Under the pieces are notes generated by a model that worked only from the letters and a program-made list of their open reading frames with translations, was not told the DNA's origin and made no database searches. A stretch of DNA of 64,000 nucleotides, from the NCBI GenBank assembly GCA_944384905.1, contig CALWVE010000008.1, positions 1 to 64,000 on the forward strand, given 5' to 3'. A program made the position numbers and the translations under genes. Source of the stretch: an uncultured Clostridia bacterium (GTDB lineage: Bacteria > Bacillota > Clostridia > Oscillospirales > Acutalibacteraceae). Positions 1 to 64,000 of this stretch are shown here, in pieces (positions within the stretch are counted from its first letter, which is position 1; the number at the start of each line of letters is the position of its first letter).

Positions 1-137
1 CCTGACTTCTTTTTGTTAGCTAACGGGGGCCTTCCAGAGCCTCTGCTTTGCTATACCCTTTTTGAATCATCTTTTTTCGCCACCACCATCCTTTTTGGGA
101 CTTGACTTCTAATAGTTAATCTTTCGTTTAGCAAATA
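1..137. other. Non-coding edge downstream of hydA
   Basis: No gene is supported here. The stretch is the 3' side of the hydA transcript (minus strand). It contains a perfect 10-base palindrome GTTAGCTAAC near 15-24, and two similar words containing GACTTCT near positions 3 and 103. I see no convincing U-tract terminator for hydA, so the transcript may continue beyond the window. Confidence 0.4.
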
Positions 138-1823
138 TTACTTATCGTAATGGACATGCAGCATTTCGTGTTCTCTGTCTTTCAGGCACGTTGCATACAG
201 TTTTTCCATCAGCGGGTTAGCGTCGGATGTACGGATGCTGGTCTGCAGATCGGCAGAATACAGACCCGGGCCGCGCTTCGCTTTGGCATCGTCTTCCACG
301 ATCGGCTGACCAGCGCCGTTGACACAGCCACCCGGGCAGGCCATGATTTCGATCAGATCGATCTTCTCGCCGGCCTTTACACGGCGCATCACCTTTTCGG
401 CGTTGGCCAGACCGCTGGCTACAACGATTTTCAGCTCGTCCTGACCGAATGGAACAACCGCTTCTTTGATACCCTCTTCCCCACGCACGCCGGTATACGT
501 GATTTCGGTAAAGGCGGCAGGAGATTTATCGGCAGATACACGGCGCAGCACGGCTTCGGTTACACCACCGGTTACGCCAAAGATCACGCCAGCACCGGAG
601 AATTCCGGGAACGGCAGATCCACAGCTTCGGGAGCCAGCGATTTGAAATCGATACCAGCCAGCTGAATCATTTCAACCAGTTCCTGTGTTGTCAAAACAT
701 AGTCTACATTCGGAATGCCGTCTACTTTAAACTCGTCGCGTGCGGCTTCAAACTTCTTGGCCGTACAGGGCATGATAGCAACATGAACATGACGTTTTTC
801 GTCGTTCTTGTGGCGGTCTTTCAGAATGGAAGCAAACATCTGCATCGGCGAACGGCAGGTAGAGATGTTCGGCAGCAGTTCAGGGAAATTCTTTTCCGCA
901 TACTGAATCCAGGCCGGGCAGCAGGAGGTGATGAGCGGAAGTTTGCCGCCGTTTTCCATACGGCGCACAAATTCAGCGGTTTCTTCCATAACCGTCAGGT
1001 CAGCGCCCGTGCTGGTATCGAAAATTTCATCAAAGCCAAGCTTACGCAGGGCAGCCACAATTTTGCCCATCACGTTTGTGCCGGCATCCAGACCCAACTG
1101 GTCGCCCACACCCACACGAACAGCCGGTGCAACCTGAACCGAAACGGTGGTTTTGGGATCGCCCAGTGCCTTCCACATCGGATTGGTATCGTCATGCACA
1201 ACGATAGCGCCTGTAGGACACACAGCGGCGCACTGTCCGCAGCCGACACACGGAGATTCAGCAATCGGTACATTGAATGCTGTGCTGATCGTCACCTTGG
1301 AGCTGCGGTGTGCAAAATCGATCGCGCCGACGTGCTGCACTTCGCTGCACACACGCACGCAGCTGCCGCACATAATACATTTTGCGGCATCGCGGGTGAT
1401 GCAAACAGAGGAATCATCGATGATCGGAACCGGCGAAGTATTTTCAAAACGCACATTGCGCACACCGAATTCACGGGCGTATTCCTGCAATTTGCAGTGG
1501 CCGCTCTTCGGACAGGTGGTGCAGTCGCGGCAATGATCGGCGAGCAGCAGTTCCAGAATATTGCGGCGATAACGGCGCAGTTTTTCGGTGTTAGTCTTGA
1601 TGTTCATTCCGGCGCGCGGAACCGTGGAACAGGCAGCATCCATACCGCCCCATTCGTTTTCTACCATGCACAGACGGCAGGCACCGTAAATAGAGAGCTC
1701 TTTATGATAGCAGAACGTAGGCATATGAATGCCCAGTTTGCGGATGACTTCCAACAGGTTTTTCTCCCCGTTTAAACGAACCGGGATCCCGTCCACGGTC
1801 ATAATCTGATTGTTAACTGCCAT
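138..1823 (-). CDS. hydA: [FeFe]-hydrogenase catalytic subunit HydA
   Basis: Catalytic subunit of a trimeric, probably electron-bifurcating hydrogenase that forms H2 from NADH plus reduced ferredoxin in the cytoplasm. The 561-residue protein has an N-terminal [2Fe-2S] domain (C38, C49, C52, C65), a His-ligated cluster motif (H97, C101, C104, C110), and two [4Fe-4S] motifs (C149-C159 and C192-C202). The H-cluster signatures are all present: TSCCPAW at 299-305 with both cysteines, PCTAKK at 352-357, and ACPGGCVNG at 495-503. It lacks the C-terminal extension of the Thermotoga HydA. The start follows AAGGAGGG, and the gene lies 3 bases after hydB, so translation is probably coupled. Bifurcation itself is inferred from the HydABC gene set and is not visible in HydA alone. 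Confidence 0.96.
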   Translation of the reverse strand: MAVNNQIMTVDGIPVRLNGEKNLLEVIRKLGIHMPTFCYHKELSIYGACRLCMVENEWGGMDAACSTVPRAGMNIKTNTEKLRRYRRNILELLLADHCRDCTTCPKSGHCKLQEYAREFGVRNVRFENTSPVPIIDDSSVCITRDAAKCIMCGSCVRVCSEVQHVGAIDFAHRSSKVTISTAFNVPIAESPCVGCGQCAAVCPTGAIVVHDDTNPMWKALGDPKTTVSVQVAPAVRVGVGDQLGLDAGTNVMGKIVAALRKLGFDEIFDTSTGADLTVMEETAEFVRRMENGGKLPLITSCCPAWIQYAEKNFPELLPNISTCRSPMQMFASILKDRHKNDEKRHVHVAIMPCTAKKFEAARDEFKVDGIPNVDYVLTTQELVEMIQLAGIDFKSLAPEAVDLPFPEFSGAGVIFGVTGGVTEAVLRRVSADKSPAAFTEITYTGVRGEEGIKEAVVPFGQDELKIVVASGLANAEKVMRRVKAGEKIDLIEIMACPGGCVNGAGQPIVEDDAKAKRGPGLYSADLQTSIRTSDANPLMEKLYATCLKDREHEMLHVHYDK

Positions 1824-1826
1824 GGT

Positions 1827-3704
1827 TTAACCCTCCTTAATGGCCTTGAACGGGCAATTGTCTACACAAGCGCCGCACTTGATACACTTAGCCGGATCGA
1901 TTGTATGCGGCTTGCGAATTTCACCCTGAATTGCTCCAACCGGGCAGTTACGGGCGCACTTGGTGCAGCCTTTGCACAGCGTAGGATCGATCGTGTAATG
2001 GCGCAGCTTACGGCAGGCGCCGGCCGGACAGTGTTTATCGTAAATATGGGCTTCGTATTCGTCGCGGAAGCTCTTGATCGTGCTGACAACCGGATTGGCG
2101 GCCGCTTTACCCAGACCGCACAATGCCGTATGGGAAATCGTATCGGCCAGTTCCAAAAGCAGCTCGATATCGCCGTCTTCGCCCTTACCGGCGACAATTC
2201 GTTCCAGAATCGCCAGCATGCGCTTGGTGCCTTCACGGCAGGGTACGCACTTGCCGCAGCTTTCGTTCTGCGTGAAATTCATGAAGAAGCGGGCAACTTC
2301 GACCATGCAGGTGCTGCTATCCATAACGACCAGACCGCCGGAACCGATCATTGCGCCGGCCTTTTTCAGAGAGTCAAAGTCAAGCGGCAGATCCATATGT
2401 TCTTCCGTCAGACAGCCGCCGGAAGGACCGCCGATCTGAACAGCCTTAAATTCATTTTCACCGCGCATACCGCCGCCGATGTCGTAAATAACTTCGCGCA
2501 GGGTGGTTCCCATGGGAACTTCGATCAAACCGGTATTGCGCACGTTACCGGTCAAAGCAAACGACTTAGTACCGGGACTATTGGCCGGGCCAATCCCCTT
2601 ATACCATTCGGCTCCGTTCACGATAATCAGCGGCACGTTGGCATACGTTTCTACGTTGTTGAGAACCGTAGGTTTATCGAACAAACCATGTTCAACCGTA
2701 CGCGGAGGTTTGGTTCTCGGCATACCGCGCTTGCCTTCGATAGAAGAAGTAAGAGCGGAACCTTCGCCGCAAACGAACGCGCCTGCGCCGCGGTTGATAT
2801 GCAGATGGAAGCTGAAATCCGTACCCAAAATGTTATCGCCGAGCAAGCCCAATTCCGTTGCCTGCTTAATAGCAAGGTTCAGTCGGGCAACAGCCACGGG
2901 ATATTCGGCACGCACATAGATGTATCCTTCGGAAGCGCCGCATGCACGAGCCGCCACCATCATGCCTTCGATCATGCGATGCGGTTCATCTTCCATGATG
3001 CTGCGATCCATAAAGGCGCCGGGGTCACCTTCGTCGCCGTTGCAGACCACATATTTTTCGGGGTCTTTCTGGCGGGCAACCTGGCTCCATTTTTTACCGG
3101 CCTGGAAACCGGCGCCGCCGCGGCCGCGCAGATTGGACTCGGTGATTTCTTCTACAATCTGTTCGGGCGTCATATCAAACAGCACTTTTTCCAGCGCCTG
3201 ATAGCCGCCAACCGCGAGATATTCTTCCACAGAAGTGGCGTTTACACGATCGCAGTAATCAAAAACCACGCGGGTCTGTTTGCTGAAAAACGGAACCTCG
3301 TCGTGCGTACGATAAACTTTACCGTCCTGTTTGATCGCCAGGCGATCTACACATTCGCCGCCAAGGATCGTCTTATTGACGATCTCTTCGCAGTCTTCCA
3401 GTTTAACTTTGGTATACAGGTATCCTTCGGGATCGATACGAACCAGCGGAGCCATTTCGCAGAAGCCATGGCAGCCGCTCTTTTTCATGCCGATTGTATC
3501 GGGATGAGGATCTTCCTGCAGCTCTACTGCGCAGTCAATCCCGTTTTTCTCCATCAAATCCTTCAGCTTATCGAAAATTTCCAGCGAACCGCAGGAAACG
3601 CAGCCTGTCCCGCAGCAAACGACAACGCGGCGTTTTTCAGCCTCATAGGAAAGGCGATAACGATTTCTGGCCTGAATCAGCTCTTCTCTGTTTGTAAACA
3701 TCAT
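1827..3704 (-). CDS. hydB: Bifurcating hydrogenase NADH-binding subunit HydB (NuoF-like)
   Basis: Flavoprotein subunit that binds NAD(H) and FMN and passes electrons to HydA. Its 625 residues comprise an N-terminal thioredoxin-like [2Fe-2S] domain (cysteines near 31-35 and 78-82), a NuoF-type FMN/NAD core (GRGGAGFQAGKKW at 194-206), a [4Fe-4S] motif ESCGKCVPCREG (C483, C486, C489, with C529), and a C-terminal two-cluster ferredoxin domain (C577-C587, C607-C617). This domain order matches HydB of Thermotoga, Moorella and Acetobacterium rather than complex I NuoF, which lacks the terminal ferredoxin domain. The ATG overlaps the hydC stop as ATGA, and GGGAGG precedes it. The next codon is also ATG, so the start could be one codon later. 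Confidence 0.95.
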   Translation of the reverse strand: MMFTNREELIQARNRYRLSYEAEKRRVVVCCGTGCVSCGSLEIFDKLKDLMEKNGIDCAVELQEDPHPDTIGMKKSGCHGFCEMAPLVRIDPEGYLYTKVKLEDCEEIVNKTILGGECVDRLAIKQDGKVYRTHDEVPFFSKQTRVVFDYCDRVNATSVEEYLAVGGYQALEKVLFDMTPEQIVEEITESNLRGRGGAGFQAGKKWSQVARQKDPEKYVVCNGDEGDPGAFMDRSIMEDEPHRMIEGMMVAARACGASEGYIYVRAEYPVAVARLNLAIKQATELGLLGDNILGTDFSFHLHINRGAGAFVCGEGSALTSSIEGKRGMPRTKPPRTVEHGLFDKPTVLNNVETYANVPLIIVNGAEWYKGIGPANSPGTKSFALTGNVRNTGLIEVPMGTTLREVIYDIGGGMRGENEFKAVQIGGPSGGCLTEEHMDLPLDFDSLKKAGAMIGSGGLVVMDSSTCMVEVARFFMNFTQNESCGKCVPCREGTKRMLAILERIVAGKGEDGDIELLLELADTISHTALCGLGKAAANPVVSTIKSFRDEYEAHIYDKHCPAGACRKLRHYTIDPTLCKGCTKCARNCPVGAIQGEIRKPHTIDPAKCIKCGACVDNCPFKAIKEG

Positions 3705-4177
3705 TTCGCCTCCCGCAGTTCACGAATCAGGGCACTCACCTTATCCGGGGTCATGGTGGGATGAACCGTATCGTTCACCATGACAACGGGCGCCAGACTG
3801 CACGCGCCCAGACAAGAAACGGTCTCCAACGTAAACATGAAATCATCTGTTGTTACTTTATCTTCACTCAAACCCAGATCGCTGCGCAGACGTTCCAGAA
3901 TATCCAGCGACTTACGCACATGGCAGGCTGTACCGTCACAAACTTTAATGACATACTTGCCCTTCGGATCCAGGGAAAAATTTTCGTAGAAAGTTGCCAC
4001 ACCGTAAATTTTGGCTTCGCTTACGCCCATACGCTTGGAAAGGTATGGGAAAATTTCATGCGGCAGATACCGGTAGTGTTCCTGCACAGCCTGCAGGATC
4101 GCAATAGTCGATTTCTGTTCGCAGCCGATTTCATCCAAAATACGGTCTAGCACAGAAAAGTCAAAAGACTCGCTCAT
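3701..4177 (-). CDS. hydC: Bifurcating hydrogenase subunit HydC (NuoE-like)
   Basis: Small [2Fe-2S] subunit of the HydABC complex, 158 residues, close to the usual 160. A helical N-terminal domain is followed by a thioredoxin-like fold with ligands C80, C85, C122 and C126 (the CX4C...CX3C pattern of NuoE). I chose the ATG at 4177 because GGAGG sits six bases upstream. The reading frame stays open to 4243, but those extra codons lack homology to the family and a ribosome binding site. It is the first gene of the hydCBA operon, and its last codons overlap the hydB start. Confidence 0.94.
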   Translation of the reverse strand: MSESFDFSVLDRILDEIGCEQKSTIAILQAVQEHYRYLPHEIFPYLSKRMGVSEAKIYGVATFYENFSLDPKGKYVIKVCDGTACHVRKSLDILERLRSDLGLSEDKVTTDDFMFTLETVSCLGACSLAPVVMVNDTVHPTMTPDKVSALIRELREAK

Positions 4178-4244
4178 AGTGTTCCTCCACCCAAATATAT
4201 TACACCGCCATCTATTTATTTGACGGTTTTCAACAAAAAACATT

Positions 4245-4285
4245 GAAAAAAAGTGGCTGATAATCGGGGAAGCAACTTCCCCGAT
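4245..4285 (-). terminator. Terminator after nfnB
   Basis: A perfect 10-bp inverted repeat (4263-4272 with 4276-4285, three-base loop) is followed on the minus strand, after about ten bases, by a run of seven T (4252-4246). It lies between nfnB and hydC and probably ends the nfnAB transcript. The gap between stem and T-run is long for a classical terminator. Confidence 0.5.
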
Positions 4286-4320
4286 CGTCAGTCAGATTTT
4301 GGCAGCCGTCCTGCGGCCGC

Positions 4321-5742
4321 TTATTTGCTCATAATGTACTCATCGATTGCCTTAGCAGCCGTTTTACCAGCGCCCATGGCAAGGATAACCGTAGCGGCAC
4401 CCGTTACAGCGTCGCCGCCGGCATATACACCCGTGCGGGAAGTAAGACCCGTGGCTTCATCTACGATGATGCCGCCGTGCTTGTTCACTTCCAGACCCTT
4501 CGTGGTCGACTTGATCAACGGGTTGGGAGATGTACCGATGGAAATAACCACACAATCAACATCCAGCACAAATTCGGAACCTGGAATTTCAACCGGACGA
4601 CGGCGGCCGGACGCATCAGGTTCGCCCAGTTCCATCTTGATGCATTCGATACCGGTAACAAAGCCGTTCATCGGATCGCGCTTGTCATCGGGATTTTCAT
4701 AACCCAGAATGCGGGTCGGGTTATTGAGCAGACGGAAGTCGATGCCTTCCTCCATAGCATGCTCAACTTCTTCTTTACGGGCCGGAAGTTCTTCCAGACC
4801 ACGACGATAAACGATGTAAACCTTTTCAGCGCCCAAACGCAGAGCCGTACGGGCAGCGTCCATAGCCACGTTACCGCCGCCGACAACAGCCACACGCTTG
4901 GCTTTCATAATCGGCGTGGTAGGATCGTCCTGATAGGCCTTCATCAGGTTGCTGCGAGTCAGGAATTCGTTGGCGGAATACACGCCCTTCAGGCTTTCAC
5001 CCGGGATTCCCATAAAGCGCGGCAGACCAGCGCCGGAGCCGACAAACACGGCTTCGTAGCCCATCTCAAACAGTTCATCGATGGTGATCGTCTTACCGAT
5101 AACCACGTTGGTTTCTACGTCAACACCCAGCGCTTTGAGGGTGTCTACTTCCTTCTGCACAATAGCCTTGGGCAGACGGAATTCCGGGATACCGTAAACC
5201 AGTACGCCGCCGGCCAGATGCAGGGCTTCATACACGGTTACTTTATAACCCTTCTTAGCCAGATCGCCAGCGCAAGTCAGACCGGAGGGGCCGGAACCAA
5301 TAACGGCAACTCTATGGCCATTGCTCGGGGGAACTTCAACAGCGCCGGAAGCATGTGCATTGTGCCAGTCGGCCACAAAGCGCTCCAGACGGCCGATACC
5401 AACCGGCTCGCCCTTGATGCCGCGCACGCACTTGGATTCGCACTGGCTTTCCTGCGGACACACACGGCCGCAGACAGCCGGCAGCGAAGAGCTTTCGGAA
5501 ATAATCTGATAAGCACCTTCAAAATCGCCTTCCTTTACCTTTTCGATAAAGGCCGGGATATGAATATTAACCGGGCAGCCGCTTACGCAGGGCATATTTT
5601 TGCAGTTGAGGCAGCGCATGGCTTCGTCCAGCGCCATTTCTTCGGTGTAGCCGGTGGCTACTTCCAAAAAGTTTTTATTACGAACATCAGCCGGCTGAGA
5701 CGGCATGGGGTTCTTTTTCAAAGACATATTCGGCTTCGGCAT
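4321..5742 (-). CDS. nfnB: NfnB: NADPH-binding subunit of ferredoxin/NAD transhydrogenase (GltA-like)
   Basis: Large subunit of the NADH-dependent reduced ferredoxin:NADP+ oxidoreductase, which moves electrons from NADH plus reduced ferredoxin onto NADP+. The 473 residues match the family length. The N-terminus has two [4Fe-4S] cysteine groups (CLNCKNMPCVSGC and CGRVCPQESQCESKC), followed by an FAD dinucleotide fold (VIGSGPSGL), an NADP fold (VVGGGNVAMDAART), and a C-terminal FAD closure (GVYAGGDAVTGAATV). Alone it would be called a glutamate synthase small-subunit homologue; the adjoining nfnA makes Nfn the better call. Start follows GGAGG at ten bases; a second ATG five codons on is possible. 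It begins two bases after the nfnA stop. Confidence 0.92.
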   Translation of the reverse strand: MPKPNMSLKKNPMPSQPADVRNKNFLEVATGYTEEMALDEAMRCLNCKNMPCVSGCPVNIHIPAFIEKVKEGDFEGAYQIISESSSLPAVCGRVCPQESQCESKCVRGIKGEPVGIGRLERFVADWHNAHASGAVEVPPSNGHRVAVIGSGPSGLTCAGDLAKKGYKVTVYEALHLAGGVLVYGIPEFRLPKAIVQKEVDTLKALGVDVETNVVIGKTITIDELFEMGYEAVFVGSGAGLPRFMGIPGESLKGVYSANEFLTRSNLMKAYQDDPTTPIMKAKRVAVVGGGNVAMDAARTALRLGAEKVYIVYRRGLEELPARKEEVEHAMEEGIDFRLLNNPTRILGYENPDDKRDPMNGFVTGIECIKMELGEPDASGRRRPVEIPGSEFVLDVDCVVISIGTSPNPLIKSTTKGLEVNKHGGIIVDEATGLTSRTGVYAGGDAVTGAATVILAMGAGKTAAKAIDEYIMSK

Positions 5743-5744
5743 GA

Positions 5745-6587
5745 TTATTTGACCTCCTTGGCAAACAGATTGCAGGTCTCTTCATAGGCATGGCGCTCAA
5801 AATCACGGTACATGGTACCTCTGGCCATTGCTTCGTCAAAATCGACTTCAAAGCCGTCAAAATCAGGGCCATCCACGCAGGCAAACTTGGTTTTTCCGCC
5901 TACTGTCAAACGGCAGCCACCGCACATACCGGTACCATCGATCATAATCGGGTTCATGGAAACAACCGTCTTTACGCCGAACGGCTTGGTGGTGGCTACA
6001 ACGAATTTCATCATGATCAGCGGACCAATGGTAATAACTTCATCGTAGTTTTCCCCGGCTTCGATCAGTTCCTTCAGCGGAGCTGTTACAACGCCCTGAC
6101 GGCCATAGCTGCCGTCGTCGGTCATCACGATCAGCTTATCGGAAGCAACCTTGAACTCGTCTTCCAGAATCAGCAGATCTTTGTTGCGGAAACCGATGAT
6201 GGAATGCACTTCGCAGCCCATTTCATGCAGCTTCTGCGCAACCGGCAGTGCGATAGCGCAGCCTACGCCGCCGCCGACAACGCAAACTTTTTTCAGGCCT
6301 TCGGTATGGGTGGGCGTACCCAGCGGGCCTACAAAGTCCTGAATATATTCGCCCTCTTCCTTATGGTTGAGCAGTTCCGTGGTGGCGCCAACAACCTGGA
6401 AGATGATCTTCACCGTACCGGCTTCGCGGTCATAACCGGCAACAGTCAGCGGAATACGCTCGCCGTCTTCGTTGACGCGCAGAATGATGAACTGGCCGGC
6501 TTCTGCCTTTTTAGCTACCAGCGGTGCGGCAATGTCCATCATGGTTACGGTGGGATTGAGCACTTTCTTCTTTACGATTTGGTACAT
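5745..6587 (-). CDS. nfnA: NfnA: NAD-binding subunit (ferredoxin-NADP reductase alpha type)
   Basis: Small subunit of the Nfn transhydrogenase, 280 residues as expected. It has an FAD-binding beta-barrel (residues 1-95), an NAD-binding Rossmann-like domain beginning at VCVVGGGVGCAIALPV, and a C-terminal [2Fe-2S] motif (MCGGCR, then a distal cysteine in KFACVDGPDF). Start is ATG after GAGGTG at six bases. The gene is followed at two bases by nfnB, so the two are cotranscribed and probably translationally coupled. A terminator-like hairpin directly upstream (6600-6638) means the pair may have its own promoter or depend on read-through from the alcohol dehydrogenase gene. Confidence 0.92.
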   Translation of the reverse strand: MYQIVKKKVLNPTVTMMDIAAPLVAKKAEAGQFIILRVNEDGERIPLTVAGYDREAGTVKIIFQVVGATTELLNHKEEGEYIQDFVGPLGTPTHTEGLKKVCVVGGGVGCAIALPVAQKLHEMGCEVHSIIGFRNKDLLILEDEFKVASDKLIVMTDDGSYGRQGVVTAPLKELIEAGENYDEVITIGPLIMMKFVVATTKPFGVKTVVSMNPIMIDGTGMCGGCRLTVGGKTKFACVDGPDFDGFEVDFDEAMARGTMYRDFERHAYEETCNLFAKEVK

Positions 6588-6599
6588 ATTTTCACCTCA

Positions 6600-6638
6600 T
6601 AAAAAGGGGCTGCGATCGCGTTTGGGCAACCGCAGCCC
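6600..6638 (-). terminator. Terminator (possibly leaky) between adh and nfnA
   Basis: An 8-bp stem (GGGCTGCG at 6607-6614 with CGCAGCCC at 6631-6638) is followed directly by five T on the minus strand, about ten bases before the nfnA ribosome binding site. The position suggests either termination after adh or partial attenuation before nfnAB. Confidence 0.55.
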
Positions 6639-6667
6639 TATGCTTCACGGGATTATTCGCCGTCAGA

Positions 6668-7885
6668 TCAGAAGTCCACTTCCGTGTCGTAGTAGCAGCA
6701 CTTAAGCAGCTTTTCCATCTCTTCCTGAGAAGGCTGACGCGGGTTGGAACCGGTGCAAGCATCGCCGATAGCATTCTTGGCGATTTCGGGCAGACGAGCC
6801 AGGAAGACATCTTCCGGAACAAAGCCCTGTTCACACGGATAGCTGTCGGCACCATAGTTCTTGATGCAGTGCGGGATCTTCAGCGCGTCGTTCATTCCGC
6901 GCAGATATTTGATGAGCAGTTCTACCTTTTCGTCATCGGTATTGCCGCCCAGTTTCATTTCATCAGCAATCACGCCATAACGCTTCTTGGCCGTGGGGTC
7001 CTTGGCGTTGAAGGCGATAACCTTGGGCAGGTACATGGCGTTAGCAGCACCATGGATGATGTGTGCGCCATAATCAGCAAAGGCAGCACCCGTCTTATGA
7101 GCCATGGAGTGAACAATACCCAGCAGTGCGTTGGAGAATGCCATACCAGCCAGACACTGTGCATTGTGCATGCTGTCGCGGCATTCCATGTTGCCGTTAT
7201 AGGATTCAACCAGATCCTTCTGGATCATCTTGATGGCATACAGAGCCAGCGGATCGGTGTAATCGCAGTTAGCGGTAGAAACATAAGCTTCAACAGCGTG
7301 CGTCATGGCATCCATACCGGTATGGGCAACCAGCTTCTGCGGCATGGTTTCGGCCAGTTCGGGATCAACGATAGCCACATCAGGCGTAATTTCAAAGTCC
7401 GCGATCGGATACTTGATGCCCTTGGCATAATCGGTGATGATTGAGAAGGCCGTTACTTCGGTGGCCGTACCGGATGTAGAAGAAATAGCGCAGAAATGAG
7501 CCTTGCGGCGCAGCTTCGGAATACCGAATACCTTGCACATATCTTCAAACGTGCAATCCGGATATTCATATTTGATCCACATAGCCTTGGCAGCGTCGAT
7601 CGGAGAACCGCCGCCCATGGCTACGATCCAGTCGGGTTCAAACTTCATCATGGCTTCAGCGCCGCGCATAACGGTTTCAACGGACGGATCGGATTCAATA
7701 CCTTCGAAAAGTTCAACTTCCATGCCGGCTTCTTTCAGATAAGAAACCGCGCGATCCAAAAAGCCGAAACGCTTCATGGAGCCGCCGCCAACACAGACAA
7801 TCGCCTTTTTGCCTTCCAAAGTTTTCAGAGCTTCCAGAGCGCCCTTCCCATGATACAGGTCACGGGGCAAAGTAAATCTTGCCAT
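6668..7885 (-). CDS. Iron-containing alcohol dehydrogenase
   Basis: Group III (iron-dependent) NAD(P)-linked alcohol dehydrogenase, 405 residues, reducing aldehydes to alcohols or the reverse during fermentation. The nucleotide-binding loop GGGSPIDAAK is near residue 91, the phosphate loop STSGTATEV near 136, and the iron-binding region includes GMDAMTHAVEAY, VHSMAHKTGAAF and HIIHGAANA. There is no aldehyde dehydrogenase domain, so this is not full-length AdhE. Start follows AGGAGG. A minus-strand TATAAT at 7974-7979 lies about 90 bases upstream. Which alcohol it handles (ethanol, butanol, propanediol) cannot be read from sequence. Confidence 0.93.
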   Translation of the reverse strand: MARFTLPRDLYHGKGALEALKTLEGKKAIVCVGGGSMKRFGFLDRAVSYLKEAGMEVELFEGIESDPSVETVMRGAEAMMKFEPDWIVAMGGGSPIDAAKAMWIKYEYPDCTFEDMCKVFGIPKLRRKAHFCAISSTSGTATEVTAFSIITDYAKGIKYPIADFEITPDVAIVDPELAETMPQKLVAHTGMDAMTHAVEAYVSTANCDYTDPLALYAIKMIQKDLVESYNGNMECRDSMHNAQCLAGMAFSNALLGIVHSMAHKTGAAFADYGAHIIHGAANAMYLPKVIAFNAKDPTAKKRYGVIADEMKLGGNTDDEKVELLIKYLRGMNDALKIPHCIKNYGADSYPCEQGFVPEDVFLARLPEIAKNAIGDACTGSNPRQPSQEEMEKLLKCCYYDTEVDF

Positions 7886-7973
7886 AATCGTTTACCTCCT
7901 GATAAAAATACAAATTAACCCTTTGTGGTTTACACATAGAAGCTAGGGGAAAATCAATTCCCCGTATGTGAAA

Positions 7974-7979
7974 ATTATA
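7974..7979 (-). promoter_or_regulatory. Candidate -10 box for adh
   Basis: A consensus TATAAT occurs on the minus strand about 90 bases before the adh start. No good -35 hexamer sits at 16-18 bases, so the promoter call is weak. Confidence 0.3.
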
Positions 7980-8228
7980 ACAAAACAAGCTTTAAAAAGG
8001 TAATATAAATGCGGAATTTCGATATTCTTGCATCGATATAGAGACATGCTGCCGTGCTTTTCCGAGATTCTGCCCGCGGAGGCGACGGGTTCTATGCCAA
8101 GGAAGATCCGGTATAGCGTCATCCGGGATATTTTACCTGTTTGAGACAAAAAATAAATTTGAATTTAAATAAATTATTGTTAAAACGGCAAAAATCACCC
8201 CTTTCCCCTCTATTTTGTCACCCAAAGG

Positions 8229-8270
8229 AAAAAACAAACGCCACTCTGATATTCCAAATCAGAATGGCGT
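8229..8270 (-). terminator. Terminator after nadK
   Basis: Inverted repeat of 13 bp with one G-T wobble (8238-8250 with 8258-8270, seven-base loop), followed on the minus strand by TTTGTTTTTT. It lies 11 bases beyond the nadK stop. Confidence 0.8.
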
Positions 8271-8280
8271 CATACCTATA

Positions 8281-9183
8281 TTAAGCATAGCTGGAAGCGG
8301 AAAGCTTCTTTTTCAGCGCAGCATAAAAACTGTCTTTTCCAATTTTAATCATACGGGCGCGCCGGTCCGATTTAAAGAACCGCACCGTTGTACCCGGCTC
8401 AACCACAAACCGCTGGAAACTGTCAATCTCTAAAAGCGGCTGATCGTCATCATTATCACCTGTGCGCAAAACGGGAAGCACGGTGATCTCAATGCTATCC
8501 TCACCCGGCACCACCAGCGGACAGTTCGCGCGAAACTGAGAGCAAACCGGCGTAATGACAAAGCAATCCGAAGCCGGCATCAGCACAGGGCCGCCGGCCG
8601 AAATATTATAAGCCGTGGAACCTGTAGGCGTAGCCACGAGAATACCATCGCCGGAAAACTGATTGATGCTGTTGCCGTTCACCGAGACGCTGAATTTAAG
8701 CGCCCGGTTGAGCGAGGCACGATGAATAACCGCTTCGTTAAATCCCAGAAAAGACTGTTCCGTACCATCCGGGCCGTTAATTCGGCCCTCGAGCACAATG
8801 CGTTCTTCAATAAAACTTGTCTGTGACAAGATCGCATCGATGAAACGAGGGGCGTCCACCGGTTCGCACTCGGTCAGGTAGCCGATCCGGCCGAAATTCA
8901 CCCCGAAAAACGGAACGTCAAACAAATCGAACTTATGCATATTGGCCAGCACCGTTCCGTCTCCGCCTAGAATAACCACCACATCTCCCTGCGGGCGAAC
9001 CGGGTCTGCGAGCGAATCACAGGACGCGCCTGTAAAGCGGGCATGTTCGGGCAGCATGGAAACGCGCTGTCCGCGCCAGTGCAGCAGATTGGTTAGCTGC
9101 AGGGCGAACGCCGCTGTTTCTTCTTTCAGACAATTGGGGATAATCAAAAAATTCAGCACACCGGCCACCTCATTTTCCCGCAA
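8281..9183 (-). CDS. nadK: NAD kinase
   Basis: ATP-NAD kinase making NADP+ from NAD+; 300 residues, typical of bacterial NadK. The nucleotide-binding signature GGDGT is near residue 73 in VVILGGDGTVL, with FGRIGYL and the substrate motif FNEAVIHR downstream, then the conserved DGILVATPTGSTAY. The start is uncertain: the ATG at 9183 has a poor ribosome binding site, and a GTG six codons later follows AGGTGG. The gene lies 12 bases after the LysR-type gene and ends in a strong terminator. Supplying NADP fits the neighbouring NfnAB system. Confidence 0.94.
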   Translation of the reverse strand: MRENEVAGVLNFLIIPNCLKEETAAFALQLTNLLHWRGQRVSMLPEHARFTGASCDSLADPVRPQGDVVVILGGDGTVLANMHKFDLFDVPFFGVNFGRIGYLTECEPVDAPRFIDAILSQTSFIEERIVLEGRINGPDGTEQSFLGFNEAVIHRASLNRALKFSVSVNGNSINQFSGDGILVATPTGSTAYNISAGGPVLMPASDCFVITPVCSQFRANCPLVVPGEDSIEITVLPVLRTGDNDDDQPLLEIDSFQRFVVEPGTTVRFFKSDRRARMIKIGKDSFYAALKKKLSASSYA

Positions 9184-9195
9184 ATCCTGCGTTGA

Positions 9196-10125
9196 TTACG
9201 CATAATCCCGCAGCGCAACATCGTTTTTGGCCTCAAACAGCAAGTCTACAAAACGGCGCTCATACACCGTAAATTTATGTCCCTTTGGATATACGATCAT
9301 ATCCCGGCACTGAGGCGCGCCAAGACAGGCCCGCTGTACCAGTCCAAACCGTTCCAGCCAGGAATCCGGAACCGGCGCGGTCCACATATAAGCACCCTCA
9401 ATTTCCGCCAGCAGATCAAACTGTCCGCAGCGCTCCTGAACCTGCACGCAGCGAATACCGCGTCCGGGTTCTTTTCTCGGCGCAGTGGGCGTAAGATACG
9501 GAACCGCATGATCGCTGTGTGTAATCTGAAGGTATGCGGAAAGATCTTCCGCGTGCAGCAAAGGAGCCTGCGCCAGCGGATGCCGGTTTGAAAACAGAAC
9601 CAGCTTTTCAAAATCCCAAAGCGGCTCATGTTCCAGCTGTTTATCAGACAGATAATCCAGAAAATACGTTTCGTGTTCTTTACCGCAGCGGATCACGCCC
9701 AAATCAAATTGTCCGTCGGTTATATGGGCAATCGTCTGCATGGCACTGGCTTCCTGAATGTTGACCTGCACCGCTTTTTCCGGGCTAAGCGAAGCCACAA
9801 AACGCGTGACCGCACCGGAAATATAACTGCTGCGCGGAATGGAAACGCTCAGCTGCTGAGTATCGGCGCTTTCCGCATCGGAAAGCGATTCCATTTTTTC
9901 AAGCTGTGCCAGAATATTGCGGGCATAAACCAGGAACTCCGATCCCTTAGCCGTGGGCGCCACACCTTTGGAAGTGCGCTGAAAAATAACAAAGCCCAGC
10001 GTATCCTCCAATTCTTTGATCGCCTTACTCAGGTTCGGCTGACCCATAAACAGATTTTCGGCCGCCTGTGTAATGGAGCGGGTGCGTTCCACTTCGATGG
10101 CATATTTAAAATGCAATGTGTTCAT
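9196..10125 (-). CDS. LysR-family transcriptional regulator
   Basis: 309-residue regulator with an N-terminal winged helix-turn-helix (residues 2-60: AIEVERTRSITQAAENLFMGQPNLSKAI is the recognition region, seen in parts) and a periplasmic-binding-like effector domain. Start at 10125 follows AGGAGG at six bases; the frame remains open to 10185 but without a ribosome binding site. The gene is followed at 12 bases by nadK and preceded by ilvA with a terminator between. It may control its own operon or ilvA; the effector cannot be inferred. Confidence 0.9.
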   Translation of the reverse strand: MNTLHFKYAIEVERTRSITQAAENLFMGQPNLSKAIKELEDTLGFVIFQRTSKGVAPTAKGSEFLVYARNILAQLEKMESLSDAESADTQQLSVSIPRSSYISGAVTRFVASLSPEKAVQVNIQEASAMQTIAHITDGQFDLGVIRCGKEHETYFLDYLSDKQLEHEPLWDFEKLVLFSNRHPLAQAPLLHAEDLSAYLQITHSDHAVPYLTPTAPRKEPGRGIRCVQVQERCGQFDLLAEIEGAYMWTAPVPDSWLERFGLVQRACLGAPQCRDMIVYPKGHKFTVYERRFVDLLFEAKNDVALRDYA

Positions 10126-10159
10126 CGGGTTCCTCCTGCCTGCATTCTTTCTCTTTAGT

Positions 10160-10201
10160 ATAAAGAAGCGCCGCGTATTTGTCAATGACCACGCAGCGCT
10201 T
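10160..10201 (-). terminator. Terminator after ilvA
   Basis: An 11-bp stem with one wobble pair (10166-10176 with 10191-10201) follows the ilvA stop by 9 bases on the minus strand and is followed by a short T-rich tract (CTTTA). The tract is weak, so termination may be partial. Confidence 0.5.
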
Positions 10202-10209
10202 CGACGATA

Positions 10210-11403
10210 TTACACCAGTTTGAAGCCGGCTTTTACCAAAGCCGCAGTAATTTCATTGATATGATCGTAGTTGCGGGTTTCCAGCACCAAACGCAGATAG
10301 CAGCCGTTGATATCGGCCGTCTCACTGGCACGCTCGTGGTGAACGGAAATAACATTGCCGCCGCAATCGGAAATAATACGGGAAACGTCGCGCAGCTGAC
10401 CAGGCTTATCCATCAGTTCGATGCACAGGTTGCAGGTACGGCCGGATTTCAGCAAACCGCGGCTGATTACACGCGACAAGATCGTCACATCGATGTTACC
10501 GCCCGAAACAACACAGACAACTTTCTTGCCCTGTACCGGCAGCTTATTGAACATAACCGCGGCCACGGAAACCGCGCCGGCACCTTCGGCGATCATCTTC
10601 TGCTGTTCCATCAAAGCGAGGATTGCGGAAGAAATTTCGTCTTCGGAAACTGTTACGATTTCATCCACATATTGACTGCACAGTTCAAATGTATGCTCGC
10701 CCGGTTCTTTAACCGCGATACCATCAGCGATCGTGGAAACGCTATCGAGACGCTCAATCTTTCCGTCGCGGATTGCGTTGAACATACTCGGTGCGCCGGC
10801 TGCCTGTACGCCGTATACCTTGATGTCGGGGCGCAGGCTCTTAAGCGCAAAAGCTACGCCGGAGATCAGTCCGCCGCCGCCGATCGGAACCACAACGGCA
10901 TCTACATCGTCCATCTCGTCCAGAATTTCCAGACCGATGGTTCCCTGGCCGGCAATCACGTTTTCATCGTCAAACGGATGAATAAACGTGTAGCCATGCT
11001 CATCGCGCAGCTGAACCGCACGATTGTACGCGTCGTCGTAAACGCCCTCTACCATCACAACTTCGGCGCCATAGCGCTTTGTGGCTTCCACTTTGGAAAT
11101 CGGCGCACCGTCCGGCAGGCAGATCAGCGATTTGATACCGTACTTGGTTGCGGCAAGCGCCACACCCTGCGCATGGTTGCCGGCGGAGCAGGCAATCACG
11201 CCGCGGGCTTTTTCTTCTTCGGTCAGCTGAGAAATCTTATAGCCGGAGCCCCGCACTTTAAACGAACCGGTGACCTGCAGGTTCTCGGGTTTGAGGTAAA
11301 CCTGGCAGTCGTGATTCAGTTCCGGCGCGGAAATCAGAGCCGTAGGACGGATAACATCGCGCAGAACAAAGGCGGCATGGTAGATTTTATCAAGTGTAAG
11401 CAT
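10210..11403 (-). CDS. ilvA: Threonine ammonia-lyase with ACT domain
   Basis: PLP enzyme deaminating threonine to 2-oxobutanoate, either for isoleucine synthesis or threonine fermentation. 397 residues: the PLP-lysine motif GSFKVRGS is near residue 47, the glycine-rich phosphate loop (PIGGGGLISG) near 170, and a C-terminal ACT domain (about 325-397) begins at CNLCIELMDKPGQL. The single ACT domain is the form common in Clostridia, intermediate between biosynthetic IlvA and catabolic TdcB. The ATG at 11403 is chosen because AAAGGAAG precedes it. Feedback or ligand control through the ACT domain is expected of the family. Confidence 0.92.
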   Translation of the reverse strand: MLTLDKIYHAAFVLRDVIRPTALISAPELNHDCQVYLKPENLQVTGSFKVRGSGYKISQLTEEEKARGVIACSAGNHAQGVALAATKYGIKSLICLPDGAPISKVEATKRYGAEVVMVEGVYDDAYNRAVQLRDEHGYTFIHPFDDENVIAGQGTIGLEILDEMDDVDAVVVPIGGGGLISGVAFALKSLRPDIKVYGVQAAGAPSMFNAIRDGKIERLDSVSTIADGIAVKEPGEHTFELCSQYVDEIVTVSEDEISSAILALMEQQKMIAEGAGAVSVAAVMFNKLPVQGKKVVCVVSGGNIDVTILSRVISRGLLKSGRTCNLCIELMDKPGQLRDVSRIISDCGGNVISVHHERASETADINGCYLRLVLETRNYDHINEITAALVKAGFKLV

Positions 11404-11482
11404 GTAACAACTTCCTTTCAATGCGGGGACGGGAACCGACCGCAAATAAGCCTCACAACAAAATTGTGCTTAATATGTTATT

Positions 11483-12865
11483 TTACGCCGGTTCTTCTTC
11501 GATTTCAATAGGTAAAGTCGTTTTTTCTTCTACCATATTGTTTAGCCAGGTGCCTTTTTTCAGCAATACAAAGCCGATAACGCATTTAATCAGATCGAGC
11601 GACTGCACCAGCGCATACAGCGGCAGAATGGGCAGCGTGGTGAAACGGGAAAGCACAAACGCAACCGGAGCGGAGAAAACAAACATAAATCCGCAGTCGA
11701 AGAAGAAAGTAATAACCGTACGTCCGCCAGAGCGCAAAGCAAAATAGGCGCAATTCAGGAAGCACATGATCGGCATGCAGCAGGCCGACACCAGAATAAA
11801 CTGGGAAGCATAGCTTCTGATTTCGTCGGATGTATTATACAGCATCGGGAACACATGCGACATGGAAACCATAAGCAGCCCCACGCCCACACTGATCGTC
11901 ATGGCAAAAGCCATCAGCCAGGTATTGGTGCGGCGTGCTTCTTCCATCTCTCCGGCACCCAGCAGCTTACCGATGATAATAGAAACAGCGCTGCCAAACG
12001 AAATAACCAGCACGTTAAACAGGTTTGTAACGGTAGAAGAAATATTCATACCAGCTACCACAACCAGGCCGCGAATAGAATAGCACTGCATCAGAAGCGC
12101 CATACCGGTAGACCACAGCGCCTCATTGAGCATCAGTGGGAAACCACGCAGCAGGATTTTGCGTGCAAGCGGCAGCGGAACGGAGAATCCTTTGTACAAT
12201 CCAATGATAAACGGATTGCGCGCGGGATGCGTATGCGTCCAAGCCACAATGACAATCGCTTCCACATAACGAGAAACAACCGTAGCGATTGCCGCGCCCA
12301 CAACGCCCAGTTTCGGCGCACCGAAGTTACCGAAAATCAAGATATAGTTGAGCACCAGATTGACAAACACCGCCAGAATACCGGCCTTCATGGGCAAAAC
12401 CGTTTCACCCGTTTCACGCAGGGTACCGGCATATACCTGGCTGATTGCGAACGGCACAAGTCCCCATACCATAACGGCCAGATAATCCTTGCCATAGCGC
12501 AAAGTTTCTTCTACGCTGCCGGACGAACCGCCGTCGTGCAGATACAAGCCGATCAGCGGTTCCCCACAGAATACGAACAAAAGGATACCGACCAGCGTAA
12601 GAAACGCCACCACCATCAATTTCAGGCGGATGGTATAGCGGATACCTTTCTGGTTATCGCTTCCGTAAAACTGTGCGGTAAAAATACCGGGTCCGGCCAC
12701 GCCGCCGAACACACACAGGTTAAACACGAACATCAGCTGGTTAATAATCGCTACACCCGACATTGGATCGGTTCCCACGCGGCCGACCATCAGATTATCC
12801 AGCAGGCTGACAAAGTTGGTGATACCGTTTTGCACAATAATCGGCACAACCACCATCAAGGTCAT
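11483..12865 (-). CDS. MATE-family efflux transporter, N-terminus apparently frameshifted
   Basis: Multidrug and toxin extrusion transporter with about twelve membrane helices, 460 residues from the first in-frame ATG. The MATE start region PIIVQNGITNFVSLLDNLMVGR is present in pieces from residue 8. The family normally has 15-20 further residues ahead. Upstream, the expected residues (RKKHLNRFIGTKEFYA) are encoded, but a start codon in frame is missing. A TTG with a good GGGAG site at 12913-12915 is out of frame by one base, the shift falling in a run of six A (12905-12910 on this strand). This looks like a one-base deletion or a sequencing error in a homopolymer; alternatively translation begins at 12865. 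It follows the EamA gene closely, in the same operon. Confidence 0.85.
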   Translation of the reverse strand: MTLMVVVPIIVQNGITNFVSLLDNLMVGRVGTDPMSGVAIINQLMFVFNLCVFGGVAGPGIFTAQFYGSDNQKGIRYTIRLKLMVVAFLTLVGILLFVFCGEPLIGLYLHDGGSSGSVEETLRYGKDYLAVMVWGLVPFAISQVYAGTLRETGETVLPMKAGILAVFVNLVLNYILIFGNFGAPKLGVVGAAIATVVSRYVEAIVIVAWTHTHPARNPFIIGLYKGFSVPLPLARKILLRGFPLMLNEALWSTGMALLMQCYSIRGLVVVAGMNISSTVTNLFNVLVISFGSAVSIIIGKLLGAGEMEEARRTNTWLMAFAMTISVGVGLLMVSMSHVFPMLYNTSDEIRSYASQFILVSACCMPIMCFLNCAYFALRSGGRTVITFFFDCGFMFVFSAPVAFVLSRFTTLPILPLYALVQSLDLIKCVIGFVLLKKGTWLNNMVEEKTTLPIEIEEEPA

Positions 12866-12946
12866 CGCATAAAATTCTTTTGTTCCGATAAAACGATTCA
12901 GATGTTTTTTCGCAAACGAACTCCCTTCCTCTATTGCTTCAAACGC

Positions 12947-13921
12947 TCAGGCCGTCTGATTCGATTTGGCCGCAGAACGATTTTCCCATTTGGACGAAAG
13001 CTTATTGACTACAAAAATACCGATGCAGACCAGGACCAGAGCCGAAAGTGTCTGCAAATTAAAGGCCTGCTCCACTTCACCCAGCATCAGCGCCGAGAAC
13101 AGCACGCCGAAGATCGGCGTCATAAAGCCGTACACGGCGATGCGCGAAACGGGGTTGACTTTGAGCAGCATGCCCCACAGTGAATAGGCCACGGCCGAAA
13201 GCACCGCCAGATAGAACAGCACGCCTACGCCGGCCCAGGTAACCTGCGCCAGACGTCCGCCCAAAACAAAGCCCAGCAAGGCCATCACCGCGCCGCCCAG
13301 CATAAACTGATAGCCGCTGAGCGTAACCGGATTTTCGGTTTTGGAATAGCTTTTAATCAGCGAAGAAGAAACCGCATACCAGAAATTAGAGATCAGTACA
13401 CACCCTTCACCCAAGAAAGTCATATTCAAATCAAGCGTACTGCCGTCAAGGTTGACGATCACCATACCGATCAGACCCAGAACGCACCCGGCAAACTTTA
13501 CGACCGTGAACCGCTCGTTGCGGAACAGGAAGCAGGCCACCAAAATAACAATAAACGGAGAAGCGCTCTGCACAATCGACGATTTTACACCTGTGGAATT
13601 AGCCACGCCGGTATAGAAAAAGATGTACTGCAAAACGGTCTGCACCAAAGCCAGCTTACCGATATTAGGTAGTGAGCTTTTGGCCGGGATCAAAGGCTTG
13701 CGGTTAAGCGCGCTGCCGATGAGAATAGCCAGCAGACCGGCAAAAAAGAAACGAAGTCCGGCAAACAGCAGGATAGCGGGTGTATCGGCTGTGTTGATGG
13801 CAAAAAGAGCATAACCCGTCTTGATGGTAGGCGATGCACTGCCCCACAGCGCGCAACACAAAGTGGCGCAAAGCCCGGCGATCAGAGCATTTTGCAGCCC
13901 GGTTTTCTTTTGATGTTCCAT
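12947..13921 (-). CDS. EamA/DMT-superfamily permease
   Basis: Ten-helix drug/metabolite transporter, 324 residues, with two EamA repeats (about 15-150 and 165-310). The first repeat opens with CALWGSASPTIKTGYAL and includes the family-typical LRFFFAG; the second ends in LVCIGIFVVNK before a hydrophilic tail. The substrate cannot be predicted. Start is ATG with GGAG twelve bases upstream, a long spacing. It lies 35 bases after dtd and 31 bases before the likely original start of the MATE gene, consistent with a five-gene operon. Confidence 0.88.
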   Translation of the reverse strand: MEHQKKTGLQNALIAGLCATLCCALWGSASPTIKTGYALFAINTADTPAILLFAGLRFFFAGLLAILIGSALNRKPLIPAKSSLPNIGKLALVQTVLQYIFFYTGVANSTGVKSSIVQSASPFIVILVACFLFRNERFTVVKFAGCVLGLIGMVIVNLDGSTLDLNMTFLGEGCVLISNFWYAVSSSLIKSYSKTENPVTLSGYQFMLGGAVMALLGFVLGGRLAQVTWAGVGVLFYLAVLSAVAYSLWGMLLKVNPVSRIAVYGFMTPIFGVLFSALMLGEVEQAFNLQTLSALVLVCIGIFVVNKLSSKWENRSAAKSNQTA

Positions 13922-13956
13922 GATAAATAACGACTCCTTAAAAATTTGAAAATGCT

Positions 13957-14412
13957 TTAGGCGCCTGCCAGATCGCGGCTGTCGAGCACGATCGTGAACG
14001 GACCGTCGTTTTCCAGTTCGATCTTCATATCAGCGCCGAAGATGCCTTTTTCCACAACCGGAACCTGTTTACGGCAAGCTTCCAGTACATATTCATACAG
14101 CTCGTTGGCCATGTCCGGCGCTGCCGCCCCGATAAACGACGGACGGAAGCCGCGCTTGCAATCGGCATAAAGTGTAAACTGCGAAACCATCAGCAGACTT
14201 CCGTTTACATCGGCCAGAGCCAGATTGGTTTTTCCGTTGGCGTCATCAAAAATTCTGAGGCCGCACAGTTTATGCACCATTTTATCGGCGATAGCCTCAT
14301 TATCTTCCGGACAGACGCCAACCAGAACCAGAAATCCCTTTCCGATCGTTCCGACCGCTTCGCCGTCTACACGCACACAGGCGTGGTTGACTCGCTGAAT
14401 AACAAATCTCAT
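13957..14412 (-). CDS. dtd: D-aminoacyl-tRNA deacylase
   Basis: Removes D-amino acids (and glycine from tRNA-Ala) from mischarged tRNA in the cytoplasm. 151 residues, the standard length. The catalytic motif [17 protein letters not shown] is near residues 77-93, and the Gly-cisPro-type motif NDGPFT near 134. The start ATG overlaps the stop of the heparinase-like gene (ATGA), so it is translationally coupled to an unrelated metabolic gene. Confidence 0.95.
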
Positions 14413-16526
14413 GCTTTTTCTCCTTCTGTTTTGGGGTATATCGTAACGGTTACGTGCAGGTCATGCACGCACTTCTTTTCTTGTGTATGCCATAAAGCGT
14501 GGAATTGCTGGGGCATCGAAACATGATAGGCTTCCGGTTCGCTGGCGTTAAGATCCACCGCAAACGTATCCTGTGTTTCCAAGCCGCCAAGATTTCCGGC
14601 TTCGGGATGTATCCGCATCAAAACGCCGAGGCGTTCCAACAGCAAATCGTTCCCGCTGATTTGCGGACGAGCCAGCATATGCAGCGGGAAAGAAACCGAG
14701 CACGGCAAATCGCTTTCCACGTGATCGAAAATATCCAACTCATTTTTGTGCAGGCTCAGCGTGCGCTGCCAACGTGCACCGCCCGGATAAGCACCGGAAA
14801 GATCCAGTACAATCGTTCCGCCGTCTTCCGTTTGTTTGGCCGAAAGAATTTTACCGGCCGACAAGCGGCTGAACGGATACTGCCCTTCCCCGTCGATCAG
14901 CAAAGCATTATGCGCACGGGTGGAATTTGCCCATTCGCGATGATGCCGCGAACCGCATTTTCGCCCGAAATAGCCCGAGGGCGAAAGCAGAGCAATTCCG
15001 TTCCAGAACAAAGCGAACGAACCCTGATCGGGATAGCGGTGACTATCGGAACCAAAACGCGAAGCCCGCGCCAGCAGATTGAGGTCATCCGAGTGACCGA
15101 AATCGGTATGCAGGCTGACAAAACCGGCCTGCGGAAAAACAGCCAGTGCATTATTTCCCCGTTCTTTTTCCTCATAAACAGGGCCGTCCGGCAAAAACAC
15201 ATCCAATAGATGCAGGCTGTACAGATCAATCGATTCTTCGCAGCGGCGATACATCGCTCTGGCCGCTTCGGGGCCGAAACGAGCCGCATACACCCGCATG
15301 GGATTTTGCGCAAAGAAACCCGGCCATTCGGGGTCTTCGCTATGGCACCAGTATCCGTCGCCGAACGGATGGTTCTCATGATCCGGGTCGGCAAAATGCA
15401 GGAAAAAGCGCGTGACATGCCGATAAAACGGACGGCAGAGGAAATCCGCGCCGGAAAAACGGCGAACGGCGCTGAAAAACGGCAAATACCATTTGGTGTA
15501 GCTGGAGGCATAGAAAGGCCCTTCCGCCCAGCCGCCGTCGGGCGTGCCGTAATGCGGGAAAATCCCGCCGTAAATTTCGAGGGCACGTTCCAGCCAATCC
15601 AACAGCAAATCATCCGGGCACACCCCGGTGCCTTTCAGCACCAGCGCGGCCTCTCCCAGATAAGCCGGGATACGGCCGGCATGGGAGTCGCCGGGATTAC
15701 GACAATAATCCAGATTCCGCAAGCGAATATCGCATTGCTGAGCATAGCTGAACACCGTTTGAGCCGCCCAGGCGCGTTCTTTTTCGTTTAAGAGCGGATA
15801 CAACAAATCAAACACAGTAGGCAGACAGCGAGCCATGGACAGGCCGACCTCATCTCCCCACGGACCGTTGAGCGAGCAAGGGCCGTTCGGGCTCCAATCG
15901 CACAGCGCAAGGAAAAGTTCCTTACCGCGATGTCCCGCGGCTTCATCTTCAAGCAAAACATATGCCAAAGAAAGCGCCACCAAATCACGATCGCAGAAAT
16001 CGCGGAAACGTCCGAAATACTCACGGTACGGAAGCGCGTTTTCATCCAGATGGAACATCGGCCGTTCAGGCAGCGGGTCATTCATGGCAACTGCGACGGT
16101 ACGGCGAAGCGTTTCCAGCTCCGTTTTGCGCGCACGCAGCGCCTCTAAATCTTGTTTAGAAAACAAATGACGCGGCCGCTCATTCGGCACACGGTCAAAG
16201 ACTTCACGGGCATTGGGGCGCAAAAAAGGAATCGCCTCTCGAGAAACCGTAAAGGTCTGTTCCCCGCGCTGTTCTCCATCTTCCGTTGTAACATTCCAGC
16301 GATAATTTCCGGCGGGCAGCACACGATCCGGCACGATATAATTTTTCTCGGTCTTTCCCTGCCAGACCAAATTTCCATGTTCATCGGCAATTTCAACCGT
16401 TACCGCACAGGGCGTTGACTGCGTAAGCCACGAAAGGCAGGGCGGCGTTTCTTCTACGCACTCGCCGTTTTCCGGAAACGGGAAAATCTGGCGCTCATCG
16501 TTGCGTTCTTTTAAAAAGACAGCCAT
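14409..16526 (-). CDS. Heparinase II/III-like protein, cytoplasmic
   Basis: 705-residue protein with an N-terminal Ig/Fn3-like domain (about 1-95), an alpha-helical toroid (about 110-400) and a C-terminal beta-rich heparinase II/III domain (about 470-690). Candidate catalytic positions typical of PL12/PL15/PL17/PL21-type lyases are H282 in GDSHAGR, tyrosines in EGPFYASSY (335-343), and the conserved [14 protein letters not shown] in the C-terminal domain. There is no signal peptide or lipobox, so it should act inside the cell on imported oligosaccharides, for example unsaturated uronic acid products. The polysaccharide class cannot be settled. GGAGG precedes the ATG. It sits 12 bases after an acyltransferase gene and overlaps dtd. 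Confidence 0.82.
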
Positions 16527-16538
16527 ACAAACGCCTCC

Positions 16539-17078
16539 TCAGTTCTTTTCGTGAAACCAGTGGTATTCACCGGTTTGAGGGTCGATTTCCCCGATTTGTT
16601 TCGCGGGAGCACCGGCCAGAATCGCATAATCCGGCGTGCTCTTGGTCACCACCGCGCCGGCGCATACAAGATTGCAGCGTCCCAATGTGACACCTGCCGT
16701 AACGGTCACGCCGCTGGCAAGCCAAGAACCTTCGCCGATTACAATGGCGTTATTGCTGGTTGTGCGCGCGGAAAAATATCCCGTTTCGGGATCGAATTTA
16801 TGATTTCCCGCAGGCAATGTACAATGGGGACCGATCAGCACATGATCTCCGATCGTCACGTCCCCGTTGAGATACGTATACAGGCCGATAAAAACATCGG
16901 AGCCAACCTGTTCTTTCGGAATACGGATAATTGCGCCCGGTGCTACCCGAACGTGCCGCCCGCCGAGCCCAAGCAATTCGGCGCGGCGTTCGTTAAAATC
17001 AGCCCGGTCTGTCTCGCAGGTGTAGCGAGTCAGTAATTCAAACATTTCATCATCAAAAACCGGATTTTTCTGTTCCAA
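16539..17078 (-). CDS. Hexapeptide-repeat acyltransferase (LbH fold)
   Basis: 179-residue left-handed beta-helix acyltransferase of the maltose/xenobiotic acetyltransferase type. Hexapeptide repeats run through VTIGDHVLIGPHCTL and ASGVTVTAGVTLG to AGAVVTKSTPDYAILAGAPAK, with the catalytic histidine probably in the GNHKFD loop. The start is TTG at 17078, with GGGGAGG six bases upstream. The ATG 19 codons further up would overlap the likely -10 box (17119-17124), so it is excluded. It leads the operon with the heparinase-like gene, suggesting acetylation of a related sugar. Confidence 0.82.
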   Translation of the reverse strand: MEQKNPVFDDEMFELLTRYTCETDRADFNERRAELLGLGGRHVRVAPGAIIRIPKEQVGSDVFIGLYTYLNGDVTIGDHVLIGPHCTLPAGNHKFDPETGYFSARTTSNNAIVIGEGSWLASGVTVTAGVTLGRCNLVCAGAVVTKSTPDYAILAGAPAKQIGEIDPQTGEYHWFHEKN

Positions 17079-17118
17079 AAAAGTCCTCCCCTTCCGATAC
17101 GGAATCCATACAGAGTTC

Positions 17119-17124
17119 AGTATA
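17119..17124 (-). promoter_or_regulatory. Extended -10 promoter for the acyltransferase/heparinase operon
   Basis: TGCTATACT on the minus strand is a consensus extended -10 element. Transcription would start near 17112, about 34 bases before the TTG start. The -35 region is poor, as is common with extended -10 promoters. Confidence 0.5.
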
Positions 17125-17183
17125 GCATACAACATTTTTTTTGGCCAGTCGGATAATAGAAAAAATTAACGAAAAACATCAAA

Positions 17184-17219
17184 CAAAAAAGCCGGCGGAA
17201 GAAAAACTTCCGTCGGCTT
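17184..17219 (-). terminator. Terminator after the Nudix gene region, upstream of the acyltransferase operon
   Basis: A 12-bp stem with one mismatch (17190-17201 with 17207-17218) followed on the minus strand by six T. It lies upstream of the Nudix start? No: it lies between the acyltransferase promoter (17119) and the Nudix stop (17243), so on the minus strand it ends the degV-Nudix transcript. Confidence 0.75.
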
Positions 17220-17242
17220 AAAATGTTCCGGCCCCTTCGACG

Positions 17243-17755
17243 TCAACCCGCAAGGCCGGGGCAATCAAAAAAGTAGGAAAGGGAATCAACCAGCAGACCG
17301 CGATCAAACAAATCCCGGATCTGCTTACGTGTCATCCAACATGTCTGCGCCACCTCTTCCGTGGTAGACGCGGAAAGATCAACCTCACCGTTGTATTCAA
17401 ACAGCCAGACATCCAAAATATCATTGAATTTTCGGCCGTTTAGCGTTTTTCTGACTTTTGAAAACAGCAGCTTACCGGAAGAAGCATCGAGATCCAGCCC
17501 GACCTCTTCCTTTACTTCCCGGACGGCTCCCTGCAAACTGTTTTCCCCTTTTACAACCGATCCGCCTACCGTTTCCCACATAAGCGGAAACGAAGGACGG
17601 CTGGCATCCCGCTGCGAGATCAGGTATTCCCCACGCCGGTTGCGAATCCAGACATGCACCACCAAATGATAACGGTTATCGGGCAGTTCTTCTCCGCGGA
17701 TATGCGTTTCGCCCGTATATTTTCGATCCTCGGTATATAAATCCCAGTATTCCAC
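17243..17755 (-). CDS. Nudix hydrolase (IPP isomerase-like/YfcD type)
   Basis: 170-residue Nudix protein. The Nudix box fits GX5EX7REUXEEXGU: G65, E71, R79-E80, E83-E84, G86. The N-terminal sequence WDLYTEDRKYTGETHIRG and the YHLVVHVWI strand are typical of the IPP-isomerase-like Nudix subfamily, which in Firmicutes usually hydrolyses nucleotide-like pyrophosphates; the substrate is unknown. It lies 21 bases after degV and probably shares its transcript. Confidence 0.87.
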   Translation of the reverse strand: MEYWDLYTEDRKYTGETHIRGEELPDNRYHLVVHVWIRNRRGEYLISQRDASRPSFPLMWETVGGSVVKGENSLQGAVREVKEEVGLDLDASSGKLLFSKVRKTLNGRKFNDILDVWLFEYNGEVDLSASTTEEVAQTCWMTRKQIRDLFDRGLLVDSLSYFFDCPGLAG

Positions 17756-17776
17756 GGCAAAGTCCTCCGTACAATT

Positions 17777-18646
17777 TTATCCTTCCGCCAAAACCTGCTG
17801 GAGATCTTTGGGCAGGGTTTCAAAATAAGCCACACCGATACAGCCCGGACCGCCGTGTGTGCCGATTACCGCACCCACACGGGTTTCGATCACCGTTTTG
17901 GTAAACAGCGTAAAATGATCGAGAAATTCTTCTAAGCTTTCGGGGGCGTTGGTGTGTCCAAATACATACGCGCTGTGTGTGTCGGCCTTATTCTGCATAT
18001 GCATGCGGCCAAGCACCCATTTGATCGCAGCCGCTTTGCCGCGTACTTTACCGGCCACTGCAACCGCGCCTTCTTCCATGGTAACCAGCGGCTTGATACC
18101 CATGATTTCACCCACCACGGAAGCCGCCGGGGAAACACGGCCGCCCATTTTAAGATACTTCAGCGTATCGATAATAACCCACAGGCGGGCATATTTTTTG
18201 ATCTCGTTGAGAATGCGCTCAATTTCTTCCACAGGCTTGCCGTTATCACGCAGCAAGCAGGCCAAATGAACCAGCAGCCCCAGCGAAAGCGTAGCCTGGC
18301 GGGAATCCACCACATGAACGGCGTCGCTTCCCACGGCCTCTTTGGCAATACAAGCCGACTGATAAGTTCCGCTGATACCGGAAGAAATCAGGATCGCCAA
18401 CACTTCGTCCCCGGCTTCCACATGCTTGCGGAAAGCGTCTTCAAACAGTGCGGGCGGAATCTGCGCTGTGGTCGGCAATTTTTCTGCATTTGCCAAACGT
18501 GCATAGAATTCCTCGTGCGTTAAATCAACCCCGTCGCGAAACGTTTCGTCTCCGAAAGTTACGCTTAAAGGCAAAACTTCCACATCAAATTTTTCGAGAT
18601 ATTTGGGCAACAGATCGCAGGTGCTGTCTGTAAGAATCCGGATCAT
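17777..18646 (-). CDS. DegV-family fatty acid-binding protein
   Basis: 289-residue DegV/FakB-type protein that binds a fatty acid and presents it to a FakA kinase. It begins with the signature RILTDSTCDLL, and has the lipid carboxylate loop SSGISGTYQSA near 93 and VVDSRQATLSLGLLV after it. The start at 18646 follows GAGGAGG; the frame is open to 18682 without a ribosome binding site. No fakA homologue is in the window. Confidence 0.92.
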   Translation of the reverse strand: MIRILTDSTCDLLPKYLEKFDVEVLPLSVTFGDETFRDGVDLTHEEFYARLANAEKLPTTAQIPPALFEDAFRKHVEAGDEVLAILISSGISGTYQSACIAKEAVGSDAVHVVDSRQATLSLGLLVHLACLLRDNGKPVEEIERILNEIKKYARLWVIIDTLKYLKMGGRVSPAASVVGEIMGIKPLVTMEEGAVAVAGKVRGKAAAIKWVLGRMHMQNKADTHSAYVFGHTNAPESLEEFLDHFTLFTKTVIETRVGAVIGTHGGPGCIGVAYFETLPKDLQQVLAEG

Positions 18647-18873
18647 TTTGGCCTCCTCGCCCGTCAGGGCTTTTATAATCATTTATGTATATACGTCGTT
18701 TACGGCTTATGCAGCCGGATTTTCATTTAGAACAAAATAGCATACAATTTTAAAAGCAATATGAACGCGTGATGAATAAACACCGTCTGACTGCAAAGAA
18801 TGATGGATGCCGGGTGCATAAATCGCGGCACCGCGTAAAAAATAAGAAAAACGAAAACAAAGGATGGTTTGAT

Positions 18874-19089
18874 ATGCTTGATATTCTTGCTTTAATCCTG
18901 CTCGTTATCGGCGGCCTCAACTGGGGCAGCATCGGCATTTTCCAGTTTGACCTGGTGGCCTGGCTGTTCGGCGGTCAGGCGGCCTGGCTGAGCCGAATCG
19001 TCTATACCCTGGTGGGTCTTTCTGCCCTGTGGTGCATTTCTTTCTTCTTCAAAGACAATGACATGTTGGGCAAAAAAGACGATATGTAA
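18874..19089 (+). CDS. DUF378 small membrane protein (YuzA-like)
   Basis: 71-residue protein with two membrane helices and the family marks GGLNWGSIG and RIVYTLVGLSALW. The start at 18874 follows AAAGGA; an open frame of 35 codons further upstream (from 18769) is very basic, lacks a ribosome binding site and is probably leader. It is on the plus strand, divergent from degV and convergent with the methyltransferase gene. Function unknown. Confidence 0.85.
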   Translation: MLDILALILLVIGGLNWGSIGIFQFDLVAWLFGGQAAWLSRIVYTLVGLSALWCISFFFKDNDMLGKKDDM

Positions 19090-19114
19090 ACCGCGGCCCG
19101 CAAGGGCCTACATA

Positions 19115-20440
19115 TTATAAAGTGCGCAGCCCTTTGGGATACTTATTTTTCAGCATACCACCCGAAGCTTTCCCGAAACCTGTCGTCATACCGTCTATGA
19201 CGACCGCCGTATAGCCTTTGGTTTCGCAGGGGACTTCTTCCCCATGCAGAAAAGCGGCGGTACGCGGGTCTTCGGCAGAAAGCTCGAGCACACGGGCGCA
19301 TTCTTCCGGCCGGGCGCTCATATACAGCCCATGCGCCGGCTCCAAACGTTTGCCGCGCAGCGTTCCCACCTCAACGCCGGCGCGAAGAACGGGCAGGCCG
19401 GTCAGATCGGGCAGATCTTCCGGCACGCAAAGCACGCGGTCGCCTGTCTGTATCAGCATACCCGGCTTGTACCCGGGCAATTCTTCACGCAGAAAAACTT
19501 TTGCCAAGCGAATGGCTTCGGTTTCGCGTCCGGGCAAAAGCGGACGCAGATCGCCTTGTCCGCCCGACTTGCGGCGGAAACGCGCCACAAAATGACCTTC
19601 GCCGCCATCCATGGGGAAAATCCGGATACCCGGCACGCCAAAAGCCGGCCGGCCGAACGAAACCGGCGGCATCTCCGCTTCAAAATCAGGATGAGCCTCT
19701 AAAAATGCCTGAACGGTTTCTTCGTTTTCTTCCATGGAAAAGGTACAGGTGGAATAAACCAGCACGCCGCCCTCGCGCACGCAGCCTGCAGCCTGATCGA
19801 GAATGAATCTCTGACGCTGCGCACAGGCAGCGGGAGATTCGGGCGTCCATTCACGCACGGCCGTATCGTCGCGCCGGAACATGCCTTCCCCGGAGCAGGG
19901 CGCATCAACCAGCACTTTATCGAACCAGGCTGGAAAACGCGGGCAAAGCGTTTCGGGATAGGCGCTGGAAACAACGGCATTGCGCACGCCAAGCCGCTCG
20001 ATGTTGGAAAGCAAAATCTGCGCGCGGTTACGGATGGGTTCGTTGGACCACAGCAAACCTTTCCCCTCCAGCAAGGCGGCAATCTGCGTAGATTTTCCGC
20101 CCGGCGCGGCGCAAAGATCCAGCACACGGTCTCCGGACTTGGGATCAAGCACCGTAACGGCGCTTGCCGCGGAAGGTTCCTGCGAATATACGCCGCCCGC
20201 GTGATGAATCGGCAGCGAACCGATTCCGGATTCGCCGTGATAATAAAAAGAAAACGGAGAAAAAGGCGCGGGAGAAATCAGGTCACCCAAACGCTGCCTC
20301 CAAATTTCCTCGCTGCATTTGAGCGGATTCCGACGCACGCCGCGAAAAGCGGGTTGTTCATAAGACACCAGAAACGCCTGGTATTCATCTTGGAGCATCC
20401 GTTTCATTTGCGGCAAAAAAGCCTCGGGCAATTGTTTCAA
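19115..20440 (-). CDS. RsmB/RsmF-family rRNA cytosine-C5 methyltransferase
   Basis: 441-residue SAM-dependent RNA m5C methyltransferase. The SAM site is VLDLCAAPGGKST (near 108), and the two catalytic cysteines are in DAPCSGEG (near 180) and YSTCTFSMEENE (near 230). A C-terminal PUA-like/RsmF domain follows (GLYMSARPEECARVL... region). The length and terminal domain suit RsmF/YebU-like proteins. The start is TTG at 20440 with GGAGG eight bases upstream; no in-frame ATG lies nearby. Its promoter overlaps head-on with that of the small Gln/Asn-rich gene. Confidence 0.9.
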   Translation of the reverse strand: MKQLPEAFLPQMKRMLQDEYQAFLVSYEQPAFRGVRRNPLKCSEEIWRQRLGDLISPAPFSPFSFYYHGESGIGSLPIHHAGGVYSQEPSAASAVTVLDPKSGDRVLDLCAAPGGKSTQIAALLEGKGLLWSNEPIRNRAQILLSNIERLGVRNAVVSSAYPETLCPRFPAWFDKVLVDAPCSGEGMFRRDDTAVREWTPESPAACAQRQRFILDQAAGCVREGGVLVYSTCTFSMEENEETVQAFLEAHPDFEAEMPPVSFGRPAFGVPGIRIFPMDGGEGHFVARFRRKSGGQGDLRPLLPGRETEAIRLAKVFLREELPGYKPGMLIQTGDRVLCVPEDLPDLTGLPVLRAGVEVGTLRGKRLEPAHGLYMSARPEECARVLELSAEDPRTAAFLHGEEVPCETKGYTAVVIDGMTTGFGKASGGMLKNKYPKGLRTL

Positions 20441-20472
20441 AATGCATTCCTCCGGTTTTAATCGTTAAGAAT

Positions 20473-20502
20473 ATTTTACACCACGGACGGCCATAATACA
20501 AT
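20473..20502. promoter_or_regulatory. Fully overlapping divergent promoters
   Basis: On the plus strand TTTACA (20475-20480) and TACAAT (20497-20502) are 16 bases apart and drive the Gln/Asn-rich gene. On the minus strand TTGTAT (20501-20496) and TAAAAT (20478-20473) are 17 bases apart and drive the methyltransferase gene. Each -10 box lies within the other promoter's -35 box, so both cannot be occupied at once. Confidence 0.5.
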
Positions 20503-20511
20503 ATGCAGACG

Positions 20512-20536
20512 CAGACAATGTTCGATCCATTGTCTG
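20512..20536 (+). promoter_or_regulatory. Hairpin at the 5' end of the Gln/Asn-rich gene leader
   Basis: A perfect 9-bp inverted repeat, CAGACAATG with CATTGTCTG, seven-base loop, begins about three bases after the predicted transcription start. It may be an mRNA 5' stabilising hairpin or a protein operator. A second GC-rich repeat (near 20539-20560) follows before the ribosome binding site. Confidence 0.45.
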
Positions 20537-20598
20537 GCGCGGGCCAGCAGGCTCGCCTGTCGTGTGCAAGTATTCCAAGCTGAAAGGAGGCGTGCCGC

Positions 20599-20736
20599 AT
20601 GGATAAGCAGTATCAGAATGAGCACCAGAACCAGCAGAATCCTCAGCATAACCCGCAGAACCAGAAGCACCATGAAAAGCAGAACCGCCGCAATCAGAAC
20701 GCTCAGAACGAACGCAATACGCAGAAGCAGTACTGA
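20599..20736 (+). CDS. Gln/Asn-rich 45-residue small protein
   Basis: I do not recognise a named family. The gene encodes 45 residues, of which 13 are Gln and 10 are Asn, with the rest mostly Lys, Arg, His, Glu and Pro; apart from the start Met, only two Tyr and one Ala are non-polar. Such a chain should be disordered and soluble. It is a real gene candidate because a perfect AAGGAGG sits eight bases before the ATG, a promoter with a hairpin leader precedes it, and a strong terminator follows. It is short enough to be missed by length-limited gene calling. The composition resembles small hydrophilic spore-associated or condensate-forming proteins, but that is only a comparison. Confidence 0.72.
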   Translation: MDKQYQNEHQNQQNPQHNPQNQKHHEKQNRRNQNAQNERNTQKQY

Positions 20737-20760
20737 TTTGATTTTCCTTCCTGACAAAAA

Positions 20761-20790
20761 GCAGCACGGCCAAAAGCCGTGCTGTTTTTC
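20761..20790 (+). terminator. Terminator of the Gln/Asn-rich gene
   Basis: A perfect 9-bp stem (20762-20770 with 20776-20784), five-base loop, followed by five T. Confidence 0.85.
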
Positions 20791-20810
20791 TATCAAAAAT
20801 GAAAAAAAGA

Positions 20811-20839
20811 TTGAAAAAAGAGGCAAAAAATCTTAAAAT
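20811..20839 (+). promoter_or_regulatory. Promoter of mscS-like gene
   Basis: TTGAAA (20811-20816), a 17-base spacer and TAAAAT (20834-20839) precede the ribosome binding site AAAGGAG of the channel gene. Confidence 0.55.
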
Positions 20840-20875
20840 AAAGAAAAGTGTTTTTGAAAGAAAGGAGATTTACTT

Positions 20876-21739
20876 ATGCTGCTTACAACCATCACCACTG
20901 ATCCTCAAGCCATTACGGAAGATATTTCTCAGGTAAAGAAAGTACTTTCCGGCATTGATCTCTACAAAGTATTCTCTACGGTTTTGTTAACGGTATTGTG
21001 CATTGTAGCCGTTAAAGTACTTTTGCATCTGCTCGATCGTTTTTTGGAAAAAGGCAAGGTAGAAAAAACGCTGCATGCTTTTATCCGCACAGGTGTACGG
21101 ATTTTGCTCGTTTTCATTGCCGTTCTGATCGTTGCCAGCCAGCTGGGTTTTAATGTTACTTCTCTGGTAGCGCTTCTGGGTGTTGTGGGCTTAGCTGTTT
21201 CGCTGGCCATTCAAAGCAGTCTTTCAAACTTGGCGGGAGGCATTCAGATTCTGGTTTCCAAGCCGTTTAAAGTGGGCGATTTCATCGACGCCGCCGGTAT
21301 CAGCGGTACCGTTTTGGAAATCAACATGATCCACACCAAACTGCGCACACCCGACAGCAAGGTGATTTTCGTTCCCAACAGCGATCTTTCCGCCGCAAGG
21401 CTGACCAACTTCAGCGCCGAAGAAACGCGCCGGGTCGATATTGTTTGCAGTGCTTCTTATGACGCCGATCCTCAAAACGTTTTGGCTGTTCTGCGCAAAA
21501 TGGTTTCGGCTCATCCCAAAGTGCTCACCGATCCGGAACCGTTTGTACGCCTGAGCGGGTATCAGGACAGCTATATCGAATACACCATCCGTGTGTGGGC
21601 AAATAACGAGGATTACTGGGACTTGTATTTTGATTTGCTTGAACAGATTAAGCCCCGGTTTGACGCCGCCGGAATCGAAATCACCTATCCTCATTTGAAT
21701 GTACATATGATTCCGCAAAAGGACGAAGAAAACAAATAA
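20876..21739 (+). CDS. Small-conductance mechanosensitive channel (MscS family)
   Basis: 287-residue MscS-type channel of the cytoplasmic membrane that releases solutes on hypo-osmotic shock. Three helices lie at about 35-60, 70-95 and 98-125; the pore helix includes the glycine/alanine-rich VGLAVSLAIQSSLSNLAGG, followed by the beta domain (FKVGDFIDAAGISGTV) and a C-terminal cytoplasmic vestibule. Length matches E. coli MscS (286). AAAGGAG precedes the ATG; a bidirectional terminator follows. Confidence 0.93.
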   Translation: MLLTTITTDPQAITEDISQVKKVLSGIDLYKVFSTVLLTVLCIVAVKVLLHLLDRFLEKGKVEKTLHAFIRTGVRILLVFIAVLIVASQLGFNVTSLVALLGVVGLAVSLAIQSSLSNLAGGIQILVSKPFKVGDFIDAAGISGTVLEINMIHTKLRTPDSKVIFVPNSDLSAARLTNFSAEETRRVDIVCSASYDADPQNVLAVLRKMVSAHPKVLTDPEPFVRLSGYQDSYIEYTIRVWANNEDYWDLYFDLLEQIKPRFDAAGIEITYPHLNVHMIPQKDEENK

Positions 21740-21747
21740 ACATATAA

Positions 21748-21787
21748 AGGGCCTTGCAGATTGCTGTTCTGCAAGACCCTTGTTTTT
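21748..21787 (+). terminator. Terminator after mscS-like gene
   Basis: 12-bp stem with one mismatch (21748-21759 with 21769-21780), followed by TGTTTTT. It lies between convergent genes and may serve both. Confidence 0.75.
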
Positions 21788-21815
21788 AGCTGTTATGTAT
21801 CCTCTAACAGCGATT

Positions 21816-22547
21816 CTATTCGTCGATATACCCACTGCTGCCAAAATAAGGCGTTACTTCCGTTTCATCAAGAATCCGGTAGAAACCGTCCATCATGGTC
21901 TGCACCGGCTGTCCCTCATATTTGCAAAGCGCTTCTTCATTTGAGAATGCGTAAAGCGTGCCGTCGTCGTTTACGGTAAAAATACCATGCTCTAAATCCA
22001 ACGGCGTACACCGCTCTTCCCCTATAATCACAAACAGGACAACATGTTCGCCTACCTCGGGTCTGCTTATGGTATTGCCCATCGCCACCTGTATCTGCCC
22101 ATGCGACTCCGGAACATCGCCATACCAAACTTTTTGCAAATGAATTGTAAAAAGGGGATTCGTCTTAGTCTTCCCGGATCCATATTTTTCGTGCATTGCT
22201 TCGTTTGTTTCTGCATCGCTAAATGTGGGATGCTCCCATTCTTCTTCATAAACGATTTTACCTTCGATGATACCGACATCCGGTACCTTGGGATGCTTGG
22301 ACATCCAGGCATACAATTCCAAACACGGGGGTCCCAGTCTCGATGCCAAAAGCGTCCATTCATCCGATGCCAGGACTTTTTCCGAAGGATCGATCAGCTC
22401 CCGATCCGGGGCGTCCGGCACATCGGGCCTAAGCTCAAAAGCAGGCGTGTTTGCTTTTTTCCAAATTGAGCGGCCGACAAAATACCCGCCAGCCAGTAAG
22501 CACACGCAGAGGACACTGACAACGCTAATTATGACTCTTTTCTTCAA
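21816..22547 (-). CDS. Exported protein of unknown function, paralogue of the next gene
   Basis: 243 residues with an N-terminal hydrophobic segment (residues 5-25) that acts as a signal anchor or signal peptide; no lipobox cysteine is present. The rest shares several blocks with the adjoining lipoprotein: VPDAPDRELIDPSEKVL, VWYGD.PES, and LEHGIFTVNDDGTLY.FSN. The start is TTG at 22547, after GGGAG. It is 43 bases downstream of its paralogue in the same direction. I recognise no characterised family; the repeated ligand-like C-terminal module is outside the membrane. Confidence 0.7.
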   Translation of the reverse strand: MKKRVIISVVSVLCVCLLAGGYFVGRSIWKKANTPAFELRPDVPDAPDRELIDPSEKVLASDEWTLLASRLGPPCLELYAWMSKHPKVPDVGIIEGKIVYEEEWEHPTFSDAETNEAMHEKYGSGKTKTNPLFTIHLQKVWYGDVPESHGQIQVAMGNTISRPEVGEHVVLFVIIGEERCTPLDLEHGIFTVNDDGTLYAFSNEEALCKYEGQPVQTMMDGFYRILDETEVTPYFGSSGYIDE

Positions 22548-22590
22548 CGGGATGCATCTCCCTTCATTTGTGTCTAGCTAAATAAATTTT

Positions 22591-23403
22591 TTATTCAGAT
22601 GAATTTCTGTACTTTTCCCTAGATGCGCTGATTGCCTGATTGAAATCGCCGAATTTTTGCGCTTCTTCGATCGCCTGATACAAATCATCGATCAACATTT
22701 GTACCGGCTGGCCGTCGTATTTGCAAAACCGCTCCAAATTTGAGAACGAATACAGCGTACCGTCATCGTTCACCGTAAAAATGCCATGTTCCAAGTCTAA
22801 AGCTGTATATTCCCCGTTTTGCATACACAGGAAAAACACCACTTCTTCACCTACGTCCGGTTTTGTGATCAGTGAATCTTTTCCGCCGCCAATCCACAGG
22901 TCAATCTGCCGCTGTGACTCCGGAATATCACCGTACCATACCCGTTCCAAATCAACCGTGTACCATGTTTCGTTTTGTAAGCCGCTGCCTCCGTACTTTT
23001 CTTTCAGCGCCTCATTCTGTTCCGGATTATCTAAAATAGGGCTAGTCAAATCTGCTTCCGAAACGATTTTTCCCTGAATCACATACAAGTACAGATCCGG
23101 CTCTTGCGGATCATCTCGCGGAACAGTAAACGCCGCATAGCATTCCAAAGAAGGCGGCGCAATTCGAGAGCTAAGAAGCATCCATTCATCCGAAAGCAAG
23201 ACCTTTTCCGATGGATCGATCAATTCCCGATCCGGAGCGTCCGGCACGGTCGAAGGATCAATCCATTCTACATCCGAAACTTCTGATTCCGTAACGGAAG
23301 AAACCGCATTTTCTGGATTCGAGCATCCGGTCAGGCAAATACCCGTAAGCAGGCATACGCAAAGCACACCGGCAAGAGTGATCAGGACTCTATTCTTGAA
23401 CAT
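22591..23403 (-). CDS. Lipoprotein of unknown function, paralogue of the preceding gene
   Basis: 270-residue lipoprotein: basic start, hydrophobic helix, and lipobox LTGC (cysteine near residue 27), followed by a Ser/Glu-rich linker and the domain shared with the 21816-22547 protein. The ATG at 23403 is favoured because AGGGGTGA lies five bases upstream; a GTG three codons earlier is also open. Transcribed with its paralogue. The domain is unknown to me. Confidence 0.72.
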   Translation of the reverse strand: MFKNRVLITLAGVLCVCLLTGICLTGCSNPENAVSSVTESEVSDVEWIDPSTVPDAPDRELIDPSEKVLLSDEWMLLSSRIAPPSLECYAAFTVPRDDPQEPDLYLYVIQGKIVSEADLTSPILDNPEQNEALKEKYGGSGLQNETWYTVDLERVWYGDIPESQRQIDLWIGGGKDSLITKPDVGEEVVFFLCMQNGEYTALDLEHGIFTVNDDGTLYSFSNLERFCKYDGQPVQMLIDDLYQAIEEAQKFGDFNQAISASREKYRNSSE

Positions 23404-23516
23404 GACGCTCACCCCTATTGTGTAAAACAGAGATTTCTTACAGCTAAATTATAGTATATTTAACTAAAAACATCAACTTATTTTTGATAAAATATTTTAT
23501 TTGTTCAATTAAACAT

Positions 23517-23547
23517 AAAAAAAGACAGGTTCTTTTGAAAGAACCTG
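23517..23547 (-). terminator. Terminator-like palindrome, minus strand
   Basis: Perfect 10-bp inverted repeat (23526-23535 with 23538-23547) followed on the minus strand by seven T. It would end transcription arriving from the mazF side before the lipoprotein promoter. Confidence 0.65.
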
Positions 23548-23761
23548 CTCAGCTTATAGCAAAAGCTATCTCTACTTAAAAGATTGTACTAATAAAGAGT
23601 CAGTAAAAGGGGAAACCCCCGACGAGGGTTTCCCCTCAAAACAGTCCATCGGACTGTTTTTTCACCCTTTCCTGCGTTTTATGACGCAAAAGTATTCCGC
23701 TTTCTGCGGAAAGCGGCCAAAGGCTCTGCCTTTGGAAACCGCAAACCTTTGAAAAGGTTTG
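23526..23761. repeat. Tandem array of unrelated palindromes
   Basis: Consecutive inverted repeats: 23526-23547 (10 bp arms), 23556-23569 (5), 23608-23636 (11, perfect), 23638-23660 (10, perfect), 23673-23688 (5), 23697-23716 (7), 23717-23735 (8, perfect), 23742-23761 (9, perfect). The arms differ in sequence from one palindrome to the next, so this is a mosaic of hairpins and not a direct-repeat array. From memory, similar multi-hairpin blocks occur between genes in Oscillospiraceae genomes, but that was not checked. Confidence 0.7.
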
Positions 23762-23886
23762 ATCGAAACTTTTCTGTTTGTACATCAAACTTCTGCCGCG
23801 TGACTTGAGCTTTGAATTTAATTTCTGCCCATCCGCGACGTATCCTGCGGCGGTTCGCCGCCCGTCTGCAAAGGCGTATACTGCGC

Positions 23887-24261
23887 CTATGTAGACGACG
23901 ATCTGTTCCGATTTCGTTCGCCTAAACCAAAACTGATGGAAAGCGCCTGATCGACCTGCTGCATCGCATCGGCATCGATGCGTCCCATCTTCTCGCGCAG
24001 GCGGTGTTTATCAATGGTGCGTACCTGTTCCAAAAGAACAATCGAATCTTTCGTCAAACCGGTTGTTGCATGATTAAGAAAAATGTGCGTGGGAAGATCC
24101 GCTTTAGACTGCTGGCTGGTAATGGCCGCCGCAATTACGGTTGGGCTGTACCGGTTGCCGATATCGTTTTGTACAATCAAGACAGGGCGGACGCCTCCCT
24201 GCTCCGAACCCACAACGGGGCTTAAATCTGCATAATAAATGTCTCCGCGCCGGACCGTCAC
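23887..24261 (-). CDS. mazF: MazF/NdoA-type endoribonuclease toxin
   Basis: 124-residue PemK/MazF mRNA interferase. The family start [21 protein letters not shown] and the strand [12 protein letters not shown] contain the conserved arginine in the catalytic loop; [11 protein letters not shown] and [12 protein letters not shown] are also typical, with the catalytic Ser/Thr in the TSQQ region. The start is GTG after GGAGTG. There is no antitoxin gene directly upstream: the preceding gene on this strand is a lipoprotein ending 114 bases away. The housekeeping NdoA of Firmicutes normally follows its antitoxin gene. Confidence 0.9.
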
Positions 24262-24375
24262 ATCGGTTCACTCCGTTTCCTTGTTTGTTTCTGCTGTTAG
24301 TCTTGCCAGCGCGCGCAAGCTTTAAACACAGCCTGCTTTATTTTATGAAACAACTTGGCAACGGGTGCAGACAAG

Positions 24376-24858
24376 CTACCGGAAAACCGCTTTCCAGCCG
24401 GACTGCGTTTGTTCGATCTCCTGTACTTTTCCCTTTTCGTCGCAAATCAGGCGCAGATGTTCTTCCTCAAGCTGCCAGCTTCCGTCGGAATAAACCGGCT
24501 GAGCCGATTCAAAACTGCGGATCGCCTGAAACAATTCCGATACGCAACCGGATTTTGCTGTTTGTGCGGCCGATACACGGACAGAGCCGAATGAAATGGA
24601 AAGTTCCCCGCCTAACCCGGAAAAAACACAGCCGCGAATCGATTCCGGATTTTCCGCAGTCAGGATCAGACCGTCCGTTCCGCCATAGGTCAGTCTGCCT
24701 TCCAGCACAAAATCGCCGCTTTGAAGCGTCAGCGGCGCATCGGCAAATTGCAAAGTCGGCGGCATGCCCTGGGCATCTTCTGCCCGGCATCCGGAAAGCA
24801 AAAAGAAACAGGTGCATAAACAAAGCGCAATACACCCAAAACGACGTTTAAGCCGCAT
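24376..24858 (-). CDS. Small lipoprotein of unknown function
   Basis: 160 residues with a basic N-terminus, a Cys-rich hydrophobic helix and lipobox LLSGC (cysteine near 24). The mature part is beta-rich with repeated short strands (TLQSGDFVLEGRLTYGG) and resembles outer-surface lipid-binding folds, but I do not recognise the family. The ATG at 24858 follows AGGAGGGG. It lies 57 bases after nnr on the same strand. Confidence 0.7.
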   Translation of the reverse strand: MRLKRRFGCIALCLCTCFFLLSGCRAEDAQGMPPTLQFADAPLTLQSGDFVLEGRLTYGGTDGLILTAENPESIRGCVFSGLGGELSISFGSVRVSAAQTAKSGCVSELFQAIRSFESAQPVYSDGSWQLEEEHLRLICDEKGKVQEIEQTQSGWKAVFR

Positions 24859-24915
24859 AAAAATCCCCTCCTGCCGCAAATGTATGAGCGGTAAGAGGGG
24901 ATTAGACCGTTTCTA

Positions 24916-26433
24916 TTAAGAAAGCAATTCTTTGAAAATCCGCGGGAAATAATCTATCAAGTCTGTGGGCTGCATGGCGTACTGTGTTTTCTCTTCGGCG
25001 CAGAGATCGCCTGCCCAGCCATGGACAAAAACCGCCAGCCGTGCGGCCTGAACCGGCGCTACACCCTGCGCCAAAAACGACGCCAACATACCGGCCAGCA
25101 AATCGCCGCTGCCACCCTTGCCCATGCCGGCGTTCCCTGCGGGATTCACGGCCAGCATACCATTCGGTTCCGCAATCACGGTTGCGGCTCCTTTTAAAAC
25201 CGTAATCGTACGGCTCTTCTCGGCAAAAAGCGCGGCTGTTTCCAGACGGGCATCTTGTACGGCGGAAACGCTCAGTCCTGTAAGACGCGCCATTTCACCC
25301 GGATGAGGTGTGATTACCAGCGGGCAGCTTCGATTTTCCAGCAAGGAAAGATTTTCGGCCGCAATATTGAGGCCGTCGGCATCCAGCACCACCGGACAGG
25401 AAGCACAGCGCAGAACGATGCGCACCGCATCTTTCGCACGGCGTCCCAATCCGCAGCCAACCAGGCAGGCATCCATCTGCCCCACGGTTAACCTCAGACG
25501 CGCGCGGCTTTCTTCTGTAAGCGAGCCGTCTGCTTCTTCATCGAGCAGCAGAAAAACGGCCTGCGGCAAAGACGGCGCTAAAATCGGGTACAGTTCGCGG
25601 GGAACAGCCACATACACCAAACCAACGCCGCAGCGCAACGCACCTTCCACCGCCATACGGGCGGCTCCGGCCATACCCATGCTTCCGCAAACGCACAACA
25701 GCTTGCCGAACGTGCCTTTGTTGCCTTCGGGGTTCCGTTTCGGCAGGATCGAACGCATCATGGCCTCATCAAGCAGCAGGCAGCTTTTAGCCTGTGCGCG
25801 GAGCAATTCCGGCGCAATACCCGCCGGGCGAACATGAACCTCCCCGCAAAAACGCTTGGCAGGATAGGAAATATGTGCCGGCTTAAGGACGGAAAACGCC
25901 GCCGTATGCATAGCGCGCACGCAAACACCTTCTACACGGCCGGTATCGCATTCGGCGCCGCTGGGCAAATCGGCCGAAAATACGGGTACGCTGCGTGCGT
26001 TGACCGCTTCGATCAGCAGGGCCACATCTCCCTGCGGCTCGCCACGGAAACCAAAGCCAAAAATCGCATCCACAATGATTTCAGCCTGCGCCAGAGCGGG
26101 AAAAATCTGTTCCGGGCGGCGCAGAATCGGGATTTCCGGCGGCAGCTTGGCGATAGCTTGTGCCGCCAGATCGGTTTTCACTTCCCGCTGTGCCAAAGCT
26201 ACCGTCACCTTTGCCCCGCATCGATGAAGCAGTCCGGCGCAGACGAAACCATCCCCGCCGTTGTTGCCTTTTCCGCAAAGGATCAACACCTGCTTACCGG
26301 CAGGCGCACCATAGCGCAAAACAAGCTGCGCCAGCGCCGTTCCCGCCAGCTGCATCAGTCGGCTCATCGTTGTTCCCTGTGCCACGGCCGCCTGTTCGGC
26401 GCGTTTCATTTCTTCGCTTGTTAAAACCAGCAT
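24916..26433 (-). CDS. nnr: Bifunctional NAD(P)HX epimerase/dehydratase
   Basis: Repairs hydrated NADH and NADPH. 505 residues: the N-terminal epimerase (1-215) has GKGNNGGDGFVCAGLL and the substrate loop DAIFGFGFRGEPQ; the C-terminal ADP-dependent dehydratase (about 235-505) has the sugar-kinase-like motifs VITPHPGEMARL and NPAGNAGMGKGGSGDLLAG. The start at 26433 follows GGGAGGG; 52 codons of open frame upstream lie over the acpS gene and terminator and are excluded. Nnr next to acpS is a common Firmicute arrangement. Confidence 0.94.
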   Translation of the reverse strand: MLVLTSEEMKRAEQAAVAQGTTMSRLMQLAGTALAQLVLRYGAPAGKQVLILCGKGNNGGDGFVCAGLLHRCGAKVTVALAQREVKTDLAAQAIAKLPPEIPILRRPEQIFPALAQAEIIVDAIFGFGFRGEPQGDVALLIEAVNARSVPVFSADLPSGAECDTGRVEGVCVRAMHTAAFSVLKPAHISYPAKRFCGEVHVRPAGIAPELLRAQAKSCLLLDEAMMRSILPKRNPEGNKGTFGKLLCVCGSMGMAGAARMAVEGALRCGVGLVYVAVPRELYPILAPSLPQAVFLLLDEEADGSLTEESRARLRLTVGQMDACLVGCGLGRRAKDAVRIVLRCASCPVVLDADGLNIAAENLSLLENRSCPLVITPHPGEMARLTGLSVSAVQDARLETAALFAEKSRTITVLKGAATVIAEPNGMLAVNPAGNAGMGKGGSGDLLAGMLASFLAQGVAPVQAARLAVFVHGWAGDLCAEEKTQYAMQPTDLIDYFPRIFKELLS

Positions 26434-26445
26434 GCCCTTCCCTCC

Positions 26446-26486
26446 CAAAACAAAAACGCCGCACCGCACAGCGCGGGTACGGCGTC
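26446..26486 (-). terminator. Terminator between acpS and nnr
   Basis: A GC-rich stem (ACGCCG...CGGCGT outer arms, 26456-26485) followed on the minus strand by TTTTTGTTTTGGGAGG. The T-run touches the nnr ribosome binding site. Confidence 0.65.
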
Positions 26487-26500
26487 TCAAACAGATTGCC

Positions 26501-26884
26501 TTATAACGAAACCACACGCGGCGGTTCCTTTTTTTCGCCCACCAGCACAACCGTGGCACACGTTTTGCTATGCGCCGCGCTGACGGCAAACTGAACGCCT
26601 TCGGCCAGTTTTTCCGCTCGGCCCGAAAGGCTTAAATACGGCTGCCCGGCCGCGTTATGCAGCAGCTGCACTTCGCCAAGCGCAAAGCCGGAAAGCCCCA
26701 CGCCCATCGCTTTGCCAAACGCTTCTTTGGCGCAAAAACACACGGCCGCGCTCTGCGCCGGAAATCCACGTGCTTCGAGTTCGGCAAGCTCCTGCACGCC
26801 GAAAACCCGGCGGCGGAAATGTTCCTTTTCAATCGCCCGGGCAATCCGGTCGATTTCGACCAAATCAGTTCCGACCAAAAGCAT
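26501..26884 (-). CDS. acpS: Holo-[acyl-carrier-protein] synthase
   Basis: Transfers 4'-phosphopantetheine to AcpP. 127 residues, with the metal-binding signature GTDLVEIDRI at the N-terminus and the second motif FCAKEAFGKAMG near 50-61. The start follows AAGGTG and overlaps the end of the preceding gene by 20 bases, so the two are cotranscribed. The acpP substrate gene lies at 60.0-60.3 kb. Confidence 0.95.
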   Translation of the reverse strand: MLLVGTDLVEIDRIARAIEKEHFRRRVFGVQELAELEARGFPAQSAAVCFCAKEAFGKAMGVGLSGFALGEVQLLHNAAGQPYLSLSGRAEKLAEGVQFAVSAAHSKTCATVVLVGEKKEPPRVVSL

Positions 26885-27404
26885 CCAGACGCACCTTGAC
26901 CGGCAAGAACGGCTTCATAGCTGTGAGCACTTTTTCGTTGGGCGAAAACAGCAGCACGTTGCGGTTGGCACCATCACGGCTAAAGAGGATATACCAGCCG
27001 TTCGTTCCGTTTTTAAACTCGCCCGCGCGGTACACATTGGCAATTCCGTTGCCTGTGCTGACCGTATTGGCGCCGACTTCTTTCATTTCCAGAATATTTT
27101 TGGCATCAAACGATACCACACGCTTGCGCTTACGTTTGGCAATGATTTTATCAACCGTGATGTCGCCGTTGGTAAAGCTGTATTCAAATTCCAGATTAAA
27201 CATCATCCAAATTCGATACAAGCCGTAAATAACGCCGATGATAACAAAATAAGGAATCATCGGGATATTGAGCATAATGGCCGCATAAAAGCTGAGCCAT
27301 ACCACCACAATGGCCAGAACCACGGCTCCAATCTGGAGGGCCCAGTCGCTTGCTGTACGCCGGCGCTTAATAAGATATTCTACAAAAACATCGTTTCCAA
27401 ACAT
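26865..27404 (-). CDS. Two-helix membrane protein of unknown function (possibly DUF6106)
   Basis: 179 residues. Two adjacent membrane helices (about 25-65) follow a short N-terminus beginning MFGNDVFVEYLIKRRRT; the C-terminal half is a PH-like beta domain (FTNGDITVDKIIAKRKRKRVVSFD). The N-terminal signature reminds me of DUF6106, but I cannot confirm it. I chose 27404 because the extra 20 codons upstream fall in promoter-like DNA. It overlaps acpS by 20 bases. Confidence 0.65.
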   Translation of the reverse strand: MFGNDVFVEYLIKRRRTASDWALQIGAVVLAIVVVWLSFYAAIMLNIPMIPYFVIIGVIYGLYRIWMMFNLEFEYSFTNGDITVDKIIAKRKRKRVVSFDAKNILEMKEVGANTVSTGNGIANVYRAGEFKNGTNGWYILFSRDGANRNVLLFSPNEKVLTAMKPFLPVKVRLDAFGRN

Positions 27405-27522
27405 TGAATACACCGTACCTTTTTGTCGCTTTTTCCCAAAAGGGATTTGAAAGCAGTATAACATATCTTACGGAATGATACAAGGATGAATGCAAAAATT
27501 CGTGTGTTTTTTGGCAAAAGCC

Positions 27523-27550
27523 TTGCAAATGCAAAAAAGTGTGGTATACT
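27523..27550 (+). promoter_or_regulatory. Promoter of pheST
   Basis: TTGCAA (27523-27528), 16-base spacer, TATACT (27545-27550). Transcription would start near 27557, just before the T-box leader. Confidence 0.65.
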
Positions 27551-27556
27551 AGGGAA

Positions 27557-27806
27557 AGAATAAACGCTGTGAAAAAGAAAAGTAACCGGCCATTCGGCAG
27601 GCAGAGAGGGCGCGTCACCGGCTGTAAGCGGGCCCCTGTGCGAGGACGGCGAAGTTCCCTTTGGAGCGGCGGTGCCGAAATTTGAGTAAGTGCCGACGAT
27701 TGGCCCCGTTAACGGCCGCAAAAGGATAGCGCCAAGGGCGTCTATCGAAATTGGGTGGTACCACGAAGACAGGCTTCGTCCCATGGGGGGCGGGGCGTTT
27801 TTTTAT
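27557..27806 (+). promoter_or_regulatory. T-box riboswitch, phenylalanine-specific
   Basis: A tRNA-sensing leader upstream of pheST. The antiterminator core GGGTGGTACCACG (27753-27764 region) is unmistakable; the TGGT that pairs with the tRNA end predicts a discriminator A, as in tRNA-Phe. A Stem I segment with GAAG-TTC-CCTTTGGAGC places the specifier TTC (Phe) at 27655-27657, and the usual GAGTAAG segment follows near 27684. Seven T at 27799-27805 end the terminator. Uncharged tRNA-Phe should permit transcription. Confidence 0.92.
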
Positions 27807-27850
27807 GCCCGTTTCCCCGCTTGATGATCGATTTGGAAAGGAATTCTGCC

Positions 27851-28876
27851 ATGAACGAAAAAATCGAACAGCTGAAAGCCCGTTTCAACGAACAGCTGGC
27901 GGCCGCCGAAGATTCCGGCGCCGTGGAAAAACTGCGTGTCGCCTTTCTGGGCAAAAAAGGCGAAATCACCGACCTGCTCAAAGGCCTGAAAGATGTATCC
28001 GGCCCCGAGAAAAAAGAAATGGGCCAGGAAATCAACCGCCTGAAGTCTTACGCCGATGAAGCTCTGACTCAAAAAGCAGCCGAAATCAAGGAAAAAGAGC
28101 TGGCTGCCCGTGTGGAAGCCGCCGAAAGCTACGATATCACCCTGCCTTCCGCTGTGGAAGAAGGTTCTTATCACCCCATCACGCTGGTTCAGCGCGAAGT
28201 GGAGCAGATCTTTGCCAGCATGGGCTTTACGATTGAAGACTACAGCGAAATCGTAGACGACTATCACTGCTTCGAAGCACTGAACATTCCGAAGCACCAT
28301 CCCGCCCGCGATATGCAGGATACGTATTATCTCGACAACGGCCAGCTGCTGAAAACGCATACCTCCGCCGCACAGAACGCGATTATGCGCAAATACGGCG
28401 CTCCGCTGCGCGCCATCTTCCCCGGCCGCTGCTTCCGTAATGAATCGACCGACGCCTGCCACGAAAACACGTTCTTCCAGATGGAAGGCATCATGATCGA
28501 TAAAAACATCTCGATTTCGAACCTGATTTACTTTATGAAAACCATGCTTTCCGAAGTATTCAAACAGGATGTGAAGGTTCGCCTGCGTCCGGGCTTCTTC
28601 CCCTTTGTGGAACCCGGCTTCGAACTGGACATCAGCTGCCTGATCTGCGGCGGCGAAGGCTGCCCCACCTGCAAAAACTCCGGCTGGCTGGAGCTGTGCC
28701 CCTGCGGCATGATCCACCCGAACGTACTGCGTGACGGCGGAATCGACAGCAACGAATATACCGGCTTTGCCTTCGGCCTGGGTCTTACCCGTCTGGCCAT
28801 GATGAAATACGGGATCAAGGATATCCGCGACCTGAACAGCGGCAGCCTGAAGACCCTGGCTCAGTTCAAATACTGA
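27851..28876 (+). CDS. pheS: Phenylalanyl-tRNA synthetase alpha subunit
   Basis: Catalytic subunit of the tetrameric PheRS, 341 residues. An N-terminal coiled-coil tRNA-binding region (1-85) is followed by the class II core: motif 2 GRCFRNESTDACHENTFFQMEG (in part), the Cys-rich insert CLICGGEGCPTC, and motif 3 GFAFGLGLTRLAMMKYG. The start at 27851 follows AAAGGA; an ATG further upstream (27755) lies within the T-box and is excluded. pheT follows at 24 bases. Confidence 0.97.
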   Translation: MNEKIEQLKARFNEQLAAAEDSGAVEKLRVAFLGKKGEITDLLKGLKDVSGPEKKEMGQEINRLKSYADEALTQKAAEIKEKELAARVEAAESYDITLPSAVEEGSYHPITLVQREVEQIFASMGFTIEDYSEIVDDYHCFEALNIPKHHPARDMQDTYYLDNGQLLKTHTSAAQNAIMRKYGAPLRAIFPGRCFRNESTDACHENTFFQMEGIMIDKNISISNLIYFMKTMLSEVFKQDVKVRLRPGFFPFVEPGFELDISCLICGGEGCPTCKNSGWLELCPCGMIHPNVLRDGGIDSNEYTGFAFGLGLTRLAMMKYGIKDIRDLNSGSLKTLAQFKY

Positions 28877-28900
28877 GCGTAAGAAGGAGGATAACGAACC

Positions 28901-31264
28901 ATGTATATTTCCATGAACTGGATCAGCGATTTTGTCGATCTCTCCGGCCTGGACCTGGAAGCGCTGATTCATCGTTTCACCCTTTCCACCGCCGAAGTGG
29001 AAGACATTTATAAAAAGGGCGAAAACACCCGCGACGTCGTGGTGGCCCGCATCGAATCGATTGAAAACCATCCCACCTCTAAAAAACTCCATCTGCTCAA
29101 GGTAAACGACGGCGAAAAGCTTTGGGACTGCGTATGCGGCGCACCGAACGTGCGCACAGGCATGGTCGTTCCGTTTGCCCGCGAAGGCGGCTGCGTCAAC
29201 GGCTTTGAGATTAATTGCGCCACGATCGCCGGCGTAGAATCCCACGGTATGTGCTGTTCCGAAGCGGAATTGGGTATCAGCGCCGACAACTCCGGTCTGA
29301 TGGAAATCACCGACGGCACGCCGCTCGGCACGCAGATGACGGATGCTTACGATATGAAAGATATCGTGTTCGAAGTGGATAACAAATCCCTGACGAACCG
29401 TCCCGACCTGTGGGGACACTATGGCATTGCGCGCGAATTTTCCGCGCTGACCGGACGTCCGCTCAAGCCGCTCGAAACACTCGATTGCAGCGTGTATAAA
29501 GAACTCGAGCCGGTTGCGATTGACGTGATTGACCGCGAGCATACCTACCGCTACAGCGGCCTGAAAGTTGAAAATATCAAAGAAAAGGTCAGCCCGGTGA
29601 ACATGCGCATCCGTCTGTTCTACTGCGGCAGCCGTGCCATCAACCTCCTGGCCGACCTGACCAACTATATCATGCTGGAAATGGGCCAGCCGATGCACGC
29701 CTTTGACAAGCGCCGTGTAGATCACGTGGAAGTCCGCCGCTTCGACAAGCCGTTCAAGTTCACCACGCTGGACGGTCAGGAACGTGACATCGACGAAAAC
29801 ACGCTGATGATCACCAGCTCCGGCGAACCGGTCGCCATTGCCGGTATCATGGGCGGTCTGGCTACGGAAATCGAAGACGACACCGATTCCCTGCTGCTGG
29901 AATCCGCCAACTTCGACGGCGTGTGCATCCGCAAATCGGAAACGCGCCTGGGTCTGCGCACCGACGCCAGCATTCGCTATGAAAAGATTATCGATCCTGA
30001 AATGACCGTTACTGCCATCGAACGCTTTATGAAGCTGCTCATGGCGATCGACCCGAACGTTCAGGTCGTATCTTCTCTTACGGACGTCTATGTGAAAAAA
30101 TACGAGACGATCACGCTGCATTTCGACAAGCACTTTGTCGACCGCTACACCGGAATCGCCATTACCAATGAACGCATCCTCGACACGCTGCGTGCGCTCG
30201 GCTTCACGGCCGACTGCGAAGGCGACAACTTCACCGTAACGGTACCGAGCTGGCGCGCCACGAAAGACGTAACCATTCCGGCTGACATCATCGAAGAAAT
30301 CACCCGTATCTACGGCTACGATAACTTCGAGATCAAAACCACGCTCAGCGCCCTACACCCCGTGCGCGACAGCGCAGGCCGCACCGACGACAACGGCGCC
30401 AAGGATCTGCTCGTCAAGAAATTCAAGCTGCACGAAGTGCATTCTTATATCTGGAACGACGCCAAAAAGTACCGCGAAATCGGCATTGAACCCGAAGCGA
30501 ATGTGCGCCTGCTCAACTCGATCAACCCGGATAACGATACGCTGCGCAACTGCATCTGCCCCACGCTGCTCGCCTTTGTGGACGACAACAAACAGTATGC
30601 GCCCCACTTCGGTATCTTTGAAATCGCCCGCGTTGTGGAAGGTCTCAAAGAAAACGGCGAATGCAACGAACGCAAAAAGCTGGGTATTGCCCTGTTCAGC
30701 CGTACGCAGAGCGAAAAAGAACTGTTCTTCGCGCTGCGCGACATGCTCATCACGCTCGGCATGACCCTGAAGCACACCGCCCCCGCTTTTGAGCATACAA
30801 CCGCCGCGCACAACTGGCAGCATCCGAAAAACACGGTTGCCGTCAGCATGAACGGCAAGACGCTCGGCTTCCTGTGCGCACTGCATCCCACCGTTGTGGA
30901 TCTGATCGACAAAAAGGCCGCCATCGTCTGCGCCCAGATCGATATGGATATGCTGGCTGAAATCGGCGTGGCCGATCTGCCGTACCGCGAACCGTCCAAG
31001 TTCCCGGGCATCGACATCGACCTGACGCTGGCCGTAGAAGCGGATACCCGCTACGGCGATCTGGCAGAATGCTGGGCAGAAGGAATTGAAAACCTGCAGG
31101 ATGCCGGTCTGGTTGCCGTCTACGAAAATGACGGCGCCCGCAGCATCACGGTTCGTCTGACGTTTGCTTCGAATGAAAAGACGCTTTCCAAAAACGAAGT
31201 ACAGACGCAGGTTGATGAAATCCTTTCCCGTATGCAGACAAAAGGCATTTCGCTTAAAATGTAA
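28901..31264 (+). CDS. pheT: Phenylalanyl-tRNA synthetase beta subunit
   Basis: 787-residue beta subunit, of usual length. It contains the EMAP-II/OB-like tRNA-binding domain (about 40-150), B3/B4 editing domain (about 210-360, with GQPMHAFD), B5 domain (about 400-475, SWRATKDVTIPADIIEEITRIYG in part) and the C-terminal FDX-ACB domain (from about 695, EPSKFPGIDIDLTL). AAGGAGG precedes the ATG. It ends in a strong terminator, so pheST is a two-gene operon under T-box control. Confidence 0.97.
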   Translation: MYISMNWISDFVDLSGLDLEALIHRFTLSTAEVEDIYKKGENTRDVVVARIESIENHPTSKKLHLLKVNDGEKLWDCVCGAPNVRTGMVVPFAREGGCVNGFEINCATIAGVESHGMCCSEAELGISADNSGLMEITDGTPLGTQMTDAYDMKDIVFEVDNKSLTNRPDLWGHYGIAREFSALTGRPLKPLETLDCSVYKELEPVAIDVIDREHTYRYSGLKVENIKEKVSPVNMRIRLFYCGSRAINLLADLTNYIMLEMGQPMHAFDKRRVDHVEVRRFDKPFKFTTLDGQERDIDENTLMITSSGEPVAIAGIMGGLATEIEDDTDSLLLESANFDGVCIRKSETRLGLRTDASIRYEKIIDPEMTVTAIERFMKLLMAIDPNVQVVSSLTDVYVKKYETITLHFDKHFVDRYTGIAITNERILDTLRALGFTADCEGDNFTVTVPSWRATKDVTIPADIIEEITRIYGYDNFEIKTTLSALHPVRDSAGRTDDNGAKDLLVKKFKLHEVHSYIWNDAKKYREIGIEPEANVRLLNSINPDNDTLRNCICPTLLAFVDDNKQYAPHFGIFEIARVVEGLKENGECNERKKLGIALFSRTQSEKELFFALRDMLITLGMTLKHTAPAFEHTTAAHNWQHPKNTVAVSMNGKTLGFLCALHPTVVDLIDKKAAIVCAQIDMDMLAEIGVADLPYREPSKFPGIDIDLTLAVEADTRYGDLAECWAEGIENLQDAGLVAVYENDGARSITVRLTFASNEKTLSKNEVQTQVDEILSRMQTKGISLKM

Positions 31265-31280
31265 AACGAGCTGAAATCTG

Positions 31281-31318
31281 TCTCCGGCGGCTATAAAACC
31301 GCCGGAGATTTTTCTTTT
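31281..31318 (+). terminator. Terminator after pheT
   Basis: Perfect 10-bp stem (31281-31290 with 31299-31308) followed by a T-rich tract TTTTTCTTTT. Confidence 0.9.
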
Positions 31319-31429
31319 CGTACAAAAAAATAAAATCCTTCTTGATTTTTTGTGAGATTTCTTGTATTATAAATATTACAGCCCATCATGAAGGCTTTGT
31401 CCCATGAATTGTACAGGAGGTGCGTTTCT

Positions 31430-31681
31430 ATGCTGGACAAAACGATTACGTTTTCGCTTGAACGGGAAAGAGAAGAAAATATTCGCAGCATTCTGACCAT
31501 TGTGTATGACACAATGAAGGAAAAAGGCTACAATCCCATCAATCAGATTGTCGGATACATTTTGTCGGAAGACCCGACTTATATTTCCACCCAGAACAAC
31601 GCACGCAAGCTGATCAGCCGCTTGGATCGTGACGAGTTGCTGCGCGTACTTCTTAAATCTTATCTGGAAGACCAGAAATGA
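31430..31681 (+). CDS. ireB: IreB-family regulatory protein (UPF0297)
   Basis: 83-residue protein with the family pattern KTITFSLEREREENIRSILTIVYDTMKEKGYNPINQIVGYILSEDPTYIS (read in parts). In Enterococcus IreB is a substrate of the PASTA kinase IreK and regulates cell-wall stress and cephalosporin resistance. The start at 31430 follows AGGAGGTG; an earlier in-frame ATG has no ribosome binding site. In many Firmicutes it stands before yqgF and yrzB; those genes are not next to it here. Confidence 0.93.
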   Translation: MLDKTITFSLEREREENIRSILTIVYDTMKEKGYNPINQIVGYILSEDPTYISTQNNARKLISRLDRDELLRVLLKSYLEDQK

Positions 31682-31687
31682 CGTTTG

Positions 31688-31715
31688 GGCGGTGCCGAAA
31701 GCACCGCCTTTTTTT
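31688..31715 (+). terminator. Terminator after ireB
   Basis: Perfect 8-bp stem GGCGGTGC/GCACCGCC with CGAAA loop (31688-31708), followed by seven T. Confidence 0.9.
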
Positions 31716-31767
31716 GCCCTCAGCTTTACAAAATTGCTTCTATTTAAAAATGCATGTAAAATCGAGG

Positions 31768-31796
31768 TTTACGTTTGCCTGTGTTTATGGTATACT
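31768..31796 (+). promoter_or_regulatory. Promoter of the small conserved gene at 31922
   Basis: TTTACG (31768-31773), 17-base spacer and TATACT (31791-31796). Confidence 0.5.
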
Positions 31797-31921
31797 AAAA
31801 TAAATGATTGGATGATCGGTTTCGGCCGGTTCTGTTTTTTGTTTTGGTTTTAGGATTGCGTGAAAGGTTTTGTGCCGTTTTCGCGTGCTGTACAGAATGA
31901 AGAAAGGTAGTGACAGACAAT

Positions 31922-32206
31922 ATGAGTACTGCAACATTTCCCACTTATAAAGGCCGTCCGTTGGTGCGCTGCGGAGACACCTTGTACTACGGCAACATGA
32001 CAGACAAATATGTCATTAAAATGGATATCAAGAGCAAGAAAAAGGTAAAGGATCTGGATGTAGCCGACAAAGTAAGCGTTCAGCTGATGCTGACGGATTC
32101 CAGTATCCGTAACCGCAAGCAGATCGTAAAGCAGAGCGAAAAAAGCGGACTGTATCTGGCGCTGGATATTGCGGACGCCTGGCTGACCCGTGCGCTCTCG
32201 GAGTAA
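31922..32206 (+). CDS. Small conserved clostridial protein of unknown function
   Basis: 94 residues, beta-rich and charged, containing YKGRPLVRCGDTLYYGNM and KKVKDLDVADKVSVQL, ending in an amphipathic helix. From memory similar proteins of about 90 residues are widespread in Clostridia without known function. The start is uncertain: GTG at 31910 or ATG at 31922, with AAAGG ahead of both. It has its own promoter and a strong terminator. Confidence 0.7.
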   Translation: MSTATFPTYKGRPLVRCGDTLYYGNMTDKYVIKMDIKSKKKVKDLDVADKVSVQLMLTDSSIRNRKQIVKQSEKSGLYLALDIADAWLTRALSE

Positions 32207-32230
32207 TGTAAATCCGGATACAAGCAAATA

Positions 32231-32262
32231 AATGGCAGACACTCGTGTGTCTGCCATTTTGT
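32231..32262 (+). terminator. Terminator after the 31922 gene
   Basis: Perfect 12-bp stem (32231-32242 with 32247-32258), four-base loop TCGT, followed by TTGT. Confidence 0.75.
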
Positions 32263-32270
32263 ATTGTAAG

Positions 32271-32330
32271 AAACAAAAAACCATGTTCAATCACCAAATG
32301 AGCGGGATTGATTTTGCTTTGGAGACATGG
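32271..32330 (-). terminator. Structured 3' end of the XRE gene
   Basis: On the minus strand, just after the stop, ACCATGT pairs with ACATGGT about 50 bases later, with smaller stems inside, and a run of six T follows (32281-32276). A branched terminator is likely. Confidence 0.5.
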
Positions 32331-32334
32331 TATA

Positions 32335-33009
32335 CTATCCCATGCGCAGCCAATCATTGAGCTGGCGTTCTGCGTTTTCCGAAAGATCGAACACGGCATC
32401 GGCTAACTGCGGAAATTCTTCGGCAAGGCTTTCCGGAGAAAGGACGTAGCCCTTATCTTCAAAAAGAGCATCTCCCCTGCCGTTTGCCAAAGCGGCCGTG
32501 CGTCTGAACCGCTGCAGCAGCAGGGTTTCTACAGCGGCCGCCGTACTATCGGACTGTGCATCGGACAAACGCGAAACTTTGGGACCGCTGCGTCCATTTA
32601 ATGTATATAAAGTCCGCAAAACACGATACAAAGTTAAATCCAATACATCCGTTGTGAGTATGGCCAACTGCGGGTTTTGGATTCGGCGAAGAACCGAGAA
32701 AATAACCGCAAGCGTACCGCTTGTCCGCGCTTCCTCGCCCGAAAAAAGCTGAGGGCTTTGGTTCTCTGTCTGCTGATTTTGTTCGTTTTCATTTTCCGTT
32801 CGATGCGTTGTGCGTCCCAGCAAATAGTCTGTTGAAACATGATAATATTCGGCCAAACGTACAACAAATTCCAGGCTGCATTCGCGGATACCGTTTTCAT
32901 AATGAGAAAGCAGCGCCTGAGAAACGCCCAACTCGGCCGCAGCCGCTTTTTGGCTGATACCTTTTTCACGCCGCAAAAGCGAAATGGTCCGCGCAAAACT
33001 TCTGTTCAT
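32335..33009 (-). CDS. XRE-family transcriptional regulator
   Basis: 224-residue regulator with an N-terminal HTH_3 domain (residues 4-62: LLRREKGISQKAAAAELGVSQ then SHYENGIRECSLEFVVRLAEYYHVS), a polar Gln/Glu/Asn linker, and a C-terminal alpha-helical domain of unknown type. The start at 33009 follows GGGGAG. A perfect palindrome (33028-33040) overlaps its predicted -10 box, consistent with autorepression. It is divergent from the phosphatase gene. Confidence 0.9.
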   Translation of the reverse strand: MNRSFARTISLLRREKGISQKAAAAELGVSQALLSHYENGIRECSLEFVVRLAEYYHVSTDYLLGRTTHRTENENEQNQQTENQSPQLFSGEEARTSGTLAVIFSVLRRIQNPQLAILTTDVLDLTLYRVLRTLYTLNGRSGPKVSRLSDAQSDSTAAAVETLLLQRFRRTAALANGRGDALFEDKGYVLSPESLAEEFPQLADAVFDLSENAERQLNDWLRMG

Positions 33010-33027
33010 AGGCTCCCCTTTATGTAA

Positions 33028-33057
33028 ATACAAATTGTATATTTTCGTTTTATTCTC
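33028..33057 (-). promoter_or_regulatory. Promoter and palindromic operator of the XRE gene
   Basis: On the minus strand TTGCGA and TACAAT (33039-33034) are 16 bases apart. The palindrome ATACAA-A-TTGTAT (33028-33040) covers the -10 box. A related imperfect sequence (ATACAATATGTAAT) lies near 33076-33089, suggesting a second site. Confidence 0.45.
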
Positions 33058-33154
33058 GCAATCACGCCATCTAGTATACAATATGTAATTTAAAAAGTCA
33101 AAGAAAAGCGCAAAATTATTTTGATTTTGTCGAGAAGCAGGAAGGATAATCCGT

Positions 33155-33877
33155 ATGAAATCATATCTTGTTCATTTGATTCGCCATGGCGTATCGGAAG
33201 GAAACCTGGCTGGCCGCTATATTGGCCGGACGGATTCCCCTTTGGCCATTGAAGGCATGAAGCAACTGGCACAGCTGAAATCGCAATACCTGTACCCGCA
33301 GGCCGACCGCTATTTTTGCAGTCCCTGCACGCGCTGCATGGATTCTCTGCGGATTCTGTACCCGGAAGCGGAATTTGAAACGGCAGACGGTTTTGCGGAA
33401 TGCAGTTTCGGCGACTGGGAAAATCGTCCGTTTGAAGAGCTGAAAAAAGACGCAGCCTTTATGGAATGGATGAAAAACGGAAGCCAGACAGCTCCTCCGA
33501 ACGGAGAAAGTACTTCCGAATTTATGCAGCGCATCTGCACGGCATTCCAGCAATTTGTCAACGATCGTCTGCGCGCCGGCGAAACCGAGACTGTCCTTGT
33601 TACGCATGGCGGCGTCATCATGACGATTCTTTCGGCTTTCGGACTGCCCCGCGCCCGTTTTTACGATTGGATGTGCGACAGCGGCTGCGGCTATACGCTG
33701 CGCATAACGCCCTCGTTATGGATGCGTCAACCGGTAGCTGAAGTTATCAACACGCTCCCTGTCACCTATGACGAAGGTATCGGCATCGTAAGCAACCCGC
33801 TGATTGACGCTGCCCGTAACGCGGCCGATGCGGCGTTCGGCGATCTTCCCGATCCACGCGGAGAAGAAGACATCTAA
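33155..33877 (+). CDS. Histidine phosphatase superfamily protein
   Basis: 240-residue phosphoglycerate-mutase-like phosphatase. The phosphohistidine motif is LIRHGVSEGN (RHG at 10-12), with the second catalytic histidine in THGGVI near 150 and the acid in FAECSFGDWE. It belongs to the cytoplasmic branch with GpmB and CobC; substrate unknown. A hydrophobic-poor 55-residue C-terminal tail extends beyond the usual domain. Confidence 0.87.
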   Translation: MKSYLVHLIRHGVSEGNLAGRYIGRTDSPLAIEGMKQLAQLKSQYLYPQADRYFCSPCTRCMDSLRILYPEAEFETADGFAECSFGDWENRPFEELKKDAAFMEWMKNGSQTAPPNGESTSEFMQRICTAFQQFVNDRLRAGETETVLVTHGGVIMTILSAFGLPRARFYDWMCDSGCGYTLRITPSLWMRQPVAEVINTLPVTYDEGIGIVSNPLIDAARNAADAAFGDLPDPRGEEDI

Positions 33878-33922
33878 AATTAAATTGTCATTGCGATAAA
33901 CTTAATGTAGTTTCTAAATCAA

Positions 33923-33964
33923 AAACCCCCGGTTCAGCCTTTGGCCAAACCGGGGGTTTACGAT
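33923..33964. terminator. Bidirectional terminator between phosphatase and prfB
   Basis: Perfect 12-bp stem (33923-33934 with 33948-33959) between convergent genes; A/T tracts flank both sides, the better T-run being on the minus strand for prfB. Confidence 0.7.
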
Positions 33965-33983
33965 ATTCATAATAAAACGGGAA

Positions 33984-35111
33984 TTATTCTTCGCTATCGC
34001 TCAGCGTTCCTGCGCTTTCTGCGATCAGGTAAGCGTTGATAAAGCCATCGAGGTCGCCGTCCATAACCGCGTTGATGTTACCCATTTCATATCCGGTACG
34101 ATGGTCTTTAACCAACGTATACGGCATGAAAACATAAGAACGGATCTGGCTGCCCCAGGTGATTTCTTTCTGAACGCCCTTAATATCGGCGATTTTTTCC
34201 AGATGTTCACGCTCTTTGATTTCCACCAGTTTGGAAATCAACATTTTCATAGCCACATCACGGTTCTGATACTGGCTGCGTTCTACCTGGCAGGAAACCA
34301 CGATACCCGTAGGAATGTGAATCAAACGAACAGCCGAAGACGTTTTGTTAACCTTCTGGCCGCCGGCGCCGCTGGCGCGATAGACTTCCATCTTAATATC
34401 ATCCGGCGGAATTTCTACGCTGGTGTCTTTATCGATTTCCGGCATAACTTCCAGAGAAGCAAAAGACGTATGACGGCGTCCAGCCGCGTCAAACGGAGAC
34501 ACACGCACCAAGCGATGCACACCGGATTCGCTCTTCAGGAAGCCATAGGCGTTCAGGCCTTCCACCAGGATGGAAGCGCTCTTAAGCCCCGCTTCATCGC
34601 CGTCGAGATAATCGAGCGTGCTGACCTTAAAGCCGTGGCGTTCACCCCAGCGGTTATACATACGGAAAAGCATTTCGGCCCAGTCCTGCGCCTCGGTTCC
34701 GCCGGAACCGGCGTGGAACGTCAGGATGGCGTTGCGGGAATCATATTCACCCGTGAGCAGCGTGGTCAAACGCATTTCCCCGATTTTCTTTTCAATATCG
34801 GCAATTTCCGTTTCTACTTCTTCCATAAAGGAAAGATCTTCGGCTTCATCAGCCATTTCAATCAAAGCCATGCAATCTTCGGAGCGGCTGACCAATTTCT
34901 GATAGTCTTCATCGCGTCCTTTCAGCGTGGCCAGTTTCTGCGTAACCTTCTGGGCTTTTTCCATATCATCCCAGAAACCCGGTTCGGCCGTTTTATGCTC
35001 AAGCATTTCGACCTCCATGCGCAGCTTATCCAGCTCCAAGGCTTCGGCCAGGCCGTTCAGGGCTTCGATCTGGTCATTCAATTTAAACTTCAGTTCCTCA
35101 TACTGCAGCAT
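33984..35111 (-). CDS. prfB: Peptide chain release factor 2, no programmed frameshift
   Basis: RF2, recognising UGA and UAA. 375 residues, with the anticodon-like SPFD in VRVSPFDAAGRRHTSF and the catalytic GGQ in GAGGQKVNKTSS. The start at 35111 follows GGGAG. Most bacterial prfB genes carry an in-frame UGA and a +1 frameshift site near codon 25. Here the corresponding segment (GLAEALELDKLR) is read continuously, with no CTTTGA slippery site, so RF2 autoregulation by frameshifting is absent. Confidence 0.95.
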   Translation of the reverse strand: MLQYEELKFKLNDQIEALNGLAEALELDKLRMEVEMLEHKTAEPGFWDDMEKAQKVTQKLATLKGRDEDYQKLVSRSEDCMALIEMADEAEDLSFMEEVETEIADIEKKIGEMRLTTLLTGEYDSRNAILTFHAGSGGTEAQDWAEMLFRMYNRWGERHGFKVSTLDYLDGDEAGLKSASILVEGLNAYGFLKSESGVHRLVRVSPFDAAGRRHTSFASLEVMPEIDKDTSVEIPPDDIKMEVYRASGAGGQKVNKTSSAVRLIHIPTGIVVSCQVERSQYQNRDVAMKMLISKLVEIKEREHLEKIADIKGVQKEITWGSQIRSYVFMPYTLVKDHRTGYEMGNINAVMDGDLDGFINAYLIAESAGTLSDSEE

Positions 35112-35369
35112 GATGCTCCCTGCCTTTCTATTTTTCAATCTTAAAATCAACTCTGTAACTAATTTATTATACGGGATTGCATACCGCTTGTAAAGGGATT
35201 TTTTTCTGAATCCGCGCTGTTTAGCGAAAATTTGCCCCTTCTATTGTGAACACAATGAAAATAAAGCATGCGCACCCTTGCACTTTTGATCCGAATACGC
35301 TAAAATAGTCTCATCCGAATGGAGATTTCAATTATTTTTACTTTGATTTTAAGATTTTAAGGAAAGATT
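35112..35369. other. Divergent promoter region
   Basis: Between prfB and the RING-like gene. It contains the plus-strand promoter listed below and the short palindrome ATTGTGAACACAAT near 35243-35256. No gene is seen. Confidence 0.5.
35278..35306 (+). promoter_or_regulatory. Promoter of the RING-like/galU/nahK genes
   Basis: TTGCAC (35278-35283), 17-base spacer and TAAAAT (35301-35306). Confidence 0.55.
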
Positions 35370-36350
35370 ATGACAAGTTTTAAAGGTATCAATTGTCCCA
35401 TTTGCAATGTGCCGTTTTCCGATGCGGATGATATCGTTGTCTGCCCACAGTGTGGTGCGCCCTATCACCGCGCCTGTTACAAACAAATTGGCCATTGTCT
35501 TTACAACCACGAAGCCGGAGAAGCCTGGCAAACACCGGAAACCGCTAAACCCGATACGGAAGACAGCATCCGTTGTCCGCAGTGCGGTACGGATAATCCT
35601 GCGGGTTCGCTGTTTTGCTCTACCTGCGGAAAATCTTTGACCGCGCCTCCCGAAGAACAGCAAACGCCGCCTTCGGGGAATCCTGCCTCCAGTTATGCCA
35701 ACTTTTTTACCGCCGTTTCCGGTTTGCATCCGGAAGAACTGATTGCGGATGACGTAACGGTTGATGAAGCTTCCAAAGCTGTACAAATTAACAGCCTGTA
35801 CTATATCCCCGTTTTCAAATCGATTCGCGAACGCGGCCGGAGCCGCTTTAATTTCAGCGCGCTGTTTTTCTCCGGCGGCTGGCTTTTGTACCGCAAACAA
35901 TATAAATTGGGCGGACTTGTAATCGGTGTGCAGGCTTTGATGAATTTAATCTCCACCTTGGTTATGATGTTCGTTGCACAGCCGCTGATGGTAGAAATTT
36001 ATACCAAATGCGGTATTGATCCGGCTACGGTTGCTTTAACGCATGAGCAGCAGATGATCATTGCCGCCGAAAGCCAAAACTACCCGCAGTTGTTCTGGAT
36101 TTCGGTACTTTCCTATCTGCCCCTGCTCATCAATGTCGTTATTGCCATCGTGATGGGCTTTAAAGCCAACCGAATCTATTACCACCATATTGTAAAAAAG
36201 GTTCGCCGTATCCGCGAATCGCTCGCAGGAGGATCTCAGGAAGATTATCAATCTCAGCTGTTCCGTCAGGGCGGCGTGAATCCCAAGGTTATCCTGATTA
36301 TTGCTTTGCTGAATATGGCGCTTTATTATGTGCCACTTATTCTTTTTTAA
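35370..36350 (+). CDS. RING-finger-like, zinc-ribbon membrane protein (DUF2628-like)
   Basis: 326 residues. The N-terminus has a bacterial RING-like treble (C9, C12, C25, C28, then YHRACY and GHCLYNH), followed by a zinc ribbon (CPQCGTDNPAGSLFCSTCG, near 69-87), a Pro/Glu-rich linker, a cytoplasmic segment, and three to four C-terminal membrane helices (about 165-325) with FNFSALFFSGGWLLYRKQY typical of DUF2628. Function unknown; a ligase role should not be assumed from the RING-like fold. It lies 33 bases before galU and probably shares its transcript. Confidence 0.8.
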   Translation: MTSFKGINCPICNVPFSDADDIVVCPQCGAPYHRACYKQIGHCLYNHEAGEAWQTPETAKPDTEDSIRCPQCGTDNPAGSLFCSTCGKSLTAPPEEQQTPPSGNPASSYANFFTAVSGLHPEELIADDVTVDEASKAVQINSLYYIPVFKSIRERGRSRFNFSALFFSGGWLLYRKQYKLGGLVIGVQALMNLISTLVMMFVAQPLMVEIYTKCGIDPATVALTHEQQMIIAAESQNYPQLFWISVLSYLPLLINVVIAIVMGFKANRIYYHHIVKKVRRIRESLAGGSQEDYQSQLFRQGGVNPKVILIIALLNMALYYVPLILF

Positions 36351-36383
36351 CCCCTTAAAAATGTAAAAAGGAGAGTAGAAAAT

Positions 36384-37259
36384 ATGTCTACTGTCAGAAA
36401 AGCGGTTATTCCCGCGGCCGGTCTGGGCACGCGCGTTTTGCCCGCTACCAAATCGATGCCCAAAGAAATGCTTCCTATTGTAGATAAACCGGCCATTCAG
36501 TTTATCGTGGAAGAAGCTGTGCGATCCGGTATTACCGATATTCTGATCATTACCAATCGCGGCAAAGGTATTTTGGAAGACCACTTCGATCGTTCTCCCG
36601 AACTGGAAGAGCGTCTGGCCATGAATCCCGCAAAAGCAGATATTCTCAAAGAGATTATCGATATTTCCAAGCTGGCGAACATCCAGTATGTTCGCCAGAA
36701 AGAAACGCGCGGGCTTGGACATGCTGTGGCCTGTGCCAAGTCGTTTGTCGGCAACGAGCCGTTTGCCGTTCTGTATGGCGACGACGTCATTATGGGCGAC
36801 AACCCCACCTGCGGTCAGCTGGTAAAAGCTTATGAAAAATACGGCAAATGCGCAGTTGGCGTAAAAGAAGTTTCGCCCCAGGACGTGCAGAAGTACTGCT
36901 CGCTGAAGGTAGAGCATCTGGAAGGCCGCAACTATCTGTGCACGGATATGGTGGAAAAACCGAAGCCGGAGCAGGTTATGTCGCTGTTCTCCATTTTGGG
37001 CCGCTGTGTACTGACACCGGAAATTTTCGAAATCCTGGAACATACGGCTCCCGGCGCCGGCGGAGAAATCCAGCTGACGGATGCTATGCGTCAAATTGCT
37101 ATGCGCGACGGTATGATCGCTGTAGATTTTGACGGAAAGCGCTATGATATGGGCAACAAACTCGGTATCATGCAGGCCTCTGTAGAAGTTGCGCTGAAGC
37201 ATCCCGAAATCGGCGATGATTTCCGCCGCTATCTGAAAGAATTGGCCTCTACCCTGTAA
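36384..37259 (+). CDS. galU: UTP-glucose-1-phosphate uridylyltransferase
   Basis: Makes UDP-glucose from UTP and glucose-1-phosphate. 291 residues with the nucleotidyltransferase signature AAGLGTRVLPATKSMPKEML at the N-terminus, VDKPAIQFIVEEAV, and the metal-binding YGDDVIMG. AAGGAGAG precedes the ATG. Followed at 42 bases by nahK. UDP-sugar supply could serve glycolipid anchor or cell-wall polymer synthesis, or the salvage of galactose-type sugars. Confidence 0.96.
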   Translation: MSTVRKAVIPAAGLGTRVLPATKSMPKEMLPIVDKPAIQFIVEEAVRSGITDILIITNRGKGILEDHFDRSPELEERLAMNPAKADILKEIIDISKLANIQYVRQKETRGLGHAVACAKSFVGNEPFAVLYGDDVIMGDNPTCGQLVKAYEKYGKCAVGVKEVSPQDVQKYCSLKVEHLEGRNYLCTDMVEKPKPEQVMSLFSILGRCVLTPEIFEILEHTAPGAGGEIQLTDAMRQIAMRDGMIAVDFDGKRYDMGNKLGIMQASVEVALKHPEIGDDFRRYLKELASTL

Positions 37260-37301
37260 ACTGTTTAACCAGAGAAGAATAACGTAAAGGAAGTAAATGG
37301 T

Positions 37302-38393
37302 ATGGAAACAAACCGCGCGTTCCCGTTGAACGCTTATTTTGATGAAAACCACGTAAATGCTGCTACCGTTGAACGCTACGGCGGCGGTCACATCAATGAG
37401 ACTTACTTGGTCACATTGCCCGACGGTAAATATATTCTGCAAAAATTGAACACCTATGTTTTCAAGCATCCGGAAGATGTTATGGACAACATGGTAAAAA
37501 TCTGCGATTTCCTGCATAACTGTGTAGCTGCCCGCGGTGGTGATGTTCACCGCGAACTGCTTAACGTGGTTTATACAAAAGATGGCCGTCATTCTGTTGT
37601 AACCGAAGACGGCGGATTTTGGCGTATGACGGAATTTATTGACCATACCAAGACCTATGATGTTATCGAAACGCCCGAGATGTTTGAAGAGTGCGCAGTA
37701 GCGTTCGGTTCTTTCCAGAATGAATTGGCCAACTTCCCGGCTGCCACGCTGAAAGAAACCATTCCGGATTTCCATAACACGCCGGACCGCTATCGTCAGT
37801 TTGAAGAAGCTGTAGCTGAAAATAAAGCCGACCGTCTTTCTTCTGTTGCAGAAGAAATTGCATTCGTACAGGCACATCGTCCGGTCTGCAACAAGCTGAT
37901 GGACTTGCTGCATGCCGGGGATCTTCCGCTGCGTGTAACGCATAATGATACCAAATTGAGCAACATTTTGTATGATACGCAAACCAATAAGCCGGTCTGC
38001 GTAATCGATCTGGACACCACCATGCCCGGTCTGGTTGCTTATGATTTTGGCGACGCCATCCGCGGCGGCGCAGGAACCGCAGCCGAAGATGAAAAAGACA
38101 TCGAGAAAGTCGGCGTGAACTTTGATCTGTTTGACGCGTTTACGAAAGGTTTCCTCTCCACTGTGGGCGGTTCTCTGACGGAACTTGAAAAAGACACCTT
38201 GCCCGACGGCGCCATTCTGATGACGCTGGAATGCGGCATCCGTTTCCTGACGGACTACCTTAACGGCGACGTTTACTTCCGCACGGCTTACCCGGAACAC
38301 AACCTGGTGCGCGCGCACAACATGTTCAAGATGGTTACCGAAATGGAAGCCAACCGCGACAAACTGGATGCTATCATCCGCAAATACAAATAA
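37302..38393 (+). CDS. nahK: N-acetylhexosamine 1-kinase-like phosphotransferase
   Basis: 363-residue aminoglycoside-phosphotransferase-fold kinase closely resembling NahK of Bifidobacterium longum (359 residues) in remembered sequence: GGGHINETYLV, YILQKLNTYVF, catalytic loop LRVTHNDTKLSNIL, metal loop VIDLDTTMPG, and C-terminal LLTMECGMRFL-type segment (here LMTLECGIRFLTDYLNGDVYF). NahK phosphorylates N-acetylgalactosamine or N-acetylglucosamine at C1, feeding UDP-sugar formation from mucin or milk glycans. The neighbouring galU fits. No lacto-N-biose phosphorylase gene is within the window. Sugar specificity is inferred. Confidence 0.85.
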   Translation: METNRAFPLNAYFDENHVNAATVERYGGGHINETYLVTLPDGKYILQKLNTYVFKHPEDVMDNMVKICDFLHNCVAARGGDVHRELLNVVYTKDGRHSVVTEDGGFWRMTEFIDHTKTYDVIETPEMFEECAVAFGSFQNELANFPAATLKETIPDFHNTPDRYRQFEEAVAENKADRLSSVAEEIAFVQAHRPVCNKLMDLLHAGDLPLRVTHNDTKLSNILYDTQTNKPVCVIDLDTTMPGLVAYDFGDAIRGGAGTAAEDEKDIEKVGVNFDLFDAFTKGFLSTVGGSLTELEKDTLPDGAILMTLECGIRFLTDYLNGDVYFRTAYPEHNLVRAHNMFKMVTEMEANRDKLDAIIRKYK

Positions 38394-38406
38394 TTTCAGC
38401 ATAAAA

Positions 38407-38452
38407 AATCCCCGGCTAGTGGACAAGGTTCCATCAAGCCGGGGAATTTTTT
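38407..38452. terminator. Bidirectional terminator after nahK
   Basis: Nine-bp stem (38409-38417 with 38437-38445), six T on each side in the respective direction. It separates nahK from the convergent small membrane protein gene. Confidence 0.75.
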
Positions 38453-38453
38453 A

Positions 38454-38648
38454 TTATTTTGAGCTTTTCCGCCAGAAGTACAGGCAATAAACGATCAGCC
38501 CTACGCTCAGCACACAGGCCGCTGCACTGAACGCTATGGAAAGCGTATCATAGCCCAGTGGACCAGCGATCATACCCACCAAAGTGCAGATAAACAACAG
38601 CACCAACCAGAAAATCAAAGAAAAGTACTCGATTTTACGCATAGCCAT
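38454..38648 (-). CDS. Small two-helix membrane protein
   Basis: 64 residues with hydrophobic helices at about 8-29 and 35-58 and a basic C-terminus; no recognised family. AAAGGAAA lies just upstream; the third codon is also ATG and may be the start. It follows rsmA by nine bases and is probably cotranscribed. Confidence 0.6.
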   Translation of the reverse strand: MAMRKIEYFSLIFWLVLLFICTLVGMIAGPLGYDTLSIAFSAAACVLSVGLIVYCLYFWRKSSK

Positions 38649-38657
38649 TTTCCTTTC

Positions 38658-39515
38658 TTATGCCTGTCCCAACAGGTCTGCCAGACGAACCAGTTCATCC
38701 ATGGTGAGCTGTTCGGCTCGCGCCTGAGGAGAAAGGCCTGCCGCTTCCATCTTTTCCGCCAATTCTGCTTTGGGAATCCCTAAAGTGGCAGAAACGGAAT
38801 TCACTACGGTTTTGCGACGCTGGGCAAATGCGGCCTGCACCGTACGGAAAAATTGCTTTTCATCGCGAACTGCATAAAGCGGTTTTTCCGGAATATTGAG
38901 ACGGATCACAGCAGAATCCACATTTGGCGCGGGCAAAAAGCTTTCGCGTCCCACATCAAACAGAATTTCCGGCACGGCATAATAACGAACCGCCGCACTG
39001 ACGGCGCCGCAGGCACGCGAACCGGGCTCGGCACAAATCCGCTCAGCCGCTTCTTTCTGCACCATGACCGTGAGTGCCCGGATCGGCAGATGTTCTTCCA
39101 GCAGCTTCATAATGATGGGCGAGGTAATATAATACGGCAGATTGGCGCACACCACCACATCCATGTCGGGAAACTCTTTTTCGATGAGTTCCCGCACATC
39201 AATTTTTAGAATATCTCCGTTGTGAACCGTAACATTTTCACAATCAGCCAGGGTTTCTTTTAAAACGGGAAGCAGACGTTTATCCAACTCGACCGCCACC
39301 ACTTTTTGAGCAACTGCCGAAAGTTCATGCGTCAGCACGCCGATTCCGGGGCCGACCTCCAGCACACCCATCTGTCGATCCGCGCCGCACTGCTGTGCCA
39401 TACGCGGACATACGGTGTCATCTATAATAAAGTTCTGTCCCATCGCTTTGGAAAAATGAAAGCCATGGCGCCGAAGCAGCGCCTGTACAGCCCGCGCATC
39501 CGATAACGAGATCAT
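38658..39515 (-). CDS. rsmA: 16S rRNA A1518/A1519 dimethyltransferase
   Basis: KsgA/RsmA, 285 residues. It has GQNFIIDDTVCPRMA at the N-terminus, SAM motif LEVGPGIGVLTHEL, and the catalytic NLPYYITSPI. The start at 39515 follows AGGGGGA; an upstream in-frame ATG (39533) lacks a ribosome binding site. Divergent from the LTA synthase-like gene. Confidence 0.95.
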   Translation of the reverse strand: MISLSDARAVQALLRRHGFHFSKAMGQNFIIDDTVCPRMAQQCGADRQMGVLEVGPGIGVLTHELSAVAQKVVAVELDKRLLPVLKETLADCENVTVHNGDILKIDVRELIEKEFPDMDVVVCANLPYYITSPIIMKLLEEHLPIRALTVMVQKEAAERICAEPGSRACGAVSAAVRYYAVPEILFDVGRESFLPAPNVDSAVIRLNIPEKPLYAVRDEKQFFRTVQAAFAQRRKTVVNSVSATLGIPKAELAEKMEAAGLSPQARAEQLTMDELVRLADLLGQA

Positions 39516-39724
39516 AATATCCCCCTGTTGCATTTATTGAATCAATTGTACCATTCCGGCTTTAAAAAGTAAAGGATTCCCTCTTGCTTTCAGGCAAACC
39601 CGTGATTTAAGAGTGCGAAAAATGTAAGTAAAATCCTTGCAAAGGCAAAAAATGTAGTATATAATAGCTTTGTTTGCTTCGATGAAATTCGACATCAATT
39701 GTTGGAATGGGAGACGAAAAATTC

Positions 39725-41824
39725 ATGAATAAGAAAAAGCAATATTTTTTTGAACAGCGAACGCCCAGGCATTACAGCGCGCGTAAATCCGCTCGAGCTG
39801 CTGCCACAGCGCCCAGTTTTTCTCAAATGCAGACTAAACTTGCTTCCTTGCGCATTTTGCCGATTCTGCTTTGCCCGCTGGTCTGTCTGTATTACGAGTT
39901 CGCTTTTCATCTGATTATTTATCACACAACGGAAAACCTGCTCTTCCCGCTGCTGTTTGCTATCCCGGCCGGTGTATTTCTGGCGTTTGTGATCGGCCTG
40001 CTTCCCAAAAAAATCGGTCGCGTTGTACTGCCGCTGATTTTTGGTATATGCACGGTCTTTTTTTCCGCCCAAACGATTTATTACAGTATTTTCAAAACAT
40101 TTTTCTCTTTTTATTCCATGCAAAACGGCGGTCAGGTTACGCAGTTCATGGATATTATCGGCGGCGCCATTTTGAAGAATCTGTTTTTCGTGATTCTGTA
40201 TCTGCTGCCTCCGGTTTTGTGCGGTATTTTCCACCGTTCCATCGCTTACGGCCGATATAACAAAGGCTATCTAATCACCACCGGCGCAGGCAGCTGCGTG
40301 TTGATGCTTATTTGCGTTTTGCTGTTGGCTGTTCCGGGAAAAAGCATCGGTTCTCCCTATGAACTTTACCACAATTACTCTTCTGCCGATCAAGCCATCA
40401 AAAAGCTTGGCCTTTCGCAGAGCATGATGCTCGACTTAAAGAATCTGATGTTCGGCCGTAAAGGCAACAGCCTGAGCGGGCTGGTAATTCCTTCAGCTTC
40501 TCCTTCCGCGGATGACATCCCCCCGGTTTCGGGATCGCCTTCTCCTACAGAAGAACCGGTAGACACTTCTCCGAATATTCTGAACATCGACTTTGACGCT
40601 GCGGCGGAAAACGCGCCTAACGACGATATTCGCACCTTGTGCGAATATTTCAAATCGGTAACGCCCACCAAAAAGAACGAATATACCGGCATGTTTGAAG
40701 GCTACAATATGATCTTCCTCACGGCCGAATCGTTCTCGCCCTGGTGTGTGGACAAAGAACTGACGCCCACACTGTACAAGCTGGTTAACAACGGCTTTGT
40801 ATTCGATAATTTCTATAACGGCCTGTGGGGCGTAAGTACCAGCGACGGCGAATACGTAAACGTAACCGGTCTGATCCCCGAACAGGGTATCTGGAGCATG
40901 CAGTATTCCGGTGAGCAGGGCAACGATATGTGGTCGAGCTACGGTAAAATGTTCCGCGAAAACGGGTACAAAACCTATGCCTTCCACAACAACTACTACG
41001 ATTATTACGGCCGCGACATTTCGCACCCGAACTTGGGCTATGATTATTATGCGCTGGGCAAAGGGTTGGATGTAGAAGAATGCTGGCCTGAATCCGATAA
41101 GGAAATGATGGAGAAATCCCTTCCTTATTACATCAACGACGATCTGTTCCATGTTTACTACATGACGGTTAGCGGACACATGAACTACAGCTTTACCGGC
41201 AACATGATGTCGTATCGTCACGAAGAAGAAGTGGCCGATCTTCCCTATTCCGAAGCACCGCGCGCCTATATCGCCTGCAATATCGAGTTGGATCGCGCGC
41301 TGGAATACCTGATTGATGAGCTGGACAAAGCCGGAAAGCTTGATAAAACCGTCATCGTGATGGCGGCTGACCACTATCCTTACGGTCTCGCCAATGAAGA
41401 AGTCAGTGAACTGCTGGGACATACGGTAGACGAAACATTTGAGCTGTATAAAAACAGCTTGGTTATTTGGAACAGCCAGATGACGGAACCGGTTCATGTG
41501 GAAAAATACGGTTACGCCATCGACATCAACCCCACGGTGATGAACCTATTCGGCATGCCGTATGATTCGCGTATGGTGATGGGGCATGACCTACTTTCGG
41601 ATTCCAAACAGTTCATGTTCCTGATGTCGCGCAGTTTTATTACAGATGTTTGCATGTACAACAGTGACACCGACGAAGTCATACCGTTCGACGGGAAAAC
41701 TGTACCGGATGGCTATGTGGATGAGGTGCTTCAGGAAATATCCACCAAGTACATGATCTCAGCCGCTGTGCTAGATAACGACTTTTACGCCTATATACGG
41801 GATTACATACAACCATCCTCTTAA
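39725..41824 (+). CDS. LTA synthase-family membrane sulfatase-fold enzyme
   Basis: 699 residues. About five N-terminal membrane helices (residues 40-215) are followed by a Ser/Pro-rich linker (about 250-285) and an extracellular alkaline-phosphatase/sulfatase domain. Catalytic features match LtaS: MIFLTAESFSPW (metal-binding Glu), nucleophile Thr in GVSTSDGE, HNNYYDYYGRD, MTVSGHMNY and VIVMAADHYPYG. The family polymerises glycerol phosphate for lipoteichoic acid or modifies membrane glycans with it. The ATG at 39725 follows GGGAG at eleven bases. The basic N-terminal tail of about 40 residues is longer than usual. Confidence 0.88.
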   Translation: MNKKKQYFFEQRTPRHYSARKSARAAATAPSFSQMQTKLASLRILPILLCPLVCLYYEFAFHLIIYHTTENLLFPLLFAIPAGVFLAFVIGLLPKKIGRVVLPLIFGICTVFFSAQTIYYSIFKTFFSFYSMQNGGQVTQFMDIIGGAILKNLFFVILYLLPPVLCGIFHRSIAYGRYNKGYLITTGAGSCVLMLICVLLLAVPGKSIGSPYELYHNYSSADQAIKKLGLSQSMMLDLKNLMFGRKGNSLSGLVIPSASPSADDIPPVSGSPSPTEEPVDTSPNILNIDFDAAAENAPNDDIRTLCEYFKSVTPTKKNEYTGMFEGYNMIFLTAESFSPWCVDKELTPTLYKLVNNGFVFDNFYNGLWGVSTSDGEYVNVTGLIPEQGIWSMQYSGEQGNDMWSSYGKMFRENGYKTYAFHNNYYDYYGRDISHPNLGYDYYALGKGLDVEECWPESDKEMMEKSLPYYINDDLFHVYYMTVSGHMNYSFTGNMMSYRHEEEVADLPYSEAPRAYIACNIELDRALEYLIDELDKAGKLDKTVIVMAADHYPYGLANEEVSELLGHTVDETFELYKNSLVIWNSQMTEPVHVEKYGYAIDINPTVMNLFGMPYDSRMVMGHDLLSDSKQFMFLMSRSFITDVCMYNSDTDEVIPFDGKTVPDGYVDEVLQEISTKYMISAAVLDNDFYAYIRDYIQPSS

Positions 41825-41833
41825 ATTTATAGA

Positions 41834-41874
41834 AAAATCCTATCCGATTTGTAAAGATTCGGATAGGATTTTTT
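41834..41874 (+). terminator. Terminator after the LTA synthase-like gene
   Basis: Perfect 14-bp stem (41834-41847 with 41859-41872), six T in and after the arm. Confidence 0.9.
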
Positions 41875-41981
41875 ACATGTACCTATTTCTATTTTTGTGA
41901 AAATCATGTCTCTTATTATGATACTGGCTAAACACACGAAAAGTTTGTGAATTTAATAACAATTTTCAGGATAACGCCTTC

Positions 41982-42010
41982 TTGCTAAGAAAAAGATGTT
42001 ATGATAAAAT
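41982..42010 (+). promoter_or_regulatory. Promoter of the antiporter gene
   Basis: TTGCTA (41982-41987), 17-base spacer, TAAAAT (42005-42010). Confidence 0.55.
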
Positions 42011-42064
42011 TGTGCGCTGGCTATTTTTTAGTGTTGATTTCTCGTTAAGAAAGGGTAAATGGGT

Positions 42065-43357
42065 ATGACGTACAATTTTCTTTTGGATGTAGCACTGATT
42101 CTATTGTGCACCAAAGTGTTCGGTTTGCTCACCCGCAAGTTTAAAATGCCTCAGGTTGTAGGAGCACTCCTTGCAGGTGTTATTTTGGGACCGGCCGTGC
42201 TGAACGTATTGAGTGACAAAGATTTCATTACAAAAATTTCTGAAATCGGCGTTATCGTACTGATGTTTACAGCTGGTATCGAAACCGATATCAAAGAGCT
42301 TAAAAAGACGGGCGTTGCCTCTTTTGTAATTGCTTTGATCGGCGTATTGGTTCCGCTGGCGGGCGGCTTTGGATTGGCAGCGGCATTTAACGGGCCCGAT
42401 CTTTCGGAAAGCGCAACGGCCAGTCTGTTCCTTCAGAATCTATTTATTGGCGTTATCTTAACGGCCACATCTGTAAGCATTACGGTTGAAACATTAAAAG
42501 AAATGGGAAAACTAAACACGATGACCGGAAACGCGATTTTAGGCGCAGCCATTATCGACGATATTCTGGGCATTGTGGCTTTGACAATGATTACCAGCGT
42601 GGCTGATCCGAATGTTAACGTAGCCATTGTGTTGCTGAAAGTTGTTGGCTTCTTTGTTTTTGCGGCCGTTGCAGGTATTGTCTTCTTTTTCTTCTTCCGC
42701 AAATTGCAGAACCGCTATCAAAAAGATATGCGCCGCTTTGTCATTTTGGCATTCGTTTTCTGCTTGCTGCTTTCGTACTGTGCCGAAGAATTCTTTGGCG
42801 TAGCAGACATTACCGGTGCATTTATTGCCGGATTAATTATTTCAAACACGAAGCGTGCCCCCTATATCGCCTCTCGTTTTGAAATCCTTTCGTACACCCT
42901 GATCTCTCCTGTATTCTTCGCCAGCATCGGTTTAAAAATGACGATGCCGCAGATGACGCCGCATATCATCATCTTCTCTATTTTGTTGATGGTTATTGCT
43001 GTTCTCACCAAAATTGTGGGCTGCGGATTGGGCGCAAAACTGTGTCATTTCACTCTGCATGAATCGATTCAGGTGGGTGTCGGCATGGTATCCCGCGGCG
43101 AAGTTGCTTTGATTGTCGCTTCAAAAGGCGCTGCGCTGGGGTTAATGTCCAACAGCTTCATGGGTCCCATCATCTTAACCGTTGTACTGACTACGGTAAT
43201 CGCTCCAATCCTTTTGAAAATTGCGTTCGCGAACCGCAATGATAAAGGCGGCGATGCAGGCCAGAAGCCCATCGAAGAATCTGAGCTGGTTAAAAACTAC
43301 AACATCGCTTTGAAGGGCGAAGATGCGGAAGAAATCTCCGCGGAATCCTGTACTTAA
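42065..43357 (+). CDS. CPA2-type sodium/proton antiporter
   Basis: 430-residue monovalent cation:proton antiporter-2 protein with about twelve membrane helices. Characteristic segments are GALLAGVILGPAVLN, the ETDIKELKKTG loop, and the paired-Asp region AIIDDILGIVAL thought to bind the cation and proton. There is no RCK/TrkA_N domain, so it is the bare transporter form like NapA rather than KefB. The ATG at 42065 gives better spacing from AAAGGG than the ATG two codons earlier. Confidence 0.9.
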   Translation: MTYNFLLDVALILLCTKVFGLLTRKFKMPQVVGALLAGVILGPAVLNVLSDKDFITKISEIGVIVLMFTAGIETDIKELKKTGVASFVIALIGVLVPLAGGFGLAAAFNGPDLSESATASLFLQNLFIGVILTATSVSITVETLKEMGKLNTMTGNAILGAAIIDDILGIVALTMITSVADPNVNVAIVLLKVVGFFVFAAVAGIVFFFFFRKLQNRYQKDMRRFVILAFVFCLLLSYCAEEFFGVADITGAFIAGLIISNTKRAPYIASRFEILSYTLISPVFFASIGLKMTMPQMTPHIIIFSILLMVIAVLTKIVGCGLGAKLCHFTLHESIQVGVGMVSRGEVALIVASKGAALGLMSNSFMGPIILTVVLTTVIAPILLKIAFANRNDKGGDAGQKPIEESELVKNYNIALKGEDAEEISAESCT

Positions 43358-43368
43358 AACCATCTGAT

Positions 43369-43410
43369 AAAAAACCGTTCTTGCTATGAAGCCGGAACGG
43401 TTTTTTCTTT
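43369..43410 (+). terminator. Terminator after the antiporter gene
   Basis: Perfect 12-bp stem (43369-43380 with 43395-43406) ending in six T. Confidence 0.9.
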
Positions 43411-43490
43411 TACGCTTGTATTTATAACAGGGATATTCTATAATGGCAGAAAAGATAAGCGGAGAAGCCGCTTGATCGGAGGAGTTTATC

Positions 43491-44918
43491 TTGAATTATG
43501 TATTCTTTTTCCCGGATGAAATGCGCGCCGAATCGCTGCGCTGTTACGGCAATGAGCAAATTGAAACGCCAAATTACGATCGGTTAGCACGGCAAGGTGT
43601 GCGGTTTGAGCAATGTCATGTACAAAACCCGGTGTGTTCCCCTTCCCGCTGCTGTCTGTTCACCGGGCAGTATGTCCATACCGCCGGCCATCGTACGCTT
43701 TGGAACCTGCTCAAGCCGTATGAGCATAACTTGCTGCATTATTTCAAAGAAGCAGGTTACGAAGTTCGGGTCTACGGCAAAAACGATGTGTTTTCCCAGG
43801 AAACAATTGGCCTTTCCACGCATGAATTTATTTCTCATCCCGGCACTGGTGTTGGAAGCAGCAAACCGGCAACCGAAAATCCGCACGATTTTCTTTATAC
43901 CGCCATGCCCGGCACACGCGAAGACCATCACGACTATCAGGACTTAAAGGCCGGTCTGGATTTTCTGCGCACACGCAAGCCAGATAACAAACCGTTCGTG
44001 CTGTTCCTGCCCCTTTCTTTCCCCCACTGTCCTTACACGGCACCGGAACCGTATTACAGCCTTCATTCCCCTGAAAATACACCTCCTCTACGCGAAAAAG
44101 GAAGCGGTAAGCCGCGTTTTCACGAAGAAATTCGCCGCTACCGGCATTTAGACGGCACAGATTACCGGAAAATCCAGGCCGTTTATATGGGGATGATCTC
44201 CTTTACCGATTCGCTTCTGGGCGAACTGATGGATTGTTTGGATGAAACAGGGCTGGCGGACGATACCATGCTGATCGCTTCTTCCGATCACGGTGATTAC
44301 GCCGGCGACTACGAATTGGTTGAAAAATGGCCCAGCGGCTGCGAAGATGTGCTGACTCGCGTACCGCTGCTGATTCGTGCGCCGGGCTGCGCAAAAGAGT
44401 ACGTTATACACGAACCGGTTGAATTGATCGACCTACTGCCTACCATGCTGGAATCAGCCGGCATTCCGCTTAAACATACCCAGTTCGGCCGCTCCCTTCT
44501 GCCTCAGTTACACGGCGCGCCGGGAGACAAAAACCGTGCCGTATTCTGCGAAGGCGGCTATAATCTGAACGAACCGCAGTGCAACGAAGGCTACGAAAAA
44601 CCGGGTACTAGCTTTATGCAAAACCCGAACACGATCTATTATCCGAAAGGATTACAACAAAAAGAAAAGCCCGAAACTGTGGGGCGCGCGGTGATGATTC
44701 GCACCATGACGCATAAACTTGTTCGGCGCACTTATGGAGATCACGAGCTGTATGATCTGCAAAAAGACCCGCGGGAACTGACAAACGTATACGGAAAACC
44801 GGAATATGAAGTGATCCGACTGGAACTCGAAACCCGGCTACTCGACTGGTATCTGGCCACAAGCGATACGGTTCCTTTTGAAGAAGATCCGCGGGAAATT
44901 CAGCCACGGACGAAATAA
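43491..44918 (+). CDS. Cys-type sulfatase, cytoplasmic
   Basis: 475-residue type I sulfatase. The formylglycine signature is CSPSR with the modifiable cysteine at residue 49, followed by LFTGQYVHTAGHRTL; metal ligands lie near D9 and in SSDHGDYAGDY. A Cys-type site in an anaerobe needs an anSME radical-SAM maturase, which is not in the window. No signal peptide: the protein begins directly with the first beta-strand. The start is TTG, supported by GGAGGAG six bases upstream. It should remove sulfate from a small imported substrate, such as a sulfated sugar; phosphonate monoester hydrolase activity is an alternative for this fold. Confidence 0.88.
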   Translation: MNYVFFFPDEMRAESLRCYGNEQIETPNYDRLARQGVRFEQCHVQNPVCSPSRCCLFTGQYVHTAGHRTLWNLLKPYEHNLLHYFKEAGYEVRVYGKNDVFSQETIGLSTHEFISHPGTGVGSSKPATENPHDFLYTAMPGTREDHHDYQDLKAGLDFLRTRKPDNKPFVLFLPLSFPHCPYTAPEPYYSLHSPENTPPLREKGSGKPRFHEEIRRYRHLDGTDYRKIQAVYMGMISFTDSLLGELMDCLDETGLADDTMLIASSDHGDYAGDYELVEKWPSGCEDVLTRVPLLIRAPGCAKEYVIHEPVELIDLLPTMLESAGIPLKHTQFGRSLLPQLHGAPGDKNRAVFCEGGYNLNEPQCNEGYEKPGTSFMQNPNTIYYPKGLQQKEKPETVGRAVMIRTMTHKLVRRTYGDHELYDLQKDPRELTNVYGKPEYEVIRLELETRLLDWYLATSDTVPFEEDPREIQPRTK

Positions 44919-44943
44919 TTTTCCGATAAGGAGACATGATTAA

Positions 44944-45366
44944 ATGGCTTGTTATGATATCCGGCCTTACACGCAATATGACGAAACGGAAATTCTATCT
45001 CTGTACAAATCGGTTGGATGGACAAATTACACCGAATATCCAGATAGGCTGCGCCAGGCTTTTGAAAACAGCCTGTATATCGCAGGCGCTTACCAAGACG
45101 ATCACCTTGTTGGAGTTATCCGCGCTGTGGGAGATGGTGCAACAATTCTCTATATTCAAGATCTGCTTATTTTACCGGAAAAGCAGCATCAGGGAATCGG
45201 AACCGCTTTGTTGACAACTGTACTGGAAAAATACGCGCACGTCTACCAAAAGATTTTACTGACTGACAATACCGAAAAAACAATTGCGTTTTACCGCAAG
45301 TTAGGATTTTCGCCCGTGCAAGATCTGAACTGTGTTGGGTTTATCTATGTAAATCATCAAAAATAA
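44944..45366 (+). CDS. GNAT-family N-acetyltransferase
   Basis: 140-residue GNAT enzyme. Motif A is LILPEKQHQGIGTALLTTVL (acetyl-CoA pyrophosphate loop QHQGIG), and motif B is TEKTIAFYRKLGF. The fold with an early SVGWTNY is the small ElaA/YhfO-like kind. Substrate unknown. AAGGAG precedes the ATG at ten bases. It lies 25 bases after the sulfatase gene and 13 before the next small gene. Confidence 0.87.
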   Translation: MACYDIRPYTQYDETEILSLYKSVGWTNYTEYPDRLRQAFENSLYIAGAYQDDHLVGVIRAVGDGATILYIQDLLILPEKQHQGIGTALLTTVLEKYAHVYQKILLTDNTEKTIAFYRKLGFSPVQDLNCVGFIYVNHQK

Positions 45367-45379
45367 AAGGAGGCAGCTT

Positions 45380-45670
45380 ATGCTCAAAGAAGAACTGATT
45401 CGGGAATTTAACGCCCTGCATATCGATGGTATGGCGGAAGTTACTTCCCTCAACGAGCTGAAAGGCGATTATATCAACCTTACTTATCATCTGCCCAGCT
45501 GCCAGGACGTTAAGCTGCTGGACGACAACAAAATCTACTACGGAAACGAACTGTGCAAACCCGGCAGCGACCGCTGTTACGGTCTGGCCGGAGACGAACA
45601 TTACCTGCTTGTATGTGAATACGGCAACGGCGGCAGCGACGCCGAAATCGTTGTCTTTAAACGGCGGTAA
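45380..45670 (+). CDS. Hypothetical protein, 96 residues
   Basis: Unrecognised small soluble protein with a Cys-containing middle (HLPSCQDVKLL, NELCKPGSDRCYGL) and a beta-rich end (YLLVCEYGNGGSDAEIVVFKRR). A perfect AAAAGGAGG precedes the ATG. It closes the sulfatase-GNAT gene run. Confidence 0.65.
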   Translation: MLKEELIREFNALHIDGMAEVTSLNELKGDYINLTYHLPSCQDVKLLDDNKIYYGNELCKPGSDRCYGLAGDEHYLLVCEYGNGGSDAEIVVFKRR

Positions 45671-45702
45671 GGGATTCTTTTTGCGGGTATGCCGCCATGG
45701 TC

Positions 45703-45732
45703 TTGATTTTGCGGTATATTCTGCTATATAAT
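45703..45732 (+). promoter_or_regulatory. Promoter of pepF
   Basis: TTGATT (45703-45708) and TATATA/TATAAT (45725-45732) are spaced 16-18 bases apart, upstream of pepF. Confidence 0.5.
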
Positions 45733-45772
45733 GAAAAAAATGACTTTATCCAAGCAAAGGGAGGAAACACCG

Positions 45773-47560
45773 ATGGGTGCTAAAAACAGAAAAGATATTG
45801 ATCCGGCCTTTCAGTGGGATTTTACCCACATCTATGAAAGCGACGCCGCTTGGGAACAGGCTTGTGTGGAAACGGAAAAAGCAATCGACGCTATTCCGGC
45901 CTGCGCAGGCACGCTGGGCACTTCCGCCGATGCGCTGCTGCATGCTTTGAATATCATTTCGGCTGCGGAACAGCTTTTGACGAAAGTTTCCGCTTATACC
46001 AACCTCAAGCTTTCCAGCGACAACGGCGATCCCGTTTTTCAGGCCATGGACGCCAAAACGGAAAAACTCGGCGTACGTTTGGGTACAGCCTGCTCTTTTG
46101 TAGAGCCGGAAATTCTCGCTATCCCCGCCGATACCCTGCACACCTACATGGAAGATCCGCAGCTAGCCACCTACCGTCATCGTATTGATGATATCGAACG
46201 CGGACGCACACACACGCTGGATACCGAACGCGAAAAGCTGCTGGCCATGGCCGGTGATCTTTCCGGCAATCCGCAGCAGACATTCACCATGTTTGAAAGC
46301 GTTGACCTCACGTTCCCCGACGTGACCGATGAAAATGGCAATCCCGCTCCGCTGACGCACGGCACGTTCGGCGTGTATCGCGAAAGCCGCAGCCAGGCCG
46401 TCCGCAAGGATTCTTTTGAAAAATACTTCGGCGAATTCAACCGCTTTATCAATACGCTGGCTTCCACCTATGCAGGCTCGGTGAAATTCGATACGTTTTT
46501 CTCTGAAGTACGCGGCTTTTCCAGCGCCTGCGAGGCTGCACTGTTCCGCAGCAATGTGCCGGTTGCCGTATACGACAGCCTGATCGAAGCCATTCACAAC
46601 GGTCTGCCCACCATGCACCGCTATGTTCAGCTGCGCAAGGAAGTATTGGGACTGGACGAACTGAACATGTACGATCTGTACAATCCGATTGTGGACAATG
46701 TAGAGATCGAAATGCCCTATGAAAACGCCAAGGAACTGGTGAAAAAAGCACTGCGTCCGCTGGGCGAAAAGTATCAGCAGCTGCTGGATCGCGCCTATTC
46801 CGAACACTGGATCGACGTATACGAAAACAAGGGCAAAACCACCGGCGCGTTCTCCTACGGCGTACACGGCGTGCATCCGTATGTACTGCTAAACTATACC
46901 GACACGCTTGACGACGCGTTTACACTGGCTCACGAGTTGGGACACGCCATGCATTCCTATCTCTCATCTGAGACGCAGGATTTTGAAAACCATGACTACA
47001 AGATTCTGGTAGCAGAAGTGGCTTCTACGGTGAACGAAGTCTTGCTCACCAAATATCTGCTCGCTACCGAAACCGATCCGCACCGCCGTGCTTATATCAT
47101 GAACCACTTCCTCGAAGGTTTCCGCACGACGGTATTCCGTCAGTCTCTGTTCGCCGAATTTGAGCGCAAGGCACACGACCTGTATCAGTCCGGTCAGGCG
47201 CTCACGGCACAGACGCTCAACGGCATCTACAAAGACCTGAACGAGCAGTATTACAAAGGCGCCGTTGTCAACGACCTGATGGCTGTGGAATGGGCACGCA
47301 TCCCCCATTTCTATCGTGCGTTCTATGTCTATCAGTATTCTACGGGCTTCTGCTCTGCCGTGGCTATTGCCGATGGCATCCTGAAAACCGGAAATGCTGA
47401 CAATTACCTGCGCTTCCTCACCACCGGCGGCAGCGATTATCCGCTGAACGAGCTGAAAATTGCCGGCGTAGATCTGACCCGTCCGGATACTGTTGAAAAC
47501 GCCCTGCGCGTCTTTGACGAAACCCTGACCGAGTTTGAACAGCTGGTAAAATCCCTTTAA
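45773..47560 (+). CDS. pepF: Oligoendopeptidase F
   Basis: M3 zinc metallopeptidase cleaving peptides of roughly 7-17 residues in the cytoplasm. 595 residues, standard for PepF. The zinc motif is HELGHAMHS with HELGH at 387-391 and the third ligand Glu in VAEVASTVNE. The ATG at 45773 follows GGGAGG; an earlier in-frame ATG falls in the -10 box and is excluded. Confidence 0.96.
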   Translation: MGAKNRKDIDPAFQWDFTHIYESDAAWEQACVETEKAIDAIPACAGTLGTSADALLHALNIISAAEQLLTKVSAYTNLKLSSDNGDPVFQAMDAKTEKLGVRLGTACSFVEPEILAIPADTLHTYMEDPQLATYRHRIDDIERGRTHTLDTEREKLLAMAGDLSGNPQQTFTMFESVDLTFPDVTDENGNPAPLTHGTFGVYRESRSQAVRKDSFEKYFGEFNRFINTLASTYAGSVKFDTFFSEVRGFSSACEAALFRSNVPVAVYDSLIEAIHNGLPTMHRYVQLRKEVLGLDELNMYDLYNPIVDNVEIEMPYENAKELVKKALRPLGEKYQQLLDRAYSEHWIDVYENKGKTTGAFSYGVHGVHPYVLLNYTDTLDDAFTLAHELGHAMHSYLSSETQDFENHDYKILVAEVASTVNEVLLTKYLLATETDPHRRAYIMNHFLEGFRTTVFRQSLFAEFERKAHDLYQSGQALTAQTLNGIYKDLNEQYYKGAVVNDLMAVEWARIPHFYRAFYVYQYSTGFCSAVAIADGILKTGNADNYLRFLTTGGSDYPLNELKIAGVDLTRPDTVENALRVFDETLTEFEQLVKSL

Positions 47561-47610
47561 TCTATAAAAGAGGCCGCCCGAATGGGCGGCCATACTTTTC
47601 TTTCAAAATA

Positions 47611-47648
47611 AAAAAGCCGCAGAAAACAAGTTTCTGCGGTCTTTTTTG
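47611..47648. terminator. Bidirectional terminator between pepF and ackA
   Basis: Perfect 9-bp stem (47616-47624 with 47630-47638), six T on either side. A second stem GGCCGCCC/GGGCGGCC (near 47572-47591) precedes it for pepF. Confidence 0.8.
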
Positions 47649-47660
47649 TTTTAGATTCAA

Positions 47661-48866
47661 TTACTTCTGAGCTTCTACCAGAGCCTTGGTATCGCGGGCA
47701 ATCAGCAGCTCTTCGTTCGTCGGGATGACGTAAACCTTCACGCGGCTGTCATCAGCGGAAATCGGGCCTTCTGCACGGAACTGATCGTTCTTGGCTTCGT
47801 CGAACTTCACGCCCAGATATTCCAGATCTTCGCAAACCATCTTGCGCAGACGATACTGGTTTTCACCCAGACCGGCGGTGAAGACAATGGCGTCCACACC
47901 GTTCATAGCGGCGGTATAAGCGCCGATATACTTCTTGATCTGATAAGAAAGCATCTCATGCGTCAGCTTGGCGCGTTCGTTACCGGCATCTTCGGCAGCC
48001 AGAACATCGCGGTCGTCCGTGGAAACACCGGAGATACCCAGAATACCGGACTTCTTGTTCAGCAGCTGCGTCATGTCTTCAGGAGAGATGTTTTCCTTTT
48101 CCATGATAAAGGTTACAACAGACGGATCGAGCGCACCGGAACGGGAGCCCATCATGATACCGTCAAGCGGAGTCAGACCCATGGAGGTATCGAGCACCTT
48201 ACCATGATCGATAGCCGTAATAGAAGAACCATTGCCGATATGGCAGGTGATGATCTTCAGATCCTTGATGTCTTTGCCCATGAGTTCGGCGCAGCGAGCG
48301 CTGACAAAACGATGGGAAGTACCGTGCGCACCATAGCGACGGATCTGATATTTTTCATAATATTCATAAGGAACGGCATACATATAGGCTTTGGCCGGCA
48401 TGGTAGAATGGAAAGCTGTATCGAAAACCAGAGCCTGCGGCTTATCCTTGCCGAATACCTGATAGCAGGCATACACGCCCGACATGTTAGCCACATGATG
48501 CAGCGGAGCAAGCGGGGTCAGCGTCTTCAGGTCTTCCATAACCTTATCGGTAACCAGAATGGATTCGCTGAACAGCATACCACCCTGCACAACACGATGG
48601 CCGATAGCGGAAACTTCGTCCAAGCTCTTGATAACACCTGCTTCGGGATCGAGCAAAGCATTTTTAACCTGCTCAAAAGCTTCGGCGTGGTCTTTCATCG
48701 GCTTTTCATTGGACAGCGTGCGGCCGTCAAACGTTTTGTGAGAGAACTTGCCTTCAGCCAGTCCAATACGTTCGCAATTGCCCTTAGCCAGCGTGGTTTC
48801 GCTGTCCATATCGATAAACTGATACTTCAGCGAGGAGCTGCCGGCATTGATAACTAAGATCTTCAT
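47661..48866 (-). CDS. ackA: Acetate kinase
   Basis: Forms ATP from acetyl phosphate and ADP, the last step of acetate fermentation. 401 residues, starting MKILVINAGSSSLKYQ, with HRVVQGG, FDTAFHSTMP and the adenosine loop GLTPLDGIMMGSRSGALDP. The ATG at 48866 follows AGGAGG; 39 open codons upstream are promoter DNA. The usual partner gene pta is not next to it. Confidence 0.97.
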   Translation of the reverse strand: MKILVINAGSSSLKYQFIDMDSETTLAKGNCERIGLAEGKFSHKTFDGRTLSNEKPMKDHAEAFEQVKNALLDPEAGVIKSLDEVSAIGHRVVQGGMLFSESILVTDKVMEDLKTLTPLAPLHHVANMSGVYACYQVFGKDKPQALVFDTAFHSTMPAKAYMYAVPYEYYEKYQIRRYGAHGTSHRFVSARCAELMGKDIKDLKIITCHIGNGSSITAIDHGKVLDTSMGLTPLDGIMMGSRSGALDPSVVTFIMEKENISPEDMTQLLNKKSGILGISGVSTDDRDVLAAEDAGNERAKLTHEMLSYQIKKYIGAYTAAMNGVDAIVFTAGLGENQYRLRKMVCEDLEYLGVKFDEAKNDQFRAEGPISADDSRVKVYVIPTNEELLIARDTKALVEAQK

Positions 48867-48921
48867 TTTTGCCTCCTGTAACCGTTTTCCATTGAATTTT
48901 AAAAGAAAATCATTTAATATA

Positions 48922-48950
48922 ATGATAGTACAAAAACGTAATAAATTCAA
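48922..48950 (-). promoter_or_regulatory. Promoter of ackA
   Basis: TTGAAT (48950-48945), 17-base spacer and TATCAT (48927-48922) on the minus strand. Confidence 0.45.
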
Positions 48951-48968
48951 GGGGAGTTTGCGTAAAAT

Positions 48969-50144
48969 ATGGATCTGCGCCACGTTTCGGGGATAATCTG
49001 TGAATTAAATCCGCTGCACAACGGACACAAATGGCTGCTGGATTTCGCATCAGCGGGCGGAAAATTGCCTGTTGTCTGCATTTTAAGCGGCAATTTTGTG
49101 CAGCGCGGAGATGCGGCGCTGTTTGACAAATGGGCACGCTGCCAAGCTGCACTGGCCTGCGGAGCCGATCTGGTAATCGAACTTCCTCTCTCATGGGCTA
49201 TGGCCGGTGCTGAACGTTTTGCGCTGGGCGGCGTGGCACTGGCCGCAGCCGCGGGCTGCACCAGATTGGTTTTCGGCAGCGAATGCGGAGATAGCGATTT
49301 ACTGCAAACAATAGCCCAATATCTTACCGGCGCAGATTTTACACACGATCTGCATACAGCGCCAAACGATGAACAAACGCTCCCCTTTGCTATGCGTCGG
49401 GAGCGCGCAATCGCCCACCGTTTGGGAGAAACTGCCGCGGAAGCCATCCGTAAGCCCAACAACATTCTGGCTATAGAATACTGCAAAGCCATCCAAACGC
49501 TGCAAGCTGACATCAAACCCGAAACCTGTCTGCGGCAAGGCGCGTCACACGACGGACCGATCGAAAATGATTCTGCGTCCGCCTCTGCCCTGCGCAAGCT
49601 GTTTCTTGCGGGAAAAAGTGAGCAGGCAGCGTCTTTTATGCCGCCTGCTGTTCATTTTCTTAAAGACACCCCGATGGCTTCTATCAGCCGATTGGAAGCG
49701 GCCATTTTGTATCGCCTGCGCACGGCTTGTCCAGAAGATTTTGCGCAAACGCCTGATGTGCGGGAAGGGCTGGAAAATAAAATACTCGCCGCCGCCCGAC
49801 AGGCAACTACACTCGAAGAACTCTACGATCTTGCAAAATCCAAGCGATACAGCCACGCCCGTATCCGCCGGATTGTTTTATCTTATTTTCTGGGCATACA
49901 AAACCAGCCCGCTCTTCCGCCCTATCTGCGCGTTCTGGGGATGACGCCCACTGGCGTGGCCTTGCTAAAACAGGCGCGTCTGCCTGTTGTGACACGCGCA
50001 TGTGAGCTGCGCGATAGGAACAGAATCTGCCAATCTGTATTCAAGCTGGAATCAGCCGCCGATGATATCTATGCGTTAGCCGTTTCCCCCGCTTTACCTG
50101 CCGGGAGCAACGAACAGCACGGCTTGATCCGATTTGGCTTTTAA
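48969..50144 (+). CDS. tmcAL: tRNA(Met) cytidine acetate ligase
   Basis: TmcAL (YlbM) makes N4-acetylcytidine at the wobble base of elongator tRNA-Met using acetate and ATP. 391 residues with a nucleotidyltransferase-like start GIICELNPLHNGHKWLL (HXGH), and SGNFVQRGDAALFDKWAR. Acetate use fits its position divergent from ackA. It ends tail-to-tail with the AraC gene with four bases of overlap. Confidence 0.95.
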   Translation: MDLRHVSGIICELNPLHNGHKWLLDFASAGGKLPVVCILSGNFVQRGDAALFDKWARCQAALACGADLVIELPLSWAMAGAERFALGGVALAAAAGCTRLVFGSECGDSDLLQTIAQYLTGADFTHDLHTAPNDEQTLPFAMRRERAIAHRLGETAAEAIRKPNNILAIEYCKAIQTLQADIKPETCLRQGASHDGPIENDSASASALRKLFLAGKSEQAASFMPPAVHFLKDTPMASISRLEAAILYRLRTACPEDFAQTPDVREGLENKILAAARQATTLEELYDLAKSKRYSHARIRRIVLSYFLGIQNQPALPPYLRVLGMTPTGVALLKQARLPVVTRACELRDRNRICQSVFKLESAADDIYALAVSPALPAGSNEQHGLIRFGF

Positions 50145-50986
50145 TCGGCCGAACGAACGCCTTGTTCGCTTCTGCAGCGCGACGGAGGCATACCGAAATA
50201 CTTTTTAAACGTACCCGAAAAATGAGAAATATCGTTGTAACCTGTAGAAAGCGCGACTTCATAAACGGAAAGGCGCGTATTCAGCAGCAGCTGGCGCGCA
50301 CGTTCCATCCGAATCCGCAGCAAATAGTTTGCGGGTGAAACCTGCATATGTTCCATAAAAATGCGATACAGGTAAGTACGGTCAATACCCACATGGGATG
50401 CGATGTCTTCTACATTGATCGCATACGCATAGTTATCCCGGATATAACGCTTCGCCTGATCCAGATAAGACTCTACGATACCGGAACGCTTTTTTCCTTC
50501 TTCCTGCGCATTATGCAGCTGATCGAAAAGCAAGTACAAATAGGCCATCAGCACATAGCGGGAATGAGACGGTGTTTCATAGAGAAAAACCATCTTTTCA
50601 AACGTATCCAAAACAATATCGGGATTTTCGGCATAAAGGATCGGCTGCATCAAATCGATATCGAAGCCCTGCAGGATCTGCCGCGCTTCTTTGCCTTTAA
50701 AACCGATCCAATAATACTCCCACGGATCGTGAAGATCGGCTGCATAAACGGTTGTTTCCTCGGGGGAAATCAAAAAAACCTGTCCCGCTTCCACCGGAAA
50801 TTCCCCGTGTGCGTTTTTGAGTATACCTTTGCCATGTACAATAAAATGGAACAGATAATGATCCCGAACGGCCGGGCCATAGGTATGCCCGGATTCGCAG
50901 CACTCATGTCCGCACTGACACACCCATGCTGTTCGATCAATAAAATCCAATGTGGATTCCATCTGCAGAAGACCATCATTCTTCAT
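50141..50986 (-). CDS. AraC-family transcriptional regulator
   Basis: 281-residue regulator: an N-terminal cupin-like sensor (YLFHFIVHGKGILKNAHGEF, about 45-110) and a C-terminal double HTH (about 180-275: VEDIASHVGIDRTYLYRIFMEHM and VYEVALSTGYNDISHFSGTFKKYFG, seen in parts). Such proteins usually sense sugars in Firmicutes. The ATG at 50986 follows GGGGTGA. Its target is unknown; no sugar operon adjoins it. Confidence 0.92.
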   Translation of the reverse strand: MKNDGLLQMESTLDFIDRTAWVCQCGHECCESGHTYGPAVRDHYLFHFIVHGKGILKNAHGEFPVEAGQVFLISPEETTVYAADLHDPWEYYWIGFKGKEARQILQGFDIDLMQPILYAENPDIVLDTFEKMVFLYETPSHSRYVLMAYLYLLFDQLHNAQEEGKKRSGIVESYLDQAKRYIRDNYAYAINVEDIASHVGIDRTYLYRIFMEHMQVSPANYLLRIRMERARQLLLNTRLSVYEVALSTGYNDISHFSGTFKKYFGMPPSRCRSEQGVRSAD

Positions 50987-51148
50987 AAGGGTCACCCCAC
51001 TTTATTATTGCGTGAACGGTTTGCACCGTAAATCTCCTATAAGTTATTTATACTATTTTTCGCACCAAAAAGTCAATAGAAAAATGATTATTTGCACAAT
51101 ATTTTTTCTTAAATACTGGGTAAACATTCATTTTTGTGTACACATCTA

Positions 51149-51172
51149 ACGAATTTTAAGTTTAAAATTCGT
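51149..51172. promoter_or_regulatory. Palindrome, candidate operator
   Basis: Perfect 11-bp arms (51149-51159 and 51162-51172) around a two-base centre. With no T-run after it, a protein-binding site is more likely than a terminator. It lies about 180 bases upstream of the tetR-type promoter. Confidence 0.4.
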
Positions 51173-51306
51173 CATGTATAACAATCCTCAAACCTTTGCA
51201 TGTGATTCCTTCTGGGCAATTACCGCTACATTCACGCCTTATGGCACACCGGCCAAAATGAATAATTATTAAATAGGCTTATAGACGTTGCTTACCCATA
51301 TATTGG

Positions 51307-51335
51307 TTGATTTTTTAATTTTTCTATAGTATACT
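51307..51335 (+). promoter_or_regulatory. Promoter of the TetR-type gene
   Basis: TTGATT (51307-51312), 17-base spacer, TATACT (51330-51335). Confidence 0.6.
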
Positions 51336-51379
51336 GAATGAACTTGGAAAAAGGATTTTTGAAAAGGAGGTTTTACTTG

Positions 51380-51970
51380 ATGGAAGTGAAAAAAGAAGAC
51401 CGCAGAGTGCGCAAAACCAAGCGCCTGCTAAGACAAGGGCTCAGCCAACTGATGATGCAGAAAAAAATCAAAGATATCTCTGTTCGAGAACTGGCGGAAT
51501 TGGTAGATATCAACCGGGGAACTTTTTACATTCACTACCGGGATATTTACGACATGGTCGCGCAGATCGAAAACGAGATGTATGAAGATTTCAAGCATAT
51601 TGTGGAAAGCCATACCGTTCCCACAGACGCGGGTTCTCTTCATTTTTTGATTGATTTTTTCACCTACATTTCCGAAAATCGGGAAATGGTTGTCGCGCTG
51701 CTGAGCAGCAACGGCGACATTGCTTTTCTTTCCAGAATTCAGGCTATGCTGCACGTACGCGCCATGGAAATTCTGGGCAGCCGCTATCCGCATCAAAACG
51801 CCCGCGATTTTGAATTTTTCTATGATTTTGTCGCGGCGGGAACGGTCCAGCTGCTCAACACCTGGCTGACGAAGGAAACGCAAAAAACGCCGCAGGAAAT
51901 GGCGGAGCTCACCATTCGGCTGATTAAGAGTTGTTCCGGAATTTTTAAAGACGATATCGACGTTATTTAA
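51380..51970 (+). CDS. TetR/AcrR-family regulator
   Basis: 196 residues. N-terminal TetR DNA-binding domain (about 10-58; KDISVRELAELVDINRGTFYIHYRD) with a longer C-terminal ligand domain of the clostridial TetR_C type. AAGGAGG precedes the ATG at nine bases; an earlier open stretch from 51338 overlaps the promoter start and is excluded. No transporter adjoins it; the tRNA cluster follows. Confidence 0.9.
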   Translation: MEVKKEDRRVRKTKRLLRQGLSQLMMQKKIKDISVRELAELVDINRGTFYIHYRDIYDMVAQIENEMYEDFKHIVESHTVPTDAGSLHFLIDFFTYISENREMVVALLSSNGDIAFLSRIQAMLHVRAMEILGSRYPHQNARDFEFFYDFVAAGTVQLLNTWLTKETQKTPQEMAELTIRLIKSCSGIFKDDIDVI

Positions 51971-52072
51971 AACAGATTTTTGCTTTTTTCGATTTTTTTA
52001 AAATTTGTTCTTGACACCGGGCTAAAACAATGGTATTATATTTGAGCGTTCTGAATTTGAGAACACAAATTT

Positions 52073-52148
52073 AGGGGTATAGCTCAGTTGGTAGAGCAGT
52101 GGTCTCCAAAACCACGTGCCGAGGGTTCGAGTCCTTCTGCCCCTGCCA
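52073..52148 (+). tRNA. tRNA-Trp (CCA)
   Basis: 76 bases with encoded CCA end. Acceptor stem AGGGGTA/TGCCCCT with one G-T pair, D-loop AGCTCAGTTGGTAGAGC, anticodon loop CTCCAAA with anticodon CCA, T-arm GAGGGTTCGAGTCCTTC. Confidence 0.97.
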
Positions 52149-52153
52149 GATAT

Positions 52154-52230
52154 GGCCCGGTAGTTCAGTTGGTTAGAACGCTAGCCTGTCACGCTAGAGG
52201 TCGACGGTTCGAGCCCGTTCCGGGTCGCCA
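52154..52230 (+). tRNA. tRNA-Asp (GTC)
   Basis: 77 bases with encoded CCA. Acceptor GGCCCGG/CCGGGTC with one wobble pair, anticodon GTC in the loop CTGTCAC, T-arm with GGTTCGAGC. Confidence 0.97.
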
Positions 52231-52270
52231 ATAAAAACATCGGCAGTCTTTTGGCTCCATGTTTTTATCT

Positions 52271-52346
<76 letters not shown>

Positions 52347-52347
52347 T

Positions 52348-52377
52348 AAAAGCACTTGCTTTTGCGAGTGCTTTTTT
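52348..52377 (+). terminator. Terminator of the tRNA cluster
   Basis: 12-bp stem with one wobble pair (52348-52359 with 52364-52375) ending in six T, directly after tRNA-Thr. Confidence 0.85.
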
Positions 52378-52403
52378 GTTTTATCTAGCCCCCTACTTCG
52401 ATA

Positions 52404-52443
52404 AAAAACCGATGCCTGCATCAACAGACATCGGTTTTTGTTA
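52404..52443. terminator. Second terminator hairpin, bidirectional
   Basis: Perfect 11-bp stem (52404-52414 with 52429-52439), flanked by A-run and T-run. On the minus strand it can end the nuclease gene transcript. Confidence 0.75.
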
Positions 52444-52489
52444 TTTTTAATATGAAAAATGAATGCGATACAGCCCCACCGATTTGCAA

Positions 52490-53266
52490 TTAATAACAAA
52501 TCACTTTCTCTTCTACTTCTTGAATAATATCTTTCGAAATATTGTTGACATCAAGCACATATTCTATATTCAAACGAGGATTAAATAATCCTACATTTTG
52601 AATGTTTTCAAATATCTTTTGGCCAGAATGTTTTCCCATAATCCAGTACATTAATAGTTGCAACGTATTTCTGCTAGTTGGTTTTGCCTTGCTAACTTTA
52701 AAATCCCAGAGAGTATCTTGAGTTAAAAAGTCTCCATCACCAGAATTGACAGCTTTTGTATACCCATTTGGCTCAAATGTAAAACCGTGCTTTAAAACAG
52801 GCCCACGCTTTTCTAAAAAATTAACACTTCGTTCAACTAATATTTTTATATTTTCAATCGTATCTGTGTCCGGATTAATTTCATCGCTGCCTTTTGCCAT
52901 TACGGCATCTCTAATATTTCTAAACCACACATCATAAGTAACAATTTTACAAGCACTTATAATAGATTGATCATCCAATCCTTTTATCTTACTCAACAAC
53001 CCACTCGCAATTTCAAAGGAATTTTCTTGTCTGATTTGTGCAATACTTGCCCCCTTCATAGAAATCTCAAATACATCTAAAATATCCTCCCCAATTAGCA
53101 GTCTACTCATATAGTCAACCGCCATCCCAATTAAAGATGCATGTATATTTTCATTTTCATTTAATGTCCATTTGTCTTCAAATTCATGTTTAGCAAATTC
53201 AGATAATTTCACATAACCACCACGCGGTTGTTTTATTTGTTTAACACGAGCTGTAACTGACGACAT
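52490..53266 (-). CDS. PD-(D/E)XK nuclease-like protein in an AT-rich insert
   Basis: 258 residues, no named family recognised. The C-terminal half carries a plausible RecB/PD-(D/E)XK site: GDGDF (176-180), a beta-turn, then DFK (D188, K190), followed by LQLLMYW (202-208) resembling the QXXXY helix of these nucleases. The N-terminal half is helical. The ATG at 53266 follows GGGGGTG at five bases. It is markedly more AT-rich than its surroundings: one sampled 60-base line here is 30% G+C, compared with 55% in a sampled line of the AAA gene. The small gene 25 bases upstream looks cotranscribed. A defence role is an inference only. Confidence 0.6.
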   Translation of the reverse strand: MSSVTARVKQIKQPRGGYVKLSEFAKHEFEDKWTLNENENIHASLIGMAVDYMSRLLIGEDILDVFEISMKGASIAQIRQENSFEIASGLLSKIKGLDDQSIISACKIVTYDVWFRNIRDAVMAKGSDEINPDTDTIENIKILVERSVNFLEKRGPVLKHGFTFEPNGYTKAVNSGDGDFLTQDTLWDFKVSKAKPTSRNTLQLLMYWIMGKHSGQKIFENIQNVGLFNPRLNIEYVLDVNNISKDIIQEVEEKVICY

Positions 53267-53291
53267 AAGAACACCCCCATTGCACAATTAA

Positions 53292-53591
53292 TTATTCAAA
53301 TAAATATCCGCCATTTGGAACATCTACACAAATTTCAATTTTTTCTTCTGACGTTGACAACACAGAACCTCGAACAGCAACAATATCCACACCATTTTTA
53401 TCAAATATTGTCGGCATGACGTTTTGATTTATTTTTGCTTGTGAAAGAAATTTTAAAAAATGATTTTTGTTCATCGACTTTCCTACTAACACGATTTTCT
53501 TGTCTGTTTCTTTATCTCTAAGTCTGGCATTTAAATTCCCTTTTTCGTTATACTCTTCAATATAACAAGAAAGCTTAATTACTTGAGTCAT
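53292..53591 (-). CDS. Small AT-rich partner gene of unknown function
   Basis: 99 residues, acidic-basic mixed, probably beta-rich, no family recognised (VIKLSCYIEEYNEKGNLNA at the start, VPNGGYLFE at the end). The ATG at 53591 follows GGAGTG. It precedes the nuclease-like gene on the same strand by 25 bases and has the same AT-rich character, so both were probably acquired together. Confidence 0.55.
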   Translation of the reverse strand: MTQVIKLSCYIEEYNEKGNLNARLRDKETDKKIVLVGKSMNKNHFLKFLSQAKINQNVMPTIFDKNGVDIVAVRGSVLSTSEEKIEICVDVPNGGYLFE

Positions 53592-53628
53592 ATAATTCAC
53601 TCCTAATTTTTAATCTGATTTTTAAATT

Positions 53629-55599
53629 TTAAAGAACATCAAAATCATCGGGCAGAAGCGTTTCGAGATCGTCGCTGTTTTCGCGCAGAATCCGACGCGA
53701 CTGCGAAAGTACGGCGTCTTCCACCACATTGCGAGCCAATCGCCCGTTGCCGCCGGTTCGGGCGTCCGCAGCCTGTACAGCCGAGAAATAGGCGGTCAGC
53801 GGCGCCAAAGCCGCTTCATCGATCCGGCAACCGCGGTCTTTCGCCAAGCCGCAGGCAATGCGCGTCAATTCCTCGCCGGTATAATCCGGGAATTCAATTC
53901 GATTGGGGAAGCGCGAACGCAGGCCGGAATTTGCCTGCAAAAACTGTTCCATTTCCCGGGAATAGCCCGCGAGGATCACCACCAGATTATCGCGGTAATC
54001 TTCCATGGCTTTGACAAGCGTGTCGATCGCTTCCAGACCAAACGTATCGTCCTGTCCCCGGCAAAGCGAATAGGCTTCATCGATAAACAGCACACCGCCC
54101 AGCGCGGCGCGCACGGCCTGCATGGTAAGCGGCGCGGTATGGCCCACATATTTTCCCACCAGATCGGCGCGGGTCACTTCCACAAGCTGGCCTTCGCTCA
54201 GCGCGCCAATGGCTTTAAGATACCGGGCGGCTAAACGCGCAATCGTGGTTTTGCCCGTTCCTGGGTTGCCGGTAAAAATCATATGCATGGAAATCGGCGC
54301 GGTTTTGAGCCCCCGCGCGCGCCGCATTTCGTTGACGCGGCAAGTTTCTTCAAGCGAAAGGATATAATCTTTGACAGGCTCCAGCCCCACAATCTGTTCA
54401 AGCTGCGCCCGCACGGCCGCGCGTTCATCTTCGGCCGGCTTTTCCTGAATCAGCGGAACCGAAGGCACATCGTCTTCGGCCAAAAGAACCGGCTGATTTT
54501 CACGAACCGTCAGCAAGCCCTGCTTCAGGCCGCGGTTATTCAGTTTGGCGTCGCCTACCGCGCGGAAAAGTTCCTCTGCCCTTTTTTGAATCGACGGTAC
54601 GCCAAGGGTAGAATCAAACCGCTCGGCCAGCCAATTTTCCAGAGAAGCATCAATCTTGAGCGCAAGGCTAAACTGTCCCTGTGCGCGGCGAACAAGCTCT
54701 TCCAGCTGACGTTTGGCAAGCTGACTGCGAGCCTCCTTAGAAAAAGGCTCTGTGCTGCAAACCGCGGAAACACAGGATAAAAATCCTGCGCCGAACAAGC
54801 CGGCCAGCCGCTGTGCGGACTGCTCGGTTTCGAACACCAGAATCCGCCCTTCACACGAAAGGCTGCGCACCGTATGCGGCACCAGCGCCGTGTCGATATC
54901 CACCAGCATACCTTTTTGCAGCGTATAACGCCCGGGAAGAGCCAGTTTGCCCTGCATGGACAGTTCCCCAACCTGACGCAAAACGGCGGGAGAAGCCTCC
55001 TGTTCGCCTGTAAACAGCAGTACAGGAGCATGGCTTTCCAGCGCGGTGTACAGATCCTGTACAAACACTTTCTGAGAATCCGAGGAAGGATACTGCGAAA
55101 GATCGATCGCGGCCGGACGCACTTCACGGAACAATCCCGCCCGGTTCAAAGCGGCGCAAATTGTTTCTATGGCAGTTGTTCGCCCGGAACCAGGCGTCCC
55201 CGTTACGACCAGCACCGCACGCGGAGACGCCTGTTCCCCGCGCAGCAAAAACGCGCCCTCAAAAGCCCGGGACAGTTCTTCCGCAAAAGTATCCTGCCCG
55301 ATCAAACGCTGCTTTACAGTCCCTGCCAGGGCAGAAAACGTCGCTTCTTTTTGCGAAGCATCTACGGCTGCCGACGACGAAACCGAGGCCGCCAGGCCAT
55401 CCGCATGCATATTGCGTTCCATTTCTTCCAGTTCGCGGCGCACCGATTCATTGGCGGCCGTGATCTCATCGAGATTTTCCTGCAAAACCTGCGCAGGCTC
55501 TTTAGCCGCCGCACCGCCCGGCTTTACAACGGGATTCAGATTCAGTTTTCCGTTTGAAAAAATCGCATTCAAAAGCTCGTCGATATCGTCTTTCGGCAT
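53629..55599 (-). CDS. CbxX/CfxQ (SpoVK-like) AAA+ ATPase with degenerate first domain
   Basis: 656 residues with two AAA+ modules. The first (about 95-290) has GTPGSGRTT (134-142), in which the Walker A lysine is Arg (R140), and no clear Walker B acid pair. The second (about 400-600) is complete: GNPGTGKTT (444-452), Walker B LFIDEAY (504-510), sensor VVILAGYSREM and arginine finger region GLRSRFPN. The second module matches the CbxX/CfxQ/SpoVK family. A 60-residue N-terminal helical region has possible coiled coil. The ATG at 55599 follows AAAGGAGAG. Partner unknown; it lies 13 bases after aroD. Confidence 0.85.
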   Translation of the reverse strand: MPKDDIDELLNAIFSNGKLNLNPVVKPGGAAAKEPAQVLQENLDEITAANESVRRELEEMERNMHADGLAASVSSSAAVDASQKEATFSALAGTVKQRLIGQDTFAEELSRAFEGAFLLRGEQASPRAVLVVTGTPGSGRTTAIETICAALNRAGLFREVRPAAIDLSQYPSSDSQKVFVQDLYTALESHAPVLLFTGEQEASPAVLRQVGELSMQGKLALPGRYTLQKGMLVDIDTALVPHTVRSLSCEGRILVFETEQSAQRLAGLFGAGFLSCVSAVCSTEPFSKEARSQLAKRQLEELVRRAQGQFSLALKIDASLENWLAERFDSTLGVPSIQKRAEELFRAVGDAKLNNRGLKQGLLTVRENQPVLLAEDDVPSVPLIQEKPAEDERAAVRAQLEQIVGLEPVKDYILSLEETCRVNEMRRARGLKTAPISMHMIFTGNPGTGKTTIARLAARYLKAIGALSEGQLVEVTRADLVGKYVGHTAPLTMQAVRAALGGVLFIDEAYSLCRGQDDTFGLEAIDTLVKAMEDYRDNLVVILAGYSREMEQFLQANSGLRSRFPNRIEFPDYTGEELTRIACGLAKDRGCRIDEAALAPLTAYFSAVQAADARTGGNGRLARNVVEDAVLSQSRRILRENSDDLETLLPDDFDVL

Positions 55600-55612
55600 A
55601 TGCGCTCTCCTT

Positions 55613-56359
55613 TCAATCTTCTCCCCCGTGCAGTGCACACAGCATCGTATGCAGGGTGCGCACATCAAGCTGACCGGGCGCGGAAGCCTGCGCCGCCGCA
55701 CCAAATGTCAGGCAAGAGCCGAACGTTTCTCCCGATACGCGGCTGACGGCGCCTAGTTTTCCCATGGCCATGGAAATAACCGGTCCGAATGCATCCGCCG
55801 CCCGCCGGGTAGCCCGCAGCAGGTTCAGCACATCCTGCGCATTCTGCGGCATGACGGCAATTTTGGGAAGATCCGCGCCCAAATCGTGCATCCGTTCAAA
55901 GCGTGCGTACAAAACATCTTCCTCGGGTGTCGCGTGAAAATCGTGGCTGGAAACCACCGAAATCACACCGGCATCGCGGGCGGCTTCGATCATCTCCGGC
56001 ACAAACGAACCGGAAAACAGCTCGATATCGATCAGGTCGGCGCAGCCGCTGTCGAGAATTGTCAAAAGCAGCTCCCGATAAGATTCCGCGTCAAGCGCAC
56101 GCAGGCCGCCTTCCCGCTGCGTGCGGAATGTACACAAAAGCGGCCGCGGACAGGCTTTTCGCAGCGCAGGCAGAAGACTGCGAACGTTTTGTAGTTCTCC
56201 ATCTAACGCGTCGATCCGCCATTCCACCAGATCAACCGGCAGATTTTCGAGCCCCGCCAGTTCCGCAAGCAAAGCTTTTTCGTCTTTTCCCATCAGCGGG
56301 ACACAGATTTTGGGCATTCCTTCGCCCAATACCAAAGATTTTACCCGAACAGGCTGCAT
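55613..56359 (-). CDS. aroD: 3-dehydroquinate dehydratase, type I
   Basis: Third step of the shikimate pathway, using a Schiff-base lysine. 248 residues; substrate-binding EWRID (46-50), catalytic His in VVSSHDFHATP, catalytic Lys in LPKIAVMPQ, and the terminal SGETFGSCLTFG. AAGGAGG precedes the ATG. It shares a minus-strand run with an SDR gene (10 bases upstream) and the AAA gene, and complements aroE and aroK on the plus strand. Confidence 0.95.
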   Translation of the reverse strand: MQPVRVKSLVLGEGMPKICVPLMGKDEKALLAELAGLENLPVDLVEWRIDALDGELQNVRSLLPALRKACPRPLLCTFRTQREGGLRALDAESYRELLLTILDSGCADLIDIELFSGSFVPEMIEAARDAGVISVVSSHDFHATPEEDVLYARFERMHDLGADLPKIAVMPQNAQDVLNLLRATRRAADAFGPVISMAMGKLGAVSRVSGETFGSCLTFGAAAQASAPGQLDVRTLHTMLCALHGGED

Positions 56360-56369
56360 CCTATCCTCC

Positions 56370-57107
56370 TTAAATCACCATACCGCCGTTGACGCCCAGC
56401 ACCTGGCCGGTGATAAACGCGGCGTCCTCTCCCGCCAGAAAAACTGCAGCGGCGGCAATGTCTTCCGGCGTACCCAAACGGTACAGCGGTGTTTCTTCTT
56501 TAAGCGCTTCCAGCGTTTCCCCCGAAAGCGCGGCGTTCATTTCGGTTGTAATCATGCCGGGTGCGATACAGTTCACACGGATACCAGACAAGCCGACTTC
56601 CTGCGCCAGCGCCTTTGTCAGCCCGATGACGGCCGCTTTGGCGGCGGAATAGTGTACCTCACACGAAGCGCCCACCTGTCCCCACATGGAACTGATGTTG
56701 ATAATATTCCCTGCGTGGCGGTGCAGCATGGGCTTTAAGGCACGGCGCGTACAGTAAAACACGCCGTCCAGATCGACGCGCATCATCCGGCGCCAGTCTT
56801 CATCGGTGAGGTCGGTAAACAGCTTCTGCTGGGCAATTCCGGCGTTATTTACCAGCACGTCCGCTTCTCCAAAGCTGCTTTCCATCTTGTCAAACAGCGC
56901 CTCTACAGCCGCGGAATCGCCCAGATCAGCCTGAAGCAGGCAAAATTCTGCGCCAAGTGCTGTCACATCCTCGGCAACCCGGCGGGCGGCTTCTTCGTTT
57001 TGGTTATAATGAATCGCCACGCGGTACCCTTCGCGCGCAAAACGGCGGGCGCAGGCGGCGCCGATCCCGCGGGAAGCGCCGGTAATCAGAACGGTTTTCT
57101 TCATCAT
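56370..57107 (-). CDS. FabG-like short-chain dehydrogenase/reductase
   Basis: 245 residues, classical SDR: cofactor motif TGASRGIGAACA, NNAG, catalytic Ser in INISSMWG, YSAAK. Close to 3-oxoacyl-ACP reductase FabG in length and ending, but isolated from fab genes, so it may be a YmfI-type paralogue. AAGGAG precedes a double ATG. Operon position between rsmE and aroD. Confidence 0.88.
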   Translation of the reverse strand: MMKKTVLITGASRGIGAACARRFAREGYRVAIHYNQNEEAARRVAEDVTALGAEFCLLQADLGDSAAVEALFDKMESSFGEADVLVNNAGIAQQKLFTDLTDEDWRRMMRVDLDGVFYCTRRALKPMLHRHAGNIINISSMWGQVGASCEVHYSAAKAAVIGLTKALAQEVGLSGIRVNCIAPGMITTEMNAALSGETLEALKEETPLYRLGTPEDIAAAAVFLAGEDAAFITGQVLGVNGGMVI

Positions 57108-57114
57108 GCGCTCC

Positions 57115-57834
57115 TTATCTCAGGTTATCCGTCAGCAGCATCACGGCGGTGAGCGCCGCCAGCGGCGCGGTTTCCGTGCGCAGGATGCGCGGCCCCAGCG
57201 TGGCCGTCTGTGCGCCGGCCGCAACAGCCGCTTCCAGTTCCTGTCCGCTGATGCCGCCCTCCGGTCCGATAAACAGCGAGATTTCTTTAGCATCCGCCGA
57301 AACCAGTTCGGTCAGCGGCGCGCCGCCGCATTCATAGAAGAGAATCTTCTGCCCGCCGGCCGTACGCAGCGCTTCGGCATACGAAATACAGGGCAGCACC
57401 TGCGGGACGATGCCGCGGCCGCTCTGTTTGGCGGCTTCGGCGGCAATCTTCTGCCAGCGCGCGCATTTTTTCTCCATCGATTTAGCGTCGGGCCGCGACA
57501 CACAGCGCGACATCATCACGGGCACGACGGCCGAAACGCCCAGTTCTACGGCTTTCTGCACCACGGTATCGAATTTATCGGATTTCGGCACGCCCTGATA
57601 CAGCGTGACACGCACGGACGGTTCCGACCGCGTAGGGACTTTCCGCACAACGGAAAGTTCCACACGCTGGGGAATGATCGAAGCGATTGTGCATTCAAAA
57701 TCCGTTCCCTCGCCGTCACAAACCGTGAGCGCATCGCCCGGTTTCATCCGCAGGGAAAGCGCAATATGGCGGGCGTCCTCCCCTTCCAGAACAATCGGCT
57801 CCATCACGGGCGGTTCCATAAAAAAGCGCGGCAT
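57115..57834 (-). CDS. rsmE: 16S rRNA U1498 N3-methyltransferase
   Basis: SPOUT-class methyltransferase, 239 residues. N-terminal PUA-like domain, then the trefoil-knot signature FIGPEGGISGQELEAA and LGPRILRTETA. GGAGGA inside the end of the HD gene precedes the ATG. Confidence 0.95.
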   Translation of the reverse strand: MPRFFMEPPVMEPIVLEGEDARHIALSLRMKPGDALTVCDGEGTDFECTIASIIPQRVELSVVRKVPTRSEPSVRVTLYQGVPKSDKFDTVVQKAVELGVSAVVPVMMSRCVSRPDAKSMEKKCARWQKIAAEAAKQSGRGIVPQVLPCISYAEALRTAGGQKILFYECGGAPLTELVSADAKEISLFIGPEGGISGQELEAAVAAGAQTATLGPRILRTETAPLAALTAVMLLTDNLR

Positions 57835-57837
57835 GGT

Positions 57838-58347
57838 TTATTCCTCCTCTGCAAGGCCGAACATCTGACGGCACAGTGTTTTTCCGGCTTCTGTTTTAAA
57901 AATACGGCGGCAGGCACTTTCAATCGCATCTTGATCCTTTTTCCCCTCAAACAAATTGACGAGGAAATCAGCCTCCACCAGAATCTGATGATCCGTCCCG
58001 TCGATGGGGTCGTAAGTGTGGTGATGCCCCACCAGCCAGCAGACGCGTTCGATCACATCCGGAGCAAATCCCAGTTTCTGCATCATTTCACGCGCAATCG
58101 GCGGGCCTTCCAGTTCCTGATACGGGCCGGCGCAGCTGCCGTATTTGGCCTCGCTGGGCTTGATGCCGATATCGTGTACAAGCGCGGCCGCTTCCAGCAC
58201 AAACCGAAGCGCTTCATCGCAATTTTCAAGCAAGGCAATCGTGTGCGAGAAAGCATAGACTTTCATAAAATGCTGCACACGGGCCGGATCTGCCGCATAA
58301 TAAGCTGTCATTTCCCGGGCTAAGCGGGCCAGAATCTGCGTATCCAT
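57838..58347 (-). CDS. HD-domain phosphohydrolase
   Basis: 169 residues with HD metal ligands: His in VQHFMKVYAFSH, HD in AALVHDIG, and HHH in LVGHHHTYD. Typical of small HD hydrolases acting on nucleotides or nucleotide-like phosphates; substrate unknown. It starts the run HD-rsmE-SDR-aroD-AAA, since a terminator lies just upstream. Confidence 0.87.
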   Translation of the reverse strand: MDTQILARLAREMTAYYAADPARVQHFMKVYAFSHTIALLENCDEALRFVLEAAALVHDIGIKPSEAKYGSCAGPYQELEGPPIAREMMQKLGFAPDVIERVCWLVGHHHTYDPIDGTDHQILVEADFLVNLFEGKKDQDAIESACRRIFKTEAGKTLCRQMFGLAEEE

Positions 58348-58363
58348 ACTTACCTCTGTTTAT

Positions 58364-58398
58364 CAAAAAAGGCCGCCTGCATAAAGCAGGCAGCCTTT
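58364..58398 (-). terminator. Terminator after proS
   Basis: 13-bp stem with one wobble (58368-58380 with 58386-58398), six T on the minus strand. It separates proS from the HD gene. Confidence 0.85.
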
Positions 58399-58409
58399 GG
58401 GCTATGCCA

Positions 58410-59849
58410 TCAATACTGCCGGCCCCAATAGAGCATATGCTTGGCAGGTTTGCCGCAGCAGACGCAAACGTCGCTGAGCTTTTCTTCCTTAAAGGGAATG
58501 CAGCGGGACTTCACGCCGCCGGTCATATCCTTAATTTTATCTTCGCAAGCGGAATCGCCGCACCACATAGCCTTGATAAAGCCGGGCTTGTTTTTGGCGA
58601 TATCCAGGAACTCATCGAGCGTGGTAGCCGTGAAAGTTTTGGATTCCAGATTCTGGAGCGCGCTCTGATACATATTTTCCTGAATCAGGCCGAACAGCTC
58701 TTCGATCTTGCTTTCCACTTCATCCAGAGACACGACGATCTTTTCGCGGGTATCGCGGCGAACCAGCACGCACTGATTCTTTTCGATATCCTTCGGGCCC
58801 AGTTCCATACGCAGCGGCACACCCTGCATTTCATACTGGCTGAACTTCCAGCCGGGCTGCTTGTCGCTGTCATCCAGTTTAACACGCCAGGTTTTAGACA
58901 GGCGGTCAGTCATTTCGCGGGCTTTATCCAGCACGCCGGGCTTATGCTGCGCAATCGGCACAACAGCCACCTGGATCGGAGCGATTTTGGGCGGCAGACG
59001 CAGGCCGTCGTTGTCGCCGTGCACCATGATGATGGCGCCGATCATACGCCAGGACACACCCCAGGACGTCTGGAACGGATTCTTCTGCGTATTGTCGCGG
59101 CCGGTATACGTGATGCCGAACTGACGGGCAAAACCGTCGCCGAAGAAGTGGGACGTACCGCCCTGCAGGGCCACACCGTTGTGCATCATGGGTTCGATGG
59201 TATAAGTTGCCTCAGCACCCGCAAACTTTTCCTTTTCGGTCTTGCGGCCTACCACAGCGGGAATAGCCAGCACGTTGGTGTAGAAATCATGATAGATGTT
59301 GAGCATCCGCATGGTTTCTTCTTCGGCTTCCTCGGCCGTTTCGTGCATGGTATGACCTTCCTGCCACAGGAATTCAGACGTTCTCAAAAACGGGCGGGTG
59401 GTCTTTTCCCAGCGCACCACGGAGCACCACTGGTTGTAGATCTTCGGCAGATCGCGATAAGAATTGATAATCTTCTTAAAATATTCGCAGAACAGGGTTT
59501 CACTGGTAGGACGCACACACAGGCGTTCCGTCAGTTTTTCTTCGCCGCCCTGCGTAACCCAGGCCACTTCCGGCGCAAAACCGGCCACGTGGTCTTTTTC
59601 TTTCTGCAGCAGGCTTTCCGGGATGAACAGCGGCATATATACGTTCTGTACGCCGGCCTTTTTGAATTCCGCGTCCAGAATATGCTGGATGTTTTCCCAA
59701 ATAGCGTAACCATACGGCGCCGTAATCATGCAGCCCTTTACGCTGGTATAATCCATCAGTTCCGCTTTTCGGACAATATCTGTGTACCACTGGGAGAAGT
59801 CTACATCCATGGATGTAATGGCTTCTACCATTTTTTTCTGTTCTGCCAT
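58410..59849 (-). CDS. proS: Prolyl-tRNA synthetase, archaeal/eukaryotic-like type
   Basis: 479 residues, the short ProRS without the bacterial editing insertion. Class II motifs are seen in [12 protein letters not shown] and [22 protein letters not shown]; the anticodon domain follows, and the C-terminal zinc-like domain has [12 protein letters not shown] and [18 protein letters not shown], ending in the typical WGRXY. AAAGGTGA precedes the ATG. This form is usual in many Clostridia. Confidence 0.96.
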
Positions 59850-59982
59850 TTCCGTTCACCTTTCAGCAGCGCACACCGGTGCGCTTTCTATTTCCTTTGC
59901 CAAATATCAGCAATTGCTTTTTATTATATCGGTTTTTGCGTGCTTTTTCAAGAATTTTTTCTCGCCTTTGCAAAATCGGAAA

Positions 59983-60019
59983 ATAAAAAATCCGCTGTCG
60001 GAAAACCGGAGCAGCGGAT
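59983..60019 (-). terminator. Terminator after acpP
   Basis: Eight-bp outer stem ATCCGCTG/CAGCGGAT (59990-59997 with 60012-60019) with inner pairing, then six T on the minus strand. Confidence 0.85.
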
Positions 60020-60038
60020 ACCGCAAACTTATGCGGGA

Positions 60039-60266
60039 TCAGATTCTTTCTTCGACATACGATACCAGATCGCCAACCGTGGCAATTTCCTTGGAAGCGT
60101 CGTCATCTACTTCGATTTCAAATGCATCTTCGACGGCCATGACCAGGTCGACCAGATCAAGGGAGTCGGCTTCCAGATCGTCTGCGAAAGACGTATCCAT
60201 GGTGATTTCATCCTCATCCACATCAAACTGCTCGTTCAGGATCTTTTTGACTTTCTCGAAAACCAT
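60039..60266 (-). CDS. acpP: Acyl carrier protein
   Basis: 75-residue acidic ACP; the phosphopantetheine serine is in ADSLDLVDLV (near residue 35). GGAGG precedes the ATG. A minus-strand TATAAT near 60290 and the direct repeat TATCGTA lie upstream. It is monocistronic, between proS and aroE. AcpS at 26.5 kb should activate it. Confidence 0.96.
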   Translation of the reverse strand: MVFEKVKKILNEQFDVDEDEITMDTSFADDLEADSLDLVDLVMAVEDAFEIEVDDDASKEIATVGDLVSYVEERI

Positions 60267-60476
60267 TCTGATTCCTCCAGATTAAAAATTATACGATACG
60301 TACGATAGAATTGGCGGTAGACAAAAACCGTCAGCATGTGCTACAATTTCTGTACCAGCCGTGATTGTGTATTCATTGTATGTACTGCACGGTTTTTTGT
60401 CAATATGTTTTTAGAAAAAAATTTTGATTCTGGTGTTTTGCCGCTCAAATCAAAACCGGAAAGCGAGTTTTTGCCC

Positions 60477-61349
60477 ATGAGTCAGCCTAAATTTGCCGTG
60501 ATCGGGCATCCGATCGGGCACACAATGTCCCCGTTTATCCACCAGCAGTTGTTCGCCATGCGCGGACTTTCCTTTGATTACGACGTCTTCGATATTCCGC
60601 CGCAGGAACTGGAACAATGGATTCCCCGGCTGAAAGAATATACAGGCTTTAACATCACCATTCCGAATAAGGAAGCGATTCTGCCTTTTCTGGATGAAAT
60701 CGATCCCACAGCGGCGGCGTTCGGCTCTGTGAACACGGTAAAAGTACAAAACGGGCACATGAAAGGCTTTACCACCGATGGTCCCGGCTGTATTCTGGCG
60801 CTGGAGTGCGGCGGTGTGATTCCGCGCGGCAATGTGCTGATTGCCGGCACGGGCGGCGCGGCGCGTGCGCTGGCGTTTGCTCTGGCCTGCTATCCCGGCG
60901 TAGAACAGATTACACTTGCATCCCGTACGACATCTCTTTCAAAAGGACAGGCGATTGCTCAGGCGGCCGAAAGCTTCGCCCATTCCACAGGACATACTGC
61001 TCGGCTTCTTTGCGTGCCGTATGAAGAGCTGGAAGGTACGTTTGATCTGATGCTCAACGCCACAAGCGTGGGAATGCGGCCGAATGTCAACGGATGCCCG
61101 GTTTCGGACGACGTGATCGCCCGCTGCAAGGCTGTATTCGACGCGGTGTACAATCCGGGCGAAACCGTACTGCTGCAAAAGGCGCGCGCGATGGGCATTC
61201 CGGTTGTTCACGGAATCGATATGCTGGTGTATCAGGCCGCGGCGGCGCAGATGATCTGGGATGAATCTGCTCGCTTTGAAAGCGAAGCCGTTGCCCGGCT
61301 CTGCCGCCTGGCCGAAGAAGAAACCCAGCGGCGGTTTCAAAACCGATAA
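60477..61349 (+). CDS. aroE: Shikimate dehydrogenase
   Basis: NADP-dependent reduction of 3-dehydroshikimate. 290 residues: substrate site FAVIGHPIGHTMSPFIH, catalytic Lys-Asp in NITIPNKE and TTDGPG, nucleotide fold LIAGTGGAARALAF, and NATSVGM. The frame is open back to 60336, but the family begins at this ATG; the ribosome binding site is weak, so the start could be earlier. The stop is 14 bases before aroK. Confidence 0.93.
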   Translation: MSQPKFAVIGHPIGHTMSPFIHQQLFAMRGLSFDYDVFDIPPQELEQWIPRLKEYTGFNITIPNKEAILPFLDEIDPTAAAFGSVNTVKVQNGHMKGFTTDGPGCILALECGGVIPRGNVLIAGTGGAARALAFALACYPGVEQITLASRTTSLSKGQAIAQAAESFAHSTGHTARLLCVPYEELEGTFDLMLNATSVGMRPNVNGCPVSDDVIARCKAVFDAVYNPGETVLLQKARAMGIPVVHGIDMLVYQAAAAQMIWDESARFESEAVARLCRLAEEETQRRFQNR

Positions 61350-61363
61350 CGGGAGGTTGCGTC

Positions 61364-63091
61364 ATGAAAGGGAATCTGGTTTTATGCGGCTTTATGGGCA
61401 GCGGCAAGACAAGCATCGGTAAACGGCTGGCCGCGCGTACCGGGATGGAATTTATCGACATCGACGATTACATCCAGAAAAAGCACAAGAAGAAAATCAG
61501 CGATATTTTCCGCGATGAAGGTGAAGAAGCGTTTCGTCAGATGGAAACGCAGGCCGCACGGGAACTGGCTGCGCGCACAGGCTGCATCATTGCAAGCGGC
61601 GGCGGCACTGTTTTACGGCAGGAAAACGTAGACGCATTTCACCGCTGTGGCTGTGTCATCGTTTTGTTGGACACGCCTCTGCCCGCTTTGCAGGAACGGC
61701 TGAAAAACGACACCCAGCGCCCGCTTTTGCAGGTACCCAACCGCCGCGAAGTGATTGAGCGGCTTTATAACGAGCGCATGCCGCTGTATCGGAAAGCGGC
61801 CGACGTGGTGTTCTATGCAGGTTATCCGGCGGTTTATGCCGCCAAAAAACTGGCCGAGGCTCTGGCTTCCGGTCAGATAAACCCGCAGGGAGGAAGTTGT
61901 ATGACAAAAGAAAAGCTGGCAGCCTTGCAGCTGCCCGATCTGTTGACACATGCTGACGGGACGCCCGTCAAAACACCCGATGACTGGCGCAGACGCCGCG
62001 AAGAACTCTTGCGCGTCATGCAGGAAGAAGAATACGGCGTGATGCCCGATCTGCCCGTTTCGGTTATCTGCCGCGAAATTTCTTCGGAAGACCCGCAGAT
62101 TCCTTTTTCCAAGCACACGTTTGCCGGAAAAGCCGTACACCGCCGGTTTGAGATTCAGGTTAAAACCGAATCCAAAGAAGCCGCTTTCCCATTTGATCTG
62201 ATTTACCCCAACACCGGCACGCCTTGCCCCGTATTTGTCCACATTGCATTCGATCATCTCCCCCACAACTATCTGCCGCTCGAAGAAGTGATCGACAACG
62301 GCTTTGCCGTGGCGCAGGTATGCTACAACGATATTACGCTCGATCAGGATGAATTTGAAAGCGGCATCGCTCCGCTGTTCCACACGGACGAAGACACGGC
62401 GCCCGGAAAAATCGCTTTATGGGCCTGGGCGCTTTCCCGTGTAATGGATCAGCTGGTCACTTTAAAAGAAATCGATACCAAAAACGCCGCCGTGATCGGG
62501 CATTCCCGCCTGGGCAAAACGGCGCTGCTGTGCGGCGCGCAGGACGAGCGTTTTCGCTTTGTGATTCCGAACAACTCCGGCTGCTGCGGCGCAGCCCTTT
62601 CCCGCGGGAAGCAGGGTGAGACCGTGCGCTTTATCAAGAATAATTTCCCGCACTGGTTCTGCAAGCGTTTTTGGCGCTATGCCGGAAACGCGCCGATTCC
62701 CGGCTTCCGTGACGATCTGAAGCGTTTCGGCGGCGACGGCAGCGACTGGTATCACGAAAACTTTGAATACAACAACCGCTTTGAAAGCGAAATGCCGTTC
62801 GATCAGCATTTCCTCACGGCCGCGGTAGCCCCCCGCTTCCTTTGCGTAGGCGGCGCTGTAAAAGATACCTGGGCCGACCCGAACAGTGAATATCTGTGCC
62901 TGTGTGAAACCAGCCGCGTGTATGAACTGCTCGGTGTGAAGGGATTGGTTCACGAAGACCGCTTCCCCATCCCCGGCGACACGCTGCACGAGGGGGCGAT
63001 CGGGCTTCATTTGCGCGAGCACGGGCATTACCTGAGCCGCTACGATTGGAACCGGTATATGGCGTTTATCCGCCGGAATCTGGCCGACTGA
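61364..63091 (+). CDS. aroK: Shikimate kinase fused in frame to a CE15-like esterase
   Basis: One 575-residue frame. Residues 1-175 are a complete shikimate kinase: Walker A GFMGSGKTS (9-17), DIDDYI, FRDEGEEAFRQMET, SGGGTVLRQ, and the lid RPLLQ. Residues 180-575 are a CE15-like alpha/beta hydrolase (described separately). The linker is only GQINPQGGSC. No stop separates the two, although a TAA lies one base out of frame at 61878-61880. GGGAGG precedes the kinase ATG. The fusion makes no obvious metabolic sense, and a perfect internal ribosome binding site suggests the esterase is also made alone. A one-base insertion or sequencing error near the kinase 3' end would explain it. Confidence 0.88.
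   Translation: MKGNLVLCGFMGSGKTSIGKRLAARTGMEFIDIDDYIQKKHKKKISDIFRDEGEEAFRQMETQAARELAARTGCIIASGGGTVLRQENVDAFHRCGCVIVLLDTPLPALQERLKNDTQRPLLQVPNRREVIERLYNERMPLYRKAADVVFYAGYPAVYAAKKLAEALASGQINPQGGSCMTKEKLAALQLPDLLTHADGTPVKTPDDWRRRREELLRVMQEEEYGVMPDLPVSVICREISSEDPQIPFSKHTFAGKAVHRRFEIQVKTESKEAAFPFDLIYPNTGTPCPVFVHIAFDHLPHNYLPLEEVIDNGFAVAQVCYNDITLDQDEFESGIAPLFHTDEDTAPGKIALWAWALSRVMDQLVTLKEIDTKNAAVIGHSRLGKTALLCGAQDERFRFVIPNNSGCCGAALSRGKQGETVRFIKNNFPHWFCKRFWRYAGNAPIPGFRDDLKRFGGDGSDWYHENFEYNNRFESEMPFDQHFLTAAVAPRFLCVGGAVKDTWADPNSEYLCLCETSRVYELLGVKGLVHEDRFPIPGDTLHEGAIGLHLREHGHYLSRYDWNRYMAFIRRNLAD
61901..63091 (+). CDS. CE15/glucuronoyl-esterase-like hydrolase, probable independent start
   Basis: 396 residues if begun at 61901, where GGGAGG (61888-61893) lies seven bases upstream. 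The CE15 signature is VIGHSRLGKTALL (catalytic Ser202), followed by NNSGCCGAALSRG, the FPHWFC and DQHFLTAAVAPR segments, the acid region WADPNSE (324-330) and REHGHY (His374/376). CE15 enzymes cleave the ester between glucuronic acid and lignin or related alcohols. No signal peptide is present, so the substrate is intracellular. Position between aroK and tyrA is unexpected. Confidence 0.82.
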   Translation: MTKEKLAALQLPDLLTHADGTPVKTPDDWRRRREELLRVMQEEEYGVMPDLPVSVICREISSEDPQIPFSKHTFAGKAVHRRFEIQVKTESKEAAFPFDLIYPNTGTPCPVFVHIAFDHLPHNYLPLEEVIDNGFAVAQVCYNDITLDQDEFESGIAPLFHTDEDTAPGKIALWAWALSRVMDQLVTLKEIDTKNAAVIGHSRLGKTALLCGAQDERFRFVIPNNSGCCGAALSRGKQGETVRFIKNNFPHWFCKRFWRYAGNAPIPGFRDDLKRFGGDGSDWYHENFEYNNRFESEMPFDQHFLTAAVAPRFLCVGGAVKDTWADPNSEYLCLCETSRVYELLGVKGLVHEDRFPIPGDTLHEGAIGLHLREHGHYLSRYDWNRYMAFIRRNLAD

Positions 63092-63184
63092 CCGCTCGAT
63101 ATTGACAAAACCGCTTTATTGCTTTAAAATGGCGATAACGCGGTTTTTTCACACCGTTTATCACCATACAACAGGAGACACCTC

Positions 63185-64000
63185 ATGAACATTGTAATCG
63201 TTGGATTGGGGCTGATCGGCGGCTCGATCGCCAAAGCCCTGACACAATATACCGACCATCGGGTTTACGCCTTCAACCGCACCCGGCAGGTGCTGGACGA
63301 CGCGCTCGACAGCGGTGCAATCCACGGCATCGCCGACCGGCACACACTGGCCGCGGCCGATGTGATTTATCTATGCCTGTACCCGGAAGCGGACATTCGC
63401 TTTGTGGAAGAATACGGCGATTCTTTCCGCCCCGGCTGCATCGTAACCGATGCCTGCGGCATTAAAAACGCCATTTGCCCCTCACTGGTGGCGCTTTCGA
63501 AAAAATTCAACTTTGTCTTTGTGGGCGGACATCCCATGGCAGGCAAAGAACGCAGCGGCTTTTATGTCAGCGAAGCCGCGCTCTTCCGCGGTGCCAGCTA
63601 TATTCTGGTTCCGTGCGAAGCGGACGAAGCTTCGGTTGAAACCGTGCGTTCGCTCGCGATGGAAATGGGCTTTGGCGGCACCGTCTGCACCACGATGGAA
63701 AACCACGATCAGATGATCGCTTTCACCAGCCAGCTGCCGCATCTGCTGGCCTGCGCCTATGTGCTCAGTCCACGCTGCCGGGAACACCGCGGTTTTTCGG
63801 CCGGAAGCTACCGCGATGTTTCGCGCGTGGCACGCATCAACGCCGATATGTGGACCGAGCTGTTCTTCGACAATCAGGAAGCTTTGATCCGCGAAACGGA
63901 CACCCTGATGGATCATTTGCAGCAATTGCGCAACGCCCTGGCCAAAAACGACCGGGATACCGTTCATTCCCTATTGGAACAGGGACGGCGCATCAAAGAG
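63185..64000 (+). CDS. tyrA: Prephenate dehydrogenase, truncated by the window end
   Basis: 272 codons are visible, open at the right edge. NAD(P) fold IVGLGLIGGSIAKAL at the N-terminus, then DACGIKNAI and GGHPMAGKERSGF (family motifs DxGSxK and GSHPMAGSE are slightly altered), and ENHDQMIAFTSQLPHLLA with the catalytic-site histidines. Converts prephenate to 4-hydroxyphenylpyruvate for tyrosine; arogenate dehydrogenase is the alternative. AGGAG precedes the ATG. Continues the aroE-aroK run. Confidence 0.93.
   Translation, partial: MNIVIVGLGLIGGSIAKALTQYTDHRVYAFNRTRQVLDDALDSGAIHGIADRHTLAAADVIYLCLYPEADIRFVEEYGDSFRPGCIVTDACGIKNAICPSLVALSKKFNFVFVGGHPMAGKERSGFYVSEAALFRGASYILVPCEADEASVETVRSLAMEMGFGGTVCTTMENHDQMIAFTSQLPHLLACAYVLSPRCREHRGFSAGSYRDVSRVARINADMWTELFFDNQEALIRETDTLMDHLQQLRNALAKNDRDTVHSLLEQGRRIKE

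Follow-up and report, generated by a model that had tools for sequence, protein, structure and literature searches.

The PDC families are phage-defense candidates that were found by 'guilt-by-embedding', mostly without functional tests (PMC12988326, PMC10855318). One of these families, PDC-S61, is listed along with several other defense systems in one Streptococcus thermophilus strain (PMC11514479); this was the sole paper naming PDC-S61 found in our literature search, which found no published functional or phage-protection test of the family. The window analyzed here is a stretch of 64,000 nucleotides from an uncultured Clostridia bacterium. In it a first-pass annotation, made from the sequence alone, had described an insert of two minus-strand genes, more AT-rich than their neighbors and lying beside three tRNA genes and two terminators. 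The most likely reading, with appreciable doubt remaining, is that a single DNA nuclease gene of the PDC-S61 PD-(D/E)XK family was acquired here by horizontal transfer and serves against phages or plasmids. The features of the locus are collected in Table 1.

Table 1 Features of the insert and of the sequences on either side of it
Feature	Positions	Strand	Basis and remarks
tRNA-Trp, tRNA-Asp, tRNA-Thr cluster	52073..52346	+	ARAGORN and Rfam (Trp 52073-52148, Asp 52154-52230, Thr 52271-52346); convergent to insert
Intrinsic terminator after tRNA-Thr	52348..52375	+	Hairpin
Hairpin with A/T tails on both sides	52404..52439		Inverted repeat I3; between tRNAs and insert
Left copy of imperfect 13-bp direct repeat, ATTTTTAATATGA	52443..52455		Brackets insert
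PDC-S61-family PD-(D/E)XK nuclease gene, 258 aa	52490..53266	-	PADLOC match, conserved residues, AlphaFold2 model
Small gene, 99 aa	53292..53591	-	ORF and ribosome-binding site; upstream of nuclease, likely operon
Right copy of imperfect 13-bp direct repeat, ATTTTTAATCTGA	53606..53618		Brackets insert
Upstream gene, 691-aa protein with two AAA+ domains	53629..55704	-	Normal GC; context, outside insert

All of these first observations on the layout were confirmed. The two minus-strand ORFs are present, separated by 25 bp, and each is preceded by a plausible ribosome-binding site; the three tRNA genes and two hairpins were also recovered, and the hairpin closer to the insert is probably a bidirectional terminator. 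When the 56 non-overlapping ORFs of at least 95 aa within the window were ranked by composition, the two insert ORFs had the lowest GC3 values (0.233 and 0.252, against a mean of 0.553 with an SD of 0.086), which placed them ~3.5 to 3.7 SD below the window mean. The GC content of the two genes was 0.30–0.33, compared with 0.51 for the window.

The insert sits where a run of host genes reaches its 3' end, ahead of the tRNA cluster, and the neighbors of the nuclease gene are the AAA gene, the tRNAs and a TetR regulator. On the same strand as the double-AAA+ gene, and 37 bp past its stop codon, the small gene begins. The double-AAA+ protein gave a weak, generic PADLOC match; a good relative of it was found in just 1 of 30 further genomes sampled from the family, and therefore that part of the neighborhood is variable too. 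The 13-bp direct repeat has one mismatch between its copies, and shuffling produced such a flank-to-flank match in 0.4% of cases (P about 0.004, post hoc). Because the repeat was spotted post hoc and is AT-rich, we take it as a hint of the insertion borders. No integrase or transposase was found at the insert, and a repeat search found no att-like direct repeat derived from tRNA ends around it; a tRNA-integrated mobile element is thus not supported, and nothing in the tRNA surroundings points to site-specific integration. An empty site could not be demonstrated in the sampled loci of two same-family relatives, because the genus consists of one genome and those two loci share little beyond the TetR gene.

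The first-pass annotation had assigned neither protein to a known family. This was correct for Pfam and NCBIfam, whose models did not match the larger protein, and incorrect for the larger protein in PADLOC, because it is a full-length member of PDC-S61 (PDLC05052; E 1.9e-105, protein residues 1–258 against profile positions 1–250 of 253). A weaker PADLOC match, to RTasPDDEXK, covered residues 84–247 (E 5e-16). The window gene is therefore another copy of a catalogued candidate, and no new system.

The GDGDF...DFK...QLLMY motif noticed earlier is present in the larger protein and conserved in its relatives. The predicted active site consists of D51 (at the motif I position), D179, D188, K190, Q203 and Y207. 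Across an alignment of 19 homologues, down to 22% identity, the last five of these residues were invariant, and the position of D51 held Asp or Glu. The conserved motifs are G-D-G-D (D179), D188-F-K190 and Q203-L-L-M-Y207, the last being a QxxxY after the lysine. Judged by sequence, Asp51 would occupy the expected G-x-x-V-[H] position of RecB-type motif I; in the RecB group, and in the MGME1, AddAB and AdnAB nucleases, the motif I residue is typically His. The predicted nuclease motifs are intact.

An AlphaFold2 model of the protein, built from 13 aligned sequences, had a mean pLDDT of 92.7 and a pTM of 0.88. With Foldseek alone, no PDB entry matched this model below E 0.001, the best being Dna2 at E 0.011. 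VIA-align matched the model to MGME1 with a Z of 12.1 (rmsd 3.5, 154 aligned), followed by AdnA of AdnAB (10.4), AddAB (9.8), the Argonaute-associated Cas4 (9.6), DinG (8.8) and Dna2 (7.9); best Z values of 7–8 are common without a clear match, whereas the top rows here were higher and all belonged to one enzyme class, the PD-(D/E)XK nucleases. The best matches in a viral structure library were helicase-nuclease proteins and Cas4/PD-(D/E)XK exonucleases. The model, itself a confident one, shows a PD-(D/E)XK exonuclease fold of the RecB/MGME1/AddAB/Cas4 type, with the core fold present, and the invariant motifs agree with the RecB/Cas4-type nuclease that had been proposed. A nuclease step for the predicted enzyme is well supported by the modeled fold and the motifs.

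Relatives of the protein, 22–62% identical, were scattered over Bacillota, Synergistota, Actinomycetota, plasmids and putative viral contigs. They were found on nine genome contigs (including Peptococcaceae, Lachnospiraceae, Erysipelotrichaceae, Synergistaceae and Globicatella), in 31 plasmid records (including Bifidobacterium and Microbacterium) and, when a viral collection was queried with an alignment, on eight putative viral contigs. Single-sequence queries of that collection with the nuclease and the small protein gave no matches, and among 50,697 phage records one, itself unverified, carried a relative. A full-length copy occurred in 2 of 398 genomes drawn from across the phylum; within the same family or order, the genome studied here was the only sampled one with a copy. 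In a tree whose forks were mostly poorly resolved, the nuclease of the window lay nearest to rows from a viral contig and from a genome belonging to a different bacterial family. Lateral acquisition of the insert is supported.

Some relatives had extra C-terminal parts, with a helix-turn-helix in two. In these two, from viral contigs (L031:6001-7089 and L032:2321-3373), an HTH_17 is fused to the C-terminal side of the nuclease, a fusion suggestive of DNA targeting or self-regulation. In an 863-aa protein (L072:3940-6531), a distant PDC-S61-like region is joined to a calcineurin-like phosphoesterase domain. Several relatives were disrupted by an internal stop codon or a change of reading frame (L006:8001-8834, L007:7941-8771, L037:3787-4613 and L071:6283-7084), in L007 around a short tandem duplication; three breaks lay near residues 49–61, around motif I. 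A partial tandem copy (L003:8001-8186) preceded another relative.

Most relatives were solitary, and many lay alone between housekeeping genes. At about 8 of 29 sampled loci they had type I restriction-modification genes, Gabija, other candidates or methyltransferases alongside. Type I restriction-modification genes adjoined four relatives (L005, with hsdM/hsdS, L019, L026 and L027). PDC-S30 also adjoined the L005 relative; elsewhere the adjoining gene was PDC-S22 (L037), Gabija GajA (L035), a DNA methyltransferase (L024) or an abortive-infection protein (L025). N6_Mtase was found in 4 of 145 neighbor genes, where a frequency of 2.05 per genome predicts about 0.12, and the P of about 1e-5 is a rough guide because the sample of loci is small, biased and plasmid-rich. 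The survey of neighborhoods that had been suggested yielded defense neighbors and no conserved pairing with the small gene. Together with the PDC-S61 match, the defense genes beside relatives make the larger gene a likely defense gene, in line with the defense link raised by the first-pass annotation.

L071 and L002 are examples of solitary copies. In L071 (4091-9041), a broken gene is flanked on one side by a gyrase B-type gene and on the other by a gene for a probable topoisomerase A-type subunit, an arrangement that suggests insertion between housekeeping genes. The L002 copy lay between metabolic genes and had a GC content of 0.32 within a host of 0.59; the flanking gene and its relatives share only about 40% identity, so that no empty site was found for this copy.

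Two further copies lay inside large tRNA arrays. One is on a 198-kb Bifidobacterium longum plasmid, between tRNA-Thr and tRNA-Ala (L021:5938-6759), with an RNA ligase gene about 1.2 kb downstream; the other is on a 75-kb viral contig, between tRNA-Trp and tRNA-Thr (L036:5899-6858). The loci contain 23 and 34 tRNAs, respectively, and the arrays are ordered differently. Proximity to tRNAs was considered as a rule for the family and rejected, as most relatives had no tRNA within several kilobases. These placements are a small extra puzzle.

The preferred reading, a single-gene defense nuclease, draws on computed features of the protein and its relatives: family membership, fold, intact motifs, foreign composition, patchy spread and a repeated defense neighborhood. 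The defense role itself is likely, and rests on association with defense genes. The enzyme would bind metal through D51, D179, D188 and K190 and degrade the DNA of invading phages or plasmids. Attack would probably be from ends or single-stranded stretches, as with its closest structural relatives MGME1, AddAB, AdnAB and Cas4, and the nuclease may exploit ends or intermediates left by restriction enzymes or phage replication. Alternatively, it may be triggered in a suicidal response.

The main rival reading is that the gene encodes a free-standing selfish or array-associated homing-like endonuclease, which copies itself into cut recipient DNA and lies near defense genes since both accumulate in mobile regions. 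We consider this unlikely. It is kept alive because two relatives (L021, L036) sit within tRNA arrays of mobile elements, and endonuclease genes, known to be abundant in tRNA arrays, are the most widespread embedded genes in those of mycobacteria (PMC5966550). Also in keeping with such an element, the gene often stands by itself as an insertion among housekeeping genes, in some cases far more AT-rich than its host (L002), and several copies are broken. The fold and QxxxY motif, however, belong to the RecB/MGME1 exonuclease type, a type not known to us as a homing-endonuclease class. The loci differed in insertion site, phage records almost never carried the gene (1 of 50,697), and an excess of type I restriction-modification neighbors is not predicted for a homing element.

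The small gene raised the possibility of a two-gene module, toxin-antitoxin-like or nuclease-regulator, in which the 99-aa protein controls the nuclease. The gene is likely real, having a good ribosome-binding site and one clear homologue of its product, on an Arthrobacter plasmid (39% over 80 aa). Joint arrival and co-transcription of the two genes are probable, because they lie on the same strand 25 bp apart and have similarly low GC3. However, the gene for the Arthrobacter homologue lies beside no PDC-S61 gene, none of about 30 other PDC-S61 genes had a homologue of the small protein nearby, and no other small neighbor, upstream or downstream, was shared among 26 relatives. Since the small gene was absent beside every other PDC-S61 gene examined, the pairing is local. 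A controlling role for the small protein is accordingly quite improbable, and the first-pass annotation's module of a nuclease with a small partner was not upheld. We conclude that the small gene is probably a passenger or local cofactor, not required by the PDC-S61 family. Folding of the small protein from its single sequence gave a pLDDT of 56.5, too poor for use; its weak matches in Pfam, NCBIfam, PHROGs and PDB were rejected as noise, as was the G359 match, which falls in an unrelated-looking 371-aa ORF.

Because two mobile tRNA arrays contain PDC-S61 genes and a tRNA cluster adjoins the window copy, a recurrent tie to tRNA clusters was also proposed, in which PDC-S61 would be a stand-alone exonuclease-fold effector that guards or mobilizes them rather than an ordinary restriction accessory; we hold this to be very doubtful. 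A host DNA-repair or recombination nuclease with odd composition for neutral reasons, although its class provides the closest folds, is already disfavored and scarcely credible, given that no other genome sampled from the same family and order has the gene, that its composition is foreign, and that its nearest relatives in the tree come from another bacterial family and a viral contig.

An orphan nuclease has thus been placed in a catalogued candidate defense family, and that family has been given a fold, an intact predicted active site, and a spread over several phyla and many plasmids. The placement, fold, predicted active site and spread make a single-gene anti-phage test worthwhile.

Among known systems, Cas4 and the Argonaute-associated Cas4 (ACE1) have the fold class in common with the window nuclease (Z 8–9.6); the window nuclease, however, has no CRISPR or Argonaute genes among its adjacent genes, and it lacks the four-cysteine Fe-S cluster of Cas4, because its sequence contains just two cysteines. 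RTasPDDEXK, the PADLOC nuclease tied to defense reverse transcriptases, has a related nuclease domain, but in contrast to RTasPDDEXK/DRT no reverse transcriptase gene adjoins the window nuclease. The MGME1, AddAB and AdnAB nuclease domains share its fold (Z about 10–12) and its D...DxK and QxxxY motifs, whereas the window nuclease is only 12–17% identical to them, has no helicase partner, and has Asp at what, by sequence, would be the motif I position. The closest likeness is to PDC-S61 itself (PADLOC-DB v2.0.0, PDLC05052): although no recognized defense gene was identified directly beside the window copy and a private small gene precedes it, the two agree in full-length match, length class, single-gene organization and motifs.
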